DNA of 39,837 bases, from positions 1 to 39,837 of the forward strand of contig CAMCXK010000027.1 of assembly GCA_945883435.1 (NCBI GenBank), written 5' to 3'. Below are positions 1 through 39,837 of this stretch, one piece after another (positions within the stretch are counted from its first letter, which is position 1; the number at the start of each line of letters is the position of its first letter). The position numbers and the translations under genes are program-made. This DNA comes from Chthoniobacter flavus. GTDB lineage: Bacteria > Verrucomicrobiota > Verrucomicrobiia > Chthoniobacterales > Terrimicrobiaceae. The notes under the pieces are model-generated. The model was not told where the DNA came from. It worked only from the letters and a program-made list of their open reading frames with translations, and ran no database searches.

Positions 1-554
1 ATGAACACCGGAATGACCGAAAGCCCGAGCGCGAGTTCGTAGGAGATCATTTGCGAGCTCGACCGGATGCCGCCCAGAAAGGGATACTTCGAGTTCGAGG
101 CCCAGCCGGCCAGCACGATGCCGTAGACTCCAAGCGAGGACACCGCAAACACATAAAGCACCCCGATATTGATATCGGCAATCACCATCGGCACTCCGAA
201 AAGTGTGCTGCCAAAGGGCAGGACCGCCAGCACCAGAATCGCCGGGACCATCGAAATCTTGGGGGCGATGAAATAGTAAAATTTGTTGACGTCGTTCGGG
301 ATGAAATTCTCCTTGAGCAGGAGCTTGAGGGCGTCCGCGATGGGTTGACCCAACCCGAGAATCCGGATTTTGGTGAGTGGCACCCCGGTGCGGTTGGGGC
401 CGACCCGGTCTTGGATCCACGCGCAAATTTTCCGTTCGGCATAAACCGTGTAGGAAACCAACCCGAGAATCAATCCGAGCAACCCAAGCGTTTTGGCTGC
501 CGAGGTCCAGGCAAGAAACGGTTCGGGCTTCAGGAGAAAACTAAAAATGTCCAT
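1..554 (-). CDS. nuoH: NADH-quinone oxidoreductase subunit H (NuoH), 5' part only
   Basis: Membrane subunit of respiratory complex I, at the junction between the quinone site and the proton-pumping arm. The reverse strand opens with ATG at 554 (MDIFSFLLKPEPF) and stays open to the window edge, about 184 codons, so the C-terminal half is missing. Seen directly: hydrophobic helices, the conserved stretch with AERKICAWIQDRVGPNR near residues 40-56, and later WASNSKYPFLGGIRSS followed by QMISYELALGLSVIPV, both hallmarks of NuoH. It lies 49 bases downstream of the small zinc-ribbon gene and may be co-transcribed with the exb-like genes; the remaining nuo genes should follow beyond position 1. Confident in the family. 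Confidence 0.93.
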   Translation of the reverse strand, partial: MDIFSFLLKPEPFLAWTSAAKTLGLLGLILGLVSYTVYAERKICAWIQDRVGPNRTGVPLTKIRILGLGQPIADALKLLLKENFIPNDVNKFYYFIAPKISMVPAILVLAVLPFGSTLFGVPMVIADINIGVLYVFAVSSLGVYGIVLAGWASNSKYPFLGGIRSSSQMISYELALGLSVIPVF

Positions 555-603
555 GGCAATGGTTTTTCCTATCGGCTTGCAAGGCCACTGTCGAGGCAGT
601 CTC

Positions 604-831
604 TCAAAAAATCCGCACCGATTCCCCCGAGGCCGGGGCTCCGCATTGGGGACAGCTTCCCGGACCACGGTGAAAACGCAAGGCGCACACCGGACAACGG
701 GTCCAGCGCCGGAGTTCGGCGCGCTCGCGACGCCTCCGCGCCCAGGCCGTGCCGATCCAGGCAACCAGAATCCAAGCCAAAAAAAGAAACAGCGCGGTGA
801 ATACCAGCCAGGACAGCGGCAACTGAATCAT
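604..831 (-). CDS. Small membrane-anchored zinc-ribbon protein
   Basis: A 75-residue protein of unknown function. It starts with MIQLPLSWLVFTALFLFL, giving one N-terminal transmembrane helix (about residues 5-27), then a basic stretch (ARRRRERAELRR) expected to stay in the cytoplasm, then two CxxC pairs (CPVC and CPQC, about 13 residues apart), a typical zinc-ribbon. The start is fixed by a 4-base ATGA overlap (828-831) with the upstream TonB-like gene; a longer in-frame reading exists but would overlap that gene heavily and is low-complexity. Its place at the end of the exbB-exbD-TonB-like operon suggests a linked role or simple co-expression. Function not recognised. Confidence 0.7.
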   Translation of the reverse strand: MIQLPLSWLVFTALFLFLAWILVAWIGTAWARRRRERAELRRWTRCPVCALRFHRGPGSCPQCGAPASGESVRIF

Positions 832-1529
832 GGAGCGGTTCCTTTCGCCCCCCACTCGATCTCGACGAATCCCCACTCCATCGCTCCGGCGGGAGCGAAA
901 CGGAGGGAGCGTGCCAAGGCCAGTGCCGCCTCCGCCACGGCGGATTCCGACGGTTCGCGGTCCAAAGTGGCATAACCCGCGGTTCCATCGCTCAAAACTC
1001 CGAGAAAAACCCGCACCGGAGGAGCGGCCTCCACCGATGGGGCGGATCCGCCCCCGATCCAACGCGCCGCGAGTCCCGGCGACAGCCTGAGAAGGGGTTT
1101 CTGCCGCAGCAATGTCGGAGGGGGCCGGGAAACCACATTCACAGTCACCGGGCCCAGGGGCGTTGCGGATACCGCCGGGGGGGGCGTGATGATTCTCGGC
1201 AACGGGGCGAATTGGGGTTTTGCCGCCGCATAGGTGGCTGGATACGCGGCTTTCGGCAGTTCGTTGCCGGGAAGTCCCCGGAGGGGGGCGAACAGAGCGG
1301 GGTCGTCTGCCGCCAGCAGGCTGGCGAGTTCCCCCGACTCGGCCTCGGCTGGCCGAAGAAAATAAACCATGGCCGGTCGCGGACCATCGAATGCCGCCGG
1401 GGGGTGGCTGGCCGAAAAAACGACCACCATCACCGCGTGGCCCAGCGCGGCCACCAGAATCATTGCCGGGAGAAGCAGGTGCAACCGGTGCCGGTGGGGC
1501 CAGTCAAACGTCAATCCATCGGCTTTCAT
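828..1529 (-). CDS. TonB-like energy transducer candidate
   Basis: A 233-residue protein with one transmembrane helix near the N terminus (about residues 18-38, LLLPAMILVAALGHAVMVVV), a long proline- and alanine-rich periplasmic middle, and a small folded C-terminal part that ends with LARSLRFAPAGAMEWGFVEIEWG. The order (helix, Pro-rich spacer, short C domain with an R-F-P/A-P-like turn) matches TonB/TolA-type transducers, and its genomic place directly after exbB and exbD, each joined by 4-base overlaps (1526-1529 upstream, 828-831 downstream), supports this. Known for the family: the transducer carries proton-motive force from ExbBD to an outer-membrane receptor. The C-domain is divergent, so the call rests on context as much as on sequence. 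It contains a run of eight G/C bases at 1177-1184. Confidence 0.6.
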   Translation of the reverse strand: MKADGLTFDWPHRHRLHLLLPAMILVAALGHAVMVVVFSASHPPAAFDGPRPAMVYFLRPAEAESGELASLLAADDPALFAPLRGLPGNELPKAAYPATYAAAKPQFAPLPRIITPPPAVSATPLGPVTVNVVSRPPPTLLRQKPLLRLSPGLAARWIGGGSAPSVEAAPPVRVFLGVLSDGTAGYATLDREPSESAVAEAALALARSLRFAPAGAMEWGFVEIEWGAKGTAP

Positions 1530-1927
1530 GGCTGCTCGGACGTGGCAAGCACCGTCGGGTAGCCGAGTCCAAGCGTAATGTTGAGCACGGCGGTCAGTTC
1601 CTCAAAACCGGTGCGGCGGTCGGTTTTCAGGATAATGGTGTGATTCCGGGATTTGCGGGCCTCCAGCTTGTGGCGCAACTCGTCCAAGGTGGCGGGTTCG
1701 TTTTCAAAATAAATCGTCCTCAACGGTGCCGCTGTCAGGCTGACCACCAGGGGATTCCTCTGTGGAGCCAGCAAAAACGGGGAGTCGGGAACACTGACTG
1801 CCACGCCGGGTTGCAACAAAAACGACGTGCTCAACACCAAAAAGAAGGCCAGCACCAGAATAACGTCCAACGCCGGGGCGATGGAGAGCAGCGCCGGATG
1901 CGCGCCGGGGGAGCGCTGAAGTTTCAA
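1526..1927 (-). CDS. exbD: ExbD/TolR family biopolymer transport protein
   Basis: A 133-residue protein with the ExbD/TolR layout: short cytoplasmic N terminus, a single transmembrane helix (about residues 20-40) beginning with the conserved PALDVILVLAFFLVL, in which the membrane Asp is the proton-pathway residue of the family, then a periplasmic domain ending LNITLGLGYPTVLATSEQP. Length is normal for the family. It overlaps exbB by ATGA at 1924-1927 and the TonB-like gene at 1526-1529, so the three are translationally coupled. ExbD versus TolR cannot be decided from sequence alone; there is no tolB or pal nearby, which slightly favours ExbD. Confidence 0.85.
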   Translation of the reverse strand: MKLQRSPGAHPALLSIAPALDVILVLAFFLVLSTSFLLQPGVAVSVPDSPFLLAPQRNPLVVSLTAAPLRTIYFENEPATLDELRHKLEARKSRNHTIILKTDRRTGFEELTAVLNITLGLGYPTVLATSEQP

Positions 1928-2592
1928 ATCCGGTCCCCCGGTTGCGCCGGAGAGGTCAGAATCTCGAGCATTTCGATCGCCGCCCGCTCGATGTCGTGCA
2001 TCACGTCGTTCACCCGCGCCGACAAATAGCTGTGCGCCACAAACGCCGGAATCGCCACGGTGAGGGCGGCGGCGGAGGTGAGGAGGCTTTCATACACCCC
2101 GCCCGCGATTTCAGCCGCCGTGGCGTATCCGCCATGGGTTGTGATTTGCTGAAACGCGGTTAACAACCCAAGCATGGTTCCCAGAAGTCCGATCAAGGGA
2201 GTGGCATAGGCCACGGTGCCGAGAAGGGCCAGATTGCGCTCCAAGCGGGGAATCTCGAGTTGTCCGGCCTCCTGGGCGATATCGCGCAACTCGGCGCGGG
2301 GCGAGGCGTGGCGCAGCAGCATGGCGTGAAGAACCCGTGGAACCGGCCCGGGCGAGGCGGCGCATTCCTGAATCGCCTCCGCCAGGTGCCCGGCTTTGAT
2401 CAAATTCGCCAATCCGCGCACGAAATCACCGGTGCGGATGGTCGCGCGGTGCAGGCTGAACAACCGCTCGAAAAACACCCCCAGCGCGGTGATGCTGCAG
2501 GCGAGGATCAGCCACATGAGCGGCCCGCCCTTTTGCACAAGGTCCATCATGCCAAAAGGTCTAATCCACCGGGCCGCCGCCGGCAATGGCAT
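1924..2592 (-). CDS. exbB: MotA/TolQ/ExbB proton channel family protein
   Basis: A 222-residue inner-membrane protein. Three hydrophobic helices are visible: about residues 22-42 (GGPLMWLILACSITALGVFF), about 120-145 (LLGTVAYATPLIGLLGTMLG) and about 170-190 (ESLLTSAAALTVAIPAFVAH). The G-T-V-A...P-L-I-G-L-L-G-T-M-L-G segment is the signature of the family. The chosen start is the ATG directly after the rsmA-NUDIX stop, because a GGAG sits 8 bases upstream; an alternative is the MMDLVQ pair at 2553/2550. Downstream exbD overlaps by four bases. Role by family: with ExbD it forms the proton channel that drives a TonB-type transducer. Confidence 0.88.
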   Translation of the reverse strand: MPLPAAARWIRPFGMMDLVQKGGPLMWLILACSITALGVFFERLFSLHRATIRTGDFVRGLANLIKAGHLAEAIQECAASPGPVPRVLHAMLLRHASPRAELRDIAQEAGQLEIPRLERNLALLGTVAYATPLIGLLGTMLGLLTAFQQITTHGGYATAAEIAGGVYESLLTSAAALTVAIPAFVAHSYLSARVNDVMHDIERAAIEMLEILTSPAQPGDRI

Positions 2593-3927
2593 TCAAGCCG
2601 CTCCGGCTGATCGCGCCAGAATCTCGCGGAATACCGGACTGAAATCGCCCGGCGAGGCCGCCAGCCAGTGCCGGATTTTTTCCATTGAAAAAAACGCACC
2701 GGTTTCGACTTCAAGCGGAGCGGGATCAAAGGGGCCCTCGTGCACCCCCTCGAAGACCTCGATGAATTCCCAACCCGTGGTTTCCGTGGGCTCCAACTTG
2801 ATCCCCCCCCGCAATTCCGGCGGCTCGACGCCCAATTCCTCCCGCAATTCCCGCCGGGCGGCCTCCCCGTAGTTCTCGCCGGCATCCACATGGCCCGCCG
2901 CGGACGAATCCCACACCGAGGGATTGCGGTCTTTCCAAATCGACCGCCGTTGCAGGAAAAGCTCCCCGCGCGCGTTCCGAAGCCAGATGTGAACCGCCCG
3001 GTGCCACAAGTTATTCACATGAATCACATCCCGGAACTCCGGGCGCAGAACCCGGTCCGCCTCATCCACCACGTCGAACCGCTCATTGGGATTTTGGGCA
3101 CCGGCGGGGCAGGCCGTGAAAGCCAACGCCTCCCACTGCGAGGGGGTCAATTGCTCCGCGCGCGCGGTCTCCGGAAAACCCAATGCCGCCGCCACGACAG
3201 GCCAGTCGTTTTTGAACTCCGGCAGCAAATTCCGCAATTGCTTCCGGCGGGCGGAAAATCCGCGACGCACCATCCGCTCGAAAACCCGGTCGTCCAACGG
3301 CCTGACCCGCCCCCGGAGCTTGCGCTCCATCGTCACCACGGCCGAATCGACTTTCGGCCGCGGATAAAAAACCGAGGCGGGCAATTTGCGTTCGCAACGG
3401 ATATCCCAGCGCCGGCCGCAGCAGAGTGTCATCGCTCCGTAATCGCCGGTTCCGCTCGCCGCACCCAGTCGCTGGGCGAGTTCGAGCTGAAGCGTCAGAA
3501 CGAGTCTGGAAGCGGGTGAGAGGGCGGATGTGAATTTCGCGATGAGCGGTGTGGAAATGTAATACGGCAGATTGCCGATGATCTTCACAGGGCCTTCGCC
3601 CCACAAATCGCGAAGGTCGAAATCCAAGGCGTCGCCGTGCACCACGCGGGTGCGGGTGCTCCCGAAACGCGTTTGCAAATGGGGCACCAGCCGGCTGTCT
3701 TTTTCGAGCAGCGTCAGGCGGTTGGGAAACTCGGCCAGGAAGCAGGTCAGCGCCCCCAGACCAGGGCCGATTTCGACCACGTGATCGCCGGGTTGGATGT
3801 CGAGCAGCGACACCGTCCACCGCGCGAGGTTTTGGTCGTGCAAAAAATTCTGCCCCAGGCTGCGCGTCGGGGCTGTGCCCAAAAGGGCTAAGGCCTCACG
3901 GATTTCGGTGAGCGTCATGGCCTCCAC
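2593..3927 (-). CDS. rsmA: RsmA (KsgA) 16S rRNA dimethyladenosine transferase fused to a NUDIX hydrolase
   Basis: One 444-codon frame carrying two enzymes. Residues about 1-270 are RsmA/KsgA, which dimethylates two adenines in the 3' end helix of 16S rRNA: LGQNFLHD near residue 24, the SAM loop VVEIGPGLGALT near 50, GDALDFD near 97, the catalytic NLPYYISTP near 118, and FYPRPKVDSAVV near 187. Residues about 280-444 are a NUDIX domain with a perfect box (G-x5-E-x7-R-E-L-x-E-E-x-G-V, starting GHVDAGENYGEAARRELREE), most like IPP-isomerase/YfcD-type NUDIX proteins (HRAVHIWLRNARGELFLQRR). No stop or frameshift separates them. It sits upstream of exbB with stop and start abutting (TGAATG). Each domain call is firm; the substrate of the NUDIX part is unknown. 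Start ATG at 3927; a second Met three codons later (MTLTEIREAL) is possible. Confidence 0.92.
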   Translation of the reverse strand: MEAMTLTEIREALALLGTAPTRSLGQNFLHDQNLARWTVSLLDIQPGDHVVEIGPGLGALTCFLAEFPNRLTLLEKDSRLVPHLQTRFGSTRTRVVHGDALDFDLRDLWGEGPVKIIGNLPYYISTPLIAKFTSALSPASRLVLTLQLELAQRLGAASGTGDYGAMTLCCGRRWDIRCERKLPASVFYPRPKVDSAVVTMERKLRGRVRPLDDRVFERMVRRGFSARRKQLRNLLPEFKNDWPVVAAALGFPETARAEQLTPSQWEALAFTACPAGAQNPNERFDVVDEADRVLRPEFRDVIHVNNLWHRAVHIWLRNARGELFLQRRSIWKDRNPSVWDSSAAGHVDAGENYGEAARRELREELGVEPPELRGGIKLEPTETTGWEFIEVFEGVHEGPFDPAPLEVETGAFFSMEKIRHWLAASPGDFSPVFREILARSAGAA

Positions 3928-3961
3928 CGATAAACAGTTTCCGATCCATTCACAAAGACGA

Positions 3962-4010
3962 TGTGAACAACCTCCTGTGCCGGGGCCCGGTTGTTCCCAA
4001 GTTATTCACA
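3962..4010. promoter_or_regulatory. Nested inverted repeat with DnaA-box-like ends upstream of rsmA
   Basis: GAACAACC (3965-3972) and GGTTGTTC (3989-3996) form a perfect 8-base inverted repeat around a GC-rich loop, and TGTGAA (3962-3967) faces TTCACA (4005-4010). TTATTCACA at 4002-4010 fits the DnaA-box pattern TTATNCACA, and the reverse of 3962-3970 reads TTGTTCACA, one base away. It lies in the 127-base gap between the SnoaL-like gene and rsmA, both on the minus strand. It could be a terminator-like fold, an operator, or a DnaA-binding pair; the sequence does not decide. Confidence 0.4.
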
Positions 4011-4054
4011 TTTTTCCGGATCCCTCCCGGCTTGAATCCGGCGGAATCCGGGGA

Positions 4055-4618
4055 TCAAGGCGCGTGCGGGAGGGAGGAGTGGTGAAGAACGATTTGCAGG
4101 GTGTCGTTGTCCTGTTTTTTGAAAGCCCAGGTTTTGTCGACTTCCGTGATTTTTCCGTTTTTGTCTTTGAGACGGACCTTGCCCATCGTAATGGCGAGAT
4201 CGCCGCTGATGTAGACAGCCTCGTTTTCGATCGAGCAGGAGCGCCATCCTTTCAGGGCAAATCCGTCGTCGTTGGGAAAATCGCTGTTGCCGCCGACAAA
4301 GTAGGCCAACGCTCCTTCACGGGTGATCCGGAAGGTTTGGGGGGAAACGGTGAGGGTTGGTTTGAAGAGCACCGGACCGCTTTGGTAGGCGTAGGCGGAA
4401 TCGATCACTTTTTTGGCCGTGCGGGTGGCGAGTTCGCGTCCACCTTTTTCGTAATCTTTCGAGATTTGCACCAAAGCGCGGCCCCAAGCCTTCTGGGCGG
4501 CTTCCACTTGAGCGAGAGTAATATTGTCGTCAACGGTTATAGGGGCGGCCTGTGCCAGCGGGAGAGTGGCGGTGACGATCAAGAAGCCTGCGAGGGCGCG
4601 AAGGAGTGTGGATTTCAT
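4055..4618 (-). CDS. Secreted SnoaL/NTF2-like protein
   Basis: A 187-residue protein with a clear signal peptide (MKSTLLRALAGFLIVTATLPLAQA, cut near residue 24), so periplasmic or secreted. The mature part has KAWGRALVQISKDYEKGG, AYAYQSGPVLFKPTLT, an F-V-G-G-N-S-D-F-P-N-D-D-G-F-A-L-K-G-W stretch, and ends KTWAFKKQDNDTLQIVLHH plus SSLPHAP. From memory, relatives of this sequence are cone-shaped NTF2/SnoaL-like proteins often labelled phosphoribosyl-AMP cyclohydrolase in databases; nothing here shows the HisI metal-binding motifs, so I do not support that label. The start is the first Met giving a signal peptide; a longer upstream reading lies inside pheT on another frame. A TAATAT box at 4645-4650, 27 bases before the start, could be a -10 element. 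Confidence 0.75.
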   Translation of the reverse strand: MKSTLLRALAGFLIVTATLPLAQAAPITVDDNITLAQVEAAQKAWGRALVQISKDYEKGGRELATRTAKKVIDSAYAYQSGPVLFKPTLTVSPQTFRITREGALAYFVGGNSDFPNDDGFALKGWRSCSIENEAVYISGDLAITMGKVRLKDKNGKITEVDKTWAFKKQDNDTLQIVLHHSSLPHAP

Positions 4619-4728
4619 GGCGGGGCGCTTGTATTCGACGCCGGATATTATTGAAAGGGGGAAAATGCAGCCCTTGCCATTCATGCCATGAACTCGAAAA
4701 TTGACCTTCTGCTGAAGAGCGCGGCTTG

Positions 4729-7059
4729 CTACTCCCGGAATTCCAACCCGGGTTGACCGCGAAGGGTTGCTTTGATGCGGTCGGTGGCGGCTTGGACCTC
4801 CTCGGCTGTCAAGGTGCGGTCGGGACTGCGGAATCCAAGGGTGAGCGCGAGGGATTTCTTGTCGGAAGGGATTTTTTCTCCACGGGCATCGGTGAAGAGG
4901 TCGAAGAGATGGATGGATTCCAAAAGGGGTTCTTGCAGCGAAATGATGGCCGCACGAACGTCTCCATAGGGAAGTGACAAGGGCGCTGTGAAAGCGATAT
5001 CGCGGGTGGATCCGGGAAACTTGGCCAGCGGGGAAACCTTGGTTTGTCGCGTCGCGAGGGGCCGCCAAACAACGAGATCGAACACTGCGGCAAGGACCGG
5101 TGCCGTGGCCCCGAGTTCACGCGCGGCGGCAGGGTGGAGTTGGCCGGCCGTTCCGATGGATTTTCCATCAACCAGAATTTCCACGGCCACGCCAAACGGG
5201 GCCGGGGGATTCGGAAGTGGACGGGTCTCGGCGTTGGCAAGATTTTGAACAACGCCCAGAAGGTCGAAGATGTCGCGGGAGCGCACCGGTTCGCCGCGCC
5301 AATCGGCGGCCTGGAGATCGCCGGTTGCGACCAGTGCCAGGCGTTCGGATTCCCCTTCGGAAGCAAACACGCGGCCGATTTCAAAAAGGGCGATGGATTT
5401 CGATCCTTGGTCGATATTCCGGCGGAGGGCGGCAAAAAGACCGGGGAAGAGGCTGTTGCGAAGGCGGGATTGGTCGTCGCCGAGCGGGTTCCGCAATGCC
5501 ACGGAATCGCCGAACGGCCCGGCTTCGACCCCGGAGAGAAGTGTGGCGGTGCGGGCCTCGTGAAAACCGCCTCCTGCAAGGGTGCGGCGAAGTCCCATGG
5601 CGAAATCGTATGCGGCATCGGCCTCCGAACCTGGAGCAAAAATGCCCTGTGTGCGGGAGGGCACGTTTTCGAGTCCCGCCACGCGGGCTACTTCTTCGAT
5701 GAGGTCCACCGGTCGGTGCAATTCGCGGCGGTAGCCCGGGATTTCCCATGCGGAGGAGCCCACGCATCCCAGACCGACGCGGGCGAGGGCGGCTTCGATT
5801 TCCGAATCGGAAATCTCCAGCCCGAGGAGCGAGCGCACGCGGTCGGGCGAAAGGGTGATTTGTTGCCGGGCGGGGATCTCGCCGGCCGTTTGGAGATCCT
5901 CCGAAGCGGTGCCGCCCGCGAGTTGAAGGATGAGTTCGGTGGCGCGGGCGGAGGCCATGAAGACTCCTTCCGGGTCGACTCCCCGCTCGAAGCGGTAGCT
6001 GGAATCGCTGAAAAGGCCGGTCGCGCGCGCCGCCCGGCGCACTCGGGACGGGTCGAAAAAAGCGCTTTCCAATACGATCTCGGTGGTGGATTCGGTCACC
6101 GAGGTGGATTCCCCGCCCATCACGCCGGCGAGTGCGACTGGACCGGATTCATCGGCGATGACCAGCGAGCCGGCTGGAAGCGGGTGGGATTTTCCATCCA
6201 GAGCTTCAAAGGTCTCGCCTTCCACTGAGGAGCGGACCCGCAGGGAACCCGAGAGCTTCGCGGCATCAAACGCGTGAAGCGGTTGTCCAAGTTCAAACAG
6301 AACGAAATTGGTGACATCGACCACGTTGTTGATGCTGCGGAGGCCCACCGAGGCGAGGCGGTCGACAAGCCATTGCGGGCTGGGGCCGACTTTGACACCC
6401 GAGATTTTGCGAAGCGTGTAGCAGGTCGATTTGTCAGCCCCGTCGGCCAAAAGGCCGGGCACCCGGGTCGTGGATGCGGGCAAGGCCGGCCGGGGTGGCG
6501 TGACGGTGTTGCCGGTGAACACGGCGATCTCGCGGGCCACGCCCACGTGGCTGAGCCAGTCGGAGCGGTTGGGGGTAATCTCGAGTTCCAGAATCGTTTC
6601 AGCGGGAAACAACTCGGTGAGTGGGGTGCCGGGCTTCGCTGCGGGAGGGAGGATGAGAAGGCCTTGGGCGTCCTCGGCGAGGCGGAGTTCCTTGGCACTG
6701 CACATCATACCTTCGCTCTCGACGCCCCGCAGCTTGCCGGATTTGATTTTGAAATCGCCCGGCAGAACGGCCCCCGGAAGAGCCAATGGCACCTTGTCGC
6801 CCACTTTGTAGTTTTTCGCCCCGCACACGATCTGGCGGGGGTGGGCCGATCCGTCGTCGACCTTGCACACGCTCAGCCGGTCGGCATTCGGGTGCTGAAC
6901 CGACTCGAGAATTTCCGCCACCACGACATTGGCAATGGCCAGGCCACGTTCCTCGACCCCCGCCACTTCCAGTCCCGCCCGCCGCAGCAGGGCTTCCAAT
7001 TCCGCCAGCGGCAACCGGCAGTCCACATATTCGCGCAACCAACCCAGGGAAATTTTCAC
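4729..7059 (-). CDS. pheT: Phenylalanine-tRNA ligase beta subunit
   Basis: A 776-residue subunit of the (alpha-beta)2 phenylalanyl-tRNA synthetase, of normal length for bacterial PheT. It begins MKISLGWLREYVDCRLPL; residues about 40-155 form the EMAP-II-like tRNA-binding domain (VVVAEILESVQHPNADRL near 45, IVCGAKNYKVGDKVPLALPG near 75, GMMCSAKELRL near 117). ELEITPNRSDWLSHVGVARE near 157 opens the B3/B4 core, and the last ~90 residues (VSPLAKFPGSTRDIAF ... TLTLGFRSPDRTLTAEEV) are the FDX-ACB anticodon-binding domain. The gene follows pheS after four bases and is surely co-transcribed with it. Confidence 0.97.
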   Translation of the reverse strand: MKISLGWLREYVDCRLPLAELEALLRRAGLEVAGVEERGLAIANVVVAEILESVQHPNADRLSVCKVDDGSAHPRQIVCGAKNYKVGDKVPLALPGAVLPGDFKIKSGKLRGVESEGMMCSAKELRLAEDAQGLLILPPAAKPGTPLTELFPAETILELEITPNRSDWLSHVGVAREIAVFTGNTVTPPRPALPASTTRVPGLLADGADKSTCYTLRKISGVKVGPSPQWLVDRLASVGLRSINNVVDVTNFVLFELGQPLHAFDAAKLSGSLRVRSSVEGETFEALDGKSHPLPAGSLVIADESGPVALAGVMGGESTSVTESTTEIVLESAFFDPSRVRRAARATGLFSDSSYRFERGVDPEGVFMASARATELILQLAGGTASEDLQTAGEIPARQQITLSPDRVRSLLGLEISDSEIEAALARVGLGCVGSSAWEIPGYRRELHRPVDLIEEVARVAGLENVPSRTQGIFAPGSEADAAYDFAMGLRRTLAGGGFHEARTATLLSGVEAGPFGDSVALRNPLGDDQSRLRNSLFPGLFAALRRNIDQGSKSIALFEIGRVFASEGESERLALVATGDLQAADWRGEPVRSRDIFDLLGVVQNLANAETRPLPNPPAPFGVAVEILVDGKSIGTAGQLHPAAARELGATAPVLAAVFDLVVWRPLATRQTKVSPLAKFPGSTRDIAFTAPLSLPYGDVRAAIISLQEPLLESIHLFDLFTDARGEKIPSDKKSLALTLGFRSPDRTLTAEEVQAATDRIKATLRGQPGLEFRE

Positions 7060-7063
7060 AGGC

Positions 7064-8071
7064 TTAAAATTGTTTTAAAAACCGCAGATCGTTTTCCACC
7101 AGCATCCGGATGTCCGGAATGCGGGAGACCATCATGGCCAGGCGCTCCAGGCCGAAGCCGAAGGCGAAGCCGGATACGCGGCCGGGGTCGTAAACCCGAT
7201 CCCCCCGCCGCTTGCACACAGCCTCGAAAACCGCCGGATCGACCATTCCGCATCCGGCCAGCTCCATCCACTCGCCCCCCAGTGCCTCGGCGCGGATATC
7301 GATCTCGTAGCTCGGCTCGGTGAAGGGGAAAAAGTGGGGGCGAAACTGGATTTCGGTGCCCGACCCGAAGAGTTCGCGAAAGAAAAATTCCAGCGTGCCC
7401 TTGAGGTCGCCGAGCGTGACGTGTTCAGCCACATAAAGGCCTTCCATCTGGGTGAATTGCGCCAGGTGTGTCGCATCCACCTCGTCCCGGCGGTAAGCCG
7501 AACCGGGGGCGATGATGCGCACCGGCGGCGGGGTGTTCTCCATGACGCGGATTTGCACGCTGGAGGTGTGCGAGCGCAACAACCGCCCGTCGGGAAGATA
7601 AAACGTGTCCTGGTCGTTGCGGGCCGGATGGTCGGCGGGTGTGTTCAGCGCGTCGAAGCAATGCCACTCGGTCTCGATGTCTGGGCCGTCGGCAATCGCG
7701 AAGCCCATGCGGCGGAAGGATTGGACGGCGCGGTCCAGAAGTTGGGTCAGGGGATGCAAAGATCCCCGGGCCCGGGCGGTCCCGGGGAGGGTGAGATCGA
7801 GTTCCGAAAGGGCGGCGGTATCCGCCTGCTCGAGAATGCGCGATTGGGCCTCCTCGAGGGCGGTTGTCACAGTCGAGCGGAGGTCGTTCAGAAGTTTCCC
7901 CATGGCCGGGCGATCCTCCTTGGGCACGTGGCGCATGCCCTCGCTGAGCGCAGTCACCGCGCCATTTTTCCCAAGAAAACGCACCCGGGCGGCCTCCAGA
8001 GCGGACTGGTCGGTGGCAGCGGAAACAATGGCCAGCGCCTCATTGCGCAGGGATTCAACTTGGTCTTGCAT
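7064..8071 (-). CDS. pheS: Phenylalanine-tRNA ligase alpha subunit
   Basis: Catalytic class II subunit, 335 residues from the ATG at 8071 (MQDQVESLRNEALAI). An in-frame TTG at 8110 would add 13 low-complexity residues; I prefer the ATG, although neither has a good Shine-Dalgarno. Visible: an N-terminal coiled coil of about 85 residues that binds tRNA, then the class II core with GFAIADGPDIETEWHCFDAL, the motif-2 region PGSAYRRDEVDATH, FRPHFFPFTEPSYEID, and motif 3 GFAFGFGLERLAMM near the C terminus. pheT follows after four bases; rplT lies upstream across a hairpin-rich 144-base gap. Confidence 0.96.
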   Translation of the reverse strand: MQDQVESLRNEALAIVSAATDQSALEAARVRFLGKNGAVTALSEGMRHVPKEDRPAMGKLLNDLRSTVTTALEEAQSRILEQADTAALSELDLTLPGTARARGSLHPLTQLLDRAVQSFRRMGFAIADGPDIETEWHCFDALNTPADHPARNDQDTFYLPDGRLLRSHTSSVQIRVMENTPPPVRIIAPGSAYRRDEVDATHLAQFTQMEGLYVAEHVTLGDLKGTLEFFFRELFGSGTEIQFRPHFFPFTEPSYEIDIRAEALGGEWMELAGCGMVDPAVFEAVCKRRGDRVYDPGRVSGFAFGFGLERLAMMVSRIPDIRMLVENDLRFLKQF

Positions 8072-8132
8072 GACAATGTGTGGTGGCGTGGGGGATCGGG
8101 TTGATGCCAAATTCCGGCAACTGAAACCAAAT

Positions 8133-8168
8133 CCGCAAAGCGCGGTCTTTGCAGACCGCGCTTTGCGG
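8133..8168. repeat. Perfect 16-bp stem palindrome between rplT and pheS
   Basis: CCGCAAAGCGCGGTCT (8133-8148) pairs perfectly with AGACCGCGCTTTGCGG (8153-8168) around the 4-base loop TTGC. On the minus transcript it is followed by ATTTGGTTT, not a clean T-run, so it is either a partial terminator/attenuator between rplT and pheS or a REP-type palindrome. The neighbouring hairpin and the partial copy AAAGACCGC at 8207-8215 suggest a small composite repeat. Confidence 0.7.
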
Positions 8169-8183
8169 GAGGTTGGGTTCGAC

Positions 8184-8205
8184 GGAGCAGGTTGCGACCT
8201 GCTTC
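8184..8205. repeat. Second short hairpin next to the 16-bp palindrome
   Basis: AGCAGGT (8186-8192) pairs with ACCTGCT (8197-8203) around TGCG, with one wobble and one further G-C pair outside. It lies 15 bases from the larger palindrome, giving a paired-hairpin unit like a REP/BIME element immediately after the rplT stop. Confidence 0.55.
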
Positions 8206-8215
8206 CAAAGACCGC

Positions 8216-8587
8216 TTAAGCGGCTTTTTTGTTGTCGAGGGCGGCGCGGACTTTGTCCAGAACCGCTTTGAAGGTGGCTTCGTCCTTGACCGCGATATCG
8301 GCGAGAACCTTGCGATCGAGAAGGATGTTGGCGGCTTTCAGCCCCTCGATGAAGCGGCTGTAGGTGAGTCCCTCCGCACGCACGGCGGCGCTGAGACGGG
8401 TGATCCACAAAGCGCGGAAATTGCGTTTGCGGGTCTTCCGGTCGCGGTAGGCCCAGTATTTGCCCTTCATCTGGGCGTCCTTGGCGTAGCGGAAGAGTTT
8501 GGAACGGCGTCCCCGGTATCCTTTCGAGGCGTCGATGACGCGCTTGCGGCGCGCGCGGCTGGCTGGAGCGTTGGTGGCTCTTGGCAT
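8216..8587 (-). CDS. rplT: 50S ribosomal protein L20
   Basis: A 123-residue, lysine- and arginine-rich protein that binds 23S rRNA early in large-subunit assembly. Family landmarks: [20 protein letters not shown] (residues about 22-41), YAYRDRK-like [19 protein letters not shown], then [19 protein letters not shown] and [19 protein letters not shown]. Length fits, with a short Lys-Lys-Ala tail. It follows rpmI after a 134-base structured gap. In Bacillus and E. coli L20 represses its own operon; the folded leader here (see 8597-8612) would allow something comparable, which is inference. Confidence 0.98.
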
Positions 8588-8596
8588 TGTTAAAAA

Positions 8597-8612
8597 CCTC
8601 CGTTGCCGGAGG
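8597..8612 (-). promoter_or_regulatory. Terminator-like hairpin that contains the rplT ribosome-binding site
   Basis: Read on the minus strand: CCTCCG, loop GCAA, CGGAGG, then TTTTT (8592-8596) and ATG at 8587. The GGAGG in the second arm is the best Shine-Dalgarno for rplT, nine bases before the start, so folding both hides it and forms a terminator-like stem plus T-run. An additional CGGAGG at 8613-8618 directly before the first arm could compete for pairing. This is the geometry of a translational or transcriptional switch. Confidence 0.6.
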
Positions 8613-8641
8613 CCTCCGTGGAGCGGTTGTTGGTTGTTTGA

Positions 8642-8703
8642 AAATCCCTCGACTCACCGGCTCCGTGATCCCCGGAATATCTCCAGGGCAGTCGAAGGGA
8701 TTT
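8642..8703 (-). promoter_or_regulatory. Long inverted repeat in the rpmI-rplT spacer
   Basis: AAATCCCTCGACT (8642-8654) pairs with AGTCGAAGGGATTT (8690-8703) with a single bulged base, enclosing about 35 bases that hold a smaller CCGG/CCGG stem. In the minus transcript the stem ends in TTTTC, a weak terminator tail. It occupies most of the gap between rpmI and rplT and may be an attenuator or a binding site for L20. Confidence 0.5.
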
Positions 8704-8721
8704 GTGGGTTGGGCGCTTGGC

Positions 8722-8934
8722 TCAGTGGCTGAACGGCAGGCACACCTTGATGCGGTCCACGTCGGTTTCGTGAACCACGGCGGCCTTGGCCATGTGGCGC
8801 TTTTTGTTGGCGTTTTTACTCGCCATCAAGTGGCGGCGCGAGGCGTGGTTGCGAACAACCTTGCCGGTGCCGGTGATCTTGAAACGCTTGGCCACGGATT
8901 TGCGCGTTTTGCTTCTTGCGATGGGCTTTGGCAT
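8722..8934 (-). CDS. rpmI: 50S ribosomal protein L35
   Basis: A 70-residue basic protein of the large ribosomal subunit. MPKPIARSKTRKSVAKRFKI, then TGTGKVVRNHASRRHLM and KKRHMAKAAVV follow the L35 pattern (K-T-x-K-x-x-x-K-R-F-K-x-T-G-x-G-K ... H). The C terminus VHETDVDRIKVCLPFSH is normal. Its first 119 bases overlap, out of frame, the 3' end of the DNA-glycosylase gene. infC, usually upstream of rpmI, is not in this window. Confidence 0.97.
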   Translation of the reverse strand: MPKPIARSKTRKSVAKRFKITGTGKVVRNHASRRHLMASKNANKKRHMAKAAVVHETDVDRIKVCLPFSH

Positions 8935-9544
8935 GGGAAAAGGGTGGCAAAACTACACGCCGGTTTTGGTTTGGCAACTCTTTCTTTGAAAAAAATCCCA
9001 CAGGAACACTCAAGCAGGGATCACAGGGAACCACAAACCGCCACGGTTGCTCCACCGCTCGGGTGATACCGATCCGCGGGCCGGCTAGCGTTTCCACCGG
9101 GTTGCCTATGGCGAGGCCGCGGGCCAAATGTGGCGATCCGTGATGAGAACCATTGATCGCGAGGGCTTGGGTGAGTTTGCCGGGGCCCGAACAGAGTTGG
9201 CGGTCGCTGGCGTTTTTTCGCCGCTGGCGCATCGTTTCAAGTCCCCGCGTGGGGGAGAGGGCCCGCACCAGCACAAAGCCGTCCCGCGCCGCCCCCTTCA
9301 CCACAAAATTCAAGAGCCAGTGCACCCCGTAGTTCAAATACACGTAAGCCGTGCCGGGCTCGGCGGATTCAAGAAAGGCGCGTGCCGACGGACGGCGGAA
9401 GGTGTGGCAGGCTTCGTCACCCGAGGACAGATAGGCCTCGGTCTCGACAATGCGGCCGCCGCTGCCATTCCAGACGAGTTCCGCTCCGACAAGTTCGCGC
9501 GCGCAATCCACCGGGTCTCGGCTGAAAAAGTCCACAGTCATCAT
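8816..9544 (-). CDS. 3-methyladenine DNA glycosylase, Mpg/AAG family, with a 3' end running into rpmI
   Basis: Base-excision repair enzyme of the Mpg (AAG) family that removes alkylated purines. From ATG at 9544 (4-base ATGA overlap with the glycosyltransferase, 9541-9544) it reads MMTVDFFSRDPVDCARELVG, then RIVETEAYLSSGDEACHTFR, where the Glu of VETEAY is the catalytic base, then GTAYVYLNYGVHWLLNFV, LCSGPGKLTQALAI and GPRIGITRAVEQPWRFVV. The catalytic fold ends near residue 187 (base 8985); usual length is about 190-210. The frame continues for about 55 further basic, low-complexity residues and overlaps rpmI by 119 bases in another frame, so this tail is probably not a domain. The start at 9541 (single Met) is nearly equivalent. 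Confidence 0.88.
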   Translation of the reverse strand: MMTVDFFSRDPVDCARELVGAELVWNGSGGRIVETEAYLSSGDEACHTFRRPSARAFLESAEPGTAYVYLNYGVHWLLNFVVKGAARDGFVLVRALSPTRGLETMRQRRKNASDRQLCSGPGKLTQALAINGSHHGSPHLARGLAIGNPVETLAGPRIGITRAVEQPWRFVVPCDPCLSVPVGFFSKKELPNQNRRVVLPPFSHAKAHRKKQNAQIRGQAFQDHRHRQGCSQPRLAPPLDGE

Positions 9545-10266
9545 GGCCAGACAAGCCGACGGTGCCGAAAAAGATCGCCCGCCGCGCCGGGAAGCAGGGT
9601 GGCGTGGAGGCAAACCAACCGCCAGGTGTCGGCGAGCAGGCGGAAATGACTCACTCCGCCCTGCGCGGCGGTAAAATAGCGAACCGGACAAGCGAGATTC
9701 ACGCACGGCACTCCGCGACCTGGAAGACGTGCGGAAAGGAGGGTTTCCAACCCATAGCCTTCTCCACGCCGATCCTCTTCGAGCAACTCCAACACCGGGC
9801 GCACAGGATAAAGCCGCATGCCGAACAGCGAGTCCTCCGGGCCACTGCCCAGTGATTCGAGTGTGCTGAAAAAATTGCCGATGCGCCGGCCGAGCACCCG
9901 ATGCGCAGGCGCCGAGGCATCGAAGACCGGAACTCCGCAAACGAACGCCTCCGGTCGCTGGCGCCCGGCTTCCAAAAACGCGGGAATAAGAGACGCCGGA
10001 TGTTGACCGTCAGCGTCCATCGTCAGCGCATGGGTGAATCCCTCCGTCAGCGCATCGCGCAGACCGGCCTTCACCGCTCCACCCTTCCCCCGACGCTCCG
10101 TCAGCCGCGTCCAACGCACTTCCGGCAACCGCCCCGCCTCCGTCGAGCCGTCGTTTGATCCGTCATCCACCACCCGCACCGCGGAACAGTGCGCCAGCGC
10201 CCCCCGAATGGTTTCCTCAAGCCTTGGGCCGGCATTGTAAGAGGGAATCACGATGCACGCTCTCAT
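9541..10266 (-). CDS. Family 2 glycosyltransferase
   Basis: A 241-residue GT-A fold transferase. It begins MRACIVIPSYNAGPRLEETI; RVVDDGSNDGS near residue 32 is the nucleotide-binding motif and TMDADGQHP near 83 holds the metal-binding DxD-type aspartates. The sequence resembles dolichol-phosphate-mannose-synthase-like bacterial GT2 enzymes without the C-terminal membrane anchor. The start is set by ATGA overlap with the transporter stop (10263-10266); a longer in-frame reading to 10398 would run inside the transporter gene. It overlaps the DNA glycosylase by four bases. Substrate is not predictable. Confidence 0.85.
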   Translation of the reverse strand: MRACIVIPSYNAGPRLEETIRGALAHCSAVRVVDDGSNDGSTEAGRLPEVRWTRLTERRGKGGAVKAGLRDALTEGFTHALTMDADGQHPASLIPAFLEAGRQRPEAFVCGVPVFDASAPAHRVLGRRIGNFFSTLESLGSGPEDSLFGMRLYPVRPVLELLEEDRRGEGYGLETLLSARLPGRGVPCVNLACPVRYFTAAQGGVSHFRLLADTWRLVCLHATLLPGAAGDLFRHRRLVWP

Positions 10267-11195
10267 CGGGAGATCCATAAAACCACCGGCAGCGTGAGGG
10301 CCGAGAAAATTGTGCTTAGAACAATCGAGCCACTCGCCAGCGACGCATCGGCATCCATCTCGCGCGCCATGACGAATGCGGCCGCCGCCGTCGGACATCC
10401 CGCCATGATCAGGGCGATGCGCAGGTCGTCGGGCGGCAGGGCCAGGACTTTACCGAGCACAAAAACCACACCGGGCAAAAAAACCAGCTTCAACGCCGCG
10501 GCGGCGGCCATGCCATCCACCCGTGCGCCCAATTTGATGAAGGCGATCGATCCTCCAATCGTCAAAAGCGCCATCGGAACCGCTGCCGCGCCGAGGGTCG
10601 AAAACGTGCGGTCCAGAAACAACGGCAGGCGCCCGCCCGCAAAATTGAAAACCAATCCGGCCACGCACGCGATCAGCAACGGGTTTTTGGCAATCGATTC
10701 AAGGCCGGGCCGGACGGAGGCCCAGCTGGGGCGGTGGTGGGCGGACTGGAGCACCACCACGGCCAGAATATTGAAAAACGACGTCGATACAGCCATGACG
10801 ACAACCCCGGCCGCAAAATGGGCCTCGCCATTCGGTTGTCCGTCGAAGGCGTAAGCCATCATGGGCAGTCCGACATAAGCAAGATTGCCGCGGAAGGCTC
10901 CTTGCGAAAGGGCCGCGCTCGACGGGCCTGGAAGCCTCATCACCGAGGCCGCCACCCAGCCGGCCACTGCCGCCAGCAATGTGGCGCTCAACAGTGCGGC
11001 AAGAATACCCAGCGTGCGCGGATCCGGATCGCCCGACTGCGCGGCCGCATGAAACAGCGCCGCTGGAAGCGCCACCCGGAAGGTGAACTCGCTCATGCGT
11101 CCGATGAATTCCGCTCCCAAAAATCCCGTGCGCGCCAACACGACACCCAGCACCACAAGCAGCAAAATCGGTCCCAGAATGTCAAAAATCGGCAT
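10263..11195 (-). CDS. AEC (auxin efflux carrier) family transporter
   Basis: A 310-residue membrane protein with about ten hydrophobic helices split into two halves. It begins MPIFDILGPILLLVVLGVVL; the motif GAFRGNLAYVGLPMMAYAF near residue 103 and the late PTAAAAFVMAREMDAD near 275 are characteristic of the AEC/malonate-carrier family (secondary transporters of organic anions). The first gene of a leftward run and divergent from glpF across a 149-base gap that should hold both promoters; no convincing -35/-10 pair could be picked out there. Substrate unknown. Confidence 0.88.
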   Translation of the reverse strand: MPIFDILGPILLLVVLGVVLARTGFLGAEFIGRMSEFTFRVALPAALFHAAAQSGDPDPRTLGILAALLSATLLAAVAGWVAASVMRLPGPSSAALSQGAFRGNLAYVGLPMMAYAFDGQPNGEAHFAAGVVVMAVSTSFFNILAVVVLQSAHHRPSWASVRPGLESIAKNPLLIACVAGLVFNFAGGRLPLFLDRTFSTLGAAAVPMALLTIGGSIAFIKLGARVDGMAAAAALKLVFLPGVVFVLGKVLALPPDDLRIALIMAGCPTAAAAFVMAREMDADASLASGSIVLSTIFSALTLPVVLWISR

Positions 11196-11344
11196 CCCCC
11201 CAAGATGCCGGCCTGCGGCTCAACCGTCCAGACTCCGCTTGAGTTTTCGAGGTGGAGGCATTCCCGGGAGAAGGTTGTGGCTGTTTGTCACCGGGGAGTT
11301 TTTCCAACTCGCGCCGCGCGCCATGCGAGGGTAGGGTCGGACTC

Positions 11345-12094
11345 ATGTTTTCTCCCTCTGGCGAATTTTTCGGAACCGCACTTCTGGTGCTTCTCGGGAA
11401 TGGCGTGGTGGCCACGGTTCTTTTGGCAAAAAGCAAGGGCCAGGGGGCCGGTTGGCTGGCCATCACGGCGGGATGGGCGTTGGCGGTTTTCGTTTCGGTT
11501 TATTGTTTCGGATCGGTCAGCGGGGCCCATATCAACCCGGCGGTGACCCTCGGGCTCGCACTGGCGGGGCGCTTTCCATGGGATCAGGTGGCCGGCTACA
11601 TGGCGGCCCAACTCGCCGGGGGAATCTTTGGCGCCACGCTGGTGTGGCTGGCATTTCTTCCGCATTGGCGGGCGACCGGCGACCCGGCCGTGAAATTGGC
11701 GGCATTTTGCAACGCCCCGGCAATCCGCAATGTGCCATCCAACCTCCTTTGCGAGATCATCGGCACGTTCGTTCTGGTTTTCGGGGTGTTTCGCATCCAG
11801 GGCGCCTCGGGGAATCCAGCCGGCAGCGCCGTTTTTCCGATCGATCTCGGGGCATTGGGAGCGCTGCCAGTGGCACTATTGGTCTTTTCTGTGGGCGTTT
11901 CACTCGGCGGCCCCACCGGTTATGCCATCAATCCCGCCCGTGATCTGGGGCCGCGGATCGCGCACGCGCTGCTTCCCGTTTCCGGAAAGGGTGGAAGCGA
12001 CTGGGGCTATGCATGGATTCCCGTGGTCGGACCATTTCTCGGGGCGGTTTTAGCCGCACTCTTTTTAAAAACCCTCCACCCTCCCACTCCATGA
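11345..12094 (+). CDS. glpF: Glycerol uptake facilitator, aquaglyceroporin
   Basis: A 249-residue MIP-family channel for glycerol. Both pore NPA boxes are present: [20 protein letters not shown] near residue 60 and [16 protein letters not shown] near 200; the Asp after NPAR (NPARD) is the residue typical of glycerol facilitators rather than water-only aquaporins. Six hydrophobic helices fit. The start [20 protein letters not shown] is chosen because an upstream in-frame Met would add a 31-residue hydrophilic stretch that does not belong to the family. It ends in a 4-base overlap with glpK, so the two are coupled. Confidence 0.94.
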
Positions 12095-13575
12095 GCCACC
12101 TTCTCGCGATCGATCAGGGAACCACCAGTTCCCGTGCTATTGTGTATGATGCGTCCTTCCGTCCGGTCGCCTCCGCACAGAAGGAATTCCGCCAGTTTTT
12201 TCCAAGCCCCGGACTGGTCGAGCACGATGCCTTGGAGATCTGGAACTCGGTGGTCGAAACCAGCCGTGAAGCCCTTGCCAAAGCCGGGGTGGATGCCTCC
12301 GCGCTGGCCGGTATCGGCATCACGAACCAGCGGGAGACAATCATCGTCTGGGACCGCGCCACTGGGCAGCCGATTCATCCCGCCATTGTTTGGCAGGATC
12401 GCCGCACGGCGGAATTTCTGGCCTCGCTGAACGAGGCCGGCCCGCTGATACGGGAAAAAACCGGGTTGCTTTTGGACCCGTATTTCAGCGCCTCGAAATT
12501 GCGGTGGATTCTCAACAGGGTGCCTGGCGCGCTGCAGCGGGCCGGATGCGGAGAGTTGGCCGCGGGCACGGTCGACTCCTGGTTGATCTACAAGCTGACT
12601 GGTGGCAAACGGCATATCACCGATCCCACCAATGCCTGCCGCACGATGCTGTTCAACTTGCACAGCGGTGCGTGGGACGAGGAATTGTGCGGGCTTTTCG
12701 GGATTCCGGTGGCTGTGCTTCCGGAGATCGTCGCCACAAGCGGGGATTTGGGAACGACCGACGCCGGGATTCTGGGGGCGGCGGTTCCGATTCGCAGCGC
12801 AGTGGGCGACCAGCAGGGGGCCTTGTTCGGCCAACTTTGCGACCAGCCGGGAATGATCAAATGCACCTACGGCACCGGGTGTTTCCTTCTGGCATTCACC
12901 GGAACCGCGCCTGTGCCCAGTCGCCACCGCCTTCTCACCACCGTGGCCTGGCGGATCGCGGGGGAACCGCTTCAATACGCTCTTGAAGGCAGTGTGTTCA
13001 TGGGCGGGGCCGCGATTCAATGGCTCCGCGACGGTTTGGGAATTATTGCGACGGCCCCCGAGGTGAATGAGCTGGCCGCCTCGGTTCCAGACAGTGGTGG
13101 AGTGGTCTTGGTGCCGGCTTTCACGGGATTGGGCGCACCCTACTGGGACTCGAACGCGCGGGGCACCCTGCTTGGAATGACCCGTGGCACGACGCGGGCC
13201 CACATCGCCCGCGCCACTCTGGAGGGTATCGCCTGCCAAGTGGCCGATGTCGTCACCGCCATGCGCAAAGACTCCGGCTTTCCGATTTCCACACTGAGGG
13301 TGGATGGCGGAGCCTGCGCCAGCGATCTGCTCATGCAAACCCAGGCGGACCTGCTTGGCTGTGATGTCGAGCGCCCGGCGAACATCGAATCCACTGCCCG
13401 GGGGGCGGCCCTTCTGGCGGGATTGGCGGCCGGGCTCTGGCAAAAAACCGGCGATCCCGCCTTTGCGATCGAGCGGAGGTTTGCTCCGCAATGGTCCGGG
13501 GCCGTGCGCTCTTCGAAGCTTCAAATCTGGTCCCGCGCCGTCGAGCGGGCCACCCAATGGGAGTCCAACACATGA
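12091..13575 (+). CDS. glpK: Glycerol kinase
   Basis: A 494-residue FGGY-family kinase that makes sn-glycerol 3-phosphate with ATP. It begins [20 protein letters not shown] (phosphate-1 motif), followed by [20 protein letters not shown] near residue 75, WQDRRTAEF near 103, [20 protein letters not shown] near 160, [14 protein letters not shown] near 258, and the FGGY signatures [21 protein letters not shown] near 405. Length is normal. Its ATG overlaps the glpF stop (12091-12094) and its stop overlaps glpD's ATG (13572-13575). No glpR regulator lies alongside. Confidence 0.97.
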
Positions 13576-15152
13576 ACCGCGAAAAAATCCTTCAAACCAT
13601 CTCCTCCGTGCCTATGTGGGATGTCACGGTGATCGGGGGGGGGGCCACCGGGCTGGGCGTGGCTGTGGATGCCGCCACCCGCGGCTTCCGCACGCTGCTT
13701 CTCGAGGCGGGCGACTTCGCCAGGGGCACCTCCAGCCGCAGCACCAAGCTCGTGCACGGCGGCGTGCGATACTTGGAGCAGGGCGACATCCCGCTCGTGC
13801 TGGAGGCGCTGCGCGAGCGCGGGTTGCTGCACCGTTCCGCTCCTCATCTGGTCCACCACCTCTCGTTTGTTGTGCCCCGCTACCAATGGTGGGAAGGTCC
13901 GTTTTTCGGAATCGGATTGAAGGTTTACGACGCCCTGGCCGGGCGCCTCAACCTCGCGCCATCGAAACTCCTGACGCGCGAGGAGACGCTCGCCCGCATT
14001 CCCAACATCGAACCCGGCCATTTGCTCGGCGGGGTCGAGTATTTCGACGGCCAGTTCGATGACGCCCGCCTCGCGATCACGCTCGCCCGCACGGCCGCAC
14101 ACCACGGCGCCTCGGTTTTAAACCACGCCCCGGTTGCCTCGTTGAGAAAAACCGGCGATTCCATCTCGGGGCTTGAATTTCAAGACTTCGAAACGGGCCG
14201 CCGCTTTTCAGTTTCCTCCAAGGTGGTCATCAATGCCACTGGCATCTTCAGCGATGCCATCCGGCACATGGACGATCCGTCCGCGCCGCCTGCCGTGCAA
14301 CCCAGCCAGGGCGTGCATTTGGTTTTCGACCGTTCGTTTTTGCAAGGGGATTCGGCGATCATGGTGCCGCACACCGACGACGGCCGCGTTTTGTTTGTGA
14401 TTCCGTGGCATGGCAAGGTTCTTGTGGGCACCACAGACACACCCATGCCGAAGGCCGACGAGGAGCCCCGGGCTTTGGACGAGGAGATCGGCTTCATTTT
14501 GCGGAATGCCGCCCGCTACCTCGCCCGGGATCCGTCCCGCGGGGACATCCTCTCGATTTTCGCAGGCCAGCGTCCCTTGGTTCGCCCGCCGGGAAAGGAC
14601 GGAACGGCCACCAAGGCGATCTCGCGCAACCACGAAATCCTGGTCTCGCACTCGGGCCTGGTCACGATCGTGGGTGGCAAATGGACAACCTACCGGAAAA
14701 TGGCGGAGGACACGTTGAACCATGCCGCTGTGATCGGAGGATTGGACGATCGCCCGTGCGTTACGGAGTCCCTGCAATTGCTGGGCTGGAGAAGCCCTGC
14801 GGCCGCCCCGCTTCCCGGGGCCCTGGCGGTTTATGGCACCGAGGCCGCTGTGATCGAGGAATTGATGGCCGCCGACTCCTCGCTTGCGGAGCCGATTCAT
14901 CCCGATTTGCCCTACCCCCGGGCGGTTGTTGTGTGGGCGGCCCGGCACGAACTGGCCCGCCGTGTCGAAGACGTGCTGGCTCGCCGGACGCGGGCGCTTT
15001 TCCTCGACGCCCGGGCAGCTGCCGCGTCGGCCCGCGTGGTGGCTGATTTGCTCGCCAGCGAGTTGGGACGCTCCAGCGCATGGGCCGACTCCGAGGTCGA
15101 AGCCTTTTTGAAACTGGCCGCCGGCTATCTCGGCGGCGGAAATTTGCATTGA
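13572..15152 (+). CDS. glpD: FAD-dependent glycerol-3-phosphate dehydrogenase
   Basis: A 526-residue membrane-associated flavoenzyme that oxidises glycerol 3-phosphate to dihydroxyacetone phosphate and feeds electrons to quinone. The FAD Rossmann motif [19 protein letters not shown] is at residues 20-38, followed by [20 protein letters not shown] and [10 protein letters not shown]; later GTTDTP and [13 protein letters not shown] near 375 are family landmarks, and a C-terminal domain follows. The glycine codons at residues 22-24 plus the next base make an uninterrupted run of ten G (13635-13644), which is prone to slippage and would shift the frame very early. Last gene of the glpFKD set. Confidence 0.96.
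13635..13644 (+). repeat. G10 homopolymer in the glpD FAD motif
   Basis: Ten consecutive G bases encode the glycines of VIGGGATG. A gain or loss of one base would truncate GlpD near its start. It is the longest G/C run I noticed in the window; eight-base runs occur at 1177-1184 and 2803-2810. Confidence 0.85.
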
Positions 15153-15187
15153 AACGGCCTACAATCATCGCTTTGAATGATCCAGTT

Positions 15188-15598
15188 ATGAAACAATCCG
15201 CCATCGTGGTGTCGGGATGTCTGATCGCCGTGGTCCTCCTGGCCGCTTGCGAATCTCAACAGCCCCGTTCGAAAAACCTGAACCGCTTTGGTTATCGCGG
15301 AGCCAACATTCCCTCCACGGTCACGGAGTTCGTGACGCCCGAGCCGACTCCCACTCCCGAGGGCTACACCGATGTCCAACCCACCGACCCGCTTGCCCCG
15401 CCGGTTCCGACTCCCACACCGGCGCCGCTGGTTGACACCGTGGCCCGCGACATTCCCTATGGCACACCCATCCCGGGCAAGGCGGGATTTGTTGCCAGTC
15501 CCCACTCCCCGTATGCCGGTTACGTGGATGTGAGAGGGTTTCCTCCAGGCACCGAGGTCAAATGCCCCTACTCGGGCAAGATTTTTTTGGTTCCCTGA
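15188..15598 (+). CDS. Small proline-rich lipoprotein
   Basis: A 136-residue predicted lipoprotein. [20 protein letters not shown] precedes Cys21 in a LAAC lipobox. The mature part has a basic patch ([15 protein letters not shown]), a Pro/Thr-rich linker ([14 protein letters not shown] ... PTPTPAP), and a conserved-looking C-terminal module with [36 protein letters not shown] and SGKIFLVP. I do not know the function; it is likely an envelope protein. The start follows glpD by 35 bases, and TACAAT at 15160-15165 could be a -10 box. Its 3' end overlaps the tyrA frame if tyrA starts at 15562. Confidence 0.75.
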
Positions 15599-16437
15599 AG
15601 CAACGCGTCGCCATCCTGGGGCCTGGGCTCATCGGGGGATCGCTGGCTCTTGCGCTTTCGCGGGATTGCTCGCCCTACCAAATCTCCGTGTGGGCGAGGA
15701 GCGGGTCGTCTGCCGCCGCCGCCGCCGCGCGTCTCCCGGCGTGCCACGTGTCAACCGATCCGGAAGAGGTTCTGGGCAACGTATCCGCTGCCGTCTTTTG
15801 CATGAATCCCGAGGCGATCATGCATTGCGCGGGCCTCTTTGCCGGATTCGTCCCTGCGGATGCCGCAGTGACCGATGCCGGCAGTGTGAAAGCGGGAATT
15901 TCCGCCTCTTTGAAAAAGCTTTTCGGCGGGCGTTTCGTGGGAGCACACCCGATGGCGGGTTCCGAGGAAAGCGGCATCCTGGCGGCGCGCGCGGATCTTT
16001 TTGAAAGCGCCCTCTGTATTCTGACGCCTGATGATGCAGCCCACCCACAGGCCGCGGCGCGCATCGAGGCCCTCTGGACATCGGCTGGATGCCGTTTGCA
16101 TCACATGACACCTGCCGCCCACGATGCTGCCATGGCGCGGATCAGCCACTTGCCGCATGCCGTGGCTTCCGCGCTTGTTCAAGCGGCGCTCGCCGGCGCT
16201 CCTGGCCGAAACCAGCTCGCCGGAGGCGGCTACCGCGACTCGACCCGCATCGCAGCAGGTCCTCCCGGGCTTTGGACTGAGATTTTTCTTGCCAACAAAT
16301 CCGAACTTTCCACCGCCCTTGCCGACGTCCAGGAGCGGTTGGAGACTCTCCGGGGCGCGATCGAGACCGGCGACCGCCAGGCAGTCCTTGATTTTTTAAC
16401 ACTCTCGCAATCCCTGCGCTCCACAACCCATTCATGA
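15562..16437 (+). CDS. tyrA: Prephenate/arogenate dehydrogenase
   Basis: A 291-residue NAD(P)-dependent enzyme of tyrosine synthesis. The dinucleotide-binding [15 protein letters not shown] is near residue 19, then [19 protein letters not shown] near 107, the active-site [11 protein letters not shown] near 128, and [13 protein letters not shown] near 190, all in TyrA order. With ATG 15562 the gene overlaps the lipoprotein by 37 bases; a GAGG lies four bases upstream. A CTG at 15595, overlapping the lipoprotein stop by four bases, is an alternative start that would begin just before the Rossmann strand. No chorismate mutase or ACT domain is attached. aroA starts in an ATGA overlap at 16434. 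Confidence 0.93.
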
Positions 16438-17855
16438 AAGCTTCCCAAGAATCCCTCCGCTCGAAACGCGCCCGGACGATCGACGCCGAAATGGCTGTTC
16501 CCCCCGACAAAAGCATCTCCCACCGGGCGGTCATGATTGCCGCGCTCTCGAACGGTCGCTGCGAAATCCGCAATTTTCTCGAGGGCGAGGACTGCCGCAG
16601 CACCGCCGCAGCCATGCGGCAAATGGGAGTCGTCATCGACAATCCGGAGCCCGGATTGCTTGTTGTGGACGGGGTCTCCGGGCGATTCACCCCGCCCGCC
16701 ACCGATATCGACTGCGGCAACTCGGGCACCACGATGCGGCTTTTGTCGGGCATCCTGGCGGCGCAACCGTTCGCCTCGCGTCTCACTGGTGACGCCTCGC
16801 TGTCACGCCGCCCCATGCAGCGGGTTATCGATCCGCTCGTGTCCATGGGTGCGCAACTCCATGCCGAGAGCCCGAAATCCTGCCCGCCCCTCCGCATCGA
16901 GGGGTCACGCGATCTCAAAGCCGTGACCTACCGTCTTCCGGTCGCCAGCGCCCAGGTGAAAAGTGCCGTCCTGCTCGCCGGTCTCTTCACCCAAGGCACA
17001 ACCACCGTGATCGAAAACGTCCGTTCCCGCGACCACACGGAGCGCATGTTCGATTTTTTCCTGATCAAAACGCGCCGCGAGGAGATCTGGGAAAACAAAA
17101 ACTCGCCCAAGGACCGCCGCCTCGTCGAAATCCGCACTTCGATCGAGGGACCGCAAACTCCCGAGTCGATGGATTTCACCGTGCCGGGCGATATTTCCAG
17201 CGCGGCCTTCTGGCTGGTCGCCTCGGCCGCCCAACCGGGCTCCCGCCTGCTGGTCAAGGATGTCGGATTGAACCCCACCCGGACGGGTATCATCGATGTC
17301 CTGGTCCGCATGGGGGCCCGCATCCGGGAAGTGATCGAAACCTCGCTTCATGGCGAACCGGTGGGCAACATCGACATCAAAGGCACCCAACTCCGCGCCA
17401 CCACGATTTGTGGTTCCGAAATCCCCAACGTGATCGATGAAATCCCGATTCTCGCGGTCGCTGCCGCCCTCGCCGAAGGCACCACCGTCATTCGCGATGC
17501 AGCCGAATTGAGAGTCAAGGAAACCGACCGCATCGCCGCTGTGGCTTCGAATCTCCGGGCCATGGGAGCCGAGGTGGAGGAATTCCCCGATGGCATGGCG
17601 ATCACCGGCGGCCGTCCGCTGCACGGGGCTGTTCTTCCGTGCCACCACGACCATCGGATCGCGATGGCATTTGCGGTCGCCGGCCTTTTTGCCGATGGAG
17701 AAACGGTCATCGAGGACACGGCTTGTGTGAACACCTCCTACCCCGGCTTTGCCGAAACCCTCCATCTCATGCAGCGCGGGGGGCACGTGAAACGCCGCCA
17801 CCGCCTTCTGGCAGGACTCTCGGGCGGTGTCGCCAAACCGGAGGCCCGGCAGTGA
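16434..17855 (+). CDS. aroA: 3-phosphoshikimate 1-carboxyvinyltransferase (EPSP synthase)
   Basis: A 473-residue shikimate-pathway enzyme joining phosphoenolpyruvate to shikimate 3-phosphate. Conserved blocks: PDKSISHRAVMIAALSNG near residue 24, CGNSGTTMRLLSGILAAQPF near 93, GDASLSRRPMQRVIDPL near 119, QVKSAVLLAGLFTQG near 174, GDISSAAFWLVASAA near 251, DEIPILAVAAALAEG near 336, RVKETDRIAAVASNLR near 359 and DHRIAMAFAVAG near 404. It is about 40 residues longer than typical owing to a charged insertion around residues 208-230 (KTRREEIWENKNSPKDRR) and a basic C-terminal tail. Coupled by ATGA to tyrA and by GTGA to cmk. Confidence 0.96.
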   Translation: MKASQESLRSKRARTIDAEMAVPPDKSISHRAVMIAALSNGRCEIRNFLEGEDCRSTAAAMRQMGVVIDNPEPGLLVVDGVSGRFTPPATDIDCGNSGTTMRLLSGILAAQPFASRLTGDASLSRRPMQRVIDPLVSMGAQLHAESPKSCPPLRIEGSRDLKAVTYRLPVASAQVKSAVLLAGLFTQGTTTVIENVRSRDHTERMFDFFLIKTRREEIWENKNSPKDRRLVEIRTSIEGPQTPESMDFTVPGDISSAAFWLVASAAQPGSRLLVKDVGLNPTRTGIIDVLVRMGARIREVIETSLHGEPVGNIDIKGTQLRATTICGSEIPNVIDEIPILAVAAALAEGTTVIRDAAELRVKETDRIAAVASNLRAMGAEVEEFPDGMAITGGRPLHGAVLPCHHDHRIAMAFAVAGLFADGETVIEDTACVNTSYPGFAETLHLMQRGGHVKRRHRLLAGLSGGVAKPEARQ

Positions 17856-18496
17856 CAGTCATCGCCATCGATGGTCCCGCCGCATCGGGAAAGAGCAGCG
17901 TTTCCCGCCGGATCGCGGCCACCCTCGGGTTTGCCGTTGTGAATTCCGGCGCCCTTTACCGCGCGGTGACGCGGGAAATGATCCTCCGCGGGATCGATGT
18001 CTCCCATCCGAATGACGTGGAACGCGAACTTCCACATCTCGGACTGGTTTGCGAAGCCGAACCCGGAGCGGATTGCAAAGTCCGCACCACGACAAGCATC
18101 GACGGGTCGCACCTTCGCGACGAGGCGGTGAATGCGCTTGTTTCGGGCTACGCCGCCCTTCCCGCTGTGCGAAGGTTCGTCAATGCCGAGCTCCACCGTG
18201 TTGGCGCCACCCGGCCGGTGGTGATGGAGGGCCGGGACATCGGCACGGCGGTTTTTCCCGAAACGCCCTTTAAAATCTACATCGATGCCTCTCCCGAGGT
18301 GCGAAGCGCCCGCCGCGCCCGCGAGGGCCTGAACGACCGGATTTCCGAACGCGACCGCCTCGACTCGAGCCGAACCGCCGATCCCCTGCGTGTGGCTGCC
18401 GGGGCTTTCGTTCTCGACACCTCCGACCTCGACCTCGACCAGGTCTGCGCCCGTGTCATGGACCATCTGGCCTCTCTGGGCCTTCCGTCGCGATGA
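17852..18496 (+). CDS. cmk: Cytidylate kinase
   Basis: A 214-residue (d)CMP kinase. It starts at GTG 17852, overlapping the aroA stop by four bases, and reads (M)TVIAIDGPAASGKSSVSRRI: the P-loop is at residues about 7-14. NSGALYRAVTREMILRGID near 31 and VVMEGRDIGTAVFPETPFKI near 117 are Cmk hallmarks, with KIYIDASPEVRSARRARE in the lid region. Length is normal. A much longer frame reaching into aroA is a shadow. The aroA-cmk-plsC order is a recurring arrangement in several bacterial groups. Confidence 0.95.
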   Translation: MTVIAIDGPAASGKSSVSRRIAATLGFAVVNSGALYRAVTREMILRGIDVSHPNDVERELPHLGLVCEAEPGADCKVRTTTSIDGSHLRDEAVNALVSGYAALPAVRRFVNAELHRVGATRPVVMEGRDIGTAVFPETPFKIYIDASPEVRSARRAREGLNDRISERDRLDSSRTADPLRVAAGAFVLDTSDLDLDQVCARVMDHLASLGLPSR

Positions 18497-19158
18497 CGCT
18501 CGTCTACAACATCTTTTACAACCTTTCGAAGCTCCTTGCGCGGGTCTTCTTCGGCCTCCGGGTCATCCACCCCGAGCACATGCCGGAGAGTGGTCCACTC
18601 ATCATTGCCGTGAACCATTCGAGTTTTGTGAATCCCCCGCTGGCGGGCATCTGCAGCCGTCGGGGAGTTTATTATCTTGCACGGAAGTCCCTTTTGAAAT
18701 GGCCGTTTTTCGGCCCGCTTTTTCCCGCGATGAACGTGATTCCGGTGGACCGCGACGGGAATGACATGACAGCCCTGCGCGAGGTCATCCGCAAAATCCG
18801 GGATGGAAACGCGGTGGTTCTCTTTCCCGAGGGCACGCGCTCGCCCGATGGCCGCCTGCAACCGGCCCGCGCGGGTATCGGTCTTGTGATTGCAAAAACC
18901 GGCGCGCCGGTCCTTCCCATGCGAATTTTCGGGGCCCACGAGGCCTTTCCCAAAAATGCCAAATCCCTCCGCGCCCCGCAAATCACGATTGTTCTTGGCC
19001 GGCCGGTTCATTTTTCCCCGGCGGAAATCGACCAGTCCGACCGTTCGACCTACCAGCGTCTGGGTGACCGCGTGATGTCTGAAATCTCCGCCTTGTCGCT
19101 TTCCGGGCGGGTGTCCGGGATTGATGCGAACGCCCCATTGCGTAGTGTTTCCCGATGA
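18493..19158 (+). CDS. plsC: PlsC-family 1-acyl-sn-glycerol-3-phosphate acyltransferase, motif I variant
   Basis: A 221-residue acyltransferase for phosphatidic acid synthesis. One N-terminal hydrophobic segment (LVYNIFYNLSKLLARVFFGL) would anchor it. Family motifs: NHSSFVNPPLAG near residue 40 (motif I, normally N-H-x4-D), FPAMNVIPVDRDGND near 77, FPEGTRSPDG near 111 and APVLPMRIFGAH near 136. The motif I Asp, partner of the catalytic His, is Asn here. Other motifs are intact, so activity may be altered rather than lost, or the family may tolerate it. The start overlaps cmk by ATGA. Confidence 0.9.
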   Translation: MTLVYNIFYNLSKLLARVFFGLRVIHPEHMPESGPLIIAVNHSSFVNPPLAGICSRRGVYYLARKSLLKWPFFGPLFPAMNVIPVDRDGNDMTALREVIRKIRDGNAVVLFPEGTRSPDGRLQPARAGIGLVIAKTGAPVLPMRIFGAHEAFPKNAKSLRAPQITIVLGRPVHFSPAEIDQSDRSTYQRLGDRVMSEISALSLSGRVSGIDANAPLRSVSR

Positions 19159-19679
19159 TTCGCCCGCACGACTTCCAATATGCCATGGAAAACACCCGCG
19201 TGGTTGTTGCGCCGAGTCAGGCGATCGAGACCTTTGGAACGACGCGGTTTCATTTTTCCCTTGTGAGCGAGTTGCTCGACGAGGTCGATCAGGTGCGGGT
19301 GCGTTCGGGAACCATCGAGGCCGAGCGCCCGCGCATTCTCTCTCCCGCGCATTTCAGCAAATTGCTTCTCGACGGTTTTGGCGACCGGGCGCGCGATTTT
19401 GCCGACTGGCTGGAGGCGAATCCCGACTCCGCCCGCATCCTGCGCTACGGTTTCCAGTTCCGGAAAACCGATCTTTCCGAGCGTGTTTTGCACGAACCGA
19501 TGGAGGATGCCCTTGCGCGCCTGGAAGAGGAAATCCGCACCGGGGATGATCCGTTTGCCACCCTTATCGCGGGCGTGGACGATGTTTGGGAGGTGTGCCT
19601 GCTTAAATTCTCCATGGAAATGATCCAAAAATCCGCCGGGGAAAATGTGGCCGAATGGAAACGCCGCGGCTTGGCCTGA
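19155..19679 (+). CDS. Conserved-looking protein of unknown function
   Basis: A 174-residue soluble, acidic protein coupled to plsC by ATGA (19155-19158). No signal peptide, no membrane helix. It reads MIRPHDFQYAMENTRVVVAP, then ETFGTTRFHFSLVSELLDEV, a stretch with DWLEANPDSARILRYGFQFRK near residue 83, and ends with predicted helices (LARLEEEIRTGDDPFATLIA, DDVWEVCLLKFSMEMIQKSA). I do not recognise the family. The coupling and strict codon use say it is real. Context (cmk, plsC, accA) suggests a house-keeping or envelope/lipid role, but this is only association. Confidence 0.75.
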   Translation: MIRPHDFQYAMENTRVVVAPSQAIETFGTTRFHFSLVSELLDEVDQVRVRSGTIEAERPRILSPAHFSKLLLDGFGDRARDFADWLEANPDSARILRYGFQFRKTDLSERVLHEPMEDALARLEEEIRTGDDPFATLIAGVDDVWEVCLLKFSMEMIQKSAGENVAEWKRRGLA

Positions 19680-19726
19680 ATTCAGTGTTCCCATTCCATG
19701 TTCTGAAAAGCTAGGTTGTGCGAATC

Positions 19727-20593
19727 ATGTTTTGGAAGGCACTCACGATTGTTTTTATTGTGGCCGGTATCCTCGGAGGCACGATTTACGTCCTTCACGA
19801 ACTCTACTACAAAGAGAAGAAATTGGACGTGGTGGAGCAAACAGCTCCGCCCGAGCCCACCCCCGAACCGACGCCCGACCCCGCCCTTGTTGCCTGGGAG
19901 GCTCTCAAGCCGCTGGCGGCCAAAAACACCCCGGAAGTCCGCGATGCCCTGACGACCTACCTCGCGGAGCATCCCGCCTCGCCCAAAGCGGCGGAGGTTG
20001 AAACGGCCCTTGGCCGCATCAACACCGCCCTCTTTCGCGACCCGGTTTCGAATCCCTCGCTGACCGTCTACACGGTTAAAAAAGGCGACTCGCTGGCCCG
20101 CATTGCCTCGCTTCACAAAAGCAATGCGGAGCTCATCCACTGGGCGAATCAATTGTCCTCGATCAATCTCCAGATCGGCCAGTCGCTCATCGTTCCCGGG
20201 TTCGACGCCTCCCTGGTTGTCGATCCCGCCCGCTCGACCGTCACACTTCTCAATGGCGGTGTGTTTTTCAAATCCTACCCGGCCGTCTCGATGCAGCTCA
20301 CGGGGCCCGCCGCCAAAGGAGGCTTGGAAGCGAAGGTCGCCGACCGCCTCGCCCGCAAGGGGGAAACCCGTGTGGCCTTTGGCACGAAGGATTACGCCGA
20401 CGCCGAGCGCTCGATCCTCATAGGGCCCGGCAATGTCGTGCTCCGCCCGCCCACGCCTCCTCCCGCCGAGGGAGCGGACCCCGCCGCCACCCCTCCCGCG
20501 ACGACCGGCATCGTCCTTGCCGCGCCCGACTTCCAGGAGGTCTATGTCCTGGTGAAATCCGGCTCGCCCGTCACCTTCAAACCACAGCCATGA
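19727..20593 (+). CDS. Membrane-anchored LysM protein with an L,D-transpeptidase-like but Cys-less C domain
   Basis: A 288-residue envelope protein from ATG 19727 (MFWKALTIVFIVAGILGG); a GTG nine bases earlier is also possible. Layout: one N-terminal transmembrane helix, a PPEPTPEPTPDP linker near residues 40-52, a helical segment, a LysM domain (VYTVKKGDSLARIASLHKSN ... IGQSLIVPG, about residues 112-157) that binds peptidoglycan, then a C domain reading SLVVDPARSTVTLLNGGVFF, like the first strands of YkuD-type L,D-transpeptidases. The catalytic H-G...S-x-G-C motif is absent and there is no Cys in the protein. So it binds the wall but should not cross-link it. accA overlaps by ATGA at 20590. 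Confidence 0.78.
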   Translation: MFWKALTIVFIVAGILGGTIYVLHELYYKEKKLDVVEQTAPPEPTPEPTPDPALVAWEALKPLAAKNTPEVRDALTTYLAEHPASPKAAEVETALGRINTALFRDPVSNPSLTVYTVKKGDSLARIASLHKSNAELIHWANQLSSINLQIGQSLIVPGFDASLVVDPARSTVTLLNGGVFFKSYPAVSMQLTGPAAKGGLEAKVADRLARKGETRVAFGTKDYADAERSILIGPGNVVLRPPTPPPAEGADPAATPPATTGIVLAAPDFQEVYVLVKSGSPVTFKPQP

Positions 20594-21546
20594 GCAAACA
20601 CATCCTGGATTTTGAAAAACCCCTCGCCGAACTCGAGGCCCGCATCTCCGATTTGAAAAAACAGGCCGACGAGCGCCAGGTCGACCTCTCGGGTGAGATC
20701 GCTTCGATGCAGCAAAAGCTCGAGAGCATGCGCCAAGGCACCTATGGCAACCTCACTCCCTGGCAGCGTGTGCAAATCTCCCGCCATATCGCCCGCCCGT
20801 TCTTTCTCGACTACGTCCGCCTGGCGTTCACGGATTTTGTTGAACTCAAGGGCGACCGGCTTTTCGCCGACGATGCGTCGATGCCGGGCGGCCTGGCCAC
20901 CCTCGATGGCATCCGCTGTGTGGTGATCGGCCAGCAGAAAGGCCGGGATATGAAGGAAAATCTCCTCCGCAACTTCGGCAGTCCCCATCCTGAGGGCTAC
21001 CGCAAGGCCCTCCGCCTCATGCGTCTCGCCGAAAAATTCCACTTCCCTGTGGTCGCCCTCATCGACACCCCCGGCGCCTACCCGGGTATCGGTGCCGAGG
21101 AGCGCCACATCGCGGAGGCGATCGCTGTCAACATCCGGGATATGATGACCCTCCGCACACCGACCATTTCGATCGTGATCGGCGAGGGCGGATCGGGCGG
21201 CGCGCTCGGGATCGGAACCGCGGACCGCGTTCTCATGCTGGAAAATGCCTACTACTCGGTCATCAGCCCCGAAGGTTGCGCCGCGATCCTCTGGAAACAC
21301 CGCAAACATGCCCCTGAAGCCGCCCAGGCCCTGAAACTCTGCGCGCCCGACCTCATGGAGCTCGGCTTGGTTGACGGGGTCGTGCCCGAGCCCCCGGGCG
21401 GTGCCCACAACGATCCCGGGCTCGCCGCCGCCAACCTGAAATCCGCCGTCTCCTCCGAAATCCGCCGTCTTGCGGCCACCCCGATCGACACGCTGCTCCG
21501 CGAGCGCTACGCGAAGTTCCGCAAGATGGGGGTTTTCCAAGGCTGA
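20590..21546 (+). CDS. accA: Acetyl-CoA carboxylase carboxyltransferase subunit alpha
   Basis: A 318-residue subunit that, with AccD, transfers the carboxyl group from biotin to acetyl-CoA in the first step of fatty acid synthesis. It begins MSKHILDFEKPLAELEARIS with the N-terminal coiled coil, then PWQRVQISRHIARPFFLDYV near 57, FVELKGDRLFADDASMPGGL near 82, GQQKGRDMKENLLRNFGSPH near 117, LIDTPGAYPGIGAEERHIAE near 157 and IGEGGSGGALGIGTADRVLM near 197, the oxyanion-hole glycines. Length is normal. No accD in the window. The stop abuts the LptF/G start (TGAATG). Confidence 0.97.
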   Translation: MSKHILDFEKPLAELEARISDLKKQADERQVDLSGEIASMQQKLESMRQGTYGNLTPWQRVQISRHIARPFFLDYVRLAFTDFVELKGDRLFADDASMPGGLATLDGIRCVVIGQQKGRDMKENLLRNFGSPHPEGYRKALRLMRLAEKFHFPVVALIDTPGAYPGIGAEERHIAEAIAVNIRDMMTLRTPTISIVIGEGGSGGALGIGTADRVLMLENAYYSVISPEGCAAILWKHRKHAPEAAQALKLCAPDLMELGLVDGVVPEPPGGAHNDPGLAAANLKSAVSSEIRRLAATPIDTLLRERYAKFRKMGVFQG

Positions 21547-22674
21547 ATGCCCCGCCGCAACGGGATGAAGATCATCGACCGCCACGTCGCCACCGGCATC
21601 CTGGTGACTGCCTCGCTGGGGGTGTTGATTTTGAGCCTCGTTCTGGTTCTGGGAAATATATTCAAGGAACTCTTGAATGTCCTGGTGAACAACCCGGATG
21701 TGCCGATTCTGACGGTGCTGGGCTTCATGGCGCTCGTGCTGCCCTTCTCGCTCACGTTCACGATTCCATGGGGATTTCTGACCGCGATTCTGCTGGTGTT
21801 TGGCCGCATGTCGGCGGACAGCGAGTTGATCGCCTTGCGGGCGAACGGCGTGAGTGTGCCGCGGGTGGGTGTGCCGGTGTTTGTGATCGCCGGGTTGCTC
21901 ACGCTGCTGTGTTTCTGGATCAATATCGAGGTCGCGCCGCGGGCCGAGCAGGCGATGACGCGGGCGGTGGTGGACATCGCCACCAGCAATCCCACCGCGT
22001 TGTTCCGGGCGGACGAGGTGGTGGACGCCTTCCCCGACCGGCGGGTTTATGTCGGGGGGAAATCCGGCGACAGCCTGCGTGACATTCTTGTGTTTGAAAT
22101 GAATGACGACCAGCGCGTGTCGAAAATGATCTTCGCCAGGGAGGGACGTCTCACGCCGGATCTGGAGAATTCGCGACTGCTCTTCCGGTTGTTCGATGCC
22201 CGCTTCGAGCAACGCGACAGCCGCAACCCCTCCGATTTCTCGAAAATCCAGCAAGGCATCGTGATGAAAGAGGGGGTTTTCCCGTTGGCTCTCGACAAGT
22301 TTTTTAAGGAATTCCAATCCAACCGCCGCCTGAGCTCCTACACACTGGAGGAACTCCTCCAGAAACTTTCGGGGGCGGATGGCAAAAAACGCCTGGAGAT
22401 GCTGGTGGAGCTGAACAAACGGTTTTCCACCTCGCTTTCCTGCATCGCCTTCGCCCTGATTGCGATTCCGCTTGGCGTGACCACCCATCGCAAGGAAACC
22501 TCGGTCGGATTCGCACTCAGCCTCGTCGTGGCCTTCAGCTACTTTTTCTTCATTCTCATGGCCGACACGTTCCGTGGAAACGCCGCCGCGCATCCCCATC
22601 TGCTGATCTGGGTGCCGAATGTGGCGTTTTTCGCCCTCGGACTCTGGCTGTTTTTACGTCTCGCCCGTCGATGA
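21547..22674 (+). CDS. LptF/LptG-family lipopolysaccharide export permease
   Basis: A 375-residue inner-membrane permease of the LPS transport (Lpt) ABC complex. It begins MPRRNGMKIIDRHVATGILV; hydrophobic helices lie at about residues 15-40, 55-85 and 100-120 before a large periplasmic domain (residues about 125-290), then three helices at the C terminus (FSTSLSCIAFALIAIPLGVT, GFALSLVVAFSYFFFILMAD, VAFFALGLWLFLRLARR). The FAR..R...D.RR..Y style segment and SADSELIALRANGVSV near 95 are typical. Whether it is LptF or LptG cannot be told. Only one such gene is here; the partner and LptB must be elsewhere. Implies an LPS-bearing outer membrane. Confidence 0.92.
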   Translation: MPRRNGMKIIDRHVATGILVTASLGVLILSLVLVLGNIFKELLNVLVNNPDVPILTVLGFMALVLPFSLTFTIPWGFLTAILLVFGRMSADSELIALRANGVSVPRVGVPVFVIAGLLTLLCFWINIEVAPRAEQAMTRAVVDIATSNPTALFRADEVVDAFPDRRVYVGGKSGDSLRDILVFEMNDDQRVSKMIFAREGRLTPDLENSRLLFRLFDARFEQRDSRNPSDFSKIQQGIVMKEGVFPLALDKFFKEFQSNRRLSSYTLEELLQKLSGADGKKRLEMLVELNKRFSTSLSCIAFALIAIPLGVTTHRKETSVGFALSLVVAFSYFFFILMADTFRGNAAAHPHLLIWVPNVAFFALGLWLFLRLARR

Positions 22675-23486
22675 GGACCCGTCGCCTGCCACTCCGCCTG
22701 GCCTTTCTGGCTGTCTCGCTCGCCTTGTTCCTGTGGGGTGGCTTTTTGGCGTGGAGGCAGTCGGAACGGGCCGATGCCACCGCGGTTTGGATGTCCTCGG
22801 CGGAAATCATCGAAGCCCCGGGCGGTCCGTTGCTGTGCATTGCCGACGGCGAGGGGCCCGCTGTTCTTGTCTTTCATGATGCACCGGGAGGCGCCGATAC
22901 CGCCTGGCAGGCCGCCCGCTTTCTGACAGGGCAGGGATTCCGCGTTTTGGCCTTCTCGCGGCCCGGCTATCCCGGGTCGCCCCTGCGCGATTCGCCCCAG
23001 GCTCTCGTGCGCGATGTGGCAGCCATTCTTGATGCCGAAGACATTTCCCAAGCGGCGGTGCTGGCGATCGGCGAGGGGGCCTGGGACGCCCGGGATTTTG
23101 CCGCCGCCCACCCGCAAAAAGTCTCCAGCCTCGTTTTTGCCGGCACCCCTGCCGCCGAGCAAGCCACCCCGGCCCGGCACCTTCGCAAGCGCCGTCCGGT
23201 GGGCGAGTCGAGCCTGCGCCAGCTTGGTTGGCAACGGGATGCCGCGCGCGTCCGCAAGCCGTCCGGGCCATTGCCGGACGCGCTGGCCGTGCTTTGCCTG
23301 GCAGGCTCGGAGGACACCCTGGCGAACCCTGCCACGATGAGCCGCGATCTCGCCCTGCCCGCTTCGACCCGCCAAGCCGTCGTTCCCGGAGCCGGACATT
23401 TTTTATTCGAGGACGCCGGCTCGGACAATGCCCGCGCAGCCGTGATCCAATTCCTCCTCGCCAATCCCCCCCGCCGCGATGGATAG
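22671..23486 (+). CDS. Alpha/beta-hydrolase-fold protein lacking the catalytic serine
   Basis: A 271-residue protein with an N-terminal signal anchor (LAFLAVSLALFLWGGFLAW). The fold is visible: AVLVFHDAPGGADTAW (oxyanion loop), VLAFSRPGYPGSPLRDS, the helix-turn AAVLAIGEGAWDARDFAAAH, CLAGSEDTLANPATM (acid loop) and VPGAGHFLFED with the His. The nucleophile elbow, normally G-x-S-x-G, reads G-E-G-A-W, so no Ser is at the nucleophile position. Acid and His loops remain. Probably a non-hydrolytic or substrate-binding relative, periplasmic and membrane-tethered. Coupled to the Lpt permease by ATGA; the next gene overlaps its end by eight bases. Confidence 0.75.
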   Translation: MRTRRLPLRLAFLAVSLALFLWGGFLAWRQSERADATAVWMSSAEIIEAPGGPLLCIADGEGPAVLVFHDAPGGADTAWQAARFLTGQGFRVLAFSRPGYPGSPLRDSPQALVRDVAAILDAEDISQAAVLAIGEGAWDARDFAAAHPQKVSSLVFAGTPAAEQATPARHLRKRRPVGESSLRQLGWQRDAARVRKPSGPLPDALAVLCLAGSEDTLANPATMSRDLALPASTRQAVVPGAGHFLFEDAGSDNARAAVIQFLLANPPRRDG

Positions 23487-24750
23487 GCAGCATCTCACCA
23501 CCTTGCCGGGAGGCGTTCGTGTCGCCACGTTGGAAATGCCCCATGCCCTCACGGTTTCGATGGGGATCTGGGCCCCGGTGGGAGGCCGCCACGAGCCGGC
23601 CCGCTTGAACGGCATCTCGCATTTCATCGAACACATGCTTTTCAAAGGCACCGCCAAGCGCTCGGCGCGCCGGATCAACGAGGATATCGAAGGCGTCGGC
23701 GGGGATATCAACGCCTACACCGCCGAGGAGCGCACTTGCTACTATGCCACGGCCGCCGCCGAGTTTTTTCCGCGTGTTTGCGATGTGCTCTGCGACATTT
23801 ATAAAAACCCGCGATTCGCGCCGCGCGACATCGACCGCGAGCGAAGCGTGATCGCTGAGGAAATCCAGATGTATGAGGACGAACCGTCCTCCTTTGCCCA
23901 GGATCTGCTTCAGGCCATCCACTGGTCCGGACACCCGCTCGGGAGGCCGATCACCGGCACGATCGACTCGATTCAAGGCATGGATGCCGCCGCCTTTCGC
24001 GCCTACCGCGCCTCGCATTACCACGCCACCAACACGGTGGTCACCGCCGCCGGTCGCCTCACCCACGGGCAGGTGGTGGATCAAGTCGGCCGTCTTCTCG
24101 AGGGCCTGCCGTCCGCAAAGCCTCCCCGCGCAAACCCCTGTCCACCACCCCATGAGGCTCCCCGCTTGGCGGTGCGTGACCGCGATTTTCAACAAACCCA
24201 GTTGGCGATCGCCCTGCCGGCCTACAGCCACCGCGACCCCCGGCGCTTTGCCCTTCACCTCCTGCACGTCATTCTGGGGGCGAACGCCAGCTCGCGGCTT
24301 TTCCAGGAAATGAGGGAGAAACGCGGCCTCTGCTATTCGGTCAGCTCCCATTGGACCAGCCTCGATGATGGGGGAGCGCTGGAAATCTTCGCCGGCCTGG
24401 ACCGCAAAAACCTTGAGCGCTCGCTCGGCATCATCTTGTCCCAATGCGGGGCCTTGGCCGCCAACCCGCCCGCAGCCGCGGAACTCCGCCGTGCAAAGGA
24501 CTATTCGATTGGAGCCAGCCGCATGTCGATGGAGCGTCCCTCGAATCAAAGCCAGCGCCTCGGTAACAGCCTCTTCGCCCGACACCAACTGGTCGACCCC
24601 GAGGAGGTCAACAACGCCATCCGCGCGGTCACTCCCGATGAAATCCGGGACGTCGCCCGCGACCTGCTGCGCCCGGACCGTCTTTCCGTGGTCGTGGTCG
24701 GTCCGAAGCCGGACGAAAAAATGCTTCGACGCCTTCTGGGCCTCCCGTAG
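23479..24750 (+). CDS. M16-family zinc metallopeptidase
   Basis: A 423-residue pitrilysin/processing-peptidase-like protein, cytoplasmic by sequence (no signal peptide). The inverted zinc motif HFIEH is at residues 48-52, and the third ligand Glu lies 76 residues on in ERSVIAEEIQMYEDEPS. GVGGDINAYTAEERTCYYAT near 72 is the conserved substrate strand, and the second, inactive half has ANASSRLFQEMREKRGLCYS near 270, the R/Y pair typical of M16B. Length matches bacterial M16B single-chain enzymes. The start overlaps the upstream gene by eight bases. Confidence 0.93.
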   Translation: MDRQHLTTLPGGVRVATLEMPHALTVSMGIWAPVGGRHEPARLNGISHFIEHMLFKGTAKRSARRINEDIEGVGGDINAYTAEERTCYYATAAAEFFPRVCDVLCDIYKNPRFAPRDIDRERSVIAEEIQMYEDEPSSFAQDLLQAIHWSGHPLGRPITGTIDSIQGMDAAAFRAYRASHYHATNTVVTAAGRLTHGQVVDQVGRLLEGLPSAKPPRANPCPPPHEAPRLAVRDRDFQQTQLAIALPAYSHRDPRRFALHLLHVILGANASSRLFQEMREKRGLCYSVSSHWTSLDDGGALEIFAGLDRKNLERSLGIILSQCGALAANPPAAAELRRAKDYSIGASRMSMERPSNQSQRLGNSLFARHQLVDPEEVNNAIRAVTPDEIRDVARDLLRPDRLSVVVVGPKPDEKMLRRLLGLP

Positions 24751-24760
24751 CGTTCCGCGC

Positions 24761-25441
24761 ATGCAAGCGGTCATCTTCGATTGGGACGGCGTCGTCATCG
24801 ACTCCTCGGCACAACACGAGCGCTCTTGGGAGCTCCTTGCCGCCGAACGCTCACTGCCCCTGCCGCCCGGCCACTTCAAGAGGGGCTTCGGAAAGAAAAA
24901 CCAGCTGATCATTCCAGAAATCCTTGAGTGGTCCCGCGATCCGGCCGAGATCGATGCCCTCGGCCACCGCAAAGAAGAACTTTACCGCCTCCTCGTGCGC
25001 GAATCCGGCGTTGTGGTTTTGCCCGGCGCCCGGGAATTGCTGGCCGCGCTTCTCGAGGCGGGCATTCCCGCCGCTGTCGGTTCGTCAACCCCCCGCGCCA
25101 ATCTGGAGGCCATTTTCGCCGCCACCGGCCTGGATCGTTTTTTTCAAGCCGTGGTCTGTGGAGACGATGTGCGCCACGGCAAACCGGCGCCGGATGTCTT
25201 TCTCCAGGCCGCCGCCCGCTTGCACACCCCCGCTGCGGCGTGCCTCGTGATTGAGGATGCCCACGTCGGCATTCAAGCCGCCCACGCCGCAGGCATACCT
25301 GTTCTCGCCGTGGCCACCACCCATCCGCTCGATGAACTCGCGACCGCCACGGCGGCCGTTTCCAGTCTGCGGGAGGCCGATCCGCCCTTTCTGCAACAGG
25401 TCTGGCGCCTCGCTGCCGATCGTCGCCAAGGCGGCTTTTGA
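24761..25441 (+). CDS. HAD-superfamily phosphatase/phosphomutase, beta-phosphoglucomutase-like
   Basis: A 226-residue HAD enzyme. Motif I FDWDGVVIDSS is at residues 6-16 with nucleophile Asp7 and acid Asp9, motif II VGSSTPRANL near 107, motif III lysine in RHGKPAPDVFLQAA near 140, motif IV VIEDAHVGIQAAHAAGI near 164. The cap is helical and inserted after motif I, giving the subclass of beta-phosphoglucomutase and phosphoglycolate-type phosphatases. The start is the Met at 24761, ten bases after the M16 stop; a longer frame inside the peptidase gene is a shadow. Substrate not predictable. Confidence 0.88.
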   Translation: MQAVIFDWDGVVIDSSAQHERSWELLAAERSLPLPPGHFKRGFGKKNQLIIPEILEWSRDPAEIDALGHRKEELYRLLVRESGVVVLPGARELLAALLEAGIPAAVGSSTPRANLEAIFAATGLDRFFQAVVCGDDVRHGKPAPDVFLQAAARLHTPAAACLVIEDAHVGIQAAHAAGIPVLAVATTHPLDELATATAAVSSLREADPPFLQQVWRLAADRRQGGF

Positions 25442-25478
25442 TAATCGGAATCTCACAATTGCCCAACGTCCTCGACAA

Positions 25479-25886
25479 ATGAAAACAAAAATCCTGCCGC
25501 TGCTGGTGCTGATCGCCATGCTTGTTCCCGCCACGCTTTGCGCCGGGGACTCTTACATTTCGCAATATCAAGGCAAACGGCTTTACAGCTGGGACGGACA
25601 ATACCTCTCAAGATACCAGGGACCGCGGTTGTTTGAGTGGGATGGTGAATACTTGAGTGCCTACCAAGGTCGGCGGCTTTACCAGCGGGACGGCGAGTAT
25701 CTCTCGGAGTATCAAGGAAGCCGCATTTTGGAGATCGGCGGGAGATACATCTCACGCTACCAGGGCAACCGACTCTTCGAATGGGATGGCGAGTATCTTT
25801 CGCGCTATCAGGGCCCGCGGATTTTTGAAGTGGACGGGTCCATTCCCTTGCCGGTGCTGGCGCTGCTCGCTGCGGGAATGCTCTGA
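25479..25886 (+). CDS. Secreted protein built of six 16-residue YQG/WDG repeats
   Basis: A 135-residue protein: signal peptide of about 22 residues (MKTKILPLLVLIAMLVPATL then CA), then six tandem units of exactly 16 residues with consensus GEYLSRYQGPRLFEWD (residues 24-119). Invariant or near-invariant positions are Y3, S5, Y7, Q8, G9, R11 and an aliphatic at 12; unit 4 is the most diverged (SRILEIG). The tail GSIPLPVLALLAAGML is hydrophobic and could be a membrane or sorting tail. Alternating aromatic and small residues suggest a beta-strand repeat (beta-flower or solenoid type); function unknown. Starts 37 bases after the HAD gene; GATAAT at 25440-25445 could be a -10 box, suggesting its own promoter. 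No clear Shine-Dalgarno. Confidence 0.72.
   Translation: MKTKILPLLVLIAMLVPATLCAGDSYISQYQGKRLYSWDGQYLSRYQGPRLFEWDGEYLSAYQGRRLYQRDGEYLSEYQGSRILEIGGRYISRYQGNRLFEWDGEYLSRYQGPRIFEVDGSIPLPVLALLAAGML
25548..25835 (+). repeat. Six in-frame 48-bp tandem repeats
   Basis: The six units of the secreted repeat protein span 288 bases in exact 48-base steps (25548, 25596, 25644, 25692, 25740, 25788). Units are clearly diverged at the DNA level, with units 2, 5 and 6 most alike at the protein level, so the array is old rather than a fresh slippage product. Confidence 0.85.
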
Positions 25887-25950
25887 TTCAAAACCCCGAG
25901 CATCGCCATCCCGGAATCACGCCCATTGGGAAAGTCCACCACTCTTGACA

Positions 25951-25974
25951 GCCGGGTGTTGCAAACATCCCGGC
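25951..25974. terminator. Possible hairpin between convergent genes
   Basis: GCCGGG-TGTT (25951-25960) pairs with AACA-(T)-CCCGGC around a 3-base loop, with one bulged T. It sits in the 152-base gap between the convergent repeat-protein and porin genes. No T-run follows on either strand, so terminator function is only suggested by position. Confidence 0.35.
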
Positions 25975-26013
25975 CTGCCTCTGGCAGCAGAATCCTTACC
26001 GCGTGCCGGGTCC

Positions 26014-26030
26014 TCCTGTCTAAAAATCCG
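26014..26030. repeat. Copy 1 of a dispersed intergenic repeat
   Basis: The 17-base sequence TCCTGTCTAAAAATCCG occurs here, just past the porin stop, and again at 38476-38492; in both places it is followed by a near-identical (G/T)TTTCGG(T/A)TT. Both copies lie outside genes. Confidence 0.75.
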
Positions 26031-26038
26031 TTTTCGGT

Positions 26039-27304
26039 TTAAAAAACCATGCCGATCTCGGCGCCGAGCACCAAGGCATTCGGGATCGAGCCGGTGCCTC
26101 CGGGGCGCACGACCCATTGAATATCGGGCATGATGTAGAGCCAGGGAGTGATCTGCGCGCGGTAGTCGCATTCGACGACCCATTCGGCCGTGGCGAGGTT
26201 CGCATCCGGCGATCGATCGGCTTCCGCCTCGGAGAGGCTCATGGTGGTCATCCAGGTTCCCAGAAGAATCCAATCGTTGTCGCGGCCGGATATGGCTCCC
26301 TGCCAACCCGCTCCGAAGGCGGCAAAAAACGGAAATTCTGCCACGTCGTCCTGCGGTGACAGGGTCAGGGCATACCACGCGGTCAAGCCTTGGCCGGATT
26401 GGCCAGGCTCATTCCAGAGTTTTTGCTGTCCGACAGTGTAGAATCCATAGGTCTGCTCGCCGCCGTTGCCCTGAAACCGGGGGGATTCCTGCGAGCACCA
26501 ATAGGAGCCGGCGCGGTATTCGCCGGCGAGGTCCGAAGGGGACGGCATCCAAACAGCCTCGCCGATCAGCAACAGCCCATCACCGGCGCCGAAGCGCATG
26601 TCCAGACCATGATTGGCGACCACATCCACCGCTCCGGTGGCTTGAAAAATCCCCGCTTTGAATTCCATCGAGGGCCCGGGCTTGGCATGCACGAGGGCCG
26701 CCCAGGCGGAGGCCGGTGGCGTTGTGAAAAAGGTGTTGTCGCCAAGCACGGGCGGTGCGGGATTGATCGCTCCGGTGTAGAGTTGGAACATGTCGAGCGT
26801 TGCAAAATCATCGCCCACCGAAAAGCGCCCGAGTTTGGCGAGCCACTCGCCATCGGCCCATTCCTGCCTGACAAAAAGCTGGCTCCAAACAAAGGTGGGG
26901 AGAGACACGACTTCGGCCACTGCGAGCTCATTTCCCACGAATGTGTCGGACAGGTCGGTTCCGGACGTGTAGGCGATACTGGCGACGAATTCCCCGCCGT
27001 TCCAGCCGGCGAGTTTTTCCAGATCCGCGGTGAGTGCTGCTTGCACGGCTCCGATGTAGGCAAACCCGCGGGATTTTCCCCCCACGGGATTCCCCAGCAG
27101 ATCGGTCACGAAAGAAGCGTCGATGGCCACCCCCTGCTCGTCCCAGGCGTTTCGCGGAGAGAAGTCGAACAACCGGGGGGCTGCGGCGAGGCGGGTCCAC
27201 CCGGAGGCTTTGGCATCCAAGGGCACTTCGGCGAAGCCGTGCGGGAGAATACCCCAGCAAATGGCAGCCAAGGTGGAAAGACAAAGTCCGAAGCGCAAAG
27301 ACAC
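26039..27304 (-). CDS. OprB-type carbohydrate-selective porin
   Basis: A 421-residue outer-membrane beta-barrel of the OprB (Carb_OprB) family. GTG start at 27304 gives a signal peptide MSLRFGLCLSTLAAICWGIL...GFA (cut near residue 25). The mature part opens with LFDFSPRNAWDEQGVAIDAS-like sequence, then the family segment FVWSQLFVRQEWADGEWLAK followed by LGRFSVGDDFATL, long stretches of alternating aromatic and small residues, and ends in Phe (AEIGMVF), the usual C-terminal barrel signal. By family it allows passive uptake of sugars. Single-gene unit; a TTGACG at 27334-27339 might be a -35, with a poor -10. Confidence 0.85.
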   Translation of the reverse strand: MSLRFGLCLSTLAAICWGILPHGFAEVPLDAKASGWTRLAAAPRLFDFSPRNAWDEQGVAIDASFVTDLLGNPVGGKSRGFAYIGAVQAALTADLEKLAGWNGGEFVASIAYTSGTDLSDTFVGNELAVAEVVSLPTFVWSQLFVRQEWADGEWLAKLGRFSVGDDFATLDMFQLYTGAINPAPPVLGDNTFFTTPPASAWAALVHAKPGPSMEFKAGIFQATGAVDVVANHGLDMRFGAGDGLLLIGEAVWMPSPSDLAGEYRAGSYWCSQESPRFQGNGGEQTYGFYTVGQQKLWNEPGQSGQGLTAWYALTLSPQDDVAEFPFFAAFGAGWQGAISGRDNDWILLGTWMTTMSLSEAEADRSPDANLATAEWVVECDYRAQITPWLYIMPDIQWVVRPGGTGSIPNALVLGAEIGMVF

Positions 27305-27418
27305 GGTTTTGGTTCAATCAAGTCGCCCGCCCCCGTCAAGCCGTGAAATGCAAAGATCGCGGCGTTGCCCCACAATCGCGCTTGCCACGCGAAGCCGCCT
27401 GCCGAAGATGAAGCCGCT

Positions 27419-27679
27419 ATGAACGAAATGGAGGTTTATGCTCCCGGGGTGCGCCAGCCGGCGTATTTGCTGGGGTTGGCGCTCGAGTTCGACGCCATTC
27501 CACACCTGAATTACAAGGTCGATACCAACCACGACCTTGTTTATCTGGAGTCCAGCGGGCCTCTTCCCTCCAAGGAGATGTTGGCTTCGGTCTTTTCAAA
27601 ACTGGGCCTGGAGAGTCGCTTCGTGGGCCGTCCAGCGGAGGTTTTTACCGATTTGAAGAAAACCCAGCGGTTGGCCTGA
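27419..27679 (+). CDS. Small protein of unknown function
   Basis: An 86-residue acidic protein starting MNEMEVYAPGVRQPAYLLGL; an 18-codon upstream extension in frame is possible but low-complexity. It continues with EFDAIPHLNYKVDTNHDLVY and ends KKTQRLA. It has no signal peptide or membrane helix and a mixed alpha/beta look (YLESSGPLPSKEMLASVFSK). I do not recognise it. It is divergent from the porin and convergent with sufE (29 bases apart), so it forms its own unit. Codon use resembles real neighbours. Confidence 0.6.
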   Translation: MNEMEVYAPGVRQPAYLLGLALEFDAIPHLNYKVDTNHDLVYLESSGPLPSKEMLASVFSKLGLESRFVGRPAEVFTDLKKTQRLA

Positions 27680-27708
27680 GAAATCGAAAAAATCGTTTTT
27701 CCAGGAGT

Positions 27709-28155
27709 TCAAGCGGTGCGCCGGCGGTTGCTCCAGACCCGCACCACACCCTTCATGCGGGTGAGGATGTAGTAAACGGTTTGGCTGCGAAGGCGCACCA
27801 GATCGGCCCCGACGATGCGCGGAACGAAATCGGCCGGCACATTGAGAATCTCCTCGGGGGTGCAACCATCGAGTCCCTTGCAGAGAATAGCTGTCATCGC
27901 CTTGGTGAGGGTTTGCACTTGCGGGCCCAGCGTGATGCGGAAGGCACAGCCCCCGTCGTCCCGGACTTTGAGAAAGACGCCCACCGTATCGGTGCATTCC
28001 TCGTCCTTGCGGACATCCTCGAGGTCGAACGCCTCGCCGTCGCGCGGCGCGTGCTTGGACGCCGAGGCGGCGTAGGAGATCAGCGACTCGCGCTTTTCCG
28101 CATCGGGCAGCGACTCGAAAAGCCCGATGATGCGTGTGAGGCCGGCCGGGATCAT
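27709..28155 (-). CDS. SufE-like sulfur acceptor protein
   Basis: A 148-residue protein with the SufE fold. SufE takes persulfide sulfur from the cysteine desulfurase SufS and passes it to the Fe-S scaffold. Visible: MIPAGLTRIIGLFESLPDAE start, KDEECTDTVGVFLKV near residue 50 holding the acceptor Cys (family pattern x-x-C-x-S/D-x-V-W/F-L), ALT/ILCKGLDGCTPEEILNVP near 90 and a final helix RLRSQTVYYILTRMKGVVR. The position is two bases after the rhodanese stop, on the same strand, which makes a sulfur-transfer pair. No sufS/B/C/D here. A longer in-frame reading inside the rhodanese gene is a shadow. Confidence 0.82.
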   Translation of the reverse strand: MIPAGLTRIIGLFESLPDAEKRESLISYAASASKHAPRDGEAFDLEDVRKDEECTDTVGVFLKVRDDGGCAFRITLGPQVQTLTKAMTAILCKGLDGCTPEEILNVPADFVPRIVGADLVRLRSQTVYYILTRMKGVVRVWSNRRRTA

Positions 28156-28157
28156 GC

Positions 28158-29015
28158 TCAGCCCCTCTCGATCGGGGCTCCGACCCGGTTGCCCCACTCG
28201 GTCCAGGAACCATCGTAATTCCGCACGTTTTTGTAACCGAGCAGATAGGTCAGAACAAACCAGGTATGGCTGGAACGCTCGCCGATCCGGCAATAGGCGA
28301 TCACATCCTCGCCGGCGTGGAGGCCCGCCTCGGTTTCGTAAATCCGGCGGAGTTCGGTCTCGGACTTGAACGTGGAGTCGTCGTTCACCGCCATCTTCCA
28401 CGGCACACTGGCCGCCCCGGGGATGTGCCCGCCCCGGAGAACGCCCTCTTGCGGATACTCGGGCATGTGGGTGATTTCGCCCCGGAACTCGCCCGGGGAG
28501 CGCACATCGATCAAGGCCCTCCCATCGCGGCTGTGAGCCAGCGTCTGGTCATAGAGCGCGCGGATTTCGTCGTCTTTGCGCTCGGCAAGGGCTGTGTAGC
28601 GGCCCTTGTTGAAATGCGGCACCGCCTTGGTGAGATGGCGTCCTTCGGCGACCCACTTATCGCGCCCGCCATCCATGATTTTCACCTTGTCGTGGCCGAA
28701 AAGCCGGAAGCACCACAGGGCGTAGCAGGCCCACCAGTTCGATTTGTCACCGTAGAAAATCACGGTGGTGTCGTTTGAGATGCCGTGCCGTTCGCAAAGG
28801 GTGGCGAATTGCACGGGTGTGATGTAGTCGCGGATCGTCTGGTCCTGAAGATCGGAGCGCCAGTCGATGTGAACAGCCCCTTGGATATGGCCTGTATCGT
28901 AAAGGAGGATGTCTTCGTTGCTTTCCACCAAACGCACCCGGGGATCGGCCAGATGCGCGGCCACCCACTCGGTCGAAACCAGCGCGTCGGGATGGGCATA
29001 GTTCTTGTCGCTCAT
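28158..29015 (-). CDS. Two-domain rhodanese-type sulfurtransferase
   Basis: A 285-residue thiosulfate or 3-mercaptopyruvate sulfurtransferase. The start [20 protein letters not shown] is preferred to a Met seven codons upstream. The inactive first rhodanese domain has [20 protein letters not shown] near 30 and [16 protein letters not shown] near 88; the second has [20 protein letters not shown] near 164 and [13 protein letters not shown] near 191. The catalytic loop is [13 protein letters not shown] near residue 240, Cys first. The six-residue loop with Arg fits thiosulfate sulfurtransferase rather than the CGSGVTA loop of SseA. Followed after two bases by sufE. Confidence 0.92.
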
Positions 29016-29092
29016 GGGCGGAAAATAAACACACACCCTTCGCCGTGCAAGCCGGGTGATCTCCCCGGGGCGGGCGCAGGCGCGGCCGGGCC

Positions 29093-29611
29093 CTACAAGC
29101 CCCGTGCGGCGCGGAGTGCCGCCTCCAATTCGAACACCCGCCGCTCAAGGCGGGCGATCGACTGGTTTGCAAAAGCCAGGGCGTTCGATTTTTCGAGCAA
29201 CCGCTCCTCGAGTTCCATGACGCGCTGTTGCAGGCTCACACGGGTCGAGACAGCCGCCTCCCGGGGATTCGGAAAAAACGGGGTGTCCTGAAAAAGATGG
29301 GTTTCTCCGGTGCAGCAATTGATGAGCGGCGTCATGGCGTCGATCTCGCCCATGCGGTGGAACTCCAGCAAGGCGCCCGGACTGGTCGGTCCGTAAAGGG
29401 GCTGTCCATCCAAGTCCACCAGCCAGTCCATGCGCAGTTCGGCGACCATCGGGGCCTTGGTCCAATGCACCCCGTCGCCCGAAACCGAGTCCTGGGGATT
29501 CACCAGTGCGGAATCCACCCACGCGCGGATTTGATCGAACGGCACGGGTCCGAACACCTCGCCTTCCGCGTGCTTTCGCAAAAACCAATCCGGGGAGTTG
29601 CCATCGGGCAT
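29093..29611 (-). CDS. GYF_2-domain protein with C-terminal coiled coil
   Basis: A 172-residue soluble protein. Residues about 7-55 ([20 protein letters not shown] then [17 protein letters not shown] and GDGVHWTKA) match the GYF_2-like fold common in PVC and delta-proteobacterial proteins. A second, partial copy of the same type ([20 protein letters not shown], with DAMTPLIN) is at about 70-95. The C-terminal 45 residues ([20 protein letters not shown] through ELEAALRAA) are a heptad-type coiled coil, so it likely dimerises. Function unknown; GYF domains bind proline-rich peptides in other systems. Divergent from the ABC permease. Confidence 0.72.
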
Positions 29612-29750
29612 CGGCGTTCATTGCCCGAGCGGCTGGTTTTTGGCAAGAATTCCCGGTTGCAAAATCGATTTTCTGGAAGCTCGCCGGCGCCTTCCTGCTT
29701 TGTCCGGCGGGCAGGTTGACACCCCGCCTGCCGGAAGGTATCGCAGTCAG

Positions 29751-30713
29751 ATGCTGCCGTATCTTGTTCGCCGCTCGGTCATCGGCGTTTTCCTGCTCTT
29801 TTGCTTCAGTGTGGTGTCGTTCCTCATGATCACACTGGCTCCCGGCAGCCCGTATCCCTGGGGCGAGCTGAATCCGAAAATCACTCCCCAGGTGCGGGAG
29901 ATGTTCCGCAAAAAGTTCCACCTCGACCGTCCTCTGCACGAGCAATATTGGCTGAATATGCGGGACCTGTTCACCGGCCGCCTGCGCAGCATCAAGGACG
30001 ACCGTCCCGTCTTGGAGCGAATTGCCGAGCGGCTTCCCGCAACGATGATCTTGAATATCGCAGCCATCGCCCTCTCGCTGTCCTTCGGACTCTGGATCGG
30101 CATCGCCTGTGCGCGGCGCGCCGGGCAACCCTTCGACTCGGCGGTCTCGGTCGGCGTCTTTGTTTTTATTGCGATCCCGACATTCTGGATCGCGAATCTG
30201 GCCATCATCTGGCTCGTCAAGGGCGCGGGAATCCCCGTTTTGGGCACCCAATCGTTCGGCATCGCGTTCCCCGGCCCGGTCTCCGAGGGGCTTGACCGGA
30301 TCTGGCATGTTTTGCTGCCCGCCTCGATCCTGGCGCTGGGCGGTATCGCGGTTCAATCACGCTACGTGCGCGCCAGCATGCTGGAGACGCTTCGCGAAAA
30401 CTACATCCGCACCGCGATGGCCAAGGGACTCGATGGCGAGGCGGTCTTTTACAAACACGCACTGCGCAATTCGATCCGGCCTCTGGTCACGGGCATCGGC
30501 GGTTTGCTGCCGGCCCTCATCGGCGGTTCCGTGATCGTGGAAACCATCTTCGCCTATCCCGGCATGGGGCGCATGGGCTACGAAGCGGTGCTTGAGCGGG
30601 ATTATCCCATGCTCGTCGCCCTCAATTTCATCGTGGCCGCGCTGGTCTTGGCGGGAAACCTTGTCTCGGATGTGCTCTACGCGGTCGTCGACCCCAGAGT
30701 GCGCCTCGAATAA
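29751..30713 (+). CDS. OppB/DppB-type ABC transporter permease, orphan
   Basis: A 320-residue inner-membrane permease for oligopeptides, nickel or similar solutes. From ATG 29751: MLPYLVRRSVIGVFLLFCFS (first helix), SFLMITLAPGSPY, a periplasmic loop with FHLDRPLHEQYWLNM, then five more helices and the cytoplasmic coupling motif (YIRTAMAKGLDGEAVFYKHA then LRNSIRPLVTG, near residue 220). It ends VLYAVVDPRVRLE as OppB proteins do. Length is normal. The usual partners (OppC, OppD/F, binding protein) are not adjacent; a terminator-like structure follows directly. Only its 5' neighbour, on the other strand, is unrelated. Confidence 0.9.
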   Translation: MLPYLVRRSVIGVFLLFCFSVVSFLMITLAPGSPYPWGELNPKITPQVREMFRKKFHLDRPLHEQYWLNMRDLFTGRLRSIKDDRPVLERIAERLPATMILNIAAIALSLSFGLWIGIACARRAGQPFDSAVSVGVFVFIAIPTFWIANLAIIWLVKGAGIPVLGTQSFGIAFPGPVSEGLDRIWHVLLPASILALGGIAVQSRYVRASMLETLRENYIRTAMAKGLDGEAVFYKHALRNSIRPLVTGIGGLLPALIGGSVIVETIFAYPGMGRMGYEAVLERDYPMLVALNFIVAALVLAGNLVSDVLYAVVDPRVRLE

Positions 30714-30786
30714 CCAACCTCTTTCTCCTTGCGGGAGGACATTGGCGGCTCTTCGCCCGCCGGTGGATTGAGGGTTGGTTTTTTTT
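30712..30786 (+). terminator. Intrinsic terminator after the orphan permease
   Basis: AACCAACC right after the stop codon (30712-30719) pairs with GGTTGGTT (30773-30780), enclosing a branch with GGCGG/CCGCC pairing (GGCGGCTCTTCGCCCGCC), and the second arm merges into a T8 run (30779-30786). A long, branched but convincing intrinsic terminator separating the permease from uvrA. Confidence 0.65.
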
Positions 30787-30843
30787 GCGGGAGGCGTATC
30801 ATCCCGCCCTCCCGCAGTCCGGCGGCCCGCCGCGACCGGGCCC

Positions 30844-33800
30844 ATGACCCAAACCCTACTTCCTGTGGAATCCATCAAGCTTCGTGGTGCGCGACAAAAC
30901 AACCTTCAAGGCATCGATCTCGAGTTGCCTCTGGGCAAGCTCATCGTCGTCACGGGGCCGAGCGGAAGTGGAAAATCGAGCCTGGCCTTCGACACCATCT
31001 ACGCGGAGGGCCAGCGGCGCTACGTCGAGACGTTCAGCCCCTACACCCGCCAGTTTCTCGAGCGCATGGACAAGCCGCTCGCGGATGCCATCGAAGGCAT
31101 TCCCCCGGCGATCGCGATTGAACAGGCGAACTCGGTGCGCACCACGCGCTCGACGGTCGGCACCATCACCGAGATCAACGACTATCTGAAGCTTCTCTTC
31201 CCGAGGGCTGCCAGTGCCGAGTGCCCGAAATGCCGCAAGCCGATCGTGCCCGGAACGCCCGGGGCGATTCTCCAGTCGATCGCGGCGGCCTTTCCGAAAA
31301 AGCCGTTTTTGGTGGCTTTCGAGGTCCCGGTGCCGAAGGACACGGCTCCCGCCGCGTTTTTTGAATTTCTCAACCAGCAGGGCTACCTCCGCGTCTGGCA
31401 CAAGGGGGCGGTCCATCGCACCGACGGGCCCCCCGCGCTCAAATCACTTCCGGAGCGGCTGGTGGTCGTTCAGGACCGGACCGGGGCGTCCTCGCCCGAT
31501 CGTGTCGCCGAGGCGGTCGAGAATGCCCTGCGCCTCGGCAACGATCGTCTTCTGGTGATCGATCCGGAGTCCGGCAAAACCCGCATTTTCACGACCGGTT
31601 GGCACTGCAGTTCCTGCGACGCGTCGATTCGGCCGCCCACCCCGGCCCTGTTCAGTTTCAACTCTCCGCTGGGAGCCTGTCCCGAGTGCAAGGGCTTCGG
31701 CCGGATCATCGGCATCGATATGCAGCGGGTCATTCCGGACCGCTCGCTTTCGATTTCCGAAGGCGTCATCAAACCCTTTCAAAGCGGCCAGTCGGCCGAG
31801 TGCCAGGACGACCTGATCCGCCACTGCCGCCAGCGCAAAATCGACCTCATGCGCTCGTTCGAGCGCCTGCCGCAGGCCGACCAGGATTTTGTCATCCACG
31901 GCGAACCCGGCCTCGATCCCAGGCAGGCCTGGGACTCGGGCCGCTGGTATGGAGTGGACGGATACTTCCACTGGTTGGAGAGCAAAACCTACAAGATGCA
32001 CATTCGAGTGCTGCTCTCCCGCTACCGGAGCTACCAGCCCTGCCCGGCCTGCAAGGGCGGGCGCTACCAGCCCGAGGCGCTGAATTTCCGCCTCGCGGGG
32101 TTGACCATCGCGGAGGTGGGTGCCATGCCGCTGAACCGCCTGCTCCCGATGCTCGAGGAGCTTTCGTTTCCGGAATCCGATGCGAGCGCCCGGCTGGTGC
32201 ACACCCAGGTCCGCTCGCGCGTGGGCTACCTTTGCCGCATCGGTCTCGGCTACCTCACGCTCGACCGGCCCACCCGCTCGCTCTCGGGCGGGGAGATCCA
32301 GCGGGTCAACCTCACAACGTGCCTCGGCGCCTCTCTCGTCAACACCCTCTTTGTGCTCGACGAGCCCAGCGTGGGATTGCATCCGCGCGATACCACGCGC
32401 CTCATCGAGATCCTGGAGGACCTCCGCGACAAGGGAAACACCCTTCTGGTTGTGGAGCACGAGGAGGCGCTCATTCGTGCGGCGGACGAGTTGGTCGATA
32501 TCGGCCCCGGCCGCGGCATTCACGGCGGCAAGCTGCTCTATTGCGGACCGGCGCGGGAGTTCCATGCCCCCGACTCGCTCACCGCGGACTACCTCGAGGG
32601 GAAAAAATGTATTCCGGTCCCTTCGAAACGCCGCAAACCGGAGGGCCATATCACCCTCAAGGGGGTCACCCACCACAACCTCAAAAACCTCAGCGCGAAA
32701 TTCCCGCTGGGCGTTCTTTGCGTGGTCACAGGCGTCTCGGGATCCGGGAAAACCTCCCTTGTGCGCGATGTTCTGCACAGGCAACTGATCGGCGAGGATC
32801 CCGCGGAGGACGAGGCGGCGGGATTCGTCAAATCGATTGCCGGCGACGAGGAGGTCGATGAGGTGGTCATGGTCGATCAGTCGCCGCTCGCCCGCACCCC
32901 GCGTTCGACACCCGCTGTTTATCTCGGGGTTTACGAGCACATCCGCGAGCTTTTCGGCTCCTCCCCCGCCGCTTTGGCCGCAGGGTTCACGCCCTCGAGC
33001 TTTTCGTTCAACACCGGCAACGGACGCTGCGACCGTTGCGCCGGCCTGGGATTCGAAAAGGTGGAAATGCAATTTCTCAGCGACTTGTTCCTCCGCTGCC
33101 CGGAGTGTGAGGGAACCCGGTTTCGCGCGCCGCTGCTCAAAATTCAAATCGCCGGCAAGTCGATCCACGATGTGCTGGAATTGACCGCGGCCGAGGCGGT
33201 GGAGTTTTTCAAACCGCTCGACAAGCAAGACCGCATCCTCGGTCCCCTCCGCCTGCTGGGCGAGGTGGGCCTTGAATACCTCCGGCTCGGCCAGCCGGTC
33301 AACGCGCTCTCGGGCGGGGAGTCGCAGCGCCTCAAGCTCGTGCACCACCTGATCCGCCAATCCCGTGAAAAAGCGCTCCTGATTTTCGACGAGCCGACCA
33401 CCGGTCTGCATTTCGACGATGTCGCCCTGCTCGTGAAGGTCTTCCACCGCCTTGTCGAGGAGGGGAACAGCGTGATCGTGATCGAGCACAACCTCGAGGT
33501 CGTCAAATGTGCCGACTGGGTCATCGACCTCGGCCCCGAGGGGGGATTGGAAGGCGGCCGGATCGTTGCGGCAGGCACTCCCGAGGCCATCGCGCGGGTT
33601 GCGGAATCCCACACCGGCCGCTATCTCGCGCCCCTTCTTGAAGATCGAAGCCCGGTTCTCCGCGAGGAGCCACGGCGACCCCGCCCGGCGACCCCACCCG
33701 CCCGCTCGATCCGCGTGCGCGGCGCCCGCGAGCACAATCTCAAAAACATCTCGGTCGACATCCCGAGGGACGGCATGGTCGTCGTCACCGGTCTCAGTGG

Positions 33801-36300
33801 CTCGGGCAAATCGACCCTGGCATTCGACATTCTTTTCAATGAAGGCCAGCGCCGCTTTCTCGACAGCATGTCGGCGTATGCGCGGCAATTCGTCGAACAG
33901 ATGGAAAAGCCCGACGTGGACTCGATCGAGGGACTTCCTCCCAGCGTGGCCATCGAACAACGCGTCACCCGCGGCGGTGGCAAATCGACCGTGGCCACGG
34001 TCACGGAAATCTACCATTTCCTGCGCCTGCTTTTCTCGAAACTCGGCACCCAGCATTGCCCGGATTGCCATGTGCCGGTTGCCCACCGCACCCCGACCGC
34101 CATCGCGGCGGAGGTCGCCGAACGCGCCGCCAGCGGTCCCGTGACGGTCTTTGCCAATCTGGTGCGCGGCCGCAAGGGCTTCCACACCGATGTGGCCAAA
34201 TCCGCCGCCCGCCAGGGAATCGAAACCCTGATCGTGGACGGCGGGGAGGTGGCCGTGGAGGGTTTCCAAAAACTCGAGCGCTTCAAAGAGCACACGATCG
34301 ATGCCCTCATCGGCGTTCTCGACAGTGCGGATGCCGCCCAAGCCGACGAACTCGTCCGCAAAGCCCTCCGCATTGGCAAGGGAACCGCCCGCATGGAGGA
34401 CGCCTCCGGTCGCTCGATCACCCTGAGCACCGCGATGAACTGCCCGCAGTGCAGCCGCGCCTTTGAGCCGCTCGATCCACGCCTTTTTTCGTTCAATTCG
34501 CCCCACGGCTGGTGCCCGCATTGCCGTGGTTTCGGCGAGGTCTGGAAGGGACTCGGCGAGGATGGCGAATTTGAGACCGCCATCGAGGCGGAACTCGACG
34601 AGGAGCGCCGCCACGAGGGTTTGGAGGACGAGGAGCCGCGCCCCTGCCCGGTTTGCCAGGCGACCCGTCTGAATGAAACAGCGCGGAATGTCCGCATCGG
34701 AAAACACTCGATTACCGATCTTACCCGCGCCCCGGCCTGCGAAGCGCTCCACCTGGCGGACGCATTCCGGTTCGAGGGCTCCTCCGCGGAGGTGGCCCGC
34801 GACATTTTGTCGGAGATCCGCCAACGTCTGGAATTCCTTGCCAAGGTGGGTCTCGACTACCTCTCGCTCGACCGCAGCGCCAAAACCCTCTCGGGCGGGG
34901 AATCCCAGCGCATCCGCCTGGCCGCGCAGCTCGGCTCGAATCTCCGCGGGGTCCTTTATGTGCTCGACGAGCCGACCATCGGCCTCCACCCGCGCGACAA
35001 CGAGCGCCTGCTCGACGCCCTTCAAACCCTCTCCCGCAAGGGCAACTCGCTGGTGGTCGTCGAGCACGACGAGGAAACCATGCGCCGCGCCGACCGCATC
35101 CTCGACCTCGGTCCGGGTGCGGGAATCCGTGGAGGCGAGGTCATCGCCTCGGGAACGCTTCAGGAAATCCTGGACAGCCCGGTCTCGCTGACCGGTCGCG
35201 CCCTGCGCGAGCCGATGCCGCATCCCCTGCGCGGCAAACGGCGCCCCAAGCCGTCCGAATGGCTCACCGTCAAAAAAGCCCGCCTTCACAACATCCACCA
35301 TGAAACCGTCAAAATTCCGCTGCAGCGCCTCACGGTTCTGACCGGCGTGTCGGGCTCGGGAAAAAGCACGCTGATCCGTGGCATCGTGGTGCCGTCGGTG
35401 CGCGAGGCCCTGACGCGGCGCCGCGCGCCCGCGCACTCGGATTTGCACGCGGGCATCGAGGGATTCGAATCCCTGGGGGCCGTTCTCGAAGTCGACCAGT
35501 CGCCGATCGGCAAGACCTCGCGCTCGACGCCAGCGACCTACGTGAAGGTCTTCGATGAAATCCGCAAGGTCTTCGCCGCCCTCCCCGCCGCCCGCATGCG
35601 CGGCTATACGGGAAGCCGCTTTTCCTTCAACAACGAGGGCGGACGCTGCGAAGCCTGCCTCGGTCAGGGCGTCATCAAACTCGAAATGAATTTTCTGCCG
35701 GCCTCCTACATGCCGTGCCAGGACTGCGGCGGCCGGCGATACAACGCCTCCACACTCGAAATCCTCTACAATGGAAAATCCATCGGCGATGTCATGGAGA
35801 TGACGATCGAGCAGGCGGCGGAGTTTTTCGCATCCCACCCGCGCATCCGCCGTCCGCTTTCGTTGCTTCAGGAAACCGGCCTCGGCTACTTGAAGCTTGG
35901 CCAGCCCAGCCCGACGCTGAGCGGCGGCGAGGCCCAGCGCATCAAGTTGGTGACGCAACTCGCCCGCCGGGCCGCTCCGGGCGAGGAGGAAATCCGCACC
36001 ACCCGGCGCGGAAAATCCACTTTTTATGTCCTGGAGGAGCCGACCATCGGCCTTCACGCCCATGACGTCGCCCAGTTGATCGGTGTGCTCCACCGCCTCG
36101 TGGACGAAGGCGGCACCGTGGTCGTGATCGAACACCACCTGGATGTCATCGCCGAGGCCGACCACATTCTCGACATCGGTCCCGAAGCGGGTGCCGAGGG
36201 CGGGAAAATCGTGGTTCAAGGGACCCCCGAGGCCGTGGCGCTGTGCCCGGCCAGCCGCACCGCGCCCTTCCTGGCAAAAATGCTCCCGCCGGCCCCTTGA
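30844..36300 (+). CDS. uvrA: Double-length excinuclease ABC subunit A (tandem UvrA)
   Basis: An 1,818-residue protein in which two whole UvrA units are fused, giving four ABC ATPase sites. Walker A loops: GPSGSGKSS (~38), GVSGSGKTS (~630), GLSGSGKST (~983), GVSGSGKST (~1501). Signature motifs: LSGGEIQR (~480), LSGGESQR (~822), LSGGESQR (~1349), LSGGEAQR (~1693). Each unit also has its zinc modules (CPKC/CSSC and [13 protein letters not shown] in the first; CPDC, CPQC and [13 protein letters not shown] in the second; CDRC...CPEC and CEAC...CQDC in the C halves). The last Walker B reads [10 protein letters not shown], Glu replacing the usual Asp. UvrA finds bulky DNA lesions in nucleotide excision repair. 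Single UvrA is about 940 residues; about 1,800-residue forms are known in Chlamydiae. Start Met at 30844 chosen over an upstream Met. Confidence 0.96.
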
Positions 36301-36316
36301 GTCGATACCCGGCGGT

Positions 36317-37372
36317 TTACTTCTTGCGGAAAAGGTAGTGGCTCACGAGCCACTCGTTGCCATCGCGGAAGCCCCACAATTCAGCGCAGGACAGGAAGAA
36401 AACCCGCCAATACGCCCGCCATTTGGCGGCCTGCTCCACCCCGTAGGTGCGCTCCAGAATCGGCGTGATGGCGGCTTCATTGGCATCCATGCGCTCGAGC
36501 CAGGCCTCGGAGGTGCGCTGGTAATGCGTGCCGCTCAGGCGCCAGTGGCGCAGGATCGACAGATCGTCCTGGAAATACAGCAACAGGTCATCGGACGGCA
36601 TCGTGCCGCCCTCGAAGAAATACCGCGTGATCCAGTCCGAGGGATCGCGTCCCTCGAAGTGGTAGGCGAATTCGCGATGGGTGAAGATGTGGACGAACAG
36701 CCGCCCGTCCGTCCGCAGCCACCGGGCCACCTTGGCCATGAGAAGGCGGTAGTTTTTCATGTGCTCGAACATCTCGACCGACACCACCCGGTCGAAGGCG
36801 TCATCGCCGGCCTCGAACACATTCATGTCGGCCGTGACGATCCGCACATTGCGCAACCCGCGCCGGGCGGCCTCGGACTCGATATGGAGTTTCTGCGTCG
36901 CGGAATTCGACACCCCGGTGATGCGCGAGCCGGGATAGGTCTCCGCCATCCAGAGGGTGAGACTGCCCCACCCGCAGCCGAGTTCGAGGACATCCTGGCC
37001 GTCCGCGAGTTCGGCCCGCCCGCATGTGAGCGCGAGCATCGCCTCCTCGGATTCCGCAAAGGTGGTGGACTCGCCGGGCCAGTAGCCGGAGCTGTATTTC
37101 ATGCGGGGTCCCAAGACATGCTGGAAAAACTCGGTCGGGACCTCGTAGTGCTGCTCGTTCGCCGCCGCGGTCTTCACCGCGATGGGGCTGCTCTTGAGCT
37201 CCTCCACAAACGCGGCCAAGGCCTCGCCCTGCGCCACCGCGTCGATTCTCGTCTCCTCCCGGATTTTCCGGCCAAGAAGATTGCGAATACCCAACCGGAT
37301 CACGGCATCGGGCAGAAGATTGCGGGCCAGCAGGTCGTCGAGCGGAATCATGCGGATGCGAGAAAACGCCAT
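36317..37372 (-). CDS. Cyclopropane-fatty-acid-synthase-like SAM methyltransferase
   Basis: A 351-residue class I methyltransferase. The SAM loop VLELGCGWGSLTLWMAETYP is near residue 127, preceded by the CFA-family N-terminal segment AANEQHYEVPTEFFQHVLGP then RMKYSSGYW near 70, and followed by ITGVSNSATQKLHIE, DRVVSVEMFEHMKNYRLLM near 190 and FVHIFTHREFAYHFEG near 225. This is the CFA/coclaurine-N-methyltransferase-like branch; substrate may be a lipid or an amine. I place the start at Met 37372 (GGGG upstream), after the DUF1295 stop; a further Met at 37351 is possible. It follows the DUF1295 gene, a pairing seen in other bacteria. Confidence 0.85.
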   Translation of the reverse strand: MAFSRIRMIPLDDLLARNLLPDAVIRLGIRNLLGRKIREETRIDAVAQGEALAAFVEELKSSPIAVKTAAANEQHYEVPTEFFQHVLGPRMKYSSGYWPGESTTFAESEEAMLALTCGRAELADGQDVLELGCGWGSLTLWMAETYPGSRITGVSNSATQKLHIESEAARRGLRNVRIVTADMNVFEAGDDAFDRVVSVEMFEHMKNYRLLMAKVARWLRTDGRLFVHIFTHREFAYHFEGRDPSDWITRYFFEGGTMPSDDLLLYFQDDLSILRHWRLSGTHYQRTSEAWLERMDANEAAITPILERTYGVEQAAKWRAYWRVFFLSCAELWGFRDGNEWLVSHYLFRKK

Positions 37373-37391
37373 GCAAGCCCCGGCGGCGAGT

Positions 37392-38171
37392 TCAACTTTT
37401 CGGAAACCACGGCACAAACGCACTGGTCCGCCGGCGGTAGTCGAGGTAAGCCTCGCCGCGCGTGGCCACCAGCCGCGCCTCGGCGGGAGGAATCCCCGTC
37501 ACCCGCACCAGCAAAAAAAGCATCAGCAACGGGCTCAGCAGCCCCGCCCAGCCCCACGGCGAGCCGATGGCAAAGACCGCATAGGAAATCCACACCACCC
37601 ATTCGAAAAAATAATTCGGATGCCGCGAGTAGCGCCACAATCCCAGATCGCACACCCGGCCCTTCGCCCGCGATTTGAAGTAAGCCAGCTGTTGATCGGC
37701 GATCGCCTCCCCCCCGATCCCGGTCAGCCACAGAAGCACCCCCGCGATTTCCAGCACCCCCACCCCCGGCAAGGGATTCGCACAGGCGACCGCCACCGGC
37801 AGGCTCAAAATCCCGATCAGCAAGCCCTGAAGAAGAAAAAATCCCAGAAACATCGTCCACGTCCGTCTGGGAAACCTCTCCCGGAGGGCCTGGTAGCGCG
37901 GATCTTCGACCGGATGGTGCCCCATCACCCTCCGGTGCAAGTGCAGGCCCAGTCGCAGGCTCCAAGCACAAACCATCGCCGCGATCAGCCCATTGCGCAC
38001 CGCATGCCCGCTGCCGAACACCCCGTAAAAAACCGCCAGCGGCGCGAATCCGAAGGCCCACCACACATCCACGATCCCCGCATTGTTCATTCGCCGGGCA
38101 AAAAACCACACACCCGCCATCATCACCATGGCACCCCCACACCCCACGATCACAAGCGGCAGCGGATTCAT
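37392..38171 (-). CDS. DUF1295 membrane protein (steroid-reductase/isoprenylcysteine methyltransferase-like)
   Basis: A 259-residue membrane protein with about six hydrophobic helices. It begins MNPLPLVIVGCGGAMVMMAG; a GGGAGG lies a suitable distance before the ATG. The C-terminal family motif CDLGLWRYSRHPNYFFEWVV is near residue 195, with the R-H-P-N-Y cofactor-site signature, and GEAYLDYRRRTSAFVPWFPK at the end is typical. Related proteins reduce or methylate lipid substrates. Gene order DUF1295-CFA-like suggests the two modify the same membrane lipid, as inference. Several Met codons upstream in frame lie in non-coding-looking sequence. Confidence 0.87.
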   Translation of the reverse strand: MNPLPLVIVGCGGAMVMMAGVWFFARRMNNAGIVDVWWAFGFAPLAVFYGVFGSGHAVRNGLIAAMVCAWSLRLGLHLHRRVMGHHPVEDPRYQALRERFPRRTWTMFLGFFLLQGLLIGILSLPVAVACANPLPGVGVLEIAGVLLWLTGIGGEAIADQQLAYFKSRAKGRVCDLGLWRYSRHPNYFFEWVVWISYAVFAIGSPWGWAGLLSPLLMLFLLVRVTGIPPAEARLVATRGEAYLDYRRRTSAFVPWFPKS

Positions 38172-38395
38172 GCCTTTACACCTCCCCGCAACACGCCTCC
38201 CCGGCAATCGCAAAATTTGCCCCTGTCGCTCGGCGCCCCCCCTGTAGCAGAATTCGAAACGAATTTCGAGGGCGTGCGATAAGCTTTGCCCGGCGATGCC
38301 TGCGAAGTGCCTCGGCGGCCAACAAAAGTTTTCCATGCCGTTGCGACGGGGTTTCTTTCGGCGTTGTGGGGACATCGTCCGCCCGTCGAAACTTT

Positions 38396-38414
38396 TTCAA
38401 AGTTCCGCTACGCG
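38396..38414. repeat. Direct repeat, left copy
   Basis: TTCAAAGTTCCGCTACGCG here and TTCAAAGTTCCGCCGCGCG at 38501-38519 match at 17 of 19 positions, 105 bases apart, flanking the pyrimidine-rich repeat. The arrangement could mark the edges of an inserted intergenic element. Confidence 0.6.
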
Positions 38415-38475
38415 TGCGAGCGAGCGAGTCAAAGGACACAATAAACCTCTCCTGCTTATCCTGCTCCTCCTGTCT

Positions 38476-38492
38476 TCCTGTCTAAAAATCCG
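38476..38492. repeat. Copy 2 of the dispersed intergenic repeat
   Basis: Identical for 17 bases to 26014-26030 (TCCTGTCTAAAAATCCG) and then near-identical. It is preceded by several TCCTG-type units (TCCTGCTTATCCTGCTCC), a style of degenerate pyrimidine repeat I have seen associated with this bacterial group; that association is from memory. Confidence 0.75.
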
Positions 38493-38500
38493 GTTTCGGA

Positions 38501-38519
38501 TTCAAAGTTCCGCCGCGCG
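38501..38519. repeat. Direct repeat, right copy
   Basis: Second copy of TTCAAAGTTCCGC(CG)CGCG; see 38396-38414. Confidence 0.6.
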
Positions 38520-38525
38520 CGGGAT

Positions 38526-38708
38526 TTAATATCCGGTGTGGTAGCCGCTCAGGGATTTTTCGGCTGGCGGATGTTGGCCATAGCCGCCCGGAATGGAATC
38601 CTCGTTGAGCTTGTAGCTCTTCTCCCCGCGGGCGCGGGCGAGTTCCCGGGTGAGCAGGAACCGGGTATAGTTCGAGAGACTGCCGAAGCCCATGCGCTCG
38701 GCCAATTC
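38526..38708 (-). pseudogene. 3' remnant of a small DNA-binding-like gene
   Basis: On the minus strand a 60-codon open stretch reads ELAERMGFGSLSNYTRFLLT, then RELARARGEKSYKLNEDSIP, and ends SGYHTGY. The E-L-A-x-x-M-G-F-x-S-x-S-x-Y-x-R-x-L-L segment looks like the helix-helix end of ribbon-helix-helix (CopG/MetJ-type) or related small regulators, but it is cut directly after an in-frame stop at 38709-38711 and has no plausible start or N-terminal strand. A Met at 38693 could still make a 55-residue product. I read it as a truncated gene; the family call is tentative. Confidence 0.4.
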
Positions 38709-38928
38709 TCACGCGTCCCGCGTCGATTCCGGCGACAGCGAAACACTCGCGCACTATGTCGCCATATACCGCATGGTCCTCGTGCGAGACGGACACATCG
38801 TCGCCTCGCGCCAACTCCGCCGCAGCGACAAGCAAAGCCCGTTTTATCTCGGAGGCCACCCCCAACCGATTGTCCAAAAACTCCGGGAACAAGCCGCATG
38901 GCAGATTTTCGAATCGCTCCACCCGTAA
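38692..38928 (+). pseudogene. Probable C-terminal fragment of an unrecognised gene
   Basis: A 78-codon plus-strand frame reading, from about codon 17, SETLAHYVAIYRMVLVRDGH, then a segment with SDKQSPFYLGGHPQPIVQKL and ending AWQIFESLHP. The second half looks protein-like, while the first ~15 codons overlap the minus-strand remnant. I suspect the 3' end of a gene joined to that remnant near 38700-38710, but a complete short gene starting at the Met of 38692 or 38773 cannot be excluded. No family recognised. Confidence 0.35.
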
Positions 38929-38996
38929 AAAAATTTCCGTTTTGGCTTGGCTCGCGATTCCAAAAGTTCAATAAACATACTCTTCATTCCACTTAG

Positions 38997-39837
38997 ATGA
39001 GAAGAAATCACCACTCCTTTTTAGCCCTCGCATTTTTAGTGGCTCAAGTCCTTTTCAACTCGGCTTACGACTCCATGGCCCAAACCGCAACATCTCGAGT
39101 TTTTGAAATTTACTGTTCACCGAGTCTGCCAAAGGAGACATCAGACAATATTGTAAGGCTGGTTAAAGAATTCATCGCCGGCAACAATGAGCCAAATATG
39201 AAAGTTGGTGATGTTCTGAAAATTTTCAATGGCGAGACGCTAATTCCCATTGGTAGTGAAATTAAAATTCCGAAAAAAGATCTGGTTTCCACCAGTTCCC
39301 GCTATAGAGAACAGAAACTTCGCAACAACGCAAGATCTGTCAATGACTTCATAAAATTCCTTCAGGAATCCAAACCGGAAACAAAGCGTAGTCCAATAAA
39401 TCTTGCAAAAATTCTCTCCACGCGCCAAACCCAACCCAACACCCGCATCCTTATCATTGGATCGCCGATTTACCACGACGATATCGAATCCCACGACATG
39501 AGGCGCGGATGGTTGAGCGATGGTTACTTCAACCAACCTCCTCAAATCACCATCTTCAGCGTGCAAGGAAAGCAGGCCAACTTGCAAAATGCCCGAATCT
39601 CGATTGCCACAGTGGGGGCCCAATGGGGAGCGGGAGCGGAAGACAACCATCGGCGCGGGGTGGAGCGATTCTGGGCCATCTTCACCCAAGAAAACGGGGG
39701 AACGCTCGTGTATTTTGATCAGGCTGTTGAGGGAGGACTCAAATCTCTGATGGCTGAAAATCCTGCCGAGGTGGCCATCGTGCCCCCTCGCGACAAAGAG
39801 GACAAGAAATTGGCGATCTACACTGGGAAAATCGAAA
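38997..39837 (+). CDS. Secreted protein of unknown function, AT-richer, 3' end outside the window
   Basis: From ATG 38997 the plus strand is open for 280 codons to the window edge. The start MRRNHHSFLALAFLVAQVLF then NSAYDSMAQ is a signal peptide cut near residue 29. The body has a possible LysM-like or small domain (MKVGDVLKIFNGETLIPIGS then EIKIPKK, about residues 75-100), then a Rossmann/vWA-like core opening RILIIGSPIYHDDIESHDMR near residue 150 and containing ISIATVGAQWGAGAED and the repeated-style GGTLVYFDQAVEGGLKSLM. It is clearly richer in A/T and in codons such as ATT, AAA and AAT than the rest of the window, above all in its first 400 bases, which suggests acquisition from elsewhere. 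Family not recognised; vWA-like is a guess. Confidence 0.65.
   Translation, partial: MRRNHHSFLALAFLVAQVLFNSAYDSMAQTATSRVFEIYCSPSLPKETSDNIVRLVKEFIAGNNEPNMKVGDVLKIFNGETLIPIGSEIKIPKKDLVSTSSRYREQKLRNNARSVNDFIKFLQESKPETKRSPINLAKILSTRQTQPNTRILIIGSPIYHDDIESHDMRRGWLSDGYFNQPPQITIFSVQGKQANLQNARISIATVGAQWGAGAEDNHRRGVERFWAIFTQENGGTLVYFDQAVEGGLKSLMAENPAEVAIVPPRDKEDKKLAIYTGKIE

Follow-up and report, generated by a model that had tools for sequence, protein, structure and literature searches.

The MoxR-vWA ternary conflict systems pair a vWA-type protein with another conserved protein, and some of their vWA domains also lack the metal-site aspartates (PMC7159879). The family described here likewise pairs a vWA-type protein with a conserved protein and has no metal site; it differs in that its vWA-like protein is predicted to be exported and in having a four-TM coiled-coil protein as the conserved partner. 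No MoxR-type AAA+ ATPase was detected among the subset of neighbours scanned in the order-level relatives L074/L123 and L138. The BlaI-BlaR1 operons offer a further comparison, as nine verrucomicrobial relatives lie behind BlaI and/or BlaR1; Pfam, however, identifies neither member of the pair as a beta-lactamase or penicillin-binding protein, and the copy studied here has no BlaI or BlaR1 in view. In VirD4/TraG mobilisation modules (plasmid pPla86_1, Nitrosomonas, Cohaesibacter) the same pair adjoins the coupling protein, whereas the genome studied here contains no PF02534 coupling protein. Within the vWA superfamily at large, the likeness lies in the predicted fold of homologue L074 (VIA-align Z up to 12.4), while the family departs from it in the absence of DxSxS (12 members) and of a Pfam vWA match, and in conserved motifs of its own.

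The window, that is, the whole stretch of DNA analysed, is the entire contig C27 (39837 bases) of a genome of 2.84 Mb in 126 contigs. An ATG-started frame of 280 codons (280 aa) opens at 38997 on the forward strand and reaches 39836 without a stop; since the contig is exactly 39837 bases long, the gene is cut by its end. The following features were assigned to it:

38997..39836, forward strand: truncated gene of an exported vWA-like family without a name (open frame; homology to 13 loci found by pattern; 33% identity over 266 aa to L138:170-1558)
38997..39083, forward strand: probable signal peptide, residues 1-29 (by eye, with a basic start and hydrophobic core; relatives in alignment A1 have similar leaders)
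39096..39770, forward strand: predicted vWA-like domain, about residues 34-258 (alignment to homologue L074, whose well-predicted model matches vWA folds)
39453..39482, forward strand: predicted core strand with the family motif IIGSPIYHDD, residues 153-162 (alignment A1; beta strand in the L074 model)
39648..39674, forward strand: family motif HRRGVERFW, residues 218-226 (alignment A1; H, R, R, F and W invariant in 12/12; basis of the search pattern)

That this frame is a gene is established by in-frame homology, at 33% identity across 266 aa, with a gene from the same order, and a stop-free run of 280 codons at its composition has a probability of about 6e-7. The N-terminal leader begins MRRNHHSFLALAFLVAQVLF. 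The product is probably exported, as suggested by the leader recognised by eye and by the similar leaders of relatives. The sequence-only reading had called it secreted. A hydropathy threshold applied to the window protein did not flag the leader. A search of the last 938 bases of the contig against its own genome found no second place.

The same reading had placed a sharp change of codon use and base composition at about 39000. The change itself was confirmed: the GC content of the frame is 0.477 vs 0.627 +/- 0.022 (minimum 0.55) in 3,726 segments of 840 bases from positions 1-38100, its GC3 is 0.525 vs 0.61-0.84 in 15 further frames, and for codon adaptation it has the lowest value among the 16 frames measured (0.508), though one other frame, 8816-9940, possibly not a gene, comes close at 0.514. 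A single sharp step at 39000 was not found: the GC drop begins in the intergenic stretch from 38172, and within the frame itself GC is uneven (0.407 in the first half, 0.548 in the second). The DNA preceding the gene carries the following features:

36317..37423, reverse strand: cyclopropane-fatty-acid-synthase-like flanking core gene (PF02353, E 3e-42)
37392..38171, reverse strand: DUF1295 flanking core gene (PF06966, E 4.9e-63; in 14/16 genus genomes)
38240..38743, no strand assigned: duplicated stretch whose counterpart in the same genome, C24:7203-7702 (L071), is 92% identical; it ends at the likely boundary of the accessory region
38549..38743, reverse strand: remnant of a small gene, ribbon-helix-helix-like by eye (a 90-codon copy is intact on C24, L071:7485-7757)
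38740..38928, forward strand: C-terminal remnant of a second gene (YRMVLVRDGHIVASRQLRRSD), frame to stop

The two flanking core genes are adjacent in 11/11 congener regions examined, and the DNA upstream of them differs between congeners. The gene fragments and repeats that had been described ahead of the window gene are real, with 38240-38743 duplicated at 92% identity on C24 and part of it, at most some 60 bases, present at 11 further places. The order at the boundary is the small gene cut at 38743, the gene tail 38740-38928 and the window gene. Since the small gene, whole on C24, is cut at 38743 in the window, the left edge of the accessory region likely lies nearer 38743 than 39000. Neither remnant has a Pfam match; no further copy of the second, which we take to be perhaps RadC/JAB-like, was present among the loci compared.

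An intergenic repeat of about 30-63 bases (around 'acaataaacctctcctgcttatcctgctcctcctgtcttcctgtc') occupies window positions 38440-38506 and recurs with 78-93% identity at 11 further places, in contigs C8, C15, C24, C25, C27, C105, C112 and C114, as a dispersed repeat family. No Rfam families or tRNAs were found in the window. Farther to the left is a single frame of 1841 codons (30775-36300), which by eye presumably resembles a doubled UvrA-type excinuclease ATPase subunit.

The motif HRRGVERFW...GG of the window protein resembles that of a secreted family, and it was written as a degenerate DNA pattern for searching. The pattern matched once in the window and at 13 loci/contigs of the genome collection (84,980 species) in three phyla, namely eight Verrucomicrobiota, three Nitrosomonas, one Cohaesibacter and one Pirellulaceae record. 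All 13 carry a frame that has the family motifs and can be aligned with the window protein (within this small set, blastp E 2e-37 to 2e-7). Alignment A1 of 12 sequences, the window protein included, has 12 invariant columns, and the window protein keeps the family-invariant residues G155, D175, H218, R219, R224, F225, W226, G234 and G235. The conserved motifs are GSPxYxD, SDG, HRxxVxRFW and GG, and neither Pfam nor NCBIfam has a family for the members. The window gene is a divergent new member of a family without a name. A midpoint-rooted tree, with large distances and low support at several nodes, pairs its product with L074; G456 is not in the tree.

The family profile matches 3/213 genomes of the window's order: the window's own genome, a genome with coordinates identical to those of L074, which thus belongs to this order, and G456, whose gene (L138:170-1558) is that with 33% identity mentioned above. 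None of the 15 other genomes of the genus has a family gene, whether searched with the single sequence or with the profile. In the class, 12/384 genomes match, including the window's own and G683, with the same coordinates as G436; among these matches G606 (E 6e-4) was taken as chance, G695 is a 57-codon edge piece and G687 a broken piece. Across 387 genomes of the phylum the profile found only the window's own genome. As about four candidates at most were scored per genome in the phylum and class searches, their counts are lower bounds. The window gene is accessory, as had been proposed: it is present in 0/15 congeners and 3/213 genomes of the order, vs 14/16 genus genomes for the flanking DUF1295 gene. 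This is the reverse of a gene conserved and syntenic across the phylum with the same composition.

Used alone, the window protein had no match in Pfam, NCBIfam, PHROGs or PDB sequences, none by tblastn in plasmids and phages, and no relative among genome and viral contigs in the related-locus search. Its 33 matches besides its own in the 387 phylum genomes (E up to 1) were taken as chance after seven were re-examined (L004-L008, L014 and L016) and found to be short, in some cases with stops, or to give no alignment. Viral contigs had no match to the DNA pattern and no relative in a later search either. The family profile found nothing in PDB sequences (best E 0.92). The only plasmid matches were pPla86_1, a near copy in Pla133 and pRGUI01 of Rhodovulum; plasmid searches with another family member and with one partner protein found none, nor did those of phages. 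The gene pair has no name in any of the family libraries searched, and the titles and abstract openings of the literature searched contain no description of the family.

The window protein modelled alone folds poorly (mean pLDDT 35.5), so its fold was inferred from homologue L074. With a 14-sequence alignment, the latter reaches a pLDDT of mostly 80-97 over residues 30-250; residues 257-362 form a disordered linker, and the C-terminal part is rich in beta structure. VIA-align of about residues 26-258 of the model gave Z from 12.4 to 10.2, with listed rows that, judged by their titles, are vWA-type proteins, and the top Foldseek match was a vWA-bearing chain (E 1.3e-5); BFVD gave one match without a name (E 2e-4). 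The first domain of the family is thus predicted to be vWA-like, with alternating strands and helices. The "unfamiliar core" of the sequence-only reading is indeed without a match in sequence libraries, but these structural neighbours suggest that it is a vWA-like domain, in which IIGSPIYHDD is modelled as one core strand with a family motif and GGTLVYF as another strand. The DxSxS motif at the end of strand 1 is present in 0/12 members, the site reading mostly SPxL, and the Pfam vWA models match 0/12 members (E up to 1).

In relatives the protein continues into a C-terminal all-beta domain, which the window does not show because the contig ends before it; no matching piece was found in the window's own genome (12/12 candidates scored). 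The Foldseek rows also include clostridial alpha-toxin and lipase; these may reflect the beta domain, possibly a C2/PLAT-like sandwich, a reading to which we attach no claim. In the homologue of a planctomycete plasmid (L086:11989-13437), the beta domain is replaced by a second part with DCSGS, by eye like a canonical vWA metal site.

The conserved neighbour of the family gene codes for a membrane protein 240-430 aa long, in which about four hydrophobic helices are flanked on both sides by charged ends that resemble coiled coils. Most of these partner proteins are detectably related to one another. The partner profile finds one within about 300 bases of 13/14 intact copies in 12 genomes, eight of these partners being in the profile and five outside it, and also beside 9/12 further copies examined that are absent from both profiles. 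The other three of these 12 have no partner by profile: G704:C137, where the contig ends beside the gene, the broken G687, and G704:C145, which has downstream a TM-bearing frame of 347 codons without a profile match. In pRGUI01 of Rhodovulum, the gene that precedes the family gene matches the partner weakly (14.4 bits). In Pirellulaceae L077 the vWA domain shares a single frame with a coil-TM-coil region that precedes it, an additional TM lying between the two; the frame's match to the partner profile is weak (4.7 bits), and the fusion agrees with coils in the cytoplasm and a vWA domain in the periplasm. In the order relatives the partner lies directly downstream of the family gene (L074:6528-7550 and L138:1611-2609, 25% mutual identity) and would therefore be expected just past the end of the window's contig, which explains why the window copy has no visible partner. 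There is none upstream of the gene, and the window's own genome gave only a chance-level match (C18, E 0.001). The suggestion that the gene may belong to a larger acquired system continuing outside the window thus holds in part: the partner directly after the gene in two order relatives makes a continuing system likely. Recent acquisition, or a place on a mobile element, is at most a conjecture; the genome has no PF02534 coupling protein.

The pair is found in several genomic contexts. BlaI and/or BlaR1 are encoded upstream in nine verrucomicrobial loci (L083, L126, L128, L129, L130, L154, L155, L157 and L158), in the order BlaI/BlaR1, four-TM partner, vWA-like exported protein. Coupling proteins are encoded next door in L075, L080/L132 and L081/L125 and 1.3 kb away in G444 (four proteobacterial loci), and the planctomycete plasmid pPla86_1 has traG next door, with a MOBP relaxase and MobC. 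A TrwC-like gene is next in four verrucomicrobial loci (L084/L120, L127, L159 and L161), with an integrase nearby in three, and G442 carries a MobF-type relaxase (PF08751) and a coupling protein elsewhere on the same contig. On G442:C68 (L119-L122, 10000-85000) there are two copies of the MobF-type relaxase and coupling protein, oppositely oriented and separated by some 60 kb, with two intact and one broken family copy between them. In the window's order, the L138 pair adjoins a WD40-repeat protein and has in its vicinity a DUF4062 protein whose NACHT-type matches are weak; the L123 pair lies beside a PIN protein and an FRG-domain protein matching PADLOC PDC-S15. Because the family gene elsewhere nearly always has the membrane-protein gene as its companion and stands in stress-sensor operons or DNA-transfer modules, the window gene marks where an accessory region begins.

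We give an even chance to the reading in which the window gene codes for the exported, periplasmic half of a two-protein envelope complex. The partner would be an inner-membrane protein whose coils lie on the cytoplasmic side, while the vWA protein would dock on it from the periplasm; the vWA face, free of a metal site, would be the contact for a protein partner, and the beta domain would bind an envelope ligand. Such a complex could be a general envelope-attachment unit, responding to cell-wall stress under BlaI-BlaR1, linking the coupling protein or relaxase to the envelope in mobilisation modules, and standing among accessory, defence-type genes in the window's order. The missing 3' end and the partner gene would then lie directly past the contig end. 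More tentatively, and rather doubtfully at its full breadth, the pair may be an undescribed envelope module used by chromosomal BlaI-BlaR1 operons and DNA-transfer modules of Verrucomicrobiota, Planctomycetota and Pseudomonadota and taken into defence-type islands in the window's order, a portable device anchoring machines of the cytoplasm to the wall or the outer membrane. The three very different contexts may also mean three different uses.

A narrower role in mobilisation, with the window gene belonging to a module for mobilisation or conjugation on an integrated element, where the pair would help DNA to leave the donor cell, is suggested by the VirD4/TraG coupling protein next or close to the pair in Nitrosomonas and Cohaesibacter, by traG with the MOBP relaxase and MobC on pPla86_1, and by the TrwC-like genes with an integrase nearby in Verrucomicrobia. 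It is nevertheless an unlikely account of the window: a PF02534 match is absent from this genome (0 matches, 3/3 candidates scored), the tested neighbours of the same-order loci L074 and L138 include no relaxase or coupling protein, and nine relatives stand instead in BlaI-BlaR1 operons. The neighbours that do occur in the order, the DUF4062 and WD40-repeat proteins at L138 and the FRG-domain (PDC-S15) and PIN proteins at L123, point to a system that defends against, or excludes, phages or incoming DNA. This too is improbable, given that defence genes cluster in any accessory region, that only two such loci are known, and that the pair has no PADLOC match save a weak methyltransferase match of the window protein (E 0.009). 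Neither role excludes the general statement of an envelope complex. A chimeric contig end, or a decaying locus in which the gene stands outside any working system, would account for a gene on the last 841 bases of a contig in a fragmented assembly, behind two broken genes and with a GC content unlike that of the contig; the intact frame of 280 codons, in which every family-invariant residue is kept, and the occurrence of the nearest relatives in the same order make it very unlikely.

The window copy itself adds one truncated, divergent member only, and the interest lies in the family and its pairing. If the envelope-complex reading is true, wall-stress regulation and DNA mobilisation would share a gene pair without a name in the libraries searched, and one open to direct test. 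Research on conjugation would gain a possible accessory factor to set next to the coupling protein, and some of the "hypothetical proteins" encoded by environmental plasmids would be accounted for.
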